The notes beneath the pieces were generated by a model. That model was not told the origin of the DNA. It ran no database searches and was given only the letters and a program-made list of their open reading frames with translations. Positions 1 to 64,000 of a stretch of 64,000 bases of DNA are shown here, piece after piece. The translations under genes were made by a program, and so were the position numbers. The stretch spans positions 67,001 to 131,000 of the forward strand of contig JBAMJV010003291.1 of the NCBI GenBank assembly GCA_037951105.1. Reading direction: 5' to 3'. The first letter of the stretch is position 1, and every line of letters begins with the position of its first letter. The stretch is from Echinarachnius parma (Eukaryota; Echinodermata; Echinoidea; Clypeasteroida; Echinarachniidae).

Positions 1-178
1 TGGAGAAGGATTCGTTCACTTTTATAACTTGAGTCCATCCTTCAAAATATGAGCTGAGCAGCTGGAGGGCCAGACCATCTATGCCGTATGACTGCATGAG
101 CCTCTCCAAGGCAGATTTGTGATTGATAGTGTCAAATGCTGATGAGTAGTCTAAAAGGACAACAATAGCTTCGAAGCC
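1..178 (-). mobile_element. LINE reverse transcriptase fragment (motif A part), runs off the window
   Basis: Read on the minus strand this gives an open stretch with VVLLDYSSAFDTINH, the first catalytic aspartate block of a non-LTR retrotransposon reverse transcriptase, followed by an ALERLMQSYGIDG region. It continues the fragment at 480-880 after removal of an inserted repeat, and it leaves the window at base 1. It resembles the CR1/L2/Jockey type, remembered from family features. Confidence 0.8.
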
Positions 179-479
179 TTTTGTCGAAGCTGAAAAATCT
201 TTGATACATATGTCGAACATGATTAAAGAATAGTACCCCATTATTTGTGCTTATTAATGGCTCTAGCCACCAAAAACCAATAATATTCATAAATATGCAA
301 ATTAGGGCAGTCATCTTGGATATCAGGGTGTTGCCCATATGGCAAATGCAAATGAGCGCCGAAAATGCGGTATTCAATGTAACTATGTAAATTACTACAT
401 CATTGCATCAGTTTTTAATAACATAGGGGCTCATTAAACCTCATGTTTCCTCACATAAAACACATGTTAAGATACAACT
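179..479. mobile_element. short interspersed insertion inside the LINE
   Basis: About 300 bases interrupt the reverse transcriptase reading frame between DK and GFEAIVV. The insert has near-matching flanks, cttttgtcga at the left and cttta-tcga at the right, which suggests a 9-10 bp target duplication. Most of it is repeated at 1715-1925, including gaacatgattaaa, aatgcggtattcaatg and cctcatgtttcctcac. No coding capacity. Confidence 0.65.
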
Positions 480-880
480 TTATCGATTGCAAGAAGGAGG
501 TCGTTGCAGACTCGAACAAGTGCAGTTTCCGTACAGTGAAATTTACGATAAGCTGATTGCATTTCTGGCAGGAGTCCATGTTGTTCAAGATAAGTTCGCA
601 GTTGGACAGAGACAATTTTCTCGAGAACCTTTCCGAGAAACGAGATGTTTGCAATCGGCCTATAGTTCGATAGAATATTGCGATCAAGGTGAGGTTTCTT
701 CAGCACAGGAATCACGTGCGATAACTTGAAGGATTCTGGAAAAGAGCCCGATGACAGTGATAAGTTCATAATATGCGTGATTGTAGGAAGAAGTTCGTCG
801 AGACAAGCCTTTAGGAGCCAGGTCGGAATGGGGTCGAGGTTGCATGACTTTGATATACACTGCCCGATTACTCTCCTCAC
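480..880 (-). mobile_element. LINE reverse transcriptase fragment (fingers/palm N-terminal part)
   Basis: An open minus-strand stretch of about 134 codons contains NLDPIPTWLLKACLDELLP, then VIPVLKKP, NYRPIANISFLGKVLEKIV and SAYRKFHCTETALVRVCNDL. These are the conserved blocks upstream of motif A in non-LTR reverse transcriptases of the CR1/L2 type. The frame breaks at about 480, where a short repeat has been inserted, and resumes at 178. The 5' side ends abruptly at 881, where the 3' tail of a second LINE abuts it. It is a dead, truncated copy. Confidence 0.85.
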
Positions 881-881
881 C

Positions 882-1262
882 CTTCTTCTTCTTCCAATTT
901 AAGTACAGACCGCCGTTGGCGTATTATCGTACTATATCGCGCGCTAGGCTCATCGGAGCCTAACCTGCGCCACCTCCTTCTTGAATATATCTAAGGAGGT
1001 GCTACCAACTATCTCTGATGGCAGGGCATTCCACAGCCTAGTTGCATCAGGAAAAAATGACTTTTGGTAGACTTGGTTTCTTGCGTAGGGTATTTGAAAC
1101 TTGTCCGGATTTCCACGGGTTGAAGGGCCAGTGGTTTGTATGAAGTAGGTGTTTGGTGGAATGTCTATCAAGTTGTGGACTATGCTGTATACCATACAGA
1201 CTTTTTGTTGAGCCCTTCTCTCCTCTAGTGAGGTCCACTTGATATATAAGATCGGGATGATC
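882..1262 (-). mobile_element. LINE 3' end: C-terminal ORF2 fragment and GAA-type tail
   Basis: The minus strand encodes a fragment with WTSLEERRAQQKVCMVY, IPPNTYF and SFFPDATRLWNALPSEIV, the typical C-terminal region of CR1/L2-like ORF2 proteins, ending at a TGA at 952-950. A short 3' UTR follows and ends in a GGAAGAAGAAGAAGG tail at 894-881. The tail abuts a different LINE fragment, so this copy probably inserted into that element. It is 5'-truncated, as usual for LINEs. Confidence 0.82.
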
Positions 1263-1469
1263 TTTTTTTTAACTTTCAATCATTGGAATAAGCAACTAGA
1301 ATACTGGACTCACAATTTAGTTTGGTTTTAACAGTAAAACATAATACATTTATTAAATAAAAGCGATCAAATGGACTAATAACATTCTCTCATTACAAAA
1401 GCCAAAGGCGGCCATCTTGGATTTATATGGGTTGCTGGTGTTGGTGATATGTTGAATTAAGTATCATAA

Positions 1470-1930
1470 ATGGACTCGTTGCCCCCCAACCTCCCCCCCC
1501 CCCCCCCCCCAAAAAAAAAAAACAACAAACAAACAAACAAACAAACAAACAAAACAAAAAACAAAACCTTGGAAAAGTGGTATTACTTGTCATTTTTACA
1601 TTTAGGGTTCACAATATATACGATTTTACTTAATTTCTGGGAATATGCAAATTAGGTGAAAAACCTCATTATGCTAATTATATGCATTGCTGATTGTTGC
1701 CAAGGTGGCAACAAAGCTGACAAAACTTTGATACTTATGTCGAACATGATTAAAAAATAGTACCCCATACTTTTTGCTTATTAATGGCTCTAGCCACCAT
1801 GCAAATGAGCGTCGAAAATGCGGTATTCAATGTAACTATGTAAATTACTACATCATTGCATCAGTTTTGAATAACATATAGGGGCTCATTAAACCTCATG
1901 TTTCCTCACATAAAACACATGTTTAAAAAT
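1470..1930. repeat. C/A simple tract and second copy of the short interspersed repeat
   Basis: Bases about 1483-1565 are a poly-C run passing into an A-rich (AAAC)n tract. Bases 1715-1925 are a second copy of the repeat that splits the LINE at 179-479, lacking an internal segment of about 80 bases present there. No coding signal. Confidence 0.6.
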
Positions 1931-1999
1931 ATTTTAAATAATAATAACCAGATTTGTTTCAAATGTCATGGTTTCTTTAATTATCATGTTAACATACAA

Positions 2000-3690
2000 T
2001 CGCCACCAACTTCACCATCATCATCATCATCTCCACCATACTCCTCCTCATCATCACCTCATCATAATCATTATTATTATCATTACCATAACCATACTCA
2101 TCTTCATCATCATCATCATCACCATCATCATCAGCAGCAGCAGCATCTTTATCATCACAATCTTCATCATGTTCATCATCATCATCATCTCCACCATACT
2201 CCTCCTCATCATCACCTCCTCATAATCATTATTATTATCATTACCATAACCATAATCATCTTCATCATCATCATCATCATCATCATCTCCACCATACTCC
2301 TCATCATCATCACCTCATCATAATCATTATTACTATCATTACCATAACCACAATCATCTTCATCATCATCATCATCACCATCATCATCAGCAGCAGCAGC
2401 ATCTTTATCATCACAATCTTCATCATGTTCATCATCATCATCATCTCCACCATACTCCTCCTCATCATCACCTCATCATAATCATTATTATTATCATTAC
2501 CATAACCATAATCATCTTCATCATCATCACCATCATCATCAGCAGCAGCAGCATCTTTATCATCACAATCTTCATCATGTTCATCATCATCATCATCTCC
2601 ACCATACTCCTCCTCATCATCACCTCATCATAATCATTATTATTATCATTACCATAACCATAATCATCTTCATCATCATCATCATCACCATCATCATCAG
2701 CAGCAGCAGCAGCATCTTTATCATCACAATCTTCATCATGTTCATCATCATCATCATCTCCACCATACTCCTCCTCATCATCACCTCATCATAATAATTA
2801 TTATTATCATTACCATAACCATAATCATCTTCATCATCATCATCATCACCATCATCATCAGCAGCAGCAGCATCTTTATCATCACAATCTTCATCATCCT
2901 CATCATCATCATCATCATCCTCACCATCCTCATGATTATTATCATCATTACAATTATCATCATTATCATCATTATCATCATCACCATAATCTTCACCACC
3001 ATAATCATCACCATCATAGTCGCCGTCACCATCCTCATCATCATCATCAGCAGCAGCAACATCTTTGTTATCATCACAATCTCATCATCAACCTCATTAT
3101 CATCATCTCCACTATTAATACTCCTCCTCATCATCACACCTCATCATAATCATCATTATTATTATCATTACCATAACCATAATCATTTTCATCATTATCA
3201 TCATCATCACTATCATCAGCAGCAGCAGCAGCATCTTTATCATCACAATTCTCATCATGTTCATCATCATCATCATCATCTCCACCATACTCCCCCTCAT
3301 CATCACCTCATCATAATCATTATTATTATCATTACCATAACCATTATCATCCTCATCATCATCATCATCACCATCATCATCGGCAGCAGCATCTTCGTTA
3401 TCATCACAATCTTCATCATCCTCATCATCCTCACCATCCTCATGATTATTATCATCATTACCATTATCATCATTATCATCATCACCATAATCTTCACCAC
3501 TATAATCATCACCATCATAGTCGCCGTCACCATCCTCATCATCATCATCAGCAGCAGCAGCAGCATCTTTGCTATCATCACAATCTTCATCATCACCATC
3601 GTCGTTGTCGTCATCATCATCATCATCGTCGTCGTCATCATCATCAAGATCATAATCAGCAGCAGCAACAACATCATCATTATCATCTTA
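2000..3690. repeat. long ATC/CAT repeat with higher-order units
   Basis: About 1.7 kb built from ATC-type triplets. Higher-order units of about 150-165 bp each contain a (CAG)3-5 block, then ATCTTTATCATCACAATC, then CTCCACCATACTCC, then a TTATTATTATCATTACC block. The CAG blocks occur near 2131, 2391, 2540, 2698, 2862, 3047, 3218, 3385 and 3550. The array is open in several frames on both strands only because stop codons are rare in this composition; the products are homopolymer-like and not credible proteins. Confidence 0.9.
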
Positions 3691-3699
3691 ATTTATAAA

Positions 3700-5590
3700 G
3701 TATCTAAAAGCCAATAACCGAAAACATTTGTTTTGTTTCTGTTAATTCTGTATGTCATATTGAAAAGACATATTATGACTTTATTAACTATAGCATGATG
3801 GACACATTTTTATCACAAATCAAACAATATTCACATTAATAAAAGACAATGCATGTTAATTTCACATTAATTTTCAATGAACAGCTCAATCGTCTGCATG
3901 TATGTAGAAATATCAAATATGGATTCGTACAAATCAAGTAATTTACATGTAAGGTAACAAAATAGTTCATTCTTTTAAACATTTTCACAAAATAATGATT
4001 CAATTATATCGGTATTTACAAATACACAAGTGCCGTTGGAAAAAAGCACATCAAACCAATAAAATATTGTGCTTTTAAAGAGCAAAATAAAACAATCTAA
4101 AAAATAAATCGGTTTAAGTTAATTTGTCGCATCAAATTGTTGTATTAAAATATAATTTACAATAGCGATAAGCTAGATATGTCGCAAATAACTATATCAA
4201 AATAGTACCTAAATAAATAAGCGTGTTCGATGTTTGAACCGTATTAGCTCTAATTAATATAATGATATAAATCTCTAAAAAGAAATAAACTATTTATGTA
4301 TTGTCAAATGCTCCATTTCAAATGCAAAGTGACACACATACAAAATAAACACATTGTACCGAATACAATGTTTGATATTAAATTACGAAAAAGATAAAAG
4401 ACAACAACGCTGCATTGGTAGCATGAAAACAAATAATTTTGAAAGACATTAATTTCAAACCAAATCAAATAAACGGATAGTTCCATTTAATTCGAATCTT
4501 CAATAAACAAAAAACAAAACGGATATTTTTCAAAGAATACAACAAATGCAAAGAAGAGATATGGGTATTCACCATTTAAATAAAAAATGTAAACATAATA
4601 CAATATTGCAAGTCGATTTTTTCTATATAGTTTGGCCAAAAGGCCATAATGAAAAATATACTATTTCCTGAAAAGGAAATATCCAAGAAGAAAATTAGAA
4701 AATCGCATAATCACACAAAAAAAGCACCGTGACATATTTACACATTGTTCATGGCAATAAACAAATTTATTTCATATGTACACAATTCATTATGTAAATC
4801 TAAATACAAAACTATACAATCAGCTTACTCTAAGCTTGTAGAAAAAATGCTTGAAAAATTCAATATCTAATCACAGTTTACTATTAAAAACATGAAGTAT
4901 AAAATGACATAGCAACACTAGAGTAACATATTGTAAAAAAACAACATAATAGCTTTGTTAGGTAAGAAAGTATTTCAAGTATAAATATAAAAGAATATAA
5001 ATAAATATAGCTCTATCTACACCCTCGTGTCCACATGTATAACTTTTATCGTACGACATTTAGTAAGTAATACTACAGTTCACCATATGAGTTCTGAAAT
5101 GGAGGATCCGGGTATTATGCAAGCGGGAATGAGCTATCGCTGCTTGGACGTGAATGCTCCTCAGGTAGTGGCAAATCTGCACGTTGTGCGCTGACTGATT
5201 GTGAGTGTTTATCCGATCACGGATTGCATTAAGTCCGCCCACCGCACACTACATCTACACGATCCGTGTGATCCGAGGAACGATAACGTATCTGAACTAT
5301 GATAACCGCTTTTAATACACACGTCGAGCTTTAAGTTCGGATACGCGGATGTTCGGATCAGGATGTTCAGGATCGGATCGTGGTGTCTGCGATGGGATCT
5401 ATCATTGTTTAGGGAGTACACCATGATCCATGAAATGCAATAACAATGTTGATGTAACACGCTTTATATAGAGATAAAATCATACGGGTTGTATAAATAT
5501 AAATCACAAATTATAAATTATAATCAGGTGAATGTTAACGAACGTCGGATTATCTGTTTGTAATCCTGAAATAGCTCGTAGTAATCTATA
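3700..5590. other. AT-rich sequence with no recognised feature
   Basis: This lies downstream of the synaptotagmin stop. Open frames are short and unremarkable. Bases 5200-5420 are rich in ggatc/gatcc-type words with no clear period. No gene, RNA or transposon end was recognised. Confidence 0.5.
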
Positions 5591-5591
5591 A

Positions 5592-6345
5592 ATTAAAGGG
5601 AGCGAGTAATTTTGATAACATGTACACAAACTGACAGAGGGTCGAAAAGGGTGTATTTGTGTGACCTGATATGTCCACTGAGTGATGTGTAAGAAATCCA
5701 TAGAAAACGAATGTCATACTACCGAGCAATGAGCGAAATGCAAATAAATGTTTGTTATTCGTTGCAATTACTTTGTACATAGTTAAAAATCTCCCATGCA
5801 GACTATCAAACCAAATCACTTTAATCATACTTTTTTGGTATAGAGTGATGAAGTGTGATGTCATCTATGACGTCACAAACACCTTTTTTTTTTAGAATTT
5901 TCAAATTTGAACTTCATTTTCAGAAAGAGCATACAAAATAATGTCTAAATACTGAAAATCAATTGAATAGGTTACGTATTGGCTGAGATATGCCCATCCG
6001 AATGATTTTTTTTTCCAATGGGCAATCAGTGTTATAGTGCACTGGTTCATAACTTTATGAACCAGTGCACTATAACACTGATTGCCCATTGAAGTAAAAT
6101 TAATTTGGATGGGCATATCTCAGCCAATACTTAACATATTCAATTGGTTTTCGGTATTTAGACATTATTTTTCATGCTCTTTATGAAAATGAAGTTCAAA
6201 TTTGAAAATTCTAAAAAAAGATTTGTATGACGTCATGGCTTCTGTACTCTATAACGAACGAGAAATTCGGAAAACCAAAACCAGTAACGTGCTTCAATTA
6301 TTTTGTAATACGCATACAAACAGAAATGTGATAACGTTTTAAACG
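5592..6345. mobile_element. TTAA-flanked MITE (family 1), split by a hairpin MITE
   Basis: Starts TTAAAGGGAGCGAGTAA and matches the family that recurs at 6359, 18276, 28438, 39945, 42758, 55416 and 60351. The shared core includes gatatgtccac, gagcaatgagc and actttgtacatag. At 5841-6251 it is interrupted by a hairpin element, after which family sequence resumes (gaaattcggaaaacc). The right end is lost near the next copy. Confidence 0.6.
5841..6251. mobile_element. 411-bp hairpin MITE with TA flanks (copy 1)
   Basis: Almost the whole element is an inverted repeat centred near 6050. The left arm tatgacgtcac...gaattttcaaatttgaactt is mirrored by aagttcaaatttgaaaattc...gtatgacgtca. The centre is gcactggttcataactttatgaaccagtgc. 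The ends are TA|GAGT...ACTC|TA, which suggests a TA target duplication as made by Tc1/mariner transposases. It is inserted in another MITE. Confidence 0.85.
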
Positions 6346-6358
6346 GTAACGTTTTAAT

Positions 6359-6731
6359 TTTAAAGGATCTAGTAACTTTGTTGACAAGTGCAAAAAGTGA
6401 TGAGTAATTAATAAAATGTGTATTGGTGTCATCGTATATATGTCCACAAAGTAATGCGTGAATATTCCATGTTAATTGGATGGTTTTGGCTGAGAAATGA
6501 GCAATAATGCAAAGTGATATTCACTTTAAACGCATTGCACTTACTTTGTACATGGCTTCCGTAGATACTTTAATCGTAAATATCTTTCGAACGAAATGGA
6601 AATTTGAAGAAAAAAAAAGAAACCTATTCCGTGCTGTTATTGTTAATATGAATATGAATATGATAATGAGAGAACCACTAGAGTTCCAAGTAAGTTTTGA
6701 GGATTTGGCCAATGTTACTAAGTCCCTTTAA
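6359..6731. mobile_element. TTAA-flanked MITE (family 1), about 373 bp
   Basis: Left end TTTAAAGGATCTAGTAACTT; right end ATGTTACTAAGTCCCTTTAA. The terminal repeats are imperfect. The interior carries the family words gatatgtccac-like, gagcaataatgcaaagtga and actttgtacatgg. Its short reading frames are fortuitous. Confidence 0.8.
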
Positions 6732-6734
6732 CTC

Positions 6735-7818
6735 TATTAAAAAAAAACATATATCGTTCAGAAATAGTAGCTGATAAAGAATACTAATGAACAGTTATCG
6801 TAGTGTTTATCATTTAAATTTGTTCCGGTAAGCTACTGACTTTGTGCATGCATTAATCTTCCTGCCTGTTTTTTAATTACACTTTTTGTCATGATATTGC
6901 ACGCATTCCGTGCAATTATGGGTCTAGTTAATTGTTGTATTGTGTTGTTAAATTTTACTTAAATACAGATCTATATTTTGGTGTGAAAATATTCTCGACA
7001 TCAACATCCCATGTGCATTAATAAATGAAATGTCTTTTAATGAAAATAACAATTGGTAGTTATACTACTGCCTAAATTCCGATTATTTTGGTTGCTTCTT
7101 CAAAGTGTAGCAACAGTATACGTTTTAATTCTAACAATCGAATATGTAGGAATAATTTGAATTTTAAATGGACATAAACGTGAATTGTTATATTGAATGA
7201 TGCAACGATACAAATGTGTATGTAGTCTTCAAAGTTTACATGAATGCAACAAGTTTTGTTTCCTTCAATACTCTTTAAATTGAATATTAGATGAGAATGT
7301 AAACGTGTTCCAAAGATTTGGTTTCGTGTATAATGTTATATATTTAAAATGTTTGATGGAAATGAAAAAAAACTGAACTGATATAAAAAAAAAAAAAACA
7401 ATGATTATTGATTATGAATCTGTATTTTTTTGTTTTGCTTGTTAAGTTTGATTTTTGTTAACGCTTGGAATCGCAAACGTGTTCTATGGAAATAAAAGCA
7501 GAATGCCACGTTGATAAAGAAACGCCTCTTCCCCTCTCACATTGCCAAGATGGCGGCAGTATGACGTCATCCACAGTAATCCAGTGTTTTGAAGAGCATG
7601 GTGGGCGTGGCTTGAGTCATTTCCATGGTAACGTAAGTGTTTCATAAAGAAACAAGTTGTGCTCGAATTTCGAGAAATCGTCCAATTCCTCAATCGTCTG
7701 TATGAATATGAGTGAAACAAAACACAATGATATGGTTAATTCAAATGATAATACAAGTTGTTGATAATAAGCATGTAATTTGGGGTAAATATCATATTCA
7801 GTAAATAAACGACTAACA
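6735..7818. other. AT-rich sequence with no recognised feature
   Basis: No gene or repeat boundary was recognised. Bases 7540-7640 contain tgccaagatggcggc and gacgtcat, a GC-richer island like those in other repeats of this window, but no second copy was found. Confidence 0.4.
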
Positions 7819-7819
7819 A

Positions 7820-8210
7820 TAGAGTACAGATTGAAGCCATGATGTCATAAAAACACTTTTTTTAGAATTTTCAAATTTGGACTTCCTTTTCAGAAAGAGC
7901 ATAACAAATAATGTCCAAATACCGAAAATCAAAGGAATAGGTTACGTATTGGCTGAGATATGCCCATCCGAATGAATTTTACTTCAATGGGCAATCAGTG
8001 TTATAGTGCACTGGTTTATAAATTTATGAACCAGTGCACTATAACACTGATTGCACATTGACAACAAAAATCATTCGGATGGGCATATCTCAGCCAATAC
8101 GTAACCTATTCCTTTGATTTTCGGTATTTGGACATTATTTGTTATGCTCTTTCTGAAAATGAAGTCCAAATTTGACATCATTTATGACAATATCACACTT
8201 CACCGCTCTA
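7820..8210. mobile_element. hairpin MITE with TA flanks (copy 2)
   Basis: Second copy of the element at 5841-6251. It has the same arms (gaattttcaaatttggactt; gatatgcccatccgaatg) and the same central palindrome with cagtgttatagtgcactgg. Ends are TA|GAGT and GCTC|TA. The right arm has lost a short piece next to its outer end. Confidence 0.83.
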
Positions 8211-8418
8211 TGATAACGGTCGCAATTCATCAAGAGCGACATCTTGTGTCAGGGTGGCATCCAATCAATATGCACCTGATGCAATGATTTAATAACGTAA
8301 TCGCAGATAACACATTTGTTTAATATTAATGCAGGATATTATTTTACGCTACTGACTGACAACCCTATAATGATTAAAGATCGCATTCATAAAGAGCACC
8401 ATCTTGATACTTTGAACC

Positions 8419-8539
8419 ATGGGCTTCGATCTGTAATGTATTGGTACCTATTCATCAGGGGGGGGGGGGGGGGGGTGATCTAATTATTCACCCCCCCCCC
8501 CCCTGATGACTAGGTATTACGTAAGGATCGACACCTATG
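8419..8539. mobile_element. small poly-G/poly-C MITE (copy 1)
   Basis: Inverted repeat of about 120 bases: catgggcttcgatc at the left, gatcgacacctatg at the right, and inner arms cctattcatcagg / cctgatgactagg around a G17 run, an AT spacer and a C14 run. It is closely related to 45700-45820. The flanks ctttgaac / ccttgaag agree at 6 of 8 positions, compatible with an eroded 8-bp hAT target duplication. Confidence 0.7.
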
Positions 8540-8905
8540 CCTTGAAGGCCACACCTCATCATCTTCACCGTGAGAGTAGACAGTTCGGCGGGGCAGGGTT
8601 TATGGGGCCCTTTTGATGCCATTTTGTAAAAACCCAAGTTTGATAACTGTTTCTTTAAACTCAGGAGTGAGGGGGCTTGGACTACACTTTGTGGGAGTTT
8701 TGTTTCCATATGTGTCATAGTGGACGCCACGTCCACTATGCTGCAAAGATCCAATGAAGTTCTTGTAGAGAACTGATTTATGATAATACAGACAATTATG
8801 ATTTTACGCTATACTGACTTAGCAAATACATTCAATGTAACTCCAAATTAATGACTTACGATCGCTTTCATTAAGAGCGCCATCTCTTGTTGCGCTGGCG
8901 CTCTG

Positions 8906-9116
8906 TCAATCTACGCTCTGCTGCGAAGACCCCATGCAGTTCTTGAGACCCGCCGACAGGCTGGCCATGGAGAGCGCTGGCGTGGATTCCTGCAGCTGAT
9001 ACCATTGGGAGATGGGTTTGCGGGGGTTGGTAAGCATGTCCGCCCAGTGCGTCGCGCCCTGCGCCGGGGCGTTGGGCCCGACCTCGCACACACCGATCAG
9101 TTCGCTGTGACCAACC
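8906..9116 (-). CDS. SYT: synaptotagmin last coding exon: C-terminal C2B and stop
   Basis: A 211-base exon, phase 2 in, ending with TGA at 8908-8906. The acceptor has a strong pyrimidine tract (TTCCTATTCTACCTCTGCAG|G). It encodes 69 residues beginning VGHSELIGVCEVGPNAP, then THWADMLTNPRKPISQWYQL, the usual C2B end with the final helix and the WHXL-like motif (here WYQL), then a 27-residue tail of low similarity. The position of the last C2B calcium ligand in Syt1 is glutamate here (HSE), as remembered for the vertebrate Syt3/6/9/10 group. No clear polyadenylation signal was identified just downstream, so the 3' UTR end is unknown. Confidence 0.94.
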
Positions 9117-9305
9117 CTGCAGAGGTAGAATAGGAACAAGAACAATGTCGATAATATAATTAGGTGTTATTAATTGTAATGATGTTTCCATGAAGCTAAT
9201 ATCACTGCATAAATAATAAATGAAACAAAATAAACAACTAATATTATTTATCTGTACAAGCATTCCGTGCTGCTCACCACTGTTCATATGTATCTATAGG
9301 TCCTA

Positions 9306-9448
9306 TTAAAGGTAGTTCGGATTCGTAGATCAGAAGCACGGTGCCATCCTGCGAGCGCCTTGCACACGGTGCGGTGACTCAGTATAGTATGCAGAGCGCA
9401 AAAACTAGCCTTATTCTAAAATGGCGACCCAAGGTATAGCATCAACAC
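9306..9448. repeat. fragment related to the ends of the 28830-31437 element
   Basis: TTAAAGGTAGTTCGGATTCG followed by agatcagaagcacggtgcc and a segment ending cctt..aaaatggcgacc. It resembles the left end (28830 onward) and the right end (about 31350-31400) of the large TTAA-bounded element. Internally deleted copy. Confidence 0.5.
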
Positions 9449-9666
9449 CATCGATATACACACTGGATATAGCACGCTGCACACTGCCGAATGCGCGACA
9501 TTGAAGCCGCCGCAAATATATAAAAGTACACCCAATACAAAAAGGTGCTCCATTCACTCGCGTAAATCGATTTACGCGAGAGAATAGAGCACTTTTGCAT
9601 TGGGTGCACTGTCGCTGGCTTCATGAAGAGGGCGCTGTTGCTATATCCAGTATTTTTATATCGATG
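9449..9666. mobile_element. 218-bp palindromic MITE
   Basis: Ends CATCGATATACACACTGGAT and a matching ATCCAGTATTTTTATATCGATG. The inner arms cacccaatacaaaaaggtgc / gcacttttgcattgggtg meet at the perfect centre ctcgcgtaaatcgatttacgcgag. No coding capacity. Confidence 0.75.
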
Positions 9667-9705
9667 ATCAATACGCATATACGACAATCATAAACCCAGT
9701 CAAGG

Positions 9706-9872
9706 CCATAGGAGGGGGCTTAGCAAGGCCTTGCTGCAGGAACGACTTAACGCGAGGGGGAGACTATCCTCGAGCCACTTATTTATGTGTGATAGTCGCT
9801 CTCTCCAGTCGTTCCTGCATTCTATAACGCGCATTCAACTCAGCACAGACGAGAAGCCTTGTCAAAAGGCTA
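9706..9872. repeat. dispersed foldback repeat (copy 1)
   Basis: Contains tgcaggaacgacttaacgcg, mirrored by ccagtcgttcctgca, then cattcaactcagcacagacg and gccttgtcaaaagg. It shares order and sequence with 25208-25390, so it is a dispersed element with short subterminal inverted repeats. Confidence 0.65.
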
Positions 9873-9924
9873 GGTACCACAATCATGGTCACAATGGCCC
9901 GAATTCTCATTCTCATCTAGGACA

Positions 9925-10036
9925 TTGGGTGATTTCAAGTATGGTGTTTAAGGCCGGTGTTAGTGTTTATTACACACAAACACCAGTTTGATAAACACTA
10001 ACACCAGCCCTAAACACCATACTTGAAATCACCCAA
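9925..10036. mobile_element. 112-bp hairpin element (copy 1)
   Basis: A near-perfect hairpin: ttgggtgatttcaagtatgg at the left and ccatacttgaaatcacccaa at the right. Arms are about 48 bases and the loop contains cacacaaacaccag. Two further copies lie at 13892-14118. Size and structure fit a MITE; such hairpins may also be processed to small RNAs. Confidence 0.82.
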
Positions 10037-10039
10037 TTA

Positions 10040-11855
10040 CTGGTGACCGGTTATACTATTACTGAAATGGTAAGCAGCCCTTTGTCCTAATTCCTAAGCA
10101 GAACTAGAGGGATAGACTGGATAAAGAAAGGAAACAGTTAGAATATATCTGGTGGCAAATGGCAACCATCAATGGGCCTGCAGGTGCAAAATGGTTTAAC
10201 TGGTTACCGGTAGTTTTTGTCTTTTTAGTCCAGACTAAAGTTGAGCTACTGATGTGACATCGGGCCAATGATGATAAGGATAAGCGGGGAGGGGGCTGTG
10301 AGGCGAAGAGGTACGAACCATTAACACTGTAGTTCGAATACATAATTTTCAGTTAACTGTTCGTACCTCTAAATCTCGATTAAACCAACGTTTGTATTAA
10401 TTTTCTTTTTAAGAAGACGATGACGCGTATTTCGTTATAATATTGTCCAAAAAGATTGGAGGAACAACTTAGTCAAAGGGAAACAGGACTGACAAATATT
10501 TTGTTTTTCCTGATGCCACTTAGCGCTTTTATTCACAAGTCGCTATCAATCAGTATCAAGGAGAGAAAATACATTTGATCCCCATCGAGGGACAAAGTAT
10601 CGATCAGAAGCAAAGGCAAACAACCTATTCAAAACCGAAAAAATAAAGGAACATTTAGCCAGCGGTCATTGTACCCTAAATTTGAATTGATTATTATAAA
10701 GGAAATGAATTCCAGGTTTGTTTTTGTTTAGACGGGAATAATTTTCGCCTCAGGGATATTATCGGAGGAGGAGCAGGCAAGGAGCAAAAAATAATCCCGT
10801 TGAGAGACGACGCATTAACGAATATATCTGACTCAATACAAAAATCAGGCCGGTAGCCAAGATTTTTCTGGGGGGGGGGGGGGGGGTGCGATAAAAAGTT
10901 ATCCGCAAAAACATAATCTTGATTATGCAATGCGGAATGTAACAAAAGATAATGGCATTGATCGGTTGTTTGCATATCTGCTCGTTTTTCATATTCTTAG
11001 GGCGGTCTTAAATCGAGTATCTATATTGGTTGAAACAGTTGTTATAAATCATACTACCTGTAACAAAATAATATTATCATCGTTCAGTATTAGCCAACCA
11101 ACGCATTGAAATGAACGGTGGGCTAATGGTTTAATCAAACAAAATAACATGTATAAACCCGGACTGAATAAAAAATACTCGACATTTCTGCGCGATAACA
11201 GGCCTGATATAATCATCTAGAAAGATGTTTGCTAGAATGAACGATATCTTTCGCATCTATAAGTTCATTATAAGACCATTCGAAAGGGCAATGAATCAAC
11301 AAGTGCGGAGCAAGGATGAATTTCTAAGCAATTATTTTACATTTCTTCGTACATCGACCTATTTTGTTTTTAAGGTCCATCCACATCGCTCGATTGGTCA
11401 CGCTGGGGTAATAAAGTGCAATCTCGTTGTGAAAAGTTTATCATCCTTTCCTTGGTTTATGATTGTGTTGCTGTTGTTGTTGTTGTTGTACGAAGTAGAA
11501 CAAAACATTCTGGTGGAGTGATCAGACATGTCAGAGGGAAGAGGGAAAACCCCGGTCTTCAAGCTTCATTAGGTTCCCATTCATGCATGACTGAATGACT
11601 GATGTCAACAGTGCGTGCAATCATTTGAAATAAGGATGTCTTATAGCTTCCGGCTAATGATGACTGTTAGTACATAATACAGGCGTTTATTGAAATTTAA
11701 TGAGCCTAAAAACATGTGCATAATCCATTGATATTCGTTTGAAGGAGGAACCTGAATTAGTAACATGTTGACAACAAGTTAATGTGTAATGAACACATCA
11801 TTACATGACATATTGCAGTATATCATCGCGTTCACACTGTACCATAAAGTCAGCT
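10040..11855. other. intronic sequence with no gene
   Basis: Bases 10044-10220 hold an imperfect inverted repeat actggtgaccggtta / taactggttaccgg. Bases 10870-10887 are a poly-G run. Bases 11468-11489 are a (TTG)n tract. No coding or RNA feature was recognised. Confidence 0.4.
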
Positions 11856-11857
11856 CA

Positions 11858-12025
11858 GGGTCCCCGTTGCAGAAAGATATGCAATCGATTGTGAAGTTGC
11901 AATTACATGCACGTCAGACAATTTCCACAGTTGTACCAATCAGATTTGCACATTTCAGTCGCATGATGTGACTTGCAATTAAGTGCATCTTTACAATCGA
12001 TGGCATCTCTTTCTGCAACGCGGCC
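11858..12025. mobile_element. foldback MITE, CCCGTTGCAGAAAG type (copy 1)
   Basis: Terminal inverted repeats gggtccccgttgcagaaaga and tctttctgcaacgcggcc, with subterminal gcaatcgattg / caatcgatggc. About 168 bp. A second copy follows 13 bases later in the same arrangement. Confidence 0.75.
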
Positions 12026-12038
12026 TTGGCCGAGTCAT

Positions 12039-12205
12039 GGGCCCCGTTGCAGAAAGAGATGCAATCGATTGTAACGTTGCAATTAATTGTTAGTCCGATT
12101 ATATGACTAAATGCGCACATCTGATTGGTTTAAATGCGCACATTTTCTGACTTGCAATTAATTGCAACTTTGCAATCGATTGCATCTCTTTCTGCAACTG
12201 GGCCC
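12039..12205. mobile_element. foldback MITE, CCCGTTGCAGAAAG type (copy 2)
   Basis: Terminal inverted repeats gggccccgttgcagaaagag and ctctttctgcaactgggccc, with inner gatgcaatcgattg / caatcgattgcatc and ttgcaattaattg. It follows copy 1 after 13 bases (ttggccgagtcat). Confidence 0.8.
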
Positions 12206-12489
12206 TGGACTAGTTTCTTGGCGATATTTATTCGTATAATATTCTTCAACTGACCCCAAAAAGCCCACAGAGGGCGTATATGCCAAGTGAGTAGCTAATT
12301 TCACTCGGAATACGCTTCAATTGAAATAATATATAATATCATTTATTCGGGTCGGTTGACCCGAGATTTGAGTCAGACAAAGCTGTGTCGTGTGGACACA
12401 TTGCATTTCAACTGCATCTGGGGACCATCCAAGGGCATTACAAGGTACGAGGATAATGATTACCAACATTAACGGCGGAATGTCTCTGA

Positions 12490-12860
12490 AGACATTACTT
12501 CTATGAAAACTTGATCGAGTATGGTCGTTACTGGAACATAATCACAATTCCAAATAGATTATGTAGTCAGCACAGAAATTAAAGTAGTCAAACGGTCCCA
12601 TATGATTTTCATTACTGGAATATAATCACACTTTCAAATTAGCTTTGTAGTCCGTATGGAAATTAAACAAAATATAATACCCCATGATTTTCCAGGCCTA
12701 TAACGCGAAAACGAAAACAACTCGCTCGGTTATGGTCATTACTGGAACATAATACAACTTCCAAATTAGTTGTGTAGTCCGCATGGAAATTAAGCAAAGA
12801 TAATCCCCAGTGATTATCCAGGCCTGTGACGCGGAAAGAAAAACTTGATTGGATAGGGTC
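12490..12860. repeat. degenerate tandem repeat, about 3 units
   Basis: Units share attactggaacataat, a caacttccaaattagtt-like segment and gtagtccgcatggaaatta, starting near 12525, 12610 and 12738. Spacing is about 85-125 bp. Not coding. Confidence 0.6.
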
Positions 12861-12965
12861 ACATACTGAACCCATGTGGGACCGGCGGGGACTGCGGGTC
12901 GTGGTCTGTGGACAATCATTAAAATCGAAATGTCCTTGAACCGTTTGGAACGTAATATCTATGCG

Positions 12966-13410
12966 AGAGCGTTTTCACACTGGTAATTGCAATCATGATT
13001 GGAGTTATGTTTACAATCACGGTGATTATGTTGCCTTGCTTTCACACTACGAAAACAAACTGTGATTACAATCACAGTTTCTGGAGACGTACCTGTCAAT
13101 CAAACAAGGAGAACACTAGTACTACACTGCATGACTGCATTCGAACCGAAGAGCGCCCCGTTTATTGGTGGATGTAAAGTCACGTAAGCTCCGCCTCCCA
13201 AATCATGTTTTGAAGGTCAAGCCGTTCACACTACCGATTCGCACTGTGATTTGAGTGAATCGTGATTTGAAAACACCTCTGGACCATGATTTGAGTTCGG
13301 CGATTCGTGATTCCAATTAGTGTTCACACCGTCAAAAATACCGTGATTGGAATGAAAAATAACTCAAATCATGATTGAAATCACGCATTTTCGCCAATGT
13401 GAAAAGGCTC
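12966..13410. mobile_element. MITE with GAGCGTTTTCACA ends
   Basis: Left end gagcgttttcacactgg; right end ccaatgtgaaaaggctc. The interior is rich in variants of aatcatgattg and cacgattc on both strands, a subterminal-repeat pattern of non-autonomous DNA transposons. Confidence 0.65.
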
Positions 13411-13891
13411 CTAGTAACAAACAAGTTTGTTTAATTACCAGGATAATTACACTTGATACTAGAAAATATGCAGTGACACATATGTACCACCTGGCACCCA
13501 AAGCACAGAGGGTGATACAGGACTAGGTTCTACAATCTTCTAAAGCAAAGTGGGTGAATGGAAAGCAATTTTACAAATCAAACAGCGACAAGTTTGAGTA
13601 GATTTTGATATTCCAATCAAGATATACGATTTGTTTAAATGTTCATAAAGATCTGGTATTATGGCTCTTTGCTAAATCTGTGATGTCACACACAAAAAAA
13701 AAATCTGTACAAAAGAGTCCACAAATTGTAACTTTTCATGAAAATCATGAAAATACATCCTTCCCTCTAACTCTTATTGTATACTTAGGTATGTTTTAGG
13801 AGAGTTGAAAGAATTGCATGCATTCAAGGTAAAACCTCCTTATTTGGTTAATTGATATCCAAGAAGAACAAAATATATAAACATCTAGGTA

Positions 13892-14118
13892 CAATGGGTG
13901 ATTTAAAGTATGGTGTTTAGGGCTGGTGTTAGTGTTTATCAAACTGGTGTTTGTGTGTAATAAACACTAACACCGGCCTTAAACACCATACTTGAAATCA
14001 CCCATTGGGTGATTTCAAGTATGGTGTTTAGGGCTGGTGTTAGTGTTTATAAAACTGGCGTTTGTGTGTAATAAACACTAACACCGGCCTTAAACACCAT
14101 ACTTGAAATCACCCATTG
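13892..14118. mobile_element. two overlapping copies of the 112-bp hairpin element (copies 2 and 3)
   Basis: The first hairpin runs 13892-14007 and the second 14004-14118. They meet at cacccattgggtg, where the end of one is also the start of the next. Each has arms gggtgatttcaagtatggtg / caccatacttgaaatcaccc. Sequences are nearly identical to each other and to 9925-10036, so the duplication is recent. Confidence 0.85.
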
Positions 14119-14335
14119 TCAGTGGAAGGGTGTTTTAGTGTTAGTGACATCACATATTCTGGCACTTTTCTATCTAGAGAGGGCGGCAAACAAAACTAAA
14201 TTTGCTCAAAATTTGACTGTTGGGTTTCTAAAAACTGTTGTCCTTTCATTCAATCCTCATTAACATTTAGGGAAACAATAGCCACTCTCGTATGGAATAT
14301 GTTAATAGCTACACAGCTTGTACTGTAATGGATAG

Positions 14336-14758
14336 TTAAACGGGTACCACCACCCAAAAATAATTCTTATAAATGAAAGGTAACATCTTTAGTAGTCCAT
14401 TCCGTCAAAAATATGTTTCCAACAAAAAAAAAAAAAAAAAAAAAAGACAATTGGAAAAAAGACATCACCATACTACAACACGTATTCATGGGTCTGCATA
14501 CAAAGACTACCTTTTGTCTAGGACAAACGCATCGTCCGTGATTATATTGTCTCCAAACGTACGCGTAAATATAATTGGCGCACTCGTTTGGGGCATACAG
14601 AACCATAAGGCCAAAATGGTTCAGTAAGTAGTGGTAGTTAAGTGCATTGTTTATGAATTACACAACCCATTGCAACATTTTAGGCATCTTTTTGATATCA
14701 CACAACGGTACCAAAAGATATAAGTATGCGTTGTTCCTTGCCTGGTGGTCCCCTTTAA
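14336..14758. mobile_element. TTAA-flanked MITE (family 3, copy 1)
   Basis: Left end TTAAACGGGTACCACCACCC; right end CCTGGTGGTCCCCTTTAA. Related along its length to 26728-27152 (agtccattcc, aacgtacgcgt, ggcgcactcg, tgcattgtttatga). The right TTAA at 14755-14758 is also the left TTAA of the next element. Confidence 0.8.
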
Positions 14759-15340
14759 AGGGATAGTTGAGTTTTGGTAGAGAGGGCGCTACACAAAATA
14801 ATTTGTTGTGAGATAATGAAAAACTGAGTGTCAAATTCGAAAGAGCATACAATTTTAATGACAGAATAAACTTTATTTTATCAAAATCGGTTCAGAAATG
14901 GCTGAAATATCCATAAACATAACCATTTGTAATATATGTGGGGCCCCACAATTATTCGATAATTTTGAGCCAGCCTTTAAAAAATTGTTTAAAATGCTTC
15001 CTCTTTTCAAAAATTTACAAAAGAGGTTTTTAAATACCGTAGTTGTTGATTATCTGTCTATCCAATCAATATTTCAACAAAACATCACATGCACAATATT
15101 TTATTTAAAATGGTTAAAACCGATGTTTGTTTAGAGAGCGCCCTCTTGAGTTCTAACGGCTATTTTTTTTTAAAGAATAACAGGCATTTTACTTTATTAG
15201 TCGTTAGTAATTTTGTATTACTTTCGAGCATGGTTGAGTTATAACTATCAGTTTTTAATGTAATGGTGCAGGTTTTGGTTACTAAATTTCAGTTTGACCA
15301 AAACTGTACTCTCTTTACCAGAACTCAACTATCCCTTTAA
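14755..15340. mobile_element. TTAA-flanked MITE (family 2, copy 1)
   Basis: Left end TTAAAGGGATAGTTGAGTTT; right end CAGAACTCAACTATCCCTTTAA. Its interior matches 43135-43673 and 54423-54965 in the opposite orientation (cagaaatggctgaaatatcc; attttaatgacagaataaac). Contains gggccccacaattatt. Confidence 0.82.
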
Positions 15341-15344
15341 GATA

Positions 15345-16930
15345 ACATCAAGATGCGCTGAACACTTCTCTTTAAAACAAAAACGATCACATAATGTACA
15401 CAAATGTTTCACGAAGTATACGTTTCATATAGGGTGTGGGTCCTACAGAAATTTGTATCTACCAATGCATCGTTTCGAATCTTGACTACACGACAACTGC
15501 AGCTATTAAAATAGAGGTTTTTATTTTATTTTTCGAAGACAATAAGTTACTAAGAATTTGACTAACCAACGAGCATGACGAGGTAGGGCAGGGCGAGACG
15601 GAGGTGGCAAAGCCGACAGGGAAGCATGTCTTTGCGGTGTCAGCCTACACCCCAGATAAAAAGTTATGCCACGCATGTCTTTATAAAATTTTACATGAAG
15701 TGTGTATGTAGGTATGTGTGCGCGTGTGTGTGCGTATGTGTGTGTGTGTGTGTGTGTGTGAGGGGGGGGGGGGGGTATTGTGTGTACGTGTGGAAAGGTG
15801 AGGGAGTATGTCTTTATAATTATCACTAATATTTTACCTTATACAAAACCTAAGTAAAAGGAGGAATTCGAAATGTGCGACATTTTCAACCTGCCTACGG
15901 CGGAAATATACATTTACAAAATTGCTGCGGACTGACATGTCTGACTACGTGTTGTATTCTCAACATAATTATATAGTTTGATGCTTATTTTGACATCAAA
16001 CATTAGATAGTACATTTTGCGTACGTCGTTCGCTAAGGGTAAACCAAAGATGTGACAGGCTAGAAATATTTTGTGCATACAATGTAATGGCTGGTCGTTT
16101 TTTTTTTTTTTTTTTACAGACATGTCAATTGGTTAACTTCAAAAAACCACCCGTTAGCGTCACCATCCGAGAGACGCAGCCTAGGTCCGAAGCCGGGTCC
16201 ATTTTGATTTGATTTTGATTTCGATTTGAATTTATTTCCATATTTTACAAATAATTTTGTTGAACAAGTAAATATACAAACAAACAAACAATATCGAAAA
16301 TAATATCGCTAGTGATAATCGTAGTTATTGATACTAGCGATATTATTTTCGATACTGTATCCGCAATGAGTAATATATTTACCATTATTAAACACACAAT
16401 ATATTCATGAACGAAATACAATATCAAATACACAGAAGATTAATATACAATAAATATTACATAATCAAATTGTAGAGATGTGCGGAACTGACCCCACAAC
16501 CATGACAGCATTGACTAGAGAGTATATTATAAAATACATACACCGTGTAGGTATGATGGGGTGGGGGGGGGGGGGGGGGGGTGTACCATACAGTAAACAT
16601 ACTTTGGACTTCTATCTAAGACGCTCGATTCAAATCAATACAAATAATTTTTAAAATGGGACGATTTCATCACATCCGATTAAAATTATGTTTTTTTCAA
16701 TAAATCAATATTACTTATTGTCACATGTAACGACGACCCCAATATAAATCGCAAAAAAAACAACACAAAAGAAAACGCAACAATACAAACAAAACAAACA
16801 GTCGAAGAGAAGATCAACTAACAATGTTTTGTTGGAAGCAAGAATAAATTGAAATTGAAATTGAAAAACAACGCGACGACAGAATGAAATAGTAAGTGTT
16901 ATGATCAAACGTTACCTATTTAATATAAAT
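15345..16930. other. intronic sequence with simple repeats and LINE tails
   Basis: Bases 15712-15790 are a TG/GTGT tract passing into poly-G. Bases 16199-16250 look like a minus-strand LINE 3' end (ATGGAAATAAATTC followed by AAATC repeats). Bases 16292-16352 are a near-perfect palindrome around aatatcgctagtgataatcg. Bases 16563-16582 are poly-G. Bases 16845-16867 are a (TTGAAA)n tail, perhaps of a plus-strand LINE. No gene. Confidence 0.45.
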
Positions 16931-18095
16931 CTCCCCTGCGAGCATTTGAAACCAAAGCTTTAAGACACCTTGATAACAAGGTTCGATTATTATATACGTT
17001 TATTTTAATTCATATAACTGCAACGTATATCTTGTTATCTCGGATTATGATGAAAATAAACGCGCGAACATATTGAAATCTGTAAATTAATATGAACGCA
17101 TCTGGACTAAATATTATTGCCCCAGATCAAACAAGTCCAAAACAAACAAAAAACCATAAGATACTTTGATGTCGAGGAGAGATTATTGTTTTTTGCAACG
17201 TATGTCTTGTTAACTCACATATATATGATGAAAGAAAATACGAAATAACGAATATATATATTTTGGTATATAAAAGCAATATTCATAATAAGGTAGGAGA
17301 GAAAACAAAAATGAAATATCGCGATATTCTTAGCGGTGCTATAGAAATAATTTGTTGATGATATGTAAAATGTTATGAAATTTTAAAAATAAATGAAGAA
17401 GAAATTAATAGAAAAGCAATTGGTAACAATAGTCAGATTTGACTGATTGCCACCAAATTAAACAACAACAACAACAAACAAACAACAACAACAACAACAA
17501 CGATGAACATACTGGAATCTGCAAGAGACTATATGAAAACATATGGGCTGTATCTAATTCTTCCAGATCATACGAAACGACATTTTAAAAAAGACATAAT
17601 TATTTGTATTATGTTTGTTTTACTTTAATTACATAACTGCAACGTATGTCTCGTTAACTCAAATTATGATGAAAATAAATACGTCGAACAGATTGGAATA
17701 TGCAAGAGAATATGAACACATATGGACTAGATCGATTTAACCCAGATCATACGAAACAAAACCAAAATAATACAACAAAGTGGACATAAGATACCACGAT
17801 GTCGAGGGGAGATTATTTGTATCATATTGTTTTACTTTAATTACTTTAATTACATAACTGCAACGTATGTCTTGTTAATTCAGATTATTATCATCTCAGA
17901 TCATACGACACAAAGTAACAACAACGTTTCTGGTTGTTCAATATTTATTGACAAAATAAGAAATATTACGGCAAACAGACTGCGACAAGTTAGTTAATTT
18001 TGAATACATAATATGGCTGCGCTGAATTCCCCATGGAGCGTTTGAAACCGAATCAGAAAGCTACTAGATACGTTGATGTCGAGGGGAGATAACAT
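16930..18095. repeat. degenerate tandem array
   Basis: Recurring blocks: gcaacgtatgtcttgttaac (near 17018, 17196, 17634, 17858), gatgtcgaggggagat (17170, 17799, 18076) and ccccagatca..acgaaac. A (CAACAA)n tract lies at 17461-17503. Unit boundaries are blurred by divergence and insertions. Confidence 0.6.
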
Positions 18096-18275
18096 AATAC
18101 GCCGTCTGTGTCTGGGGGGGTATGAAACCAAATCAGTGGCGGGTCTAAAAGAGGTGAACGGCGGGGGCAAATGAGGGGGGCATGCCCCCATTCTGAATTG
18201 TTATCCAATCTCGCCAACTTACGCGCGTATGTGGGTCTATAGGAGGGCTGGCGCACGGTGTTTGTTAACTCGAAA

Positions 18276-18665
18276 TTAAAGGGACTTAGTAACATTGTCC
18301 AAATCCTCAAAATCCAATTGGAATTCTAGCGGTTCCTTCATACCTTATATTCTTATTAACAAAAAAAATGCATGGGACAGGTTTCGGTTTTTCAAATTTC
18401 CCTTTCGTTAAAAAGATATTTACGATTGAAGTGTTCAGATGACAAATTATCCATTGGATCGTGAGAACCGTGTACAAAGTGAGTGTAATGAGTTAGTGAA
18501 TGTCACTTTGCATTTGTGCTCATTACTCGACCATGTAAAGTCCATTTTACTTGAAATGTTCACACAACACCCAGTGGACATATCAGATAACAACAATATA
18601 CATTGTATCAAGTCAACCACTCATCACTTTTTGCACATGTCAACAAAGTTACTAGATCCCTTTAA
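18276..18665. mobile_element. TTAA-flanked MITE (family 1), about 390 bp
   Basis: Left TTAAAGGGACTTAGTAACAT; right CAAAGTTACTAGATCCCTTTAA. A full-length copy with the family core caaatttccctttcgtt, gtgctcattactcg and ggacatatcaga. Confidence 0.85.
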
Positions 18666-19080
18666 GATGAAAACACATGCGATGAGCGGGGTGTGTAATT
18701 AACAGGTATTTAATAACACCATACCATCGGTATATCGATGCACCATACATGCAAGCAATTACCTATTTAGTTACCAGTTTCAGCACCTGCCTATGGCAAT
18801 GCGGAGGTCTTTGGTTCAACCCCCGCCATATAACACAATTTCCTGAGCGAATTTAATTTCGTTCATTTTACTTCTGAGCAGTTGTTTTTGGTAATATTTA
18901 AATTCAGTGGACTTTAGCAACTCTGCACCCATAAGTGGAGATCGTTCAGCTATTTCTGATTTCAGATCCAAGCCCCCTTGAAATTCGTCAGTGTCCCTAC
19001 TTTTGGTTCGCTTCGGCTACGCATTGAAACTAATCACCCTATCCTATATCTATAGGGGGTGTCCGGAACAGATTGGTGAT

Positions 19081-20547
19081 CATAGGCGCCGGAAGTGGGG
19101 GGGCAGGGGGGGCGGCCGCCCCCCCAATCCAAAAAGTGGGGGGGCAAAACGCGTTTTTGCCCCCCCAAAAAGCCCCCCCCCCCTCAAAAAAAAGGAAGAA
19201 AAAAGAAAGAAAGAAAGAAAAAGGAAAAGAACAAATTAAATGTATCAGCCAATACTTGTTAATTCTAACGTTTAAAAACTGAGTTATTCATCCATTTAAA
19301 ATTTTCGCTGCGCGCTTCGCGCGCAAACAAATTATCTCAGTTTGTTGTGTAACTTGCATTTGATACGTCTGGGGTGGGTTTTTCTGTACCAGTCCACGTA
19401 CTTCCTGTGTAGGATGTTATTGCTCTGCTGTTTGTGTGACGTGCACCAAATCGCACCATTACAAGTAAATAAATGCAAAATCTTCCCCGTGGGAGGGAGA
19501 TACCCCCTCCCAAACCCTCCCCCTCTGGCTCTGCCCCAGCCCTCGGTCGCTTCGCTCCCTCGGGACTCATTTTTAGTTGTAAGCTATGATGTTGGATCAT
19601 ACAAATGTGGCATATGGTTTATGTTTTTGTATGCACCATATTGCACCATTTCAAGTATATACAGGCCAAATCTTCCCCGTGGGAGGGGGATACCCCCTCC
19701 CAACCCCCTGGCTCTGCCCCAGCCCTCGGTCACTTCGCTACCTCGGGACTCATTTTTAGCTGAAAGTTATGTTGTTGGATCATACATAATGTGGCATATG
19801 GTTTATGTTTTATGCACCAGATTGCACCATTTCTAGTATAAAAATGCAAAATCTTCCCCGTGGGAGGGGGATACCCCCTCCCAAACCCTCCCCCTCTGGC
19901 TCTGCACCAGCCCTCGGTCGCTTCGCTCCCTCAGGACTCATTTTTAGTTGTAAGCTATGATGTTGGATCATATACAAATGTGGCATATGGTTTATGTTTT
20001 TATGCCCCAGATTGCACCATTTCTAGTATAAAAATGCAAAATCTTCCCCGTGGGAGGGGGATACCCCCTCCCAAACCCTCCCCCTCTGGCTCTGCCCCAG
20101 CCCTCGGTCGCTTCGCTCCCTCAGGACTCATTTTTAGTTGTAAGCTATGATGTTGGATCATATACAAATGTGGCATATGGTTTATGTTTTTATGCCCCAG
20201 ATTGCATCATTTCAAGTATAAAAATGCAAAATCTTCCCCGTGGGAGGGGGATACCCCCTCCCAAACCCTCCCCCCTCTGGCTCTTCCACAGCCCTCGGTC
20301 GCTTCGCTCCCTCAGGAATCATTTTTGGCTGTAAGCTATGTTGTTGGATCATGTTTTTATGCACCAGATTGCACAATTTCAAGTCAAAAAATGCAAAAGC
20401 TCCCTTGACCGTGGGAGGGGGGGGGGGGGGGGGGGGGGGGGGTTGGCAACCCTGTGAGTGTGGTCGGGCAAGAGCCCCTAAACACATAAATCGTGAGCCC
20501 CCTTCGGGTTTTGCCCCCCCAATCCAAAACTGCTTCCGGCGCGCCTG
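19081..20547. mobile_element. hAT-like element with 8-bp target duplication and internal 190-bp array
   Basis: The element is bounded by perfect direct repeats TTGGTGAT at 19073-19080 and 20548-20555, the 8-bp duplication typical of hAT transposases. Ends are CATAGGCGCCGGAAG and CTTCCGGCGCGCCTG. The subterminal parts are G/C runs (19098-19190 and 20415-20445). The middle is an array of about five units of 181-190 bp starting near 19481, 19671, 19852, 20042 and 20232, each with tcttccccgtgggaggg and cctcggtcgcttcgctccct. Open frames through the array (Pro/Ser-rich) are repeat-made. No transposase is present. Confidence 0.85.
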
Positions 20548-20763
20548 TTGGTGATGGTAATATGAGAATCCAAGAATTGATTTCCCTGCGTATCTCAGTA
20601 ATTGGCTATCTATTTTCATAATGGTTATACTACGTATATAACGGTCTCCGACGAAATAATTGTTTATTGCAATATTTGCTGTGGTATACGTTTTATTACG
20701 TAATTCAGAAATGACAACATTGAGTTATACGAGCAATGTGACATTTCGCTCTTAGCACTGTGC

Positions 20764-21080
20764 ACACTAAAGGTACAACTTTGCACCTTTAAAGGTGCAA
20801 AGTGATGCAACACTGGCGGCTCCTTTTAAGGTACAACTTTGCACCCTCAACATAGGGTGCAATTTTGCACCCTTTCTTGATGGTGCAATCTTGCACCTTT
20901 AAAGGTGCAAAGTGACACTTTGCACATTTAAAGGTGCAAAGTTGTACCCCAAAGGTACAAGATTGCACCCTCAAGAAGGGGTGCAAAATTGCACCATATG
21001 TTGAGGGTGCAAAGTTGTACCTTAAAAGGAGCCGCCAGCATCACTTTGCACCTTTGTTGTACCTTTTTTTTCTTAGTGTG
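20764..21080. mobile_element. foldback element made of GGTGCAA / GGTACAA words
   Basis: Ends cacactaaaggtacaac and gttgtaccttttttttcttagtgtg. Arms gctcctttt-aaggtacaact / agttgtaccttaaaaggagc. The interior holds many copies of ggtgcaaagt and tttgcacc in both orientations, so several alternative stems can form. About 317 bp. Confidence 0.75.
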
Positions 21081-21084
21081 TGTG

Positions 21085-22015
21085 ACACAATAGGGGTTAA
21101 TCCCCATCGATTGAACTTGTAGCGATTTTTTGATAGAAATAAAGTAATTAGTTATTTGAATTAATTTGTTTCTTTGAATTACATTATTGAGAAATCGTAG
21201 TGATTTTCCGAGAGTCTAATTAATTAGCTGCCGGGATATTGCGTTTTTATCAAAGTACATTACTTTCTTGATATACCGTTGTGATTTTTGAGAAACCAAC
21301 CAATCAGCTGTTTGCAAGCACATGGTTTATTTCTACGAATTATTATTTAAAGAAATCTTGGTCCAAAAATTCCGGGCAATACCGCATTTAATACCGACGA
21401 ATAAACAGCGGCAATACAACTATATCACGTTAAAGACGATGCATTTCCATTGAGGCTTAGCCCTCATCTTAACCCGTTCACTATGAGATTCTGAAATCTC
21501 CATAGACTTGTACACAACCCACTTGGTTCCCGTAGTCAATGGGTTAAGAGCATAATAACAACGACAAAACAACCGTATATCGTAAGGGAGAAACATTTCC
21601 AGCGACGAATTGAACTCTTCTTTAAAAAAAAAAAAAAACATAATTATACAGAGATGATGGGGGGAAATAACCAGAACGTCAATGACGTAGCGCTCATCCG
21701 CCATCTCGCAACATCAACTATCGCAAATTTCATGTGGTACAATTTTCAACTGGTCAAAAAATATAAATTTGACGCCCCGGAAGGGACATGGAAAAAAAAA
21801 AACAAACAAAACAAACAAACAAACAAATAATCAAAAAATTAAACAAAATTTAAACAAATAAAAACAAATAACGAAGAAGAAGCATTTTGAAAACTGTGGA
21901 CGGACGGAAGGACGGATGGACGGACGACGGACGCCACACCATGGCATAAGCTCATCGGGCCCTTCGGGCCGGATGAGCTAAAAAAGGAAGAAAGCAATGC
22001 CAATTTTTAAATATT
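21085..22015. other. intronic sequence with no gene
   Basis: Holds an A/AAAC-rich stretch at 21790-21870 and a GGAC-rich stretch at 21896-21935 (ggacggaaggacggatggacgg). Bases 21512-21545 carry cccacttggttcccgtagtc, related to words at 25183, 42127 and 51700. Nothing else recognised. Confidence 0.4.
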
Positions 22016-22018
22016 TAC

Positions 22019-22190
22019 CAATCGTAGTCGACGACGGCGATGATGAGGCATATGTTCTCCATGCTGTCGGGCGCGACGTCGAATACCATGGCCTCGTTGT
22101 ACACGGGGTTGAGCGTGTTCTTCTTCACTGTCGTCTTCTTCTTCTTCATCCTCTTCCCCTGCGACATCAGTGAGATTTTCACGTAAGGAT
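22019..22190 (-). CDS. SYT: synaptotagmin exon: central C2B
   Basis: A 172-base exon entered in phase 1 (split aspartate codon) and left in phase 2. The acceptor follows a T-rich tract (TTTTTTTTAATACAG|AT) and the donor is GATTG|GTAAAT. It encodes PYVKISLMSQG, then the lysine-rich strand KRMKKKKTTVKKN, the NPVYNEA motif, and the second calcium loop core VVDYD. The lysine-rich strand is the known C2B site for PIP2, SNARE and AP-2 binding. The residue after DYD is built across the splice site as TG|G, tryptophan, where the vertebrate group usually has arginine or lysine. Confidence 0.94.
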
Positions 22191-22439
22191 CTGTATTAAA
22201 AAAAAGGTAAAAGACTCTCTTTAATCTTTTCATCGAAATCATTTTTATAATGCCCCCTCTTGTAGCTCATCCCCTAGTCGATATCGTTGTCATCAATGTT
22301 TTTTTTTTTTATATATTATTCTATTTCTCCTTCATCCACTTTTCTCGCGACATCAGTGATATTTTCACGAAATGATATGTACCAAAAACAAGTAAAAGAC
22401 TATTATCTCTGTTATTTCATTGAAATAATGAACGTGATA

Positions 22440-22457
22440 CCCCCCCCCCCCCCCCCC
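22440..22457. repeat. poly-C run
   Basis: A C run of about 18 bases between two stretches that both contain a version of gacatcagtgatattttcacg (near 22160 and 22350). The second is outside the exon, so an exon-flank segment appears to have been duplicated. Confidence 0.5.
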
Positions 22458-22566
22458 CTTCCTCACCCTTTTATTTGTCATCATTATCATCGATGTTTTC
22501 TTCTTCTTGTTCATATCCAAACATCTTTCATATTCGTTATTGAGTACACGAATGAAACAAGTCCCG

Positions 22567-22858
22567 GGGGGTGTTTCACAAAGATCCTAAGTTGATCTTA
22601 GCACTAAGATGGTCTTAAATATTATGGAAAGCCATTAGTGTCTTGAAACAGTTTTATAAAAAGTTATGTTGAAATGCATAAAATGTTGATTCAAATCATA
22701 TATATTTTCTAAGAAAGTATATATGGTTTGAATCAACATTTTGTGCATTTCAACATAACTTTTACAAAAATGTTTCAAGACACTAATGGCTTTCCATAAT
22801 ATTTAAGACCATATTCTTAGTGCTAAGATCAACTTAGGATCTTTGTGAAACACCTCCC
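22567..22858. mobile_element. hairpin MITE, GGGTGTTTCACAAAG type (copy 1)
   Basis: Ends ggggtgtttcacaaagatcc and ggatctttgtgaaacacctc. Long arms continue inward through cctaagttgatcttagc and attatggaaagccattagtg to a centre near 22712 (ttctaagaaagtat). About 290 bp and nearly completely self-complementary. Confidence 0.85.
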
Positions 22859-22949
22859 TGTACTTTTGGTAGTATCAATGTCTGCTAATGTAATCATCGA
22901 ACTGAAAACGAGAAACACACTTTTTCCTGTAGATATTAGATTCCGAACA

Positions 22950-24100
22950 AAAATAAAGACATCATATTATGTATACTGGACAGTAATCAATCCGATTGCG
23001 AATGGATGTTAATGTTACAGACGAAGCACGCTTTTCAATCTAAACATGGAACTTAGAACGAGAACAAATGTTTTTCATTTCCCCATTTTATCATTAAGTT
23101 CTATTTGTTTGATATATTGAACGATGGGATATCAATAGTAATGTTACAGGCAAAAACACGTTTTGTTTGTTGGGATATTAAACTCGGAGTGAAAATAAAG
23201 ACTACAGAATAGCTGGCACAGAAATCAATCCGATTGCGATGTTACTGTAACAGGCGAAGCACGCTTTTTAATCTAAATATGGAACTTAGAACGAAAACAA
23301 AGCTTTTTAATTTCACACCTATCGTTTGATAAATTGAAAGACAGGATAGCAATATCAATGTTACAACGGGAAACCCGTTTTTTCTTTGGATATTAAACTC
23401 GGAACGAAAATAAAGACTACAAAAGTACTGGCACAGAAATCAATCCGATTGCGATGTATACTGTTACAGGCGAAGCACGCTTTTTAATCTACATAATGGA
23501 ACTTATATAGAACGAAAACAAAGGTTTTTAATTTCACACCTTATCATTAAGACCTATTGTTTGTACATTAAACGATGGGATAGCAACATTAAAGGAACTG
23601 CATCGTCGTGTCAGAGGAGTTCCACAGGTGGGCGCCATGTTGTGCGTAACAAAGCTTACATACGCTACATATGTGCGCGGGTGCCGCGCTTACGCACAAT
23701 TCCGCCTGGTTCGTAAGACATGGCGCTGTCTTGTTCGCATACCCGAACTTGAAGACGAAGTCACTGTAATCTTGGTAATGTTACAACAGGAAACACGTTT
23801 TCTTCTTTCGATATCGAATACTGAAATCGAAGACGAGCAGCATCCCGAATCAGTCTTGAAAATTAATCCACAACATTGCAATACTTCTTGTTCTTGTATA
23901 TACTTATTGGTACATACGGAAACACGTTTTTTTGTCTTAAAAATGAAACTCGAAATGCAACGAAATCGAAGACCTCTACATATCCGGAATCAGTTTTCAT
24001 GCCGGATATGTTATCCACGGCATTGCAATACAAATCGTAAACATACGGAAACACGTTTACTTCTTAAGAAATTAACATCCGAACTAAATCGAAGACCCAG
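22950..24100. repeat. tandem array of about 220-240 bp units, degenerating rightwards
   Basis: Units share caatccgattgcga (22988, 23227, 23444), gttacaggcgaagcacgctt and ggaacttagaacgaaaacaa. Half-unit variants (aggaaacacgtttt) continue to about 24060. A GC-richer foldback with cgccatgttgtgcgtaac / ttacgcacaattccgcc lies at 23630-23706. The long plus-strand frame at 23628-24347 crosses this array and repeats ETRF/ETRL, so it is not accepted as a gene. Confidence 0.65.
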
Positions 24101-24204
24101 ACATTATCCATGGGATGGCAATACTGTCAATACATATTGTAACAGATCGATGCATGTTCTTTTTCCATTTTGTTTCCTTTTAAAGAGTACAAAATGGAGG
24201 TTGT

Positions 24205-24968
24205 GTGGCACGATCGATAAAAGGCTAGGTTTCTTATCACGGGAGCCGAGTTCGAAACCAATCGCTGCCCTGGCATGTACGTCATTCTGCAAGGCGATTA
24301 ATCCACATTGCTACTCTCTGCCATTGAGTATAAACACGATAAATTGATACATCTTCAGGTTGCAATTAGCTCGTAGCGATTTATAAAGTAGAGCAGCTTG
24401 AGATAGTATGCTCCACAGGGAGTTGAGATGGTGCGCAAGATAATTATGCGGGTTTGCACTGTTAAGTAATAATGCGTCTCTGAATATGATACCTAGATTA
24501 CTATGCCCCGCGTCTAAAAAAAACTCTCCAAGAGTAAAAAATCCCCCAGTGACTTCACCTGTCAATCAATACTCAATAACTGAAAAGATTACCAATACAG
24601 GGTAGACTGCAACTTATCCCAAGGTGAGGGCTTGCTCACAATAGCATCACATGTTTGAATAATATTCGAACTGACACACTTTCAATTTCAATAGCAGTTG
24701 CTATGTCAGATAAGCTCAACCATGATTAGGACAAGAAAGCCGTTGATATTAGCTATTACATGGAAACTTGCAGTGCATGTTATTGTGAGCATGTTCTTTT
24801 GTAAGTATGTTGTTTATTATTGTATAATTTCCACAATTTTCATGCTATGCTACTGTTATATTTTTTATGTAACATAACAGTTTTAATCTATGGATTGTTT
24901 TAATGATTTCTAATTTGCAAATAAACCGAAATTCAATTAAATTCAATTAAATTCAATTCAATTCAATT
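24205..24968 (+). mobile_element. SINE/LINE-like composite: tRNA-like box and (AATTC)n tail
   Basis: Bases 24205-24260 resemble a tRNA-derived promoter with a B-box-like gagttcgaaacc. Downstream comes aaggcgattaatccacattg, a segment remembered from invertebrate SINEs. The 3' end at 24912-24968 is aaataaaccgaaattcaatt followed by repeats of aattc, typical of CR1/L2-type LINE and partner SINE tails. Whether this is one element or two adjacent ones is not settled. Confidence 0.45.
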
Positions 24969-24984
24969 CCGTGAGTCATATACA

Positions 24985-25105
24985 AATGATGTGCGTCGCC
25001 ATCTTGCGAACGCACTACGCACAGTGCGTAATGCATGCCGACATCGCTCAGTGTATACATTTTGTACGATATGCAGTGCGCACAAGATGGCGATCCGCGA
25101 TGTCG
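24985..25105. repeat. foldback with ...GCGCCATCTTGCG-type arms
   Basis: gcgtcgccatcttgcgaacgcac is mirrored by gtgcgcacaagatggcgatccgcg, with gcacagtgcgtaatgc between. About 120 bp, no coding signal. Confidence 0.55.
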
Positions 25106-25207
25106 CATCTTCACGCTTGACAGTCTTTAAACCCGTTCCCTTCGAGATGATGAAATATGCCAATAGACTTTGTACATAGCCCACCCGGGTCCCGTAAGCA
25201 ACGGGTG

Positions 25208-25390
25208 GAGTAGCCTTTTAACAAGGCGATCGCGTCTAAATGGCTGCGCTGCAGGAACGACTGAACGCGTGGTGGAGACTATCCGGCGAGTGGTGAAGCC
25301 ACGAGCAGAGAGTGTGCATAGTAGTCGCGCTGTCCAGTCGTTCCGTGCATTCAACTCAGCTCAGACGAGACAGGCTTGTCAAAAGACTAC
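25208..25390. repeat. dispersed foldback repeat (copy 2)
   Basis: Shares ctgcaggaacgactgaacgc, ggagactatcc, gtccagtcgttcc, gcattcaactcagc and ggcttgtcaaaag with 9706-9872 in the same order. Confidence 0.65.
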
Positions 25391-25915
25391 GGGTGGAGTG
25401 GAAATAGGGAAAGAGGTTACACAAGGCCACGGATGTATATATACGTGTATGTTGCGGTAAGATCAGTTATGATCCAACCTTGGATATGAGTATGCAGTAA
25501 TGGGGGTGCAATCATGCTTCGCTATCATTATTTTGACATTGCACTGGGCAATTGCATGTCACTATATTGTAGAGCTTCGACGTCAGACCAGAGATAGCGA
25601 TATTGCTTATACGAATGGACACATAAACATATAGCTAGTTGTATTAAAGATAAGATTGATTATAATGTAATGAACTAAAATCAGGCAAAAATACTTGAAA
25701 TATACGACCAAGGTCGATTATGGGTCCTATCGGCCTCAGGCATGGCGGGACGAATGTAAAAAGCAATTTAGAGGGACCACACACAGTCATGTACACACAA
25801 AAAGAAAAGTAAACAATCATTGCTTTGTAGCACAAGAACTCTGCGCAAAGCTTTTTAAATTTGAAAATTGTATAAAATGTGGACTGCGATATTCAATGAA
25901 GGGGGCGACAGTCAG

Positions 25916-26388
25916 CGTGTTCACACACAAACATTTTCATCCCTTAATCATGACTAAAGAATAATGACTAAGGAACCATGACTAAAGAATCATGATTAAA
26001 CCAAACGTTCACACACACCAAGCCAATATTCCACAACAACTGACTTCCGGGTGGCTTCCAGGTGCATCGAACACCAGGTCTCCCTAGGGCCCCCTAGGGC
26101 CCTGTGTGCGCGAACGTTCACGTTAAGCCACGCCCAGTTAGTTACGAGTCGTATAGCTAACCATGATTAAGCGAGAAATCCTTGTTCACACACAAAATGG
26201 GCGTGATTATATAGTCAGCTCTCGTACGAAACGACAATAAAACCTGTGTTTCGTTAGTCATCACTAACGATACGTCGTTTCGTTAGTAAGCGTTCAGACA
26301 CACGAATTTTTAATGAGCAGCTGATTCTATAGTCAGCTGCTGATTCTTTAGTCATGATTAAGGGATGAAAATTGTGTGTGTGAACACG
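25916..26388. mobile_element. MITE with CGTGTTCACACAC ends
   Basis: Left end cgtgttcacacacaaac; right end gtgtgtgtgaacacg. Subterminal arms tttcatcccttaatcatgac / gtcatgattaagggatgaaa. The interior carries further copies of tgactaa and gaatcatgatt. About 473 bp. Confidence 0.75.
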
Positions 26389-26727
26389 GGGAGTATTGGG
26401 GATGGCGGTTGACAGACTGAGGTTACAGAACAAAAAATCATAAGGCAGAAGAGACTATCAAAAAAACGACCTTGAAAATATGATTTTGTCTATCGTCATG
26501 AAATTCCTGGTAGCAGTTTCAATCAAATACATCTATTGTCAACGTGAACTGGTGAAAGTGGGTGGAATCTGATACTAGATAAGCATGATCACTTTTTTTT
26601 CCTTCCAAATTTTGGAGACGATGCTTTCTGAAAATTGTCTAGGCGAGACAACGCGTAACCGCAACATCTGTCACATCGATTGACATAGACTGCATTGATG
26701 AGAGTCGAGAAGGATTGCAGATGACCG

Positions 26728-27152
26728 TTAAAGGGTACCACCACCCAAAAATAATATTCTTATAAATGAAAGGTAACAATCTTTTTTAGTCCATTCCATC
26801 AACAAATTCAGACAAATATGTTTCCAGACAAAAATATATAATTGGAAACGCATCACCATTCTAAAGCATGCGTTCATGGATCTGCATGTACGAAGACTAC
26901 CTTTGTCCAGAGCGAACGAATCGTCCGGGATTCTATTGTCTCAAAACGTACGCGTGAACAGAATTGGCGCACTCGCAAATTTTGGCGCGTACGGAACCAT
27001 GAAATAATACTGGTTCCGTAAGTGGTGGTAATTAATTGCATTGTTTATGACTTACACAACCCTTTGCAAAATGTTGGGTATCTATTTGATATCGCAAAAC
27101 GGTACCAAAACATGTAAGTATGTGTTGTTCTTTACCTGGTGGTCCCCTTTAA
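26728..27152. mobile_element. TTAA-flanked MITE (family 3, copy 2)
   Basis: Left end TTAAAGGGTACCACCACCC; right end CCTGGTGGTCCCCTTTAA. Related to 14336-14758 over its whole length. Confidence 0.82.
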
Positions 27153-27173
27153 CGTCATACATGGGCCATTCTT

Positions 27174-27590
27174 GGTCACGTGTGTGACCCAAAACATGAC
27201 ACATTTTGAAATGGGATGCTTATATTTCAGTAAGTATGAGACTATAATGATTTTTACTTCATATGTGACTTGAATATGGTGTAGTCTTTCAAACTTAACA
27301 CAAAAGATTTTATAAGGATTACGTAACTCAATGTCAGAGGTCAAATGGCATGGGTCACGTGTGTGACTTCGCACGGAGCGCTTTTTTCATAACTAAATTT
27401 CATTTGGAAAATTCTTTAAAATATGAATAGCTATAATGTTCATCTTATTACCAGAGAAGTACTATACATTTGTAAGTACAACAATAGCAATGAATGAGAA
27501 TTATATCAAACCGTTGTTTTTTATAGTACTTAATTATGTGGCAACGTCTGGTCACGTGTGTGACATTTTGGGGTGGTCACGTGTGTGACA
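27174..27590. promoter_or_regulatory. four copies of an E-box palindrome-like word
   Basis: GGTCACGTGTGTGAC occurs at 27174-27188, 27353-27367, 27550-27564 and 27575-27589. Each contains the CACGTG E-box core and a flanking GTCAC/GTGAC inverted pair. The surrounding sequence is AT-rich and not obviously duplicated. E-boxes of this type are bound by bHLH-zip factors, but function here is only a possibility; a decayed tandem repeat is the alternative. Confidence 0.35.
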
Positions 27591-27599
27591 TGTACAATA

Positions 27600-28437
27600 T
27601 GAATGGAAAAATGGGAATTTTATAATATCGGGTTTAGAAAAGAATGAAAGGTTGAATTTTTACAAAGTTGGTATCAACCTGTACAGGAAAGTGAGAAGAA
27701 TGAGCTTGCTAATTATCCTTTTGATATCTTGATTATTTTCTGAATTATGATTATTAGAAAAATATTGAAATATGTAAATTTATGCAAATGAGTAAAAAAG
27801 TTTCATTTTAAACTTCAAATCATGTATTTCATGAAACTTTACACATGGATCATTCCAAATATGGAACAAAACTACAGAAAAATAAAACTTCAATTTTTCC
27901 GAAAAAGTTTCACTTTTCAAGGAATGGCCCACATACAGATAGACATTGATGTATACAGACAGGCAAAACATGTTATAGATGTTGTTGTTGTAAATATACA
28001 GACTGTATTGATGAGAAAACTAAAAACAAACAAAAGGGTAAGGCAAATTATACAAGTGACATGTCACACAAATATATATCAGCCCTTAATTATATAACTT
28101 TCGGTTGAAGTTGTTTTATTTTGTTTGGGGGGGTAGGGTGGTTGAGCGTCGGAGGGGTTACATTTCCCTGGACATTACGTGAGCAAAACAACATATCCCA
28201 ACATTTGACAAAAACTGAGACAGACGGGATGAAAGAATGTGCATTACTATCAGGTCAATGCGTGGGTTACATGACTGTTTTTGTTGATGTTATATGTTGC
28301 TTTGATTTGTATCAGTCAATATGGCTAGTTGTTACAAGTCTTCATGAAATGAGACAGTTTGCAGACAATGTGGAGAAAAAAAACGAGGGAGGGTTTTTAA
28401 AAATGTTGCTTAAAATACGTCAGCCTTTGGTTCTATA
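27600..28437. other. intronic sequence with no gene
   Basis: AT-rich; short open frames at 27822-28097 and 28121-28441 have no recognisable domain. A short inverted repeat is formed by gaaactttacac... and gaaaaagtttcactttt. Nothing else seen. Confidence 0.4.
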
Positions 28438-28833
28438 TTAAAGGGACTTAGTAACATTGTCCAAATCCTCAAAATAAAATTGTAATTCTAGCGGTTCCTT
28501 TATACCTTGTTGTATTCGTATTAACAATAAAATCATGGGACAGCTTTCGGTTTTTCAAATTTCCCTTTCATTACAAAGATATGTATGATTGAAGTATTTA
28601 GATAAGAAAATCTCCGGGCGAGATTTTCATCCCTGTACAAAGTGAATGCAGTGAGTTGGTGAATATCACCCAATATCACTTTGCATTTTCGCTCATTACT
28701 TGGCCATATATTGTCCATTTGACCTGAAATTTTCACACAATACCCTGAGGACATATGAGATAACAACAGTATACATTGCATCAACCATTCATCAGTTTTT
28801 GCACATCTCAACAAAGTTACTAGATCCCTTTAA
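28438..28833. mobile_element. TTAA-flanked MITE (family 1), full length
   Basis: Left TTAAAGGGACTTAGTAACAT; right CAAAGTTACTAGATCCCTTTAA. The interior matches 18276-18665 closely. The right TTAA is shared with the large element that starts at 28830. Confidence 0.85.
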
Positions 28834-31437
28834 AGATTGTCCGGAATCGTAAATCAGACGCGCGGCGTCATCTGGTAAACGTCTTGCGCGCGGTGTGCAA
28901 TACATATTATGTCCACACGGTAAAAGCCAATCTTGAAGTTATCTTGTAGTTATCTTGTGGTCAGGGGTGTCGATCCGTTTTTGAGATTGGGGGGGGCGAA
29001 ATTTGAAAATGTTTCCAGAGTGACCACTGAGAGAGCTAAAAGCCCCACATTGGCATGCCCGGAAGTTTTATTATGCGCTCATTGAAAGTGTCTTGATGTC
29101 TCACAGACCTGACTTTGGGGGGCACCCACATTTGGGGACAATAACGGAGCCCCCGGAAGCTTTTAGATTTCAGACATTTGCTCCTAGCATGGGTGTTAAA
29201 ATTGTATAAAATAGTGAACCTACTCATAACGTATTTTTAAAGGGCATAGCGAGGAAAAGACTCAGCTTTCCATGAGATGGATCCACGTGATCATGTATAC
29301 TATAGATCCATCGATATAGTCTAGGGCATTGGGCTCCCATGAAACTAAGCAAGGGCATCAACAATTTCTCAAAAGTGTAGGGGTGACATTGCGAGGAAGC
29401 GAAGCGACCGAGCGGGGGAGGGTGTGGGAGGGGGTGTCCCCCTCCCACAGTAGGGAGCTTTTGTATTTTTGGGCGTGAAATTGTGCGATTTGGTGCACAC
29501 CTGAGACAGAAATTTCACGTAATATGAAGTATATAGGTATGGAACCAAACATACATAATGACAAAGGGAGGGGGACAATCTGCTCCTTTTTAAAATGTGG
29601 GGGGACATGATATTCCAATTTGATTTGCGTTCAGCGCATATGTACCGAGATTATTTTATTTTCTGTGACGGTGTGCTATCTATAGATGAGGGTTTAATAA
29701 ACTTCGTTTGAGGTGTGCTTTTGAGAAATTACGCTGCCCAACACATTTCAAAAGGTGAGTTCCCGCAACCCAAATGAAACTTGCAATATGAGAAACTGTA
29801 TGCGCGCGAAGCGCGCGGCAAAAAAAAGATTTACAGTCCTTTTCAAACTAAAAAACGGCTATTTTGAAGATTAATTATTGATAAATGTGTCTTTCCCCTC
29901 TTTGGCATTATATCACTCGATTTTTTTCTTCCTAATTTTCGGAATTATTGGGGGGGGGGGCGAAATGATATGTTCGCCCCCCCAATATTTCCATTGGGGG
30001 GGGGGGGGGCGACCGCCCCCCCTGCCCCCCCAGGATCGACACCCCTGCTTGTGGTTTGCAATTTTAAAGGTATCTTGTAAGTATCTTGTAGTTTGCGCCC
30101 GTTTGGACACGCTAAACGGGCGCTAAACTCGTAGTTATCTTGTAGTTGCAAAACTACAAGATTGCGCGCATTGCAAACTTGTAGTTATCTTGTGGTTTGC
30201 AAACCACAATACAAGATAACTACAAGCAAAGACGCTTAATGGAAAGACCGACCACTGTGCAATTATCCTGTACAACGTGAATGGGCAGAGCGCGATGTAC
30301 AAAATTAACACGCACTTTGATACGCAGGCTTTTCATTATGACGTCACAATAACAATGTTTACCTTGCCTGACTTAAAATAACTTCAAGATGACGTGATAA
30401 AGTTTGACGACCCTAAATTTGCATATCGCGCGTGAAATTTGCTTTGCGCACAATTTGCGCGTACAATTATAAAGAATTAAATAAAGACAGTGCGCGGACT
30501 GAGCGCGCATTAACATTATAACACGCGAGTAGCCATTGCCATTTTTCTCTACACGGTAATAAATCTTTAAATTAAAAAAATATGTTTCTCACAGCTTTGA
30601 TTTCAATTGTAAAATCGCTATCGACTATAATTTTTCAATATTTTTCTTATCATGAGGATAATATTAATTCTACATAAAAACATATTCCTATAGGTTACTA
30701 AGGTCGACACTTAAGCTGTTGCTCAATCTTCATGCTAGCCTGATTTGCCGAGTATTTGTAAGTACAGTTTGATCCTTATTTTCTTTTAAATTCTTACTAA
30801 AGAATGGAACTGAATTTCCAAAAAAAGCAATCGTCTATAATTTTAAAATGTTTTTTTATTAATAAAAATGACACAAATACAGTGATATAATAAATTTCAT
30901 ATGGCTACTAAGCTCTAGGCTTAAGCTCGATTTGAATCTTCATTCTGTTTGAAGGGACATCGCTGCGCGACCGCCAGTGAGCTGTCTTGTAATTCTACAG
31001 TCTTTGCTACAAGATAACGACAAGATTGTGCGCAGAATGAGCGCGCGATGACCGCGCGAATCCGCGCAGTCTAGTTTTTTTACCGTTTGGACACGATCAA
31101 CCACGAGACTCGTAGTTTGGGTTGACCTCATGTCCAAAATATGCTTCCGGTGTGAAAACAAGTCAAGTGAGTGCGCGTGACCTCAAATGAGAAAGGCGCG
31201 CACACTACTTCTGGTTTTAATTCTTAAGAGTTGCAACTCTCGAGAATTGGCATCGTTTGGACATACATTTTGCAATTCTCGAGAGTCGCAATTCTTAAGA
31301 ATTGCAACTCTCGAGAATTGGCTTTTACCATGTGGACACGACTATTGAATCAGTGTTATGCAGTGCGCGCCAACTAGCCACGTTCAAAATGGCGACCAGC
31401 GCTGTACATATCATCCCCACGCTTGATCATCTTTAAA
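28830..31437. mobile_element. large TTAA-bounded repeat with internal TATCTTGTAGTT words, split by a hAT-like element
   Basis: Begins TTAAAGATTGTCCGGAATCG and ends TTGATCATCTTTAA. The interior repeats atcttgtagttatcttgt in both orientations (28935-28960, 30070-30230, 31000-31030), gtttggacacg (30103, 31083, 31250-like, 31340) and foldbacks of gcaattctcgagagt / actctcgagaattgc. A partly deleted relative is at 9306. The hAT-like element at 28962-30047 is inserted in it. Confidence 0.55.
28962..30047. mobile_element. hAT-like non-autonomous element with perfect 8-bp target duplication
   Basis: Ends CAGGGGTGTCGATCC and GGATCGACACCCCTG form perfect 15-base terminal inverted repeats. The flanking direct repeats are CTTGTGGT at 28954-28961 and 30048-30055. 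CAGGG...CCCTG ends and 8-bp duplications are hallmarks of hAT elements. G/C runs lie next to the ends (28989-28998; 29950-30030). The middle (29390-29530) contains a unit resembling the 190-bp array of 19081-20547 in the opposite orientation (gaggaagcgaagcgaccgag; ctcccaca). No transposase frame was found. Confidence 0.92.
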
Positions 31438-31639
31438 GGGTATAGGGTGCCAAGGCACTTCAACGAATTGAGTTCAAAGACTAAACTAGTTAGGATTTAC
31501 GTGCGAGTTCGATTCACACGCATTACTTTCTCTTGCTCAGGATGATTGTATGCTGCAGAATCAAAAACGTTTTTACCCAAGTGTTAGAAGCATCTTCATT
31601 GACAGATAGATTGTTCAGCATGATGCCTTACGAGGAACG

Positions 31640-31835
31640 GAGTGTATACCGAGACGGACCAGCGATTGTGACAAGTGTTTGACAAGTTCTAACATCGGGA
31701 AACTGACCAGACATATATGATATAATTGACAATGAACAAAGAAAATCGAGTTTCCCCACCGGATTCGGACCCGAGACCTCTTGATTGCTAGACCAGTACT
31801 CTACCAACTGAGCTAGAAAGCCCTCGTACTGGTTG
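31640..31835 (-). mobile_element. tRNA-derived repeat, AGC-anticodon-like (copy A)
   Basis: On the minus strand a tRNA-like head starts ggctttctagctcagttggt (A box) and ends gggtccgaatccggtg (B box), with ctagcaa at the anticodon loop. The anticodon stem does not pair well, so a working tRNA is unlikely. Similarity to copy B extends past the tRNA head in both directions (aacaaccag before; catatatgtctggtcag after), as in a SINE. Confidence 0.65.
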
Positions 31836-31984
31836 TTCGTTCTTGAAACTTTTGTCAATGCTCATGATTGTCAGAAGCTATTGTAAACCCGACACAAGCC
31901 TTGGCAAACCCGAAATATAACTAACAAACTTGAGGATATGTGCGAGGGATCACCGAAGTGATGCAGCTTTTGTATATTTTCTTT

Positions 31985-32140
31985 GTCAATCATAGGGCAA
32001 ACTGTCTAGAAATACATGGTATAAATTAATATGAGCACATAAAACGTGCCTTCACGGGAATGGAACCCGTGACCTCCGGATTGCTAGAACGGTGCTCTAC
32101 CAGGTGAGCTAGAAAGCTCTTGTGGTGGTTGTCCGTCCCT
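31985..32140 (-). mobile_element. tRNA-derived repeat, AGC-anticodon-like (copy B)
   Basis: Minus strand: gagctttctagctcacctgg (A box), ctagcaa at the loop and cgggttccattcccgtg (T arm, well paired). The anticodon stem has two mismatches. Homologous to copy A about 300 bp away in the same orientation, including non-tRNA flanks. Confidence 0.65.
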
Positions 32141-32144
32141 ATAT

Positions 32145-32875
32145 ACTCTTTATATAAGGGAACAGCAGTGCTTCATGTTGTGCGTTTCATTGCATGAGGC
32201 AACTAGACAGAGTGCACTCACGGAGTGCATGCCTCCGCAAACGCTCGAGGACTGCGCAGGCGCAGAACACACTAACATACGAACAGACGAACAAACGGGA
32301 CCGAAAACATAACCTCCTTTGCGGAGGTAATAAGACAAAGTTAAGTTCAAGGATACGGGGGTAAGGTTATGTTAGCGGTAAATGTATGTTTTTTGTTTCT
32401 ATCAAAGGTTAACAAAATAAGTATTCTTTGAATTATAACGTGGCTGGTGGAAAGAACAGTCGTGCATGCAAAGGTTTGCATGAACAACTCGCAATCCTGC
32501 TTAACCCTTAGGAAACCAGAGTCATTCAGATATATTGACAATGTTTGTATCGACGATGGATTTTTGCCCCACCAGCATAATTGCGTAGACCCTATTGAAG
32601 TTGGCCTCTGACTCCAATGAAGCACGGGGAGACCTTCCGCTTCGTATACCAAACCAAACACATTTGCATCCCTGTTTTGGTATTTGTGAAATTATCATGC
32701 ACAAGACTGCGGTTGCCCAAGATGAAACTGAAGCTTGCGACAATAATATAGGCGCGACAGGGATTGCATGAGATTAGCTGCAGTTTAGCGCAAGTGTCCA
32801 AAATTTTGAATTATTATTCATACTGTGAAACTGCAGTATCTGCCCTAATTCAAACATCTTCAGAGGTGGGGACAA
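32145..32875. other. intronic sequence with no recognised gene
   Basis: Overlapping minus-strand frames between 32347 and 32801 could be one decayed coding sequence with a frameshift, but no domain was recognised. Nothing else supported. Confidence 0.3.
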
Positions 32876-32877
32876 AC

Positions 32878-33165
32878 AATGGCGTACCCAGGATTTTGTC
32901 AAGGGGGGGGGGGGTTATTTTGTCGACCAAAATGTTCGAGGGGAGGGGGGGGGGGGGGTGTCTGTTGAGTATTTTCGAGGGGGGTGTCCGTATACAATTT
33001 TCGAAGCCCAGGCCGCGAATGTTCACAATTTGTTGACAGGTCCGTCAACAAATTTTGAGCCGAGACCGCTACAAATTGGACCAGTTATAAGTAATGGGGT
33101 AAAGGGGGTGGGGGTGGGGGGGGGGGGGGGGGGGTTACCCCCCCCCCCCCCCCCCTGGGTAGGCC
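32878..33165. mobile_element. probable poly-G/poly-C element
   Basis: Begins atggcgtacccaggatttt and ends cctgggtaggcctatgcc, each next to G or C runs (32904-32914, 32940-32958, 33110-33155). Similar to the ends of other G-run elements here, but no target duplication was found. Confidence 0.45.
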
Positions 33166-33492
33166 TATGCCTATGTGACAGAGACCTCTTACACGATGTA
33201 ACTTGTTTGTGTTGCAGTGCTAGAGAGCGGAAGTTGCATCGTGTTTCATGCCGTGAAACAGCAAAATGTCTCCTTGTGAGAGACTGGCTTTATAAACTCC
33301 CCTTTTCACGGAACAACGATAATGTTTCATGCGCCTGACATTACCGATTTGAACAGCGACATGATTGTAGCTTCTTCACCATTTGTTTGTAATGAAATGA
33401 AATACTATAGAAAATGTTTACATTAGACTGGGAGAAGCTTCGCTTCACCGAACTGACCAAACAATTCACACTTCCCTTCTAAAAAGATCGAA

Positions 33493-33657
33493 TAGACCGC
33501 TTCTGTAATGTATGCAAATAATAGCTTAACAATAGTAACTAGGTCCGGCAAGCTAAGTTTGCCGGAGCTTGCCGGACCTAGTTACTATTGTTAAGCTTGC
33601 CAACGGGGAGTCTGACGTCATACGCATATTATTTGCATACATTACTGAAACGGTCTA
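33493..33657. mobile_element. 165-bp hairpin MITE with TA flanks
   Basis: Ends TA|GACCGCTTCTGTAATG and CATTACTGAAACGGTC|TA. Inner arms caatagtaactaggtccggc / gccggacctagttactattg meet at a short loop. Arms include tatgcaaataat / attatttgcata. Confidence 0.82.
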
Positions 33658-33659
33658 TA

Positions 33660-35390
33660 GGCGTGACATTATGTTCGGAACTTTATTTTCTACAGAATGA
33701 AGATAAAAGCAACACAGTTGCTTTTTTGTTGTTTATTGGATTTGTATACATTGAAAAAAAGAAAATGTATAAGCCACACAGAGTAAACCCAATTTATTTG
33801 CATCGGTCATGCATGTTTCCTGGTAAACTGTGCTACCGGCATTGACCATTGACGTGTTTTAAATCTTTCATTAGATGAAGATTTTGAAAATTGCATGTGC
33901 ACCCGAAATCCTGATGATGCAATCTAACTAAATTAGTTCAGTGGTGCAGTTACGGTTAAAGTTGGTGGCATATGACATGGTGATACATTGTCAATATGTG
34001 TCGTTTTTTTTTGAAGGAGTTGTTTTTAAAACCAGAGGAGGGGGTCGGGGTGGGGGGGGGGGGGGGCGGTAGAGGACGGGTACCCAATTATAGTCTCAAT
34101 TTAGAGTACGATGTACACAATTATTATTTAATGATTTATGTAAAAAAAAGTTTGAGCAGAGGAGGATATTTTGAATGTCTGTGTGTATGCGCATGTGTGT
34201 GCGTGCATGTGTTTTTGTATATGTTATTTTAAAGCATTTAAATTGTATCAATTATGTGTAGTTTGTTTTACCCTGATGAAAATAAGTTCCTGCATATCGA
34301 CACTTACAGACTTATACTCGTTGAGCGCAAAGACCGGTCTTAGATATCAACATTTTTGTTTCATATATATGCATCCATTGTTGGTAAACGAAGGGCAGGG
34401 TCGTAATCTTCTTATTTAAAAACACCATTGTATAATATGTCATGCATTTCTCCCAGTGAAATAGGTATGCAAGTCATGCATCAAACTAGCAAATCTCTCT
34501 CGTTCATGAAGCAGCTCTTGGTTGGCTCTCGTTTTTGCATTAAGACGAAATTTGTTTTATTAAGACTGAGGCCTCGACGAGGAAATCGAAGTTGAAGTCG
34601 CTGCATTTGTCCTTATCTCGCGACATTATTCAAAGTTGCATAATGCATGGTTGCTATTAGGTCGCGCGTTTTAACTCATTTGCAGCGGGGCGGTTTTCGC
34701 ATATTTTAGCATTACAACGCTAAGTGACGTCAAGAGAGGGAGAAAATTAGCGTTATTCGCCGCATGCCACATCGCATTTGTAACTATGAGTTCCGGCCTA
34801 TTATTTGAAAGTTCGGTACAGCCCCATAAAAGATGATACCAAGCAGATTCAAACACGTACGCCGTACTCCTAGTATAGTTTTAAATAAGCATTGATTAAG
34901 AATTGTATTTCCTTTATACATCACACCCAAATTAAGCTTACAATGTTTTCACCTTTTAGGTCTTTGTATTTCTCTAGTTACGAATTATAGTAGCAAGGTA
35001 CATTATGAGTAGCAAGGTAACCGTATGCATAGTAACACTGAAACACACTAACAACCTCACCAAGTCACACATCTAAAGGACTGTTTGTAAAGCCCTTTCT
35101 AACACAGACATATAATTTTGAATCGTCCTTTTTGGCTAAGGTTATCAAGTGATAATATTAGGCTGAAATATATTTCAAAAAGCTGACTAAATGGCCTAAA
35201 CAGGTATAATTATTATACAATTTCGAACACATTCAAATTAAATCGAAATAAATGTTCACAGTTGAGAGACCTGTGAATTAAGTAGGATCATGGTAGTACT
35301 AAAATCATTGTTCCCTTATCTTCGAATTTTGAAAGTGCGTGGGCGGGCATATATCCACTCTTCCTCTCCCTTTCCTCCCCTCTCTCTGTT
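33660..35390. other. intronic sequence with no gene
   Basis: Contains a G run with flanking purines at 34036-34075 and TG-rich sequence at 34180-34215. No feature recognised in the remaining AT-rich sequence. Confidence 0.4.
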
Positions 35391-35394
35391 TGTA

Positions 35395-35660
35395 ATTCCG
35401 TGTGTCTGTACGTTTACGTGTGTAGGTATGTATGCTTGTGTGTTCCAATGTGTGAGAGTGGTGTGTATGTGTATGTGTGTTTCTGTGTGCGTGTGTGTGT
35501 GTGCATGTGTGTATGTGTGCTATTGTTTGTGTTATGTGAATAATGTGAGTAAATATAGAGTATTGCTTAACATATTGTTAAATATCAGCATGTCTGTGTA
35601 TGTGTGTACGTGTGCGTGTGCGTTTGTTCTTGCACAAGTGTGGAGGTGCGTACGTGTGTG
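35395..35660. repeat. TG-rich low-complexity sequence
   Basis: Imperfect (TG)n with GTGTAT and GTGC variants at 35395-35520 and 35590-35660. The reading frame through it is cysteine/valine-rich only because of the composition. Confidence 0.7.
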
Positions 35661-36023
35661 CTAATGCATTAGTCCAACAAGCGTCTCTCTCCGTCGTATT
35701 GATCGGATCCAGGGTGAGGTAGAAAACGCACTTGTCTTCGACATTTGGGAATTGTAAGTACATCCATTGAAATGTTGGCCCAATTTTCTGACGAGGGATC
35801 TGAAGGTAATCGGTAAAGACAAGGCCTTGAGCATATTTGGGTGTAAATGTCGGACTCAAAAGGCGCGCCGAAAAGAATATCGCATAACAAGGCGGCAGCC
35901 GTGACAAATGTTGGCCAAATTGTCTGATGACAGTTATTATTAACGGCAACATCGAACTATATTATGGTAGACAACCTTTCAACAAGCATAACGACGCCTT
36001 GCATCTAAACGTCAGGGACAACT

Positions 36024-36335
36024 GGGTTGTTTCACAAAGATTCAAAGTTGAAAGTAAGTTGGACCTAACTTTTATGGATAGCCGTTATTTTCTTTGTAAC
36101 ATTTTTGTGAAACAGTTCTTTTGAAAATACATCAAGTTTGTTAAAATCATATAAAGTTGTCATTATCAAGGAGCCTCGAAATAATTGATATAAATTGTTG
36201 GTGGAAGTTACAAAATACCTTTTTTTCTTTTCTTTGTAATAATTTGTTTTTATGACAAGGCTACAGATGGTTTTCCATAATAGTTAGGGCCAACTTAGAG
36301 TTAAGTTCAAATTAGGAACTTCGTGAAACACCCCC
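36024..36335. mobile_element. MITE, GGGTGTTTCACAAAG type (copy 2)
   Basis: Ends gggttgtttcacaaagattc and gaacttcgtgaaacaccc, with subterminal arms caaagttgaaagtaagttgg and related aacttagagttaagttcaaa. About 312 bp. Same end type as 22567-22858, but the interior differs. Confidence 0.75.
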
Positions 36336-36537
36336 CTGGAGATAGTACACTCTGGTTTGAGCGGGCCGCGAATTTGTTTTTCCCAAACCATTCAGCTATG
36401 GCACTAACGCATTAGATATGCCCGTTTAATTGGAATCGGGCGACTTGAATGGAGAACAAAGCGCGCGTATTCAATTCGAGTTATAATAGACTTATAATAG
36501 ACTTATAGCCACTAAATCTGACCTATAGCCACCAACA

Positions 36538-36567
36538 TTAGGGTTAGGGTTAGGGTTAGTGTTAGGG
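36538..36567. repeat. interstitial telomere-type repeat (TTAGGG)
   Basis: Three perfect TTAGGG units, then TTAGTG, then TTAGGG. This is the metazoan telomere repeat in the G-rich strand orientation. It is too short to be a telomere and is flanked by ordinary sequence. Confidence 0.85.
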
Positions 36568-36602
36568 TATATATACCCCTAAAAACCATCATCAACCAAG
36601 CA

Positions 36603-36680
36603 AATCGAAATAGCTCCGTGGATAGAGAGTCAGACTGATACACTTGAGATCCCTGGTTCGAATCCTACCTTGGTACAATG
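36603..36680 (+). mobile_element. tRNA-like sequence
   Basis: An A-box-like tagctccgtggatagag is followed after a plausible spacing by the perfect B box ggttcgaatcc. Arm pairing is partial and no confident anticodon can be assigned, so this is a tRNA pseudogene or SINE head. It lies just after the TTAGGG tract. Confidence 0.45.
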
Positions 36681-37334
36681 TTTTTTGTATTTGCTATTCT
36701 TTCGGCACTCGACTAAGTTCGAATTTATACAAGTCGGAAATTTCGGGTATGCGTGGTCTCTGACCAAGTCGCTAATTCACAAGGATTTGCTGAATGGTTT
36801 GGGAAACACAAATTCGCGAGCGGGCCTGCAATTAAAATGAAGGCCCGCCTCATTTTATGACGACTATGAATACATTGTTAAGGATGACTTACTCAATACT
36901 AGCATATTTTGACAATCACTGAAACTTCAGAAACAACTGGTGTAGGAAGCATATCGCACACCTGGCGGAAGCCATGGAAGTGATGGCCCGATCTTCTGAC
37001 GACAGTTGAACGCAACGAAAAACGTATATAATGGCTATAAACCTTTCGACAATACTGAATCGTAAGAAACGGCTGGCGTATTGAAGCCTATTGCAAACAC
37101 GGCACACGCAATGGAGGTGATGACCGCATTGTATGACAACGATACATCAGTGAAGACAGCGACGAAACAAAAACTAATCATTCGGCACGATCCAAATTGC
37201 CTAAAACAACTGGTGTGAGAGGCCTATCGCACAATACACGGCGGCAGCTATATATATGCAAGTGTTGGCCCAATTTTCTGACAACAATCAAAGTCAACGG
37301 CGGACTTGATACCAAAGCGATGCGGTAAAATACA

Positions 37335-39940
37335 AATTACTTTTTGAAGCGTAATCAGTGGAGGGAGGGGGGTTCAAATATGTGGAAGTTTGTGTGCACA
37401 AATGCAGATGGCGGTATGTTTTGTAATCAAGTAGTTCATTTCTTTAACGAATTTTGAGGGAGTTAAGGGGTTTATAATTTCAACACAGGTAGCAAGACAT
37501 TAGTGCACCCACCTTGCCATCCATCGGCTGTGCCACAACGTGCGGTTATATCATACCAATCATTCGGTTTTCGGGGGATATGTGTATCAAACAAAACGCT
37601 CATTATTATAACTATTTAACACAAGCCTTTCAACAATACTCATCTTAGTACGTAAATGCCAAAGAAGTTATTTGTTGGGAAGAAACAAATGTAAACGTAA
37701 ACGTACTACGTGCGGACTATATAGCGAACTGTGAACTAGATTATTGTCGTAATTTGCAACGAATTGCAATCTAACAGCGATCAACACGTGGTTTCGATTA
37801 CAGGTAATTGCGGTGCATGCGAAGTACTTCAACGTATTTAAGGATCCACTTGGTAGATTAATTGTTGAAGCAGTGCATGCAGTTTTTTACTGCACGTATG
37901 CTGTTGTATCGATATGAATAGAAACACACTCTTACATGGGCGCACGGGCACATTTTTTTGTGTTCCAGGGGGGCTGACGTCTTTTGCCCGAATACCATCT
38001 TGGCAGTTTGTGTCCTGACAAACAAGCAACAACAACGACACCACCAACGCAACAACAACTAAAACAAGTTTGCAATATTTGAGAAAATGGAATGCTTGAA
38101 TGATTTTGCCAGAATATGTCATGACTTTGCCCGAAAATGACATGCTTTTGCCAGAGCATGGCCTTTTACAGAAGTATGCGTGTGTGGGGGGGGGGGGGGG
38201 GGGAACCCCCCCCCCCCCCACCTTTCCCTGCCTCATACGCCTATGCACTCTTAAAACAAACAGTGACCGAGTTTCCCAGCAATTTGAAACGAATTGCAAT
38301 CAAAATAGTGATCAGCAGGCGGTTTCAATTTCAAATAACTTCAGAGTGACTGGACTTTTGTCGGCAAATTTGTACACAAGTGTTTTTTTGTTTTTGTTTA
38401 CTTCACTTATGAATTCAATGTGGTGATTCTCATACAACTACGAGTGCCGTGTACCAGTTTCTTATATAGTAATTTAAATTGCAATCCACATTTATTTAAA
38501 ACATTATTGAATAATGTTGTTTTCTTCGATTAACGTAATTTAAGTCGGATTGGGTTAATGATGATTGAGCAAGTGTATACTGTATTTAGTACCAATTATA
38601 CATAACCAAACAAAAACGCAAACACATACAAACGATCAAATGTGGAGAGTAATATTTCCAGATTTTGATCGAATTGTGAAACAGATTGTACTAAAACAAA
38701 TTTTAAGGTGGTTTATTATAAGGAAAAAGAGTAATGTTATAGGGTAACAAGTTTTGTGACTGTATTTTTTGTACGCGTATGTATACTATGTAGAGCACAT
38801 ACAAGTATATAGTTATTAGTATTACGTATACGTATACATGCTCATCTTCTTTGAGAAAGCATACAACTGCAATGCATATCGTTCCGGCATTATTACTGAC
38901 TATGCTGTGTAGACATACAGAAAAATATGAACCCCTAAGCCTTTTTTCGACATTCTTTCATCTGCATTATAAAGCCAGACGAATACTTTAGAAAATCATT
39001 AAATCTCAGACATATGCCACGGGGCAAACATGTCAAACATATATATTTTCTTTTTATCATAATGGAAAAAAATGGAAAATTTGATTTGCGATGGAAATGT
39101 CGAATTCTTCACACTGCTTCACACTGGTGACGGTGACCTTTGGAATAAGTATGTATTTTTGTTCACCATATACATTTCGCTCTAAGGGATTTATAATGAA
39201 TAATAAAGGGTAAATTGATATTTCAAAAATGTATGAAAATGAATTTTAAAAAATGAAATACAATGCACAATGAACTGCACTTTTGATCATGACTTGTGTT
39301 CATTCTGGCAAAATTTCTTGTTTCTTGTTTCTCGGGGTAAAAATGTCGCGCCCAGCTTCGCATTTCGCTCTCAGGAATTATAGAAATTAATTGTAGATAA
39401 AATGAATAAAGAGTTCGTTTCAAAAAAAGGTTGGGTCCACTTTTGTACTGAGAAAAGGAGGGGGTTTTTTTTCTTTCTCATAGTTAGCAATGTTGAGAGG
39501 ATATACAATTATATTACATGAAAGAGCATCATAATACGATTGTAAAATAACTCTTTAAAAAATCCCAGCACCTTCTGTTTTTTTTTATTAAATTTTTTTC
39601 TACATTTTTTGGTGGACCTAACCTTTTTTTGGAAACAAACTGTGTTGGACCTAACCTCTTTTGAAAAAAAAAAAGAATTTTCTTTGTAAATTTTAACAAC
39701 TTTCCAGTATGAATTTCATTTTTTGTTAGTTTTACCGGATAGAGCTGCTCAAAATCTATAAATTAAGCTAAAAAAATGAATTTTTATGGAAAATAGACCT
39801 AACCTCTTTTGGAAACGAGCTCTTCAAATAGATATTTCAAAAATCATGGTCATGAAAAAAAAGAAGACATGTACAAGCAAATCTAAATGAGCTGCACTTT
39901 TGCTAATGTATTCAGTCTGGCAAAATGACCCTTTTCACTA
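37335..39940. other. intronic sequence with no gene
   Basis: A poly-G/poly-C block with an inverted centre lies at 38186-38222, and the flanks gtatgcgtgtg / ccctgcctcatacgc suggest another short G-run element. Bases 39425-39810 repeat gacctaacctcttttgg-type words (39615, 39650, 39787). Nothing coding. Confidence 0.4.
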
Positions 39941-39944
39941 GAGG

Positions 39945-40323
39945 TTAAAGGGATCTAGTAACTTTGTTGACATGTGCAAAAAGTGATAATGGTTGATTCA
40001 ATGTATATTGTTGTTATCTGATATGTCCACTGGGTATTGTGTGAAAATTTCAATGGACGTTATATGGCCGAATAATTAGCAAAAATGCAAAGTGATGTTC
40101 ACTTACTCATTGCACTGCCTTTGTACAAGGTTTGAACGATCCAGTGGATAGTTTAACATCTGAATACTTCAATCGTAAATATCTTTTTAACGAAAGGGAA
40201 ATTCGAAAAACCGAAACCTGTTCCATGATTTCTTTGTTAATACAAACACAACAAGGTATGAGAGAACCGCTATAATTCCAATTGGATTTTGAGGATTTGG
40301 ACAATGTTACTAAGTCCCTTTAA
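39945..40323. mobile_element. TTAA-flanked MITE (family 1), about 379 bp
   Basis: Left TTAAAGGGATCTAGTAACTT; right ATGTTACTAAGTCCCTTTAA. Opposite orientation to 18276 and 28438. Confidence 0.85.
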
Positions 40324-40324
40324 T

Positions 40325-41110
40325 ATGTCACGCCCACCTCATATCGCTATCAGCGATTTATGATACATAACATGGTGCAGAAATTAATATTTTGAATGAC
40401 GATGAAAATGGAAATGAAAATATAGGAATAGTTCGCACTAGTTCTCACGATGGCAAAAATTAGCTTTACATTTTTGCCTTTATAAATAATTGCTGACTGG
40501 CGCATGCTGAGTAAAATAAAGTAAACCTATTCCCTACTAAAACTCGGTATACCATGTATCAAGTCTATACTTATACAGATATGACGATGTCTCGTTGTCA
40601 TCGGGTAACAAACTCCAACGAAGGACTCTAGGAGAAATTATGTTACTGATAACACAACATTATCTTGTCAACCATCCATGTGCTAGTATGGATCTGCAAT
40701 TATTGAAGCATAATGATCATATAATTAGTTCTACGTCTTTGATGCGAGCCGCATGGTGGATCATTATCTTCTGAAGAGGCTGGGAAAGAGGATGATAACA
40801 TTATCAGTAACGTCATTTAACGTCATCTGCTCTCGTCTCTTATCATATGAAACATTTCCCCCTCCCCCCCCCCCCCCCCCTGTATGTGCTAACACGATCG
40901 GGTTCGCCTGTTGTGAAAAATTAATGACACTAATAATGCAGTATGTCAATATGGCGTAATAATTATCTTATGGACATTTGCGATGCTCTTCTTGAATTTC
41001 GCAATGAAATAACTTATAATACATGTAGCTGTGTTTACTTGGATATTTTTCACGCGCATGACATGAGTGTCTTGATTTCATAACTTGTGAATTGTCCATT
41101 TAGCATGGAG
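40325..41110. other. intronic sequence with no gene
   Basis: A poly-C run at 40862-40880 sits in a foldback of cgtcatttaacgtcat-like words. No other feature recognised. Confidence 0.35.
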
Positions 41111-41114
41111 ATAT

Positions 41115-41352
41115 AGGGTGGAATTCACAAAGGAGGTTTGTAGGAGGTTTGTACAAACCATGGTTTGACGATGGTTTACATCTATATATGGAATGCCATT
41201 TGTAAACTGATGGAGAAGGAATGTAAACTCCATACTTGTTAACAATGTTGATTTACAATTTACGGTATGCGAGCAGCATTCCATAGATGTAAACCATTGT
41301 CAAACCATGGTGTGTACAAACCTCCTACAAACCTCCTTTGTGAATTCCACCC
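41115..41352. mobile_element. 238-bp hairpin MITE, GGGTGGAATTCACAAAGGAGG type
   Basis: Ends gggtggaattcacaaaggag and ctcctttgtgaattccaccc are a perfect pair. Arms continue through gtttgtaggaggtttgtac and accatggtttgac / gtcaaaccatggt. Its centre is near 41233. Confidence 0.85.
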
Positions 41353-41354
41353 AT

Positions 41355-42757
41355 ACTATCTGAGTTGAAAAACGTTCCGCGACGCTTTTCGATTGCAGTC
41401 AGTACCAATGAGCAGTAGGTGAAAATGTCGCTAGGTACACAGTTTTGTTCTTTCTATGAAACGTTCACATAATCATTCAGATGGATCTTTTATAATCATA
41501 TTAAAGGCAAATGCCAGTAGTGGGAAACGCCCCACACACAAACAATTTAATGTACTACGCTCCTTTTACCTATCATGTGAAAGAATATGTTTTTACTAAT
41601 ACGGGATGATACAAATTTGGCCTGGAAACCGCCTACTAATTGATATATTTGGTAAATTATGAAACTCATTTACTGTAAATTGATATCGCCGACGGTTGTG
41701 TGTTGCACCCTCGTGCGCTGCGTGCTAATCCTATGGCAAATGCGGCACACGGGTTTCGCATGAGCGTATCGCACGAACGAGCGTATAGATGTGGCCAGCG
41801 TAGACGGGCCAAACTGACAGTGAATTTAGGCTCAATGTCAGCGGCTTTCATAAACGTTTTAACTGATATTTCTGCATTTAACGATACTATGACTCGGATT
41901 TTTCCACACACGCCCCTGTTTATGCTATTTCAACAATACTAATCAATTAGTTTGGCCAATAAAGTTATTTCTGATACTTTTCCCAAAACGAGCATTTGGC
42001 TTTAATGTATGACTGAGATCTAAAATATTACGTTCGAAAAAGAAAAAAAAACATTTGAAAGTTAATTAATCACTTTAACATGTTCTCTACTATAATGTTG
42101 CAATCTCTTTACATTTCATCAAGGACCCACGAGGTTCCCGTAGACAAGGGTCTGAGCTAGACTGGGTGTGTGTTATAATTATAAACGCACACTTTAATAG
42201 GGTCATGAAGGTTGCGCGCTTTGCACGACGATAAATATATATTATATACACGAGTTTCTCTGACACGCACGTGGTTATTCAATTTTTGGAGACCAGAATA
42301 CACCACGAATTAAAGATTCTTGTATAATGTGCAAAACGTATGAAAAGCTAAATTACAAAAGGCGCAAAATCCAATGTTTTAAACTTTGGATAAAAGCAGA
42401 CTTTTTTGTTAAACTTTGTACACATGCCGATTCGAATACTTATGAAAATGGAACGTTTTCTTTGTATTATGATTATGTATTAATTTATCCTAAAATGTGG
42501 ATCTCTAGCTAGCTAAGTATAGCAGCTATTGATAGACTGATGTCGTTTACTAAATTCGTATGGAAAGTGCATTTAGCGCCTTTTGGAACTACGCTCTTGC
42601 ACATAATACAGTATGATGTTGTTATGGAACGAGAAAGTCAAGGGTTACTACCATACGTTGGCATTTTTGAATAATCGGCTTAGAGCCGCCTCCACATAAT
42701 GTTGTTACATGGTGGCCAGATACGTAACAAACTACCACATGTGCGTCGGTAACTTCA
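41355..42757. other. intronic sequence with no gene
   Basis: Bases 41690-41870 are GC-richer and open on both strands for about 80 codons, but no domain is recognisable. Bases 42120-42150 carry cccacgaggttcccgtagac, a word related to 21512 and 25183. Confidence 0.35.
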
Positions 42758-43134
42758 TTAAAGGGATCTAGACATAAGTAATCTTGTTGACATGTGCAAA
42801 AAGTGATAACTGGTACTAAAAAAATGTGTAGTTTTGTGATCAGATATGTCCACAAAGTAATGAGTGCACATTTCACGTTAAATGGATATTATATATATAT
42901 TATATGGCCGAGTAATGCGCAAAACGGCGTAAGTGTGTATCGCTAACTCATTGCACTGACTTTGTACACAGTTATATTACTTATATCTATCCAGTAGATC
43001 ATTCAAAATCCGGACACTTCTCGTCAATACTTTTTGAACGAAAGGGAAATTCGACAAAAACAAAACCTGTTCCATGCTTCATTTGGCAATACGAATACAA
43101 CAAGGTATGAGAGAGAATTCTGGTTTAAAGGGAT
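42758..43134. mobile_element. TTAA-flanked MITE (family 1), right end truncated
   Basis: Left TTAAAGGGATCTAGACATAAG; the family core follows (gatatgtccac, gtaatgcgcaaaac, gactttgtacac). It ends at gaattctgg, without the last 45-50 bases, where family 2 begins. Confidence 0.75.
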
Positions 43135-43673
43135 AGTTGAGTTCTGGTAAAGAGAGTACAGTTTTGGTGGAACTTACATTAAAAACTGATAGTTATAACG
43201 CCACCATGCTCGAAAGGAATACAACAATTACTAATGACTAAGTAAAAAGCCTGTTATCATTAAATAAAGAGCCGTTAAAACTCAAGTGGGCGCTTTCTAA
43301 ACCCTCAGCCGTTTCAACCATTTTAAATAAAATATTGTGCATGTGATGTTTTGTTGAAATAGTTATTAGATAGAGAGATAATCAATAACTACAGTATTAA
43401 AAACCTCTTTTGTAAATTTTTAAAAAGAGGAAGCATTTTAAAACTTTTTTGACGGCTGGTTCAAAAATATTTAATAATTGTGGAGCCCCACAATTATTAC
43501 AAATGGTTATGTTTATGGATATTTCAGCCATTTCTGAACCGATTTTCATCAAGTAAAGTTTATTTTGTCATTAAAATTGTATGCTCTTTCGAATTTGACA
43601 CTCAGTTTTGCATTACCTTACAAACAAAATTGTGTTGTGCAGCGCCCTCTCTACCAAAACTTAACTACCCCTT
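43135..43673. mobile_element. TTAA-flanked MITE (family 2, copy 2)
   Basis: Left TTAAAGGGATAGTTGAGTTC; the right end ccaaaacttaactacccctt has lost its TTAA. Same interior as 54423-54965 and reverse of 14755-15340 (gcagcgccctctctacc). Confidence 0.8.
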
Positions 43674-44002
43674 GAATACGTTCATATCTTGAGTAGATTG
43701 TGATGCTCGTTATCGCCCGGTGACAATAGAGGGCGCACTTACCCGCACAGTTTCCTATTAAAGTGGAATGCGACGTACGGTGCATGATACCATTCACAGT
43801 GGTATGCAAATTAGGTCAATGTACACAATGACTATTATATAGTTGTTCATCTTGTCAAAATGAAGAGATGGGGCGAAAACTTAATTACTAATTAAAAACT
43901 AATTAAATAGTCAATGAGGGGGAAATATTATGTATTTTAGTAGTAAGTGTTTTAAATAGCCTGTAGTCATAACTTTATTATACAAGATAACGTTTGTAAA
44001 TT

Positions 44003-44593
44003 TATATATATATATATATATGTCTCGTTTAAAGGACAATGAAATCCAGACAAATTGTTGTATGCACTATAAGACACTAACTATAATGAATAGTCCCTGA
44101 AAATTTGATCACAATCGGTCAAGAAATAAGAAAACTATGGCTCTTTGAAAAGAACCATGTATTTCTTTGAGTGACTCAAATTGGCAACGCACTCTGGCAA
44201 AGTTGTGGACAACTCCCCATACATTTTGTACACAAAATTTCAATTTTGTTCAATTTTCTCAAAATTTATGTTTACCCTTCGTTCGAGTTCAACATATGTT
44301 TTGTAAAATGCTTTTATACATAACATATCATGAGTTGGGGGAATGAAAAAATGTGACTATGAAGAAAACTGTAAAAATGGGAACTTTTGTGTACAAAACA
44401 TATGGGGAGTTGTCCACACACTTATCAGAGTGCGTTGCCAATTTGAGTTCCCCATAGGAATAAATGAACATCTTCAAAGAGCCGTAGTTTTCTTGTTTCT
44501 TGCCCGATTATGCTCTAACTTTCAGATATTATTCCTCTTAATCTCCTCAAGACTATAAAAGCAACATTTTGCTTGGGTTTCATTTCCCTTTAA
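44003..44593. mobile_element. (TA)n tract followed by a TTAA-flanked MITE (family 4)
   Basis: Bases 44003-44022 are (TA)n. The element 44029-44593 starts TTAAAGGACAATGAAATCC and ends GGGTTTCATTTCCCTTTAA. Inner arms gtggacaactccccatac / gtatggggagttgtccac-type and aaagttgtgg. Its right TTAA is immediately followed by AGGGATTACCAG, which looks like the start of another element. Confidence 0.78.
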
Positions 44594-46198
44594 AGGGATT
44601 ACCAGAAAAATTCTGTATTCGATATTTTGAAGAAATCGTTACAATGTGAAGTTATTGATGTTAGCAAAAAATACATATATTGTACCTCCAATAACATCCC
44701 CCCCCCCCCCCCCCCACTCCCCCAATCAGTGGGACAATGACACTACGTCTATCAGTATGTTACCTAGATGAAGGGTGGATGGCATGGCGAGGCCAACAGC
44801 CGCCTGATCACGTGGATTCCAGGAAACGACAAAAACACGTACACTCGAATATGCATTTGCCCAGGAGGAAAGATTACTATAAAACCGTCAAAATTGACAT
44901 GACTGAACTATGACCGAGGCACCCGAAACGGGGGCAAGTGACCCCCACTAGCCGACATGCGCTGCACTGTCGCATGATGGGTAATCTGGAACCAGCAGAC
45001 AGTCCGGTTATTTCCGTAGATTTCCCTCTCGCAAACTAAGGATAATGTTAATTAGAATTGGCACCTAGCCAAATATGATTGGCTGCGGCATTATGACGTA
45101 GCGCGAAAATCGTTGCGATCGTACACAAAATGGTTCAGCCCTCGCAGCACGCTCGTGAATAATGATTGACGTGCGCTGCGAACCGGTGATTTTTTCCACG
45201 CCCATTTTTCACCGAATCGTCTTGACCTTGTTTTGGACAGGGGCATGAATATCACTGATAGCGCGCGTTGAGTGGTCTCACTCTCAGTGCAGTTGGTGTA
45301 TGCAACTTCAAAACAGGTCAAGAATCTTGAGTAGGGTGACCACGACGCAACGCCACTTTTCCGTCGGTCTGTTACCTAGATGTGTGGATGACATGGCGAG
45401 GCCAACGACCGCCTATTCGCGTGGATTCCCGGAAAACAAAAAATAAAACACGGTACACTTGAATATGCATTTGCCCAGAAAGAAGGAATGACTATAAAGC
45501 CGTCGAAATTGACATGACTAAGCTTCAAAGGCAACCAAAACGCGGGAGTACTATCCATGATAAATATGCACAGTTATAGAGAGGGAGACTTTTAAGCACC
45601 ATTGGTAAAAAACGCGACATTCATATCCAGTTCAGGCCCGTGTGATCGACATTTTCTTTGAATTATCGAAGAGGTCACTGGTTTCGAGTTGCAGCCTGGC
45701 ATGGGCGTAGATCTGTCATTAATACCTATTCATCATTGGGGGGGGGGGGGGGGTGAACTATTCATTCCTCCCCCCCCCCCCCCCCCCCTCCCCCCTGATA
45801 CGTAAGTATCGACGCCCATGCTGAGCCTGGGTTTAAATCCAGTCAGCTATACTGCATGATCGCCACGATTGGGACAGTGCTTGCCCGCTTTGGAGGCATT
45901 GACATTCATGTATCATATTCTGAGATTGATAAAGGCCCCGGTTAACTTCGTCAGTTTTTGCGCATAATCAACAAAAGTTAGTACTACTACTAATAATACT
46001 GATGGCTACTTAATAGCGCAAGTTCCGTCTTTCGCTCGTGGCGCATCAGTATTATTACCTCGGTCATCGGATACATACTGCACCCAATCCAGGGCACAAA
46101 GTGCAAATTTTTCACTCCCTGGGGAGCATTCCTTGACAGGCAACCACATACGTGCACACAGTTCTAAGGAACTAAATATCTTAACGGACGCTTGGTCT
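44590..46198. other. intronic sequence with repeated segment
   Basis: Bases 44760-44900 and 45370-45500 share gttacctagatg..ggatg, catggcgaggccaac, gcctgatcacgtggattcc and gaatatgcatttgcccag, so a segment of about 140 bases is duplicated about 610 bp apart. Bases 44700-44715 are poly-C. The small G-run MITE at 45700-45820 is listed separately. No gene. Confidence 0.55.
45700..45820. mobile_element. small poly-G/poly-C MITE (copy 2)
   Basis: Ends catgggcgtagatc and atcgacgcccatg; inner cctattcatcattg, a G18 run, attcattcc and a long C run. Related to 8419-8539. Flanks cagcctgg and gagcctgg (after ctg) agree at 7 of 8 positions, compatible with an old hAT duplication. Confidence 0.72.
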
Positions 46199-46201
46199 TA
46201 C

Positions 46202-46322
46202 CTGAGGCACCGGTGATGTCCATGGCTTTGAGGTTCCTCGCCTTGATGACCGTCAGCGTTAACCTACAGGCCGTCGGGAGATAGTTTAGCGAGAACATCA
46301 CCTCACCTAGATCCGCCTTCTC
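46202..46322 (-). CDS. SYT: synaptotagmin exon: first part of C2B (functional copy)
   Basis: A 121-base exon, phase 0 in and phase 1 out, encoding 40 residues from [20 protein letters not shown] to [10 protein letters not shown]. This is beta strands 1-2 and the first half of calcium loop 1 of C2B. It holds the first aspartate ligand in AMD; the second is made by the split codon G|AT at the junction with the next exon, giving ASDPYVK. The acceptor is CCCACAG|GAG and the donor is CTCAG|GTAAGA. It is the last in transcription order of five tandem copies and the only one with an intact donor and the ITGAS end, so it is taken as the working exon. Confidence 0.93.
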
Positions 46323-46410
46323 CTGTGGGTTTAGAGTTTCAAATCAGCTAGAAATTAGATCAGAGTTATGTTTAACGGATCACTCTAAAAACTACAACAA
46401 CAGCAGCAGC

Positions 46411-47150
46411 CCGTTGATGTCCATCGGTTTGAGGTTCATCGCCTCGATGACCGTCAGCGTTAACCTACAGGCCGTCGGAAGATAGTTTAGTGAGAACATC
46501 ACTTCACCTAGAGCCGCCTTTTCCTGTGGATGAAGCGAATCAAATCAGCTAGAAATTAGATCAGATTTATGTTTAACGGATCACTCTAAAAACTACAACA
46601 ACAGCAGCAGCCCGTTGATGTCCATCGGTTTGAGGTTCATCGCCTCGATGACCGTCAGCGTTAACCTACAGGCCGTCGGGAGATAGTTTAGTGAGAACAT
46701 CACTTCACCTAGATCCGCCTTCTCCTGTGGATGAAGCGAATCAAATCAGCTAGAAATTAGATCAGATTTATGTTTAACGGATCACTCTAAAAACTACAAC
46801 AACAGCAGCAGCCCGTTGATGTCCATCGGTTTGAGGTTCATCGCCTCGATGACCGTCAGCGTTAACCTACAGGCCGTCGGAAGATAGTTTAGTGAGAACA
46901 TCACTTCACCTAGAGCCGCCTTTTCCTGTGGATGAAGCGAATCAAATCAGCTAGAAATTAGATCAGATTTATGTTTAACGGATCACGCTCAAAACTACAA
47001 TAACAACAATATCACCACCAACAACAACATCGGCAGCTCGTGGATGTCCATGGCTGTGAGGTTCCTCGCCTTGATAACCGTCAGCGTTAACCTACAGGCC
47101 GTCGGGAGATAGTTTAGTGAGAACATCACTACACCTAGATCAGCCTTCTC
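46411..47150 (-). pseudogene. four degenerate tandem copies of the first C2B exon
   Basis: Four extra copies of the first C2B exon lie in the intron between C2A and the working exon, at 47150-47040, 46925-46813, 46724-46612 and 46523-46411. Acceptor positions 46322, 46523, 46724 and 46925 are exactly 201 bp apart; the fifth is 225 bp away. Each keeps an acceptor (CCACAG|GA) and an open frame [18 protein letters not shown] in phase with the C2A exon. Each loses the end of the exon: after MDINGLL (copies 2-4) or MDIHELP (copy 5) the frame enters a triplet repeat and stops with no GT donor at the right place. Copies 2-4 share substitutions ([11 protein letters not shown]), so they were duplicated from one degenerate founder. 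They are pseudo-exons or possible alternative terminal exons. Confidence 0.88.
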
Positions 47151-47644
47151 CTGTGGATATAGAGTTTTAAATCGGATACACATGAGATAAGATTAAGATT
47201 TAACGGATCTCACTTACAACTACACCGACAACACCAATCTAAACAGCAAGCGAAACACACAACGACCATAATGACATAATGGACCATAACCTTCATTCAA
47301 CGTTCGCGTTTTTATCTGCGAGGTGTTGTTAATGCCCCTTTGAAAAAAAAAATTATAATATTGTTCCTCACTGCATGTAACCCCATACTTCAGTGCTAAT
47401 AAGGATATCACCTCTGTTTAATCAATCTCCCATAACTTTAATAGTATAAGGATTAGTGTACGATTAATGTACAATTCTAAATGTCTTATTACCATCCTTC
47501 TGAGTTGATCTTGTTTTGGTTGGCTCGTACTTAAGCTGCAATGAACCACTTTCTTGGCCGTTAAAAACCCTACCAGTGACACTGGTGTGCTGTTATTCAC
47601 ATTTGGATGAAAAACATACATGTTGAGGAAAACAAGTCTCTTAC

Positions 47645-48522
47645 CTGCGATGTGCCTTTCATGATATCCTCCACGTACTGCGTATCTTTACTAAGGTCCC
47701 TCGTCGTCACCAGACTGTTTATGTTGATCTCACCAATAAGGTCGTGTCTCGAGAACCTATCAAAGTCATAGACGGTGAACTTGAGTGTCTTAGATTCCAG
47801 ATCGTTGTATGGAATCTGAAAGGCAAAGCGCTCGTCGAAGATGGGGTCGCAGGTCTTCCTGTGAACTTTGGTCTGGTATTTCCGTTTCCGGTCTGGGCAC
47901 AGGTAAATCTTGATGTACGGGTCGGACGTCCCAGAGAAGTCCTTGGCGGGAAGGTCGATGGCGCGCTCGATGTTGACGTTTAGTGTTTCTGTTGCGTAGT
48001 CGTAAAAAAGGCTGAAGACGAGTCGACCACAGCTCGGTTTGGTTCCATTCGTCTTGCATTTCTCTTTGGATTCTTGCCGGTACAGCTCTGGGCGCAAGGT
48101 TCCGATCAGATCCGTTTGGTCCTTGCGCGTTGTGTTGATATTCTTGACGCTGAACTCTACGTTGGCCAGATTGAGTTGTAGGGACAGCTGACGTTGCTGC
48201 TTGAACGCCTCTTGTCGTATCCTCTGGGGCAGGAGCGGAACTGTCGCCTGACGGGGCAGGGGCTTGATAGGGCTGGGCCTCCCCGAGCTAGGTCGACTGG
48301 CGGTGGGCGACCCATCACGACTCGGGAACATACTATCGACGTCGGAGTCAGAGTCGTAATCGTAGCTGGTCAGTACCTTACGCTGAACGATAAGGGAGTC
48401 GTTCCGCTCTGGCAACAGGGTCTTGCGCTTCTTCGTGCAGTAGAGAGTGATGAAGGCTATCAGCAGAACCAGAGCTGATAAGGAGATAGGAATCGCGATG
48501 GCCTCGAGAGGAAAAATCCGAC
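47645..48522 (-). CDS. SYT: synaptotagmin exon: transmembrane segment, linker and C2A domain
   Basis: An 878-base exon giving 292 codons after a split codon (phase 1 in, phase 0 out). The acceptor lies in a T-rich tract ending TGTATTAG and the donor is CAG|GTAAGAG. Residues 5-28 of the exon form a hydrophobic helix (transmembrane) followed by CTKKRK, a basic stop-transfer with one cysteine. Residues 54-93 are acidic, then Ser/Pro-rich. C2A runs from about residue 164 to 292. All calcium-loop ligands expected from Syt1 are present: D194, D200, D252, D254, S257 and D260, the last four within YDFDRFSRHD. Upstream of C2A is GTLRPELYRQES, matching the PELYK-type motif typical of the Syt3/6/9/10 group. 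C2A therefore looks calcium-competent. The initiating exon with the luminal end was not found upstream. Confidence 0.95.
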
Positions 48523-51520
48523 CTAATACAGAAGACAAAAAAAGACAAAAGGAGACCATTCGGTTAATTCAAATAGTCTAAATACACTAGGACTGATGTT
48601 TTGTTGTCAATATTTTCTTTTTTCTGCGGTACAGGAAGACAAACTCGATCAATGAAATAATATCGATTCGAATGTCGAATGACTATTACTCGCATCAGGT
48701 GGGAAAGGCCGGCCTAGTGAAAACAAGGGGAAGAGAATCAGACATTTAATGTTAATTATACATTTGCATAATACAAAGAGATACTAATTTAAACCCGAAA
48801 AAAATAAAAACAAATCGTTGCGCAAGACGAGACGATGTCTACCATCATCACATCAGCAGAGTTGGTATTGATTGGATGGACAGGGAACATAAACCAGAAT
48901 TGGTACTGAGAGGGAAGGTCTTTAAAACGCATGGACATCAATACATTATAATGTCCCTTCGGCCTTAAAGCTCCATGTTCATTCTAAATGACGCCTGTTG
49001 TAACAGTCGTTAACTCATTTGATAGCCCGTCGTTCGTTCCTGATACAAAATACATCGCGGTCATCATCTGATTTTAAATAACAGTTTGCTTGTTTACGCT
49101 TCCCGCTCGATGTTTAGATTGGCTGCACATCAACTTTCATTCGAAATAACTCTTTGCAATTATTGCGAAATAGGCCTACAGAAAAGGGACATATTTTTAG
49201 CATGATTTATGATATACTTCTAGGCCGCCTACATAAATAAGATGACAACACAAAAAAGAAGCATACATAATATATGATTTAGCGTCTGTATTTATGCAAG
49301 GGTTTATACAACCATAAAATAGTAATACGACGTCTTAAATCCTTTACGCTTTAAGACAATTGCTCGCTCGTTGAACTGTTGAGTACGCGTGTATTTTATA
49401 AGATACGATGATTTATCTTAATGGATCCCTGAGGAATGTCTCGATAAATCACTCAACATGGTTTAACTCTTCACACGCGAACTGTGTGGAATAAAAAAAA
49501 TCCACTGACATAGGTCTGAATTCTTATCAGAGCGTTAAATTATAATCAAGCTTGGGGATGCTACTCTGCGGGTCGCGATATTTTCTTTTCCATGAACTTT
49601 TTGTCAGATTTCAGACTTTAGTGAAAACTCGGCATGATACATTTACTAAATGAACCGCTACTCACCATGTATTACATGTATTATGGCGAAAGAAAAGAAG
49701 AGTCATAAGAGGGGATCGAACCCATGATACCAAGTGTTGAAGTCCAGAGCGTAACCAATAAGGCCACGTAAACCGCTGATGGTCAGCATGGTCTCATTGT
49801 AATTATAACCCTCAAACTCAACCAAACATTAATCCTAGTTATGAATATTCATGAGTAGCCCACATCGTTGCTTATGAATAATTCATTAGGACAAAAAGTT
49901 CGTAGGGAAAAAAATTCGCGTGCGGGTCGCCATTTTTTAACTATACGCACTGCGTAACAGTGAGCCAATGTGTATTACGCACCGTGCGCAGGACGCACCA
50001 ACTCTGGATTTTGTTTTTATTATACGCATTTATGGGTTCGGTGGTTAGACTATGTCTATAGTTATCTAATCATGTTTAACCAGGGGTTAAAGTTGACCCA
50101 TTGTTGATTATTCGGGCATAATTATTATAATGTGCATTGAGATCTGCAAGACGACCCAATTGGCGTGGGAAGAGTTAATCCTAGTGGTCAATTAGTAACG
50201 TGATTACATTCGTCAACAGAGGTAAAGGATGACCAGTTAATTTGGCCACTGGGAATACAGGGCTTGCATCCAGGGCTGCGTTGATGATGTCTGGCACATT
50301 GCCAGCAGCGAAATTCATTAACCTGCTCCCTACAAGATGTTTGTACTTTCCAAGCTGCTTCACTCGTCCCTTGCACGTGTATGGCGCTATGTGCTACGGT
50401 ACTTACGATGTCTGTATAGAGGCATCTCTTTCTCTATAGCAATGTAACACACCGCTGGCCATTCGAATTATTTAAACTATTGTATAATTATGCCAATATG
50501 TATATATTATAAGTTATGTAATCATTTCGAGAACAATGCAAATCATCCCGCTTAAACAAAAAACACGACAATTATACCCACCAAAATGTTTTCATGATAC
50601 GTGTCAGATTTCGTTTCAACGTTAATATTTTTGGAATATTATGTTGGATTTTTTGTTTGAGATAGTGAAAAAACGCTGTATTAGTTGTTGCATATGAATG
50701 CGTTGCGAGGTATGTGTGTAGGGTTAGGGAGGAGGGGGTGGTTGGGTTGAATCGCTAAAAATCCAAAAGCTTACAAGGGATCCGACCCATGGACCCAAGT
50801 CACCCAATTCAAAGCGGCTTGCGCTGACGCGCTCGGAGGTGGGAGCCCCCTCAAAGAATGCCTGGCTACAACACTGAAAGCGAGGTGTATTTTACTCGCA
50901 CATATGAAGAGCTTAGTTCCCAAAAGCACTATATCCACTCGTTCAACTTTGGAGAAAAACCGGTTTTGTTGCAAAACCTTGTACAAATGCCGATATGGGA
51001 ATAAAACAATGAATCGTTCCATATTTTTGATTTTGATTGAATACTAATTATGTCCTTAAATTTATATTTCTAGAAAGCTACGTAGCTCATTTATGTACTG
51101 ATATCGTTAACTCATTTTGTATGGAAAGCTGATTGAACGCCTTTTTGGAACTAAAGCGTCTCAGATATACAATATGTATTAGTCTTCCCAAGAGTGGCAG
51201 AACGTGCCCGGGTACATCACTGATTTCGTAATCAAGTTACTCTATATTATTGAAGAATTCGGTTTATGTGGGCTAATTGCCCCCTATGCCCAGATCAACA
51301 TTCTTGGCAGCCGTCCCACGTGTCACATTTAACGGGAAAACGGGTCAACGTAATCATGTAAACTGTCGGCAGAGCTACGTGGCGCTAGCGCAAAGGGCAA
51401 GACATTTCTGAACAAAGACTACAGCTAGTATCTTATGGCATTCAAATTTCAAAATTCGGAATTCGGTATTTTTTTATATCATAACCAATGTGACTGATAC
51501 GAGTACATCATGTTCCCTAC
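48523..51520. other. region upstream of the transmembrane/C2A exon
   Basis: Either an intron or the 5' region of the synaptotagmin gene. Minus-strand bases 49785-49703 resemble a tRNA head (ggttcgatcccc B box; gtggccttattggttacgc A box). A minus-strand frame at 50363-50181 has no recognised domain. No first exon was identified. Confidence 0.4.
49703..49785 (-). mobile_element. tRNA-like sequence
   Basis: Minus strand: A-box-like cgtggccttattggttacgc and the near-consensus B box gggttcgatcccc, separated by a spacer usual for a tRNA. Pairing in the anticodon arm is partial (ctctggacttcaacac). A tRNA pseudogene or SINE head is more likely than a working tRNA. Confidence 0.45.
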
Positions 51521-51529
51521 TACAAGTAT

Positions 51530-51930
51530 ATTGTGCGATCCACATAGAGTTAATACAGGTCCCCCAACAGGTTAACATGTTCTCTACTAGAATTCGCAAT
51601 CCCCTTAGAGTTGTTATACATGTTCCCCAACAATGACCCTTTATAAGCAATGGGTTAACCTTTTCCCTACTAGATTTCGCAATCCCTATTATATAGTTAA
51701 TACAGGTTCCCCACCACGTTTTACAGTCAATGGGTTATCCCGTTCCCTACCATATTTAGCAATCTCTCATAACCCCCCCCCCCCCCCACCCCCCCCCCCC
51801 CCAACAGTTTCCCGTTAAGCAATGGGTTAACATGTCCCTACTAGATTTAGATCCCATTTGTTCATACAGGTTCCTTACCAGGTTCCCATAGTCAATGGAT
51901 TTACCTGTTATCTACTAGATTTAGAAATCG
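51530..51930. repeat. minisatellite of about 75-90 bp units
   Basis: At least five units share ccctactagatttcgcaatcc, acaggttccccacca and gtcaatgggttaac. One unit contains poly-C runs (51773-51801). A lone related unit in the other orientation is at 53028-53090 (gcaaatctagtagggaacgg). Confidence 0.75.
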
Positions 51931-52206
51931 TCATAGAGGTTCTTAAAGGCCTCACCGGGCCAGTATTCAATGAATTCCATGATATAGTCATGACGACGTT
52001 CATATCTACGTTAGATATATATTGTATAATAAACTCGTTCAAGACTATTTGATTTTGGTTGTACATGCATTGTCCATATTAAACCATATTAGATGTATTA
52101 GCCGGACGAGTTACGAATGGGTTAAACAAAAAAAAAACACATGGCCTACGTTACGAAATGCATTGCCCTTACCCTGTTAACCCTTGTCACATACCACCGG
52201 ATAGCA

Positions 52207-52657
52207 TTAAAGGGAATTCAGACCGGTATATTAGACGCGTGGATCCATCTTGCGCACTGTTACGCACGGTACGTAATCCCCATTGGCTCAGTTATAAGTA
52301 GCGATCGCAAACTGTCCCACTTCCGAATACCCGAGTCAAAAATGCATCAAAAATAGTCGCGTTCGGAATGTTTGTACTAGTCGAATGGAGATCCATCAGA
52401 GATGTTTACGAGCGAAAATATCACGTAACACGCTTAACCGCAACCAACTTCAAAGTGCCGCTGTTTGATGCCTAGGTGACAGCGTGATAAATTTGTTTGC
52501 TGCATGCAATTTCATAAGAAGGCCTTTGTTCAGATATTTCGAAGCACCTCTCTTCGATCGATCCAACATATATCGTGAGTTTACCTCGAGAGATTACGGT
52601 GGAGTCGAGTTGGAATTTGCTGACTACCCTTTATAACCCACGCATATATGCCTTTAA
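52207..52657. mobile_element. TTAA-bounded element (family 5, copy 1)
   Basis: About 450 bp, highly similar to 56559-57009. Right end TTATAACCCACGCATATATG then CCTTTAA. The left end TTAAAGGGAATTCAGACCGG differs from copy 2, which has the proper inverted repeat. Contains gacgcgtggatccatcttgc. Confidence 0.78.
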
Positions 52658-52659
52658 CA

Positions 52660-53750
52660 GACGCCCGACGGAGAGCAAAATTTAAAACAAAATTGGTTCG
52701 GCGTTTACCATACAAGCACCTTTTTTATACTGTTTCAACAACATTGCTCAATTAATTTGGCCAAAATAGATGTTTTCGATAACTTTCCGAACGCTGTTTC
52801 TTTGGCTTTAACGGTTGGGGGAAAATGCTTCCGTTATGTGATACAGCATACTAGTTACCTATTAACCTATCAGGAAATGCAAAATACGATATCATGGCAA
52901 AGTATTACGTTGGTTTGAGACCGCGGAGTCATTTTCTGTAAACCCAGAAGGTTAATAGCACGTGAAAACAAATACAGCACCCATTTCAAGTAACATTTCC
53001 GCCGTATGAACCAATTGCCTATACGGGAACCTGGTGGACGCTGTAGTAACGCCATTGGGAATTGCAAATCTAGTAGGGAACGGGTTCATCATTATGTGGG
53101 ATGGGTGCAAAATATTCATTAGCCGGCAACCAATAGGGTAAATGTGAAATGCAATGCCATATTATGGAGATACGTTTACAGCGGTCCCCCTTTTTCCCCC
53201 ACAAATATAAAAACCACCTTTCTCCCTGGTGCGGAGTATACATTTCGCATGAATTCATTCATATGCCCAAACGACTACAATTAAAAAGGCACGTCGTTGC
53301 CATGGTAATGACCTAGTGATGACGTCAATGGTGATTCACCGGAGGCACCGAGTGCCATTGAAAGAAAAGTCACACAATCACCAGTGGCGGAGCTATGGGG
53401 TAAGGATACCCCCTCCCCCCTCCCCCCTCCCCCAAATCCAATCTTGGAATGGCGTAGTTGTTCAAGTCCCCCGTTGCATCATTAGGTGGTTATGCATAAT
53501 TATGTTTGTATTTTCCGAAATCAGAAGTAAACGCGTATTATGTATTATAAGGAAAAGTGAATATTACTAAACACGATTCACAGACGAAAATTAAAATGAA
53601 GACGGAGTGATCGATAGCCCATATAACTCCGTCGGTATATAGGCATCGATTTCCTTCTATGGATCGAGGCCCGTATTTAGCGTTAACAATAAAATTGGTA
53701 AAAAATCATTTCTGCAAAATCGCCATATTTAATTTAGATTCACGCTACAG
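52660..53750. other. sequence with no recognised gene
   Basis: Contains a G-run-element-like end cagtggcggagctatgg at 53392 followed by C runs. No coding feature recognised. Confidence 0.35.
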
Positions 53751-53752
53751 CC

Positions 53753-54056
53753 AGTAGTGTGGATTGAGGGTAGGGAGGGCCGGGGTATGTGCCCCTCCCT
53801 GCCTACCCCCCCCCCCCCCCCCCCTCACCTCCCTCTCCCTTCCCCAACACAAATCGAACAAACATTTTGGCAAAAACAATACACACGCATACGGATGAAT
53901 CCTTTACAAAGAAACACATAAGGGGAAAATCATGTCAAAGAATACAGAAATACATATTATAGAATGTCTTCCAAATAATTAGAGTGCACTTCCCCCTCCC
54001 CCTCCGCCCTCCCTCCCTCTCCCCCTCTCATTCCGTCCGACCACGGTACGCCACCT
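53753..54056. mobile_element. probable poly-C element
   Basis: Starts cagtagtgtggattgaggg and ends gtacgccacctg, with C/T-rich runs near both ends (53790-53850; 53990-54030). The ends resemble CAGTGGCGTA...TACGCCACTG elements such as 59471-59701. No clear target duplication. Confidence 0.4.
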
Positions 54057-54279
54057 GCTGCTGCTATTCCCCTGCCCAATTTGATGACCCTTTGACCCCT
54101 GTCTGTTGAGACACTTGCTTTACCCCATGCATATTATTATTCCAAAGTATCAAACGAAATGACGAACACCATGGCAACCATGGGAGCGCAGAATAGAGGT
54201 AAGAATGATTGATTGACAACCATACTGTAATCCCATTATACTACGTCAATCATGTACGTTGGATTCACCTCCTGTTGAA

Positions 54280-55290
54280 ATCATATGTGTGCGAATTTAG
54301 TTTCATAGAATTTGATTCTTGTGAAAAGTATTTGCGGATGAATTTCAATTTCTCTTTCACTGAATTCTATTCGTGTGGTCATTTTGAACGAATACTAATG
54401 TAAAATGTAGTTTCATTGCAAATTAAAGGGGTAGTACAGTTTTGGTAAGGCTGAACTTTAGTAACCAAACCTGGACAGTACCATTATAAACTAATAGTTA
54501 TAACTCTACCATGCTCGAAAGGTATACAAAATTACAAACGACTAAGTAAAAAGCCTGTTATCATTCAAAAAGAGCCATTAAAACACAAGACGGCGCTTTC
54601 TAAAAAGGCATTGGTTTCAACCATATTTCATACAAAATTATGCATGTGATGTTTTATTGAAATAATGATTAAATAGAGAGATCATCAACAACTATTGTAA
54701 AAATGCTTTTGAACATTTTTGAAAAAGTGCAAGCATTTTTTTAATTTTTTGAAAAAATCATCTAATTATTTGGGCCCCAAATAATTATAAGATCAGATAT
54801 ATTTATTGATATTTCAGCCGTTTCTGGGTCGATTTTGACCAAATAAAGTTTATTCTGCCATTAAAATTGCATGTTCTCTCAAATTCGACACTCAGTTTTT
54901 CATTACCTCACAAAAAAATTGTGATGTGCAGCGCCCTCTCTACCAAAACTAAACTACCCCTTTTAGTTTCAATGTATTCCATTCTCGCGAAAATTGTGGT
55001 TTGCGGACCTATTGTAAATTCAGTGTCGTTTTATGTGTATTCTTGTGGAAATCGTTCATGACTTGTAAATTTAGTTTTATTGTAATTGATTCGTTCGAAA
55101 ACTACGTTTGGATGAATTGTTAATTCGGTTTCATTTATATTTATTCCTGTGGACATTGTTGATGAATTGTAAATTAAGTTTTATTGTAATAGATTCCTGC
55201 GAAAACAGCGTGTGGAGGTATTGTAAATTAAGTTTCATCGTCATTCTTGTGAAAATTGCGAGTGGATGAATGGTAAATTCGGTGAGATGA
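54280..55290. repeat. AT-rich minisatellite of about 65-75 bp units, split by a MITE
   Basis: Units share ttgtaaattaagtttcattg, gattcttgtgaaaa and cgtgtggatgaat. They lie at 54280-54420 and resume at 54966-55290 after the inserted family 2 MITE. Confidence 0.65.
54423..54965. mobile_element. TTAA-flanked MITE (family 2, copy 3)
   Basis: Left TTAAAGGGGTAGTACAGTTT; right ctaccaaaactaaactacccc then TTTTA. The interior matches 43135-43673. Confidence 0.8.
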
Positions 55291-55415
55291 AGTGGATTGA
55301 AATTGGACTAAAGTGTCACGCGAATACCTACTAATGATAAATCAAATTAGAGTGAGAGTGGAGAGATGATTGACCAAAACAAAAAGGTATACGGTAGTTG
55401 GGCTATTATGCAGGC

Positions 55416-55733
55416 TTAAAGGGATCTAGTAACTTTGTTGACACGTCCAAAGCGTGATAAATGGTTGATAAAATAATTTATATAATTATTGTTCTTATTT
55501 GATATGTCCACTGTGTATTGTGTGAACATTTCAAGTTAAATGGACGTTATATGGCCGAGTAATGAGCAAAAATGCAAAGCGATATTCACTAACTCAATGC
55601 ACTGACTTTGTACACAGTTATGACTATCCAGTGGATAGTTTAACACAGTATCCGAATACAGCAAGGTATGAGGGAACCACTAGAATTCCAATTGGATTTT
55701 GAGGATTTGGACAATGTTACTAGATCCCTTTAA
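55416..55733. mobile_element. TTAA-flanked MITE (family 1), internally deleted
   Basis: Left TTAAAGGGATCTAGTAACTT; right ATGTTACTAGATCCCTTTAA. Same orientation as 39945, but about 60 bases shorter in the segment that holds caaatttccctttcg in other copies. Confidence 0.83.
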
Positions 55734-56369
55734 GAGGACAAGGTTGTTGAATATAACAAAACTAGTTACTACCATTGTCTGATGACACTCTATAGCACTG
55801 CTGTCCATTTTGGAGTTGATATATCGGTTGTCGTAAGTGTGTGTATGTCATGACAAAATAATCGATTTCGGCGAAAAAGTTAAATATAATTAATTACCTA
55901 GGACTTTAAATAAAAACGTAAGATATAACGTACAAAAGAACCATCCAAATACTGCCATGTTTCATCACAACCAAACGATTTGCATGTGTATTTTAGATTC
56001 TTATGACGAAGGGTCTACTATAGGTGAATATTAGGGAAAACTCACTTTATTGTTCAGTCGATCAAATAACCTAACAATTATCGAAAACATGTATCCAACT
56101 TCAACAGCAAACCCTCTAAACTCCTACATTGTATGTGCGTTCTTTGCTTTCCCAATTTTGTGGATCCTCTTCTCAAATCTACTTGTAGATGCAAGCCACT
56201 TATGTATAAGGACTATCGAAAAGTGTAGGTTCCACTTCAGGTCGAAACGAGACACGCAGTGGTGTTCTCGTATTTCTATAAATGACTCGCAAACTCATCT
56301 TATCATTCCCACTTATTGTCTTCTGTGTGGACTATGTTACATTGCAGCATTTTAACAGTGTCAATACTT

Positions 56370-56556
56370 GTCACACTGCGAATGCACAGTGAACGCAAAG
56401 TGAACACACTGTGAAGTACATTGTGAACACACTGTGAAGTACATTGTGAACACACTGTGAATCACACTGTGACATTCCTGCGTTCACAGCGTGTAGAATA
56501 GTGTGCTTACACTGTCTATCACAGTGTGTTTACAGTGTGCGGAGTGGTGGCGACAC
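56370..56556. repeat. cluster of CACTGTGAA-type words
   Basis: Repeats of acactgtgaa and acattgtgaacacactgtga, partly tandem (24-bp unit at 56410-56460), partly inverted (ttcacagcgtgt, cacagtgtg). Abuts the next element at 56559. Confidence 0.65.
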
Positions 56557-56558
56557 TG

Positions 56559-57009
56559 TTTAAAGGCATATATGCGTGGGTTATTAGACGCGTGGATCCA
56601 TCTTGCGCACTTTTACGCACGGTACGTAATCCCCATTGGCTCAGTTATAAGTAGCGATCGCAAACTGTCCCCACTTCCGAATACCCGAGTAAAAAATGCA
56701 TAAAAAATAGTCGCGTTCGGAATGTTTGTACTAGTCGAATGGAGATCCATCAGAGATGTTTACGAGCGAAAATATCACGTAACACGCTTAACCGCAAATA
56801 CTTCAAAGCGCCGCTGTTTGATGTCTTAGGTGACAGCGTGAGAAATTCTTGCTGCATGCAATTTCATAAGAAGGCCCGTGTTCAGATATTTCGAAGCACC
56901 GCTCTTCGATCGATCCAACACATATCGTGAGTTTACCTCGAGAGATTACGGTAGAGTCGAGTTGGAATTTGCTGACTGCCCTTTATAACCCACGCATATA
57001 TGCCTTTAA
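56559..57009. mobile_element. TTAA-bounded element (family 5, copy 2)
   Basis: Left TTAAAGGCATATATGCGTGG and right CACGCATATATGCCTTTAA are perfect terminal inverted repeats flanked by TTAA. The interior is nearly the same as 52207-52657, so both are recent. Confidence 0.87.
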
Positions 57010-57041
57010 ACGCTCGAATCTATCAGACATGGCCTATACAA

Positions 57042-57777
57042 TGGGCCGTATGCATAAAACGTAGCAATTGCTTATAAGCAATTGCTTCAAGCACAAGCAA
57101 GAGCTTGTCAAGCAAAATATCAAGTTCAAGCAATTGCTTAATTTCGTATGCATAAGCTTTTGCTTGTGCTGAAACCTTTTGCTTACACTGCCTAAGCAAT
57201 TGCTTACGTGTTGAACAAAGCATCGTCACGGTTGTGCGAACATCGCTGACATCACTGACAACAAAGGGGATTCGTAGTGTATGCAAACGTCGTGTAGTCC
57301 CTTGCATAGCAGCTTTCCCTGGTCGTGCCCGACCTGGCAACAGTATTTTTCTTACGCAAATATTTTAAAATCATGAACAAAATTGCCTACATGGATATAA
57401 ATGTCTAAAATAACAGCCATTTGATTAAATATGTAATCACAACATAACCTCTAGAACCAGGAGTTCTAAATCATCCTTAAAAAGGTATGAAGACTTGATT
57501 CTAAAACGCGAATGTCCTTAGTAAGCAAGAGCTCAAGCTGGTCTGGAGGTGCTTGAAAAAACGCAAGCAATTGCTTATCAAGACAAGTAAAAGGTTCGTT
57601 TTATGCATACGGTTTTAAGCAATTGCTCGTTTGGTTAGCAATTGCTTACGAGCAGTAAGCAATTGCTTGTGCTTGTAAGCAAAAGCTTTTGCTTGCAAGC
57701 AATTGCTTGTTTGTGTGCATACCGATTCAAGCAAAAGGCTAGCACAAGCAATTGCTTGTTTTTATGCATACGGCCCA
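57042..57777. mobile_element. MITE with GGGCCGTATGCATAAAA ends and many AAGCAATTGCTT words
   Basis: Left end gggccgtatgcataaaa; right end ttttatgcatacggccc, perfect 17-base inverted repeats. More than ten copies of agcaattgctt (a palindrome) and agcaaaagctt-type variants fill both subterminal regions. About 736 bp, no transposase. Confidence 0.85.
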
Positions 57778-58029
57778 CTGTGTTTAAAATGTGGTCCATA
57801 TAGATCTAGGGTTTACACGTTGTTGAGAATTCGGGGCATAACCTCTTCATTTAAGGGTAATAACTGTGAAACCTGATGAGCACGCATTGCCCTCAAATCC
57901 CTGGGTTTACTCATATCGATGTAGATGCGGGTAAACGAAGAATCCTCACGAAGTATAGAGAATGTAATACGAGACATGAGGAGCGCTTCATCTAAATTCA
58001 AAAGTCCTCCCCGAAAAAAGGTAGCCTAC

Positions 58030-58960
58030 TCGTGTGCAATCTGCACGAGTCCCAGCAGTAGGTAAGATCATTCAACATTGTGCAAATATCCTGTTACATA
58101 TTACTATTATGATGATATTATTGTCAGCGTCAACAAACCAACATTCATGTGTTATACTGAAGCAAGACAATTCTTTATTATCTTAATTTGATTTCAAATG
58201 ACCCTACCTGGCAATTGCTCGCATGCAATATACACGCACGCCCTCGGGGTTGGGAAGATCATTGAACATTGTGCAAATACCCGGTTGAAAATGTCCGAGG
58301 AGATTATTGTCGGCGAGACATGTTAATTTCAACAAACCAACACTCATGTACTGAATCAAGAATGGTGTAATGTACTCCCTATAAAATCGAAAGTCAGCCA
58401 TGCCTCGGAATTTCTCTCATAAATGCAAAATATCACGAGCCCTACCAGAGGGGAAGACTATTCGACATTGTGCAAATACCCGGTTGCACATTTTTGTAGG
58501 ATATAATCGTCAGCGAGACATTCTAATTTCAACGAACCAACACTCATGTACTGAATCAAGAATGGTGTAATGTACTCCCTATAAAATCGAAAGTCAGCCA
58601 TGCCTCGGAATTTCTCTCATAAATGCAAAATATCACGAGCCCTACCAGAGGGGAAGACTATTCGACATTGTGCAAATACCCGGTTGTACATTTTTGTAGG
58701 ATATAATCGTCAGCGAGACATTCTAATTTCAACAAACCAACACTCATGTACTGAATCAAGAAAAATATATAATGTACTCTCTCTATAAAATCGAAAGTCA
58801 TCCATGCCTCGGAATTGCTCTCAATAATGCAACATAGCACGAGCCCTACCAGAAGGGAAGAATAGTCAACATTCTGCAAACAACCTGTTGCAATGTACCG
58901 TATAGGGTATACGAATGGCAGCGAGACATTCTAATTGCGTTGCAACATAAATGCACTGAT
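58030..58960. repeat. tandem array of 200-bp units
   Basis: cactcatgtactgaatcaag occurs at 58341, 58541 and 58741, exactly 200 bp apart. More divergent units flank these (acattcatgtgttatactg near 58140; a left half at 58050; a decayed unit to 58960). Each unit has attgtgcaaatacccggttg and cgaaagtcagccatgcctcgg. Minus-strand frames of about 60 codons repeat with the unit but differ in stops. Confidence 0.85.
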
Positions 58961-60350
58961 GACTCAATTCATCCTTAATCAATACCTGCTCCTAAACAGC
59001 ATACAGGGCAATTATAATGTGCAACTGTAATGTATTGTATGTCATTACAAAACTTGAGAGGGACTTTTTTTATTTTCAATAGGGCCCCCCTCGCGCTAGC
59101 CTATACTCTTACGCAATACGCACGAGGCAATACGCACACAACATGTTGAAAAGGTATGCAAGTCTGTAAGAGAAGTCAACGAAACATTCTTATATAACAT
59201 GCACATGTTTGATAATACATGTATACCCATTATAATTATACTTTTCTTGTATAGGGGTTACATACAAAGTATACATTCAACATAATTATGTCCCCTAGGG
59301 GGCGCTCAATATAAATCCATCAGTATACATCCTGATAATAATTAGACCATCCATGGCCACCTGATCAATAGTACACAAATCCTTTAGCAAACATAATTAT
59401 ATAAAAGCGACATTGTGCAAACAAAACGTTGCAAAACAGCTTTAATATACCAAGGTCATCAGAATGTTTCTATGGCCAGTGGCTTATAGCTACTGGGGGT
59501 AGAGGGGTGGGGGGGGGGGGGGGGGGTGGCTGTGTGCTCCCTGAATAATTTGAAGACAAATACACACAATACAAACACATCACGGGACAATATCTGAATA
59601 AATAGAAAAATACGTTAGGTGTGCCCCTCCCCCCCCCCCCCCCCCCCAAACAAACAAAAAATAAAAATAAAATAAATCAGTCCGGCCAAGCTACGCCACT
59701 GATAATTGTAATATCAAGCGTGCTTGTTCAATTATTCGTATTAGAAAAAAAAAATGTGTTGACAAATCACTATAATTGAAACATAATTATGTAACTTGAC
59801 AGGCGTTTAATTTTCACGCAGCAGTCAACCGATAACCAACCTGTTACCATGGTTACAGAACTTTGTTCAGAACATTAATACATTGCATGACGTTTCCTTT
59901 TATCAAAGCCGAATTAATATAGACATATAATTATATGTTAACTCTTTGCCAAAGAAAATCTACATTAACATGAGACGTATAATTGTATGTCATTAATAAC
60001 AGTTCATATGCGTAAATACATTTTGCTCGACACTGTTTCAAAAGCAATTAATGAGTGAAACATAGTGTACCATTAATATGGCTTTTATCAAATACTTGTT
60101 AATTATATGGGTAAATGTCGGTGTTTACTGCGGAGGCACTGGAATTATGCATTGTGTGTATTTTATTCACTTTCTCGAGCTATAGTTTACTAAAGTCTAC
60201 TTTGAATATCTACATTAGACATTTTCTTTAATATGCTACCATTGCCAATGTAATAATTTTACTTACAAGAAATTATAATACAAATCTTACAATTTAAGGG
60301 AAAATTTGTTTTGTTACAGTAAGGCATCAAAATGTCATCCGCAAGCAATA
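58961..60350. other. AT-rich sequence with a G-run element
   Basis: Bases 59471-59701 look like another G/C-run element: left cagtggcttatagctactggg, a G run at 59510-59527, a C run at 59629-59648, right gccaagctacgccactg. The rest is AT-rich with no recognised gene. Confidence 0.5.
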
Positions 60351-60764
60351 TTAATGGGATCTAGTATTAAAAACATTGTCAAAATAATTTGTCAACGCTT
60401 ACTTGGATGTCTAGCGATTCCGACATTCCCCATTATATTCGTATTACCAATAAAAGTATAGAATATCTTTCGGATTTATAAATCTCTCATCTGTTTTAGA
60501 GATATATATGACTTACGTGTTCAGATTGAAGATTATCTACTGGACAACTGAAACTTTGTATAAAGTCAGCGCAATAATTTTACCGAATATCACAATGCAT
60601 TTTTACTCATTACTTAGTCATATTATGATATGGATTATTTTACCATGTTTTCCATGACAGTTTCATACATCAATCAGTGGAAATATCATATCACATAAGT
60701 ACACTTTTTTATCAACCATTTGCCAGTTTGTGCACATGCCAACAAATTTACTCGGTCCCTTTAA
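60351..60764. mobile_element. TTAA-flanked MITE (family 1), divergent copy
   Basis: Left TTAATGGGATCTAGTATTAA-like; right AACAAATTTACTCGGTCCCTTTAA. The interior keeps attcgtattaccaataaaag, actcattacttagtcat and tttgtgcacatgcc but is more diverged than other copies. Confidence 0.65.
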
Positions 60765-61140
60765 GCATGAACCGGTTTCTACGTCCATTATCGAGATAAT
60801 GAGGGTAATTTAGAATGCAGGTCAAATCAATGCACTAGCAATCTCCCAGAATGAAATACTCGAAAAGTAATCAAGCGTTAGTTATCTGGGTAACATAATA
60901 TTTGTTTTGCGTTGATAAGGGTATAAATTAGAATGAGTTCAATTAATTTGGTCGAGTTCGAAATTATTCATGTGTATATTATATAAAGTGTATGCGAGTT
61001 ATAATGATAGATCTATCTCATCTGCCGTGTGGATAGTAGTTAGGTTAATTACCGATAACGGTCAAGTAATGATATTATAATTACGCGTTTACAATAATAT
61101 TGGACATTATTAATGTGTGTATTGAAGTGCATTACCCGTC

Positions 61141-61212
61141 TGTATGTGTACGCGTGTGTGTAAGTGTAGGTCTGTATGTGAGTGCGTGTACGCGTGTGTG
61201 TAATCTTATGTC

Positions 61213-61296
<84 letters not shown>

Positions 61297-61345
61297 CGTG
61301 TGTGTAATCATAGTTCTGTATGTATGTGTGTGCATTGGTGTGTAG
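61141..61345. repeat. (TG)n microsatellite
   Basis: An uninterrupted (TG)n of about 76 bases at 61217-61293, flanked by imperfect GTGTGTAA/GTACGCG variants. Cys/Val and His/Thr frames through it are artefacts of the composition. Confidence 0.9.
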
Positions 61346-61501
61346 GAGGGTTAATTTCAAATTGAAATTACTTCCACATTTGATTTTTAAAAACGACAGC
61401 AACAATACATACGAAAACGTTTACAAGTTTATACAATTATTGCGTTTTAGTAGTACATACAAAATACCTTGTACGAATGGGACAGTATACAAATGATGCA
61501 C

Positions 61502-61649
61502 AGGCATGAGTGGATCGGTAAGAATTGGATGCACGAGTTTAACTTTGGTATGGTTTAAAGTTAAACCCACGAGCGCAGCGAGTGGGTTTTAGACCATTTC
61601 CAAAGTTAAACGAGTGCATACAATTCTTACCGATCCACGAAATATGCCT
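61502..61649. repeat. 148-bp palindromic sequence
   Basis: Arms tggatcggtaagaatt...cacgagtttaactttgg and ccaaagttaaacgagtg...aattcttaccgatcca, with the inner stem acccacgagcgcagcgagtgggt. Its right end plus adjacent sequence (gatccacgaaatatgc) is repeated directly at 62043. Confidence 0.75.
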
Positions 61650-61732
61650 GTTCAGCATTTGTTTTATAAAATGGGCGCGAAAAAATGTGAAAATCAGATT
61701 TTTTTCCCAGTAATGGCTAAATTGGCTAAATT

Positions 61733-61813
61733 TACCGACCCATGGCTTAAAAGTACCGACCCATGGCTTCAAAAGTACCGACCCATGGCTGCAAAAGTAC
61801 CGACCCATGGCTG
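61733..61813. repeat. four tandem units of about 20 bp
   Basis: Units of taccgacccatggct plus 4-6 A-rich bases, four times. The AT-only stretch 61835-62040 follows. Confidence 0.8.
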
Positions 61814-62059
61814 GGGAAAATTTTGATTTTCACATTTTAATTTTTTATTTTTATTTTTTTAAATGATATACATTTTTTTACATAAATTTTAAAATTTTTT
61901 AAAAATTTTGTTTTTAAAATTATATAAATTTTGTTTTATTTTTATTTTTTTTAATGATATAAAAAAAAAATTATATAAATTCTAAAATTAAATTTATTTT
62001 GTTTAAAGATATACATTTTATTTTTTTATTTTTTTATTTTTTCGATCCACGAAATATGC

Positions 62060-63470
62060 TTGTGCAGCATTTTTTTTTTTAAATGAGCGCAAAAAACTGA
62101 AAATCAAACTAAAGTGAGCCATGTATCAGTAAAAAAACTTGTACACGCTAACTGACCAATCAGAATGCAGGGATTCTTCTACCCATTTTATAATACCGTC
62201 TTGAGTGTGCCCTTTCTACGATCACATAAATCGTACATGACTTTAGGCGGTAAGCGGTGGTTAATTTCGAAAAGTAGGTAATTCAATGGTGACCTAGTTT
62301 GTATATTACATGTGTGAAAGTGTGTACATGTGTTTCGACTTGCTAGGCTTAACGAGCGCAGGGCAATGTACGTTTTTATGTATGTGCTAACGTGCATAAG
62401 CGTTTAGTTCGTATGTGTGTCCGTGCGTGTGAATGCTCGGGAGGGCGCTGTTTCGTGACGATTAACTTTTGTTCTTAGTTATACTTATATGTCTATGGAA
62501 AGGGGAAACTCCCCGCCCACGAAATTAATACACCGTCGGTTGTGAAAGAGAAGGGTGCTTAGTCACATTCTGTACTTCGAAGATATTCGTATTCAAAGTT
62601 TTGAAAGTCGATACATGTACAAACCAATTAACCAATTGTAGCTCTCTTTAATATTTGATAAATATTCCCCCCCCCCCCAAAAAAAAAACATTAGTATTAT
62701 CTTAAAATGTTGCATCACGTAGAAGAGACTTTATCTTACAAGATGACATGCATAACTCAATTTAGCCAAAAATCGCCTTAACGTCCTTCTTACTCACTCC
62801 ATCCGACGACATGCACCTCGGAGATGAGTATCGTCCTATTATGTTGCCACGAGAGGAGTTCTACTGACAATGACGTATCACAATACACATAATTTATCTG
62901 TTCAAACTCATTTCTAGGTTTCTAGACTGCCCTAAACTTCAAGGTACCACCACTATAACCCATTGCCTACGGAAACCTTCCAGGGATATGTATAAAGTCT
63001 AAGGGGATTTCAGAATATTGAATGGGAAGGGTTACTTAATTAAGTACAAGGGATACAGAGCTGTACATGACTGTGTAGGCGTAGCCTTAAGTCAAAGCGC
63101 CCGCGCTATTAAACGAGCCTTAAAGCTGAACAATGTGAACAAAGCGAAATCTACAAAAAGCCGATAGCGGCTTATGCGACGTCTATACATTTCGCGGGTT
63201 ATGAACACATTTATAAAGGGACCTGGTATTCCATGAATTAACAACTTATTGAAGGAAACCGATAGATTAAATTGGAAATGGTAAGAATCAGCACGACCCG
63301 GTTGTTCTGACAAATGTACATGAATACTTCAGTCCTGATATCCATCTATAGAAAGGATGTTATCCTTTGTTACAATACACATTCCTCAAATATATTATGT
63401 TATTGTATTGAAATTCAACAGATTATGTAGGTATTGTGGGTTCAGTCGACCATGACACCTAAAGCCCTCG
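62060..63470. other. sequence with no recognised gene
   Basis: No domain or RNA gene recognised. Bases 62658-62690 hold a short C run followed by A run. Bases 62950-62985 hold a variant of the word with cccattgcctacggaa seen elsewhere. Confidence 0.35.
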
Positions 63471-63474
63471 GCAC

Positions 63475-63690
63475 ACAGAGCCGACTCGACCCGATCCGAC
63501 TGGTTTTCAGTCAGGCTCGAGTCGGTTTCGCTCAATCGGAGCCGATTCAACATGTTGAATCGGCCTCGAATGATCTCCGACTGGCTGCGGGTCTTGACCG
63601 ACAAAACCGGAGTCATGAGGCAAGGTATAGTGAGCTGAACCGACTGAAAACTAGTCGGATCGGGTCGAGTCGGCTCTGTGTGCGGAGGGA
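63475..63690. mobile_element. 216-bp hairpin MITE, CACACAGAGCCGACTCG type
   Basis: Left ccctcggcacacagagccga; right tcggctctgtgtgcggaggg. Arms continue through ctcgacccgatccgact / agtcggatcgggtcgag. The centre contains gattcaacatgttgaatc. Flanking taaag / ttaaag may be a target duplication. Confidence 0.83.
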
Positions 63691-64000
63691 TTAAAGTGTT
63701 AAGAACAGAAAGATTCAGGCATATTGCATTTCATAACCGACATATTTGCGTCACAATGTCTGTATTCTGAAGTAGCTACAGACTGAACGGTCCCTGTAGA
63801 AATTGATTTCCAATGATGTATTGCGTTTTCGGCCGTGATGCTCCATCAATATGACACTAATTACTATGAATTGAAGATTTATTCTGCATTTCAAACGCTC
63901 GCTTCAAAATAAAATGCATACTGTTCTACGTGTGCCAATACGTTACGTGGTGCTGGACGCGTGGACGATAATCTTGATAATAATCCTATATTTGCTTTTT

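Follow-up and report, generated by a model that had tools for sequence, protein, structure and literature searches.

Tandem truncated copies of a synaptotagmin exon edge, with similar exon-boundary arrays at other genes of the same genome

The window considered here, a stretch of 64,000 nucleotides, carries on its minus strand a gene that we class, partly on PDB matches, as a synaptotagmin of the Syt3/6/9/10 type. An upstream exon (47645..48529, minus strand, 5' limit approximate) encodes the transmembrane segment and C2A, as judged from its open frame, a single Pfam C2 domain (E=3e-29) and best PDB matches to synaptotagmin-1 and -3, and is followed after 47645 by the donor CAG|GTAAGA (score 7.25). 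The first C2B exon lies at 46202..46322 (minus strand; 121 nt, EKADLGEV...MDITGAS, donor CAG|GTAAGA), and the C2B exon that follows it (DPYVKISLMS...VVDYD) some 24 kb farther downstream at 22019..22190 (minus strand), with an acceptor scoring 5.34 and a donor, TG|GTAAAT, placed by eye. The last coding exon (VGHSELIGVCEVG...WYQLQE...SVD stop), its ends also placed by eye, occupies 8906..9116 (minus strand) and overlaps none of the 34 local duplicate pairs of the window.

The intron before the first C2B exon holds a tandem array (46210..47236, minus strand, most of the intact exon included) that was delimited by TRF (score 1431), a repeat search and self-BLAST (46210-47008 against 46411-47233 at 89.6% identity). 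Five copies of the exon start, B to F, run head to tail on the minus strand, with first exonic bases at 47150, 46925, 46724, 46523 and 46322, spacings in transcript order of 225, 201, 201 and 201 bp, CCACAG before each, and a common frame that is open after the C2A exon ending at 47645. Copy B (47034..47150), the first in the transcript, has an acceptor and no donor and reads 51 codons to a stop, and copies C (46810..46925), D (46609..46724) and E (46408..46523), likewise truncated, each read 43 codons to a TAG, these counts being taken from the translations and the 3' limits of all four having been set by eye. The ITGAS end and the CAG|GTAAGA donor are found only in copy F, the intact exon at 46322-46202. 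An earlier note on this DNA had described five exon starts, four with acceptors 201 bp apart and a fifth at 47150, all in the same open phase after the C2A exon, the last alone with an ITGAS end and a donor, and had reckoned that use of an upstream copy would add about 45 residues; the description was borne out, with 225 bp as the spacing to copy B, and the estimate was fair.

Alignment resolves the repeat unit into the 3' end of the intron (about 85-110 nt) and the first 111-116 nt of the exon, so that each unit spans the boundary. All four truncated copies part from the exon near a common point, GACATCnnCG, a few codons short of the donor, and continue as related intron sequence of the form GCTGC...GTTGT...TAG. 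Because the breakpoint of the unit falls inside the exon, the upstream copies are donorless and the intact exon stands last, and a single duplication with an in-exon right breakpoint, followed by expansion, makes four separate donor losses unnecessary. The four copies do therefore stand without donors, as had been noted, but donors lost one by one are not the reason, since the unit ends inside the exon. The array is far beyond chance: 4 of the 34 local duplicate pairs in the window derive from it, and each of three block-shuffled windows contained none.

Exchange among the copies is visible in their mosaic pattern of identity. Copies C and E are identical over the first 111 exon-derived nucleotides and copies D and E over the 80 intron nucleotides before the acceptor, and copy D differs from copy F at 6 of 25 positions beside the acceptor and at 1 of 55 farther upstream. 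The outer intron flank of copy B differs from the other copies at 19-22 of 80 positions and its exon part at 8-12 of 111, a divergent outer flank being what is expected at the edge of an array; on these pairwise counts, the inner units have been homogenised with the array edge excluded. An excess of intron over exon change in copy B could also be read as constraint on its exon part (8/111 against 19/80 in comparison with F; Fisher p=0.0015), a reading that was set aside by judgement in favour of homogenisation with the outer flank excluded, since the inner units show mosaic exchange.

Of 37 codons compared across the copies, 12 vary. The substitutions K27E, R29M, A33P and T37N are common to copies 2-4 and occur in neither copy 1 nor copy 5 (at position 37 copy B has H), and the earlier note's suggestions of a single degenerate unit that had spread, and of intronic decay products, fit this evidence. 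Parsimony polarised by hand, with codon 37 excluded as ambiguous, assigned about seven amino-acid and four silent changes to the truncated copies and none and two, respectively, to copy F. The amino-acid share of changes in the truncated copies is thus 0.64, against 0.73 expected without constraint, 73% of the possible single changes in F being amino-acid changes. Copy F accordingly looks constrained and the truncated copies do not, although the numbers are small and relaxed constraint on the latter is no more than suggested by them.

The same architecture occurs at the next exon of this gene, in synaptotagmin paralogues, in a PKC-like gene, and in proteasome and Rab genes. An older truncated copy of the next C2B exon (FVKISLMSREKWMKEK*; 22325..22401, minus strand) lies 186 bp upstream of it, 82% identical and with the acceptor AG lost, so that the gene holds two such arrays; a third, more decayed copy may sit near 22487-22514. 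Three further synaptotagmin loci, found through being synaptotagmins, were inspected. In the L021 paralogue (contig C11943) the homologous exon edge is present three times, with the donor in the last copy, and there is also a duplicate of the next exon's edge at 77-bp spacing; by eye, the middle copy there (L021 4204-4848) is broken by an inverted-repeat element of about 200 bp. The Syt1-like paralogue L022 (C11063, 2500-8400) bears, again by eye, arrays at several exon edges and of both 5' and 3' types: a C2B exon and the last exon are preceded by truncated copies, and two C2A exons are followed by copies whose ends resemble donors. At L024 (C3666) a C2A exon has a truncated upstream copy.

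A wider sample comprised 30 loci from 107 C2-domain matches, the window gene and its paralogues among them, and all 22 proteasome matches, and was scored for a local direct duplicate within 1.2 kb that overlapped the exon match, with equal-length flank segments as control. Such a duplicate overlapped 20 of the 52 exon matches (8/30 C2, 12/22 proteasome) and 21.8% and 24.2% of the C2 and proteasome flank segments, respectively. Proteasome exons therefore stood above their flanks (12/22 against 24.2%, p=0.002), whereas C2 exons showed no excess over theirs (8/30 against 21.8%, p=0.32). When haplotigs, sister copies or dead copies (L031, L032, L041, L045, L046, L069 and L078) were omitted, 16 of 45 matches remained positive (p=0.04 against 23%), these matches being not fully independent. 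Targeting of duplications to exons was considered and is not claimed here, given the lack of excess at C2 exons and the longer detectability of an exon-copy pair, in which divergence is mainly on one side. Local duplicates cover 11.6% of the window, and exon edges are thus probably struck as part of a general duplication process.

At the 20 loci with an exon-overlapping duplicate, the geometry was upstream (5') only in ten, downstream (3') only in five, both in one, unlabelled in three and mixed in one, exon ends having been assigned by script and some of them being rough; the locus scored as mixed is a dead copy of an exon that belongs to another locus. Peptide searches were run at nine of the 20. 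Two proteasome exons reproduce the arrangement of the window array, with three upstream copies at L065 and at least five at L075, each copy truncated and the intact exon last. Among 150 scored of 374 candidates in a Ras search, contig C7135 gave three matches 172 and 178 bp apart, by eye two short and the last longest. No clear frame preference emerged by hand count, the shortest listed period being divisible by 3 at 10 of the 20 loci, three of which are haplotigs of one gene.

At one other locus, array length appears to differ between haplotypes. Three haplotig-like contigs (L044, L045 and L046) of a putative PKC-like gene share 5' flanks 94.6-96.3% identical and have arrays of differing length, L044 being about 490 bp longer than L045, close to three 171-bp units, with a simple repeat adjoining the array. 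L044 has three upstream exon copies and a fragment, L045 a single copy, and L046 one copy and a fragment. The haplotig pairs L016/L017 and L018/L019 have local arrays in common; that of L018/L019 includes a C2B-end exon also seen in L025, and that of L016/L017 is taken only as a local array, whether or not it adjoins an exon. Near-identical gene matches pair contigs C3666/C7208, C6020/C7222, C523/C5562 and C2977/C3355, apparently uncollapsed haplotypes, and alignment covered two such pairs. Across 169 local pairs from L028-L079, to which one array can contribute several, the distribution of distances is highest at 125-225 bp and has additional maxima around 300-375 and 475 bp; a link of the repeat period to nucleosome spacing is speculation.

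Boundary repeats of this form have been named in amphioxus, where minisatellites at exon-intron boundaries of Adh3 and of the globin genes BflGb6 and BflGb9 are called mirages; in BflGb6 the 3' intron end and a 5' part of the exon are repeated in units of 150-160 bp (excerpts of PMC3087553). The same excerpts describe 5' and 3' boundary types, homogenised inner units with the edges excluded, unit numbers that vary by haplotype, and RT-PCR that suggested undisturbed, regular splicing. The synaptotagmin array resembles them in its boundary-spanning unit (the 3' end of the intron together with about 115 nt from exon F), in the intact exon at one end, copy F alone having the exon end and donor, and in the homogenisation of inner units with edge exclusion. 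It differs from what is described there in gene, in unit length (201/225 bp), and in the occurrence of such arrays in several unrelated genes of one genome (PMC3087553, in part). Internal tandem repeats at exon-intron boundaries are likewise reported for human genes in segmental duplications, their number varying between paralogues, and there alternative splicing is possible (PMC2812944, partial text). The human repeats came to light by way of variable exons, and some of them form novel introns and alternative transcripts, unlike the truncated, donorless copies in an existing intron seen here, and in view of them neutrality is not automatic (same partial text). Boundary repeats are not confined to amphioxus.

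By far the best explanation is, in our view, that the array is a mirage-type minisatellite made by exon-edge duplications, the upstream copies being neutral, decaying and removed with the intron. A segment across the 5' boundary of the first C2B exon would have been tandemly duplicated repeatedly, each duplication, with its right-hand breakpoint inside the exon, yielding a truncated intron-side copy with an acceptor and no donor. The last copy would have remained attached to the remainder of the exon and been kept by selection, and the others would have expanded, exchanged sequence with one another and decayed as intron. The spliceosome would then join 47645 to 46322 and the truncated copies would leave with the intron, since, of the five acceptors, that of copy F alone has a U1 site at exon distance and exon definition would select it. 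The truncated copies are thus most likely neutral and spliced out, with exon definition as the presumed cause.

Splice-site strengths argue to the contrary. A generic acceptor matrix gives 5.4, 6.0 and 5.4 bits for the acceptors of copies C, D and E and 1.24 for that of copy B, all four above the real site of copy F at 0.08, which counts against the neutral reading. No donor scoring above 2 was found in copies B-E with the same kind of matrix. Because a decoy copy is without a donor of its own, its acceptor's most natural partner would be the real donor at 46202 rather than the end of a terminal exon, and the composite exon so formed, 322, 523, 724 or 949 nt long, would contain an in-frame stop far ahead of the junction that follows. 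A transcript of this kind would be expected to be an NMD substrate; the C2A-only membrane protein that the earlier note had derived from use of an upstream copy is not the expected product.

It could be, then, that some transcripts join a decoy acceptor to the donor at 46202 and that the stop-containing exon of 322-949 nt tunes the level of synaptotagmin through NMD. Beyond the acceptor ranking, this idea has in its favour the strong C2A donor, the fact that every copy is in frame with its stop far upstream of the next junction, and the altered splicing that boundary repeats can bring about in human duplicated genes (PMC2812944, in the portion available). The ranking itself rests on a generic matrix, though, and like arrays occur in proteasome genes, constraint on the truncated copies is not visible, and in amphioxus the RT-PCR suggested regular splicing (PMC3087553, excerpted). 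We regard a regulatory role of this sort as unlikely; since the decoy acceptors outscore the real one, an extended exon that triggers NMD may be used at a low level. The decoy exons in retained introns of OGT and other genes invite comparison, being intronic exon-like sequences with an acceptor that would add a stop codon, and in the OGT case the decoy has 5' splice sites whose mutation or blocking restores constitutive splicing (PMC12017769, seen in part). A decoy exon in that sense requires both 3' and 5' splice sites, and was rejected as an identity for copies B-E on the donor scores given above.

Acceptors at eight other loci, placed by eye and with L079 set aside, behave in a comparable manner. 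The AG is retained in 15 of 18 copies, somewhat above the proportion of about 0.67 that we estimate from a median pair identity of 82%, a further point against neutrality. Within the window, all four truncated copies of the first C2B exon still have it, and the copy of the exon that follows does not. In 9 of the 18 copies, three of the loci being haplotigs of one gene, the acceptor score equals or exceeds that of the intact exon. If intact exons are used at these loci, good acceptors are bypassed there too, and the bypass is not peculiar to this gene. A broader proposition, which we consider unlikely, is that a large share of the exons of this genome carry tandem truncated edge copies, often with acceptors at least as good as the real one, that the spliceosome passes over them as only the last copy has a donor, and that partial failure at some genes, this synaptotagmin included, may give stop-containing extended exons, NMD and expression lowered according to array length and allele.

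An artefact of assembly is very unlikely. Tandem repeats are easily misassembled, the BflGb6 array having been aberrantly assembled in the amphioxus draft (PMC3087553, excerpt), copies C and E show no difference over 111 nt, and DNA and protein searches of the assembly revealed no second haplotig of the window locus with which to compare them; copies B, D and F nevertheless differ from one another in sequence, and arrays of this class are common to haplotig pairs at other loci. In the DNA search of the 1.2 Gb assembly the array was found at one place among 40 scored of 60 candidates, the other 39 scored matches being short and confined to the last part of the query, which lies in the following intron. 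Close protein matches to these exons (83-98% identity) were on this contig alone, the next best reaching at most 62-65%.

That a copy serves as a 3' terminal exon, with a C2A-only membrane protein as the result, is extremely improbable, even though the frames stay open after the C2A exon for 43-51 codons and the acceptors are intact. Neither AATAAA nor ATTAAA occurs between 47150 and 46202, the weak variant CATAAA is present three times (46973, 46772 and 46571), and the tails beyond the exon part are intron-derived. Together with the donor scores, the absence of visible constraint and the same architecture in proteasome genes, this leaves the earlier proposal of poison or terminal exons unsupported, and terminal-exon use in particular unlikely. 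Tandemly duplicated mutually exclusive exons are homologous in-frame copies between shared neighbours, and descent of the array from complete C2B exons of this type whose donors were lost later has next to nothing to recommend it beyond the general point that tandem, near-identical, in-frame copies are their usual raw material, the four copies departing from the exon at about one place and none keeping its 3' end. As a functioning array of that type the locus was also rejected, at least two complete exons with both splice sites being required and only one of the five copies being complete, in spite of the likeness in tandem, homologous, in-frame arrangement.

Taken alone, this array is a neutral-looking oddity of an already described kind. 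Less expected is the frequency of the phenomenon, local duplicates having overlapped 20 of the 52 exon matches that were sampled from two gene families, and the animal appears to lie outside the group in which mirages were named. Its mitochondrial codons fit an ambulacrarian rather than a cephalochordate origin: COI on contig C14600 has TGA for Trp, ATA at conserved Ile, AGA for Ser, a single internal AAA at a conserved Asn and no AGG, and COII has three AAA codons, one of them at a probable Asn position; the rarity of AAA and the lack of AGG hint at a hemichordate. Literature searches on exon-boundary repeats and on hemichordate tandem or exon duplications, in mostly open literature, brought no hemichordate report of such arrays that we recognised. 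Near-identical acceptors in series, of which one has a donor, provide a ready system for testing exon definition and first-come choice among splice sites. The arrays can mislead gene prediction, as family searches match dead copies (for example L078), and they are relevant to the idea that new introns are seeded by duplications of boundaries. Drosophila introns probably gained by tandem duplication inside coding sequence have been reported (PMC2891723, in part), and in the sole a partial non-functional exon of dmrt1 lies within a 10.4-kb internal duplication (PMC7605655, in part).

Several smaller features of the window deserve mention. A synonymous change at 46307, by which exon F reads GAG against GAA in copies C, D and E, creates a donor-like TAG|GTGAGG of 5.97 bits that lies 16 nt inside the exon. 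The stretches 19442-20352 and 58058-58936 hold further tandem arrays, with periods of about 190-200 bp, the period class of the exon array, and neither is at a known exon. A local duplicate pair (31693-31840 and 31991-32136, 74%) has in one half a tRNA (32046-32118), the sole Rfam match of the window. On the minus strand at 467-880, an open frame resembles by eye a fragment of a non-LTR reverse transcriptase, and a palindromic MITE-like sequence forms a tandem pair at 13895-14118, with a single copy at about 9950-10030.
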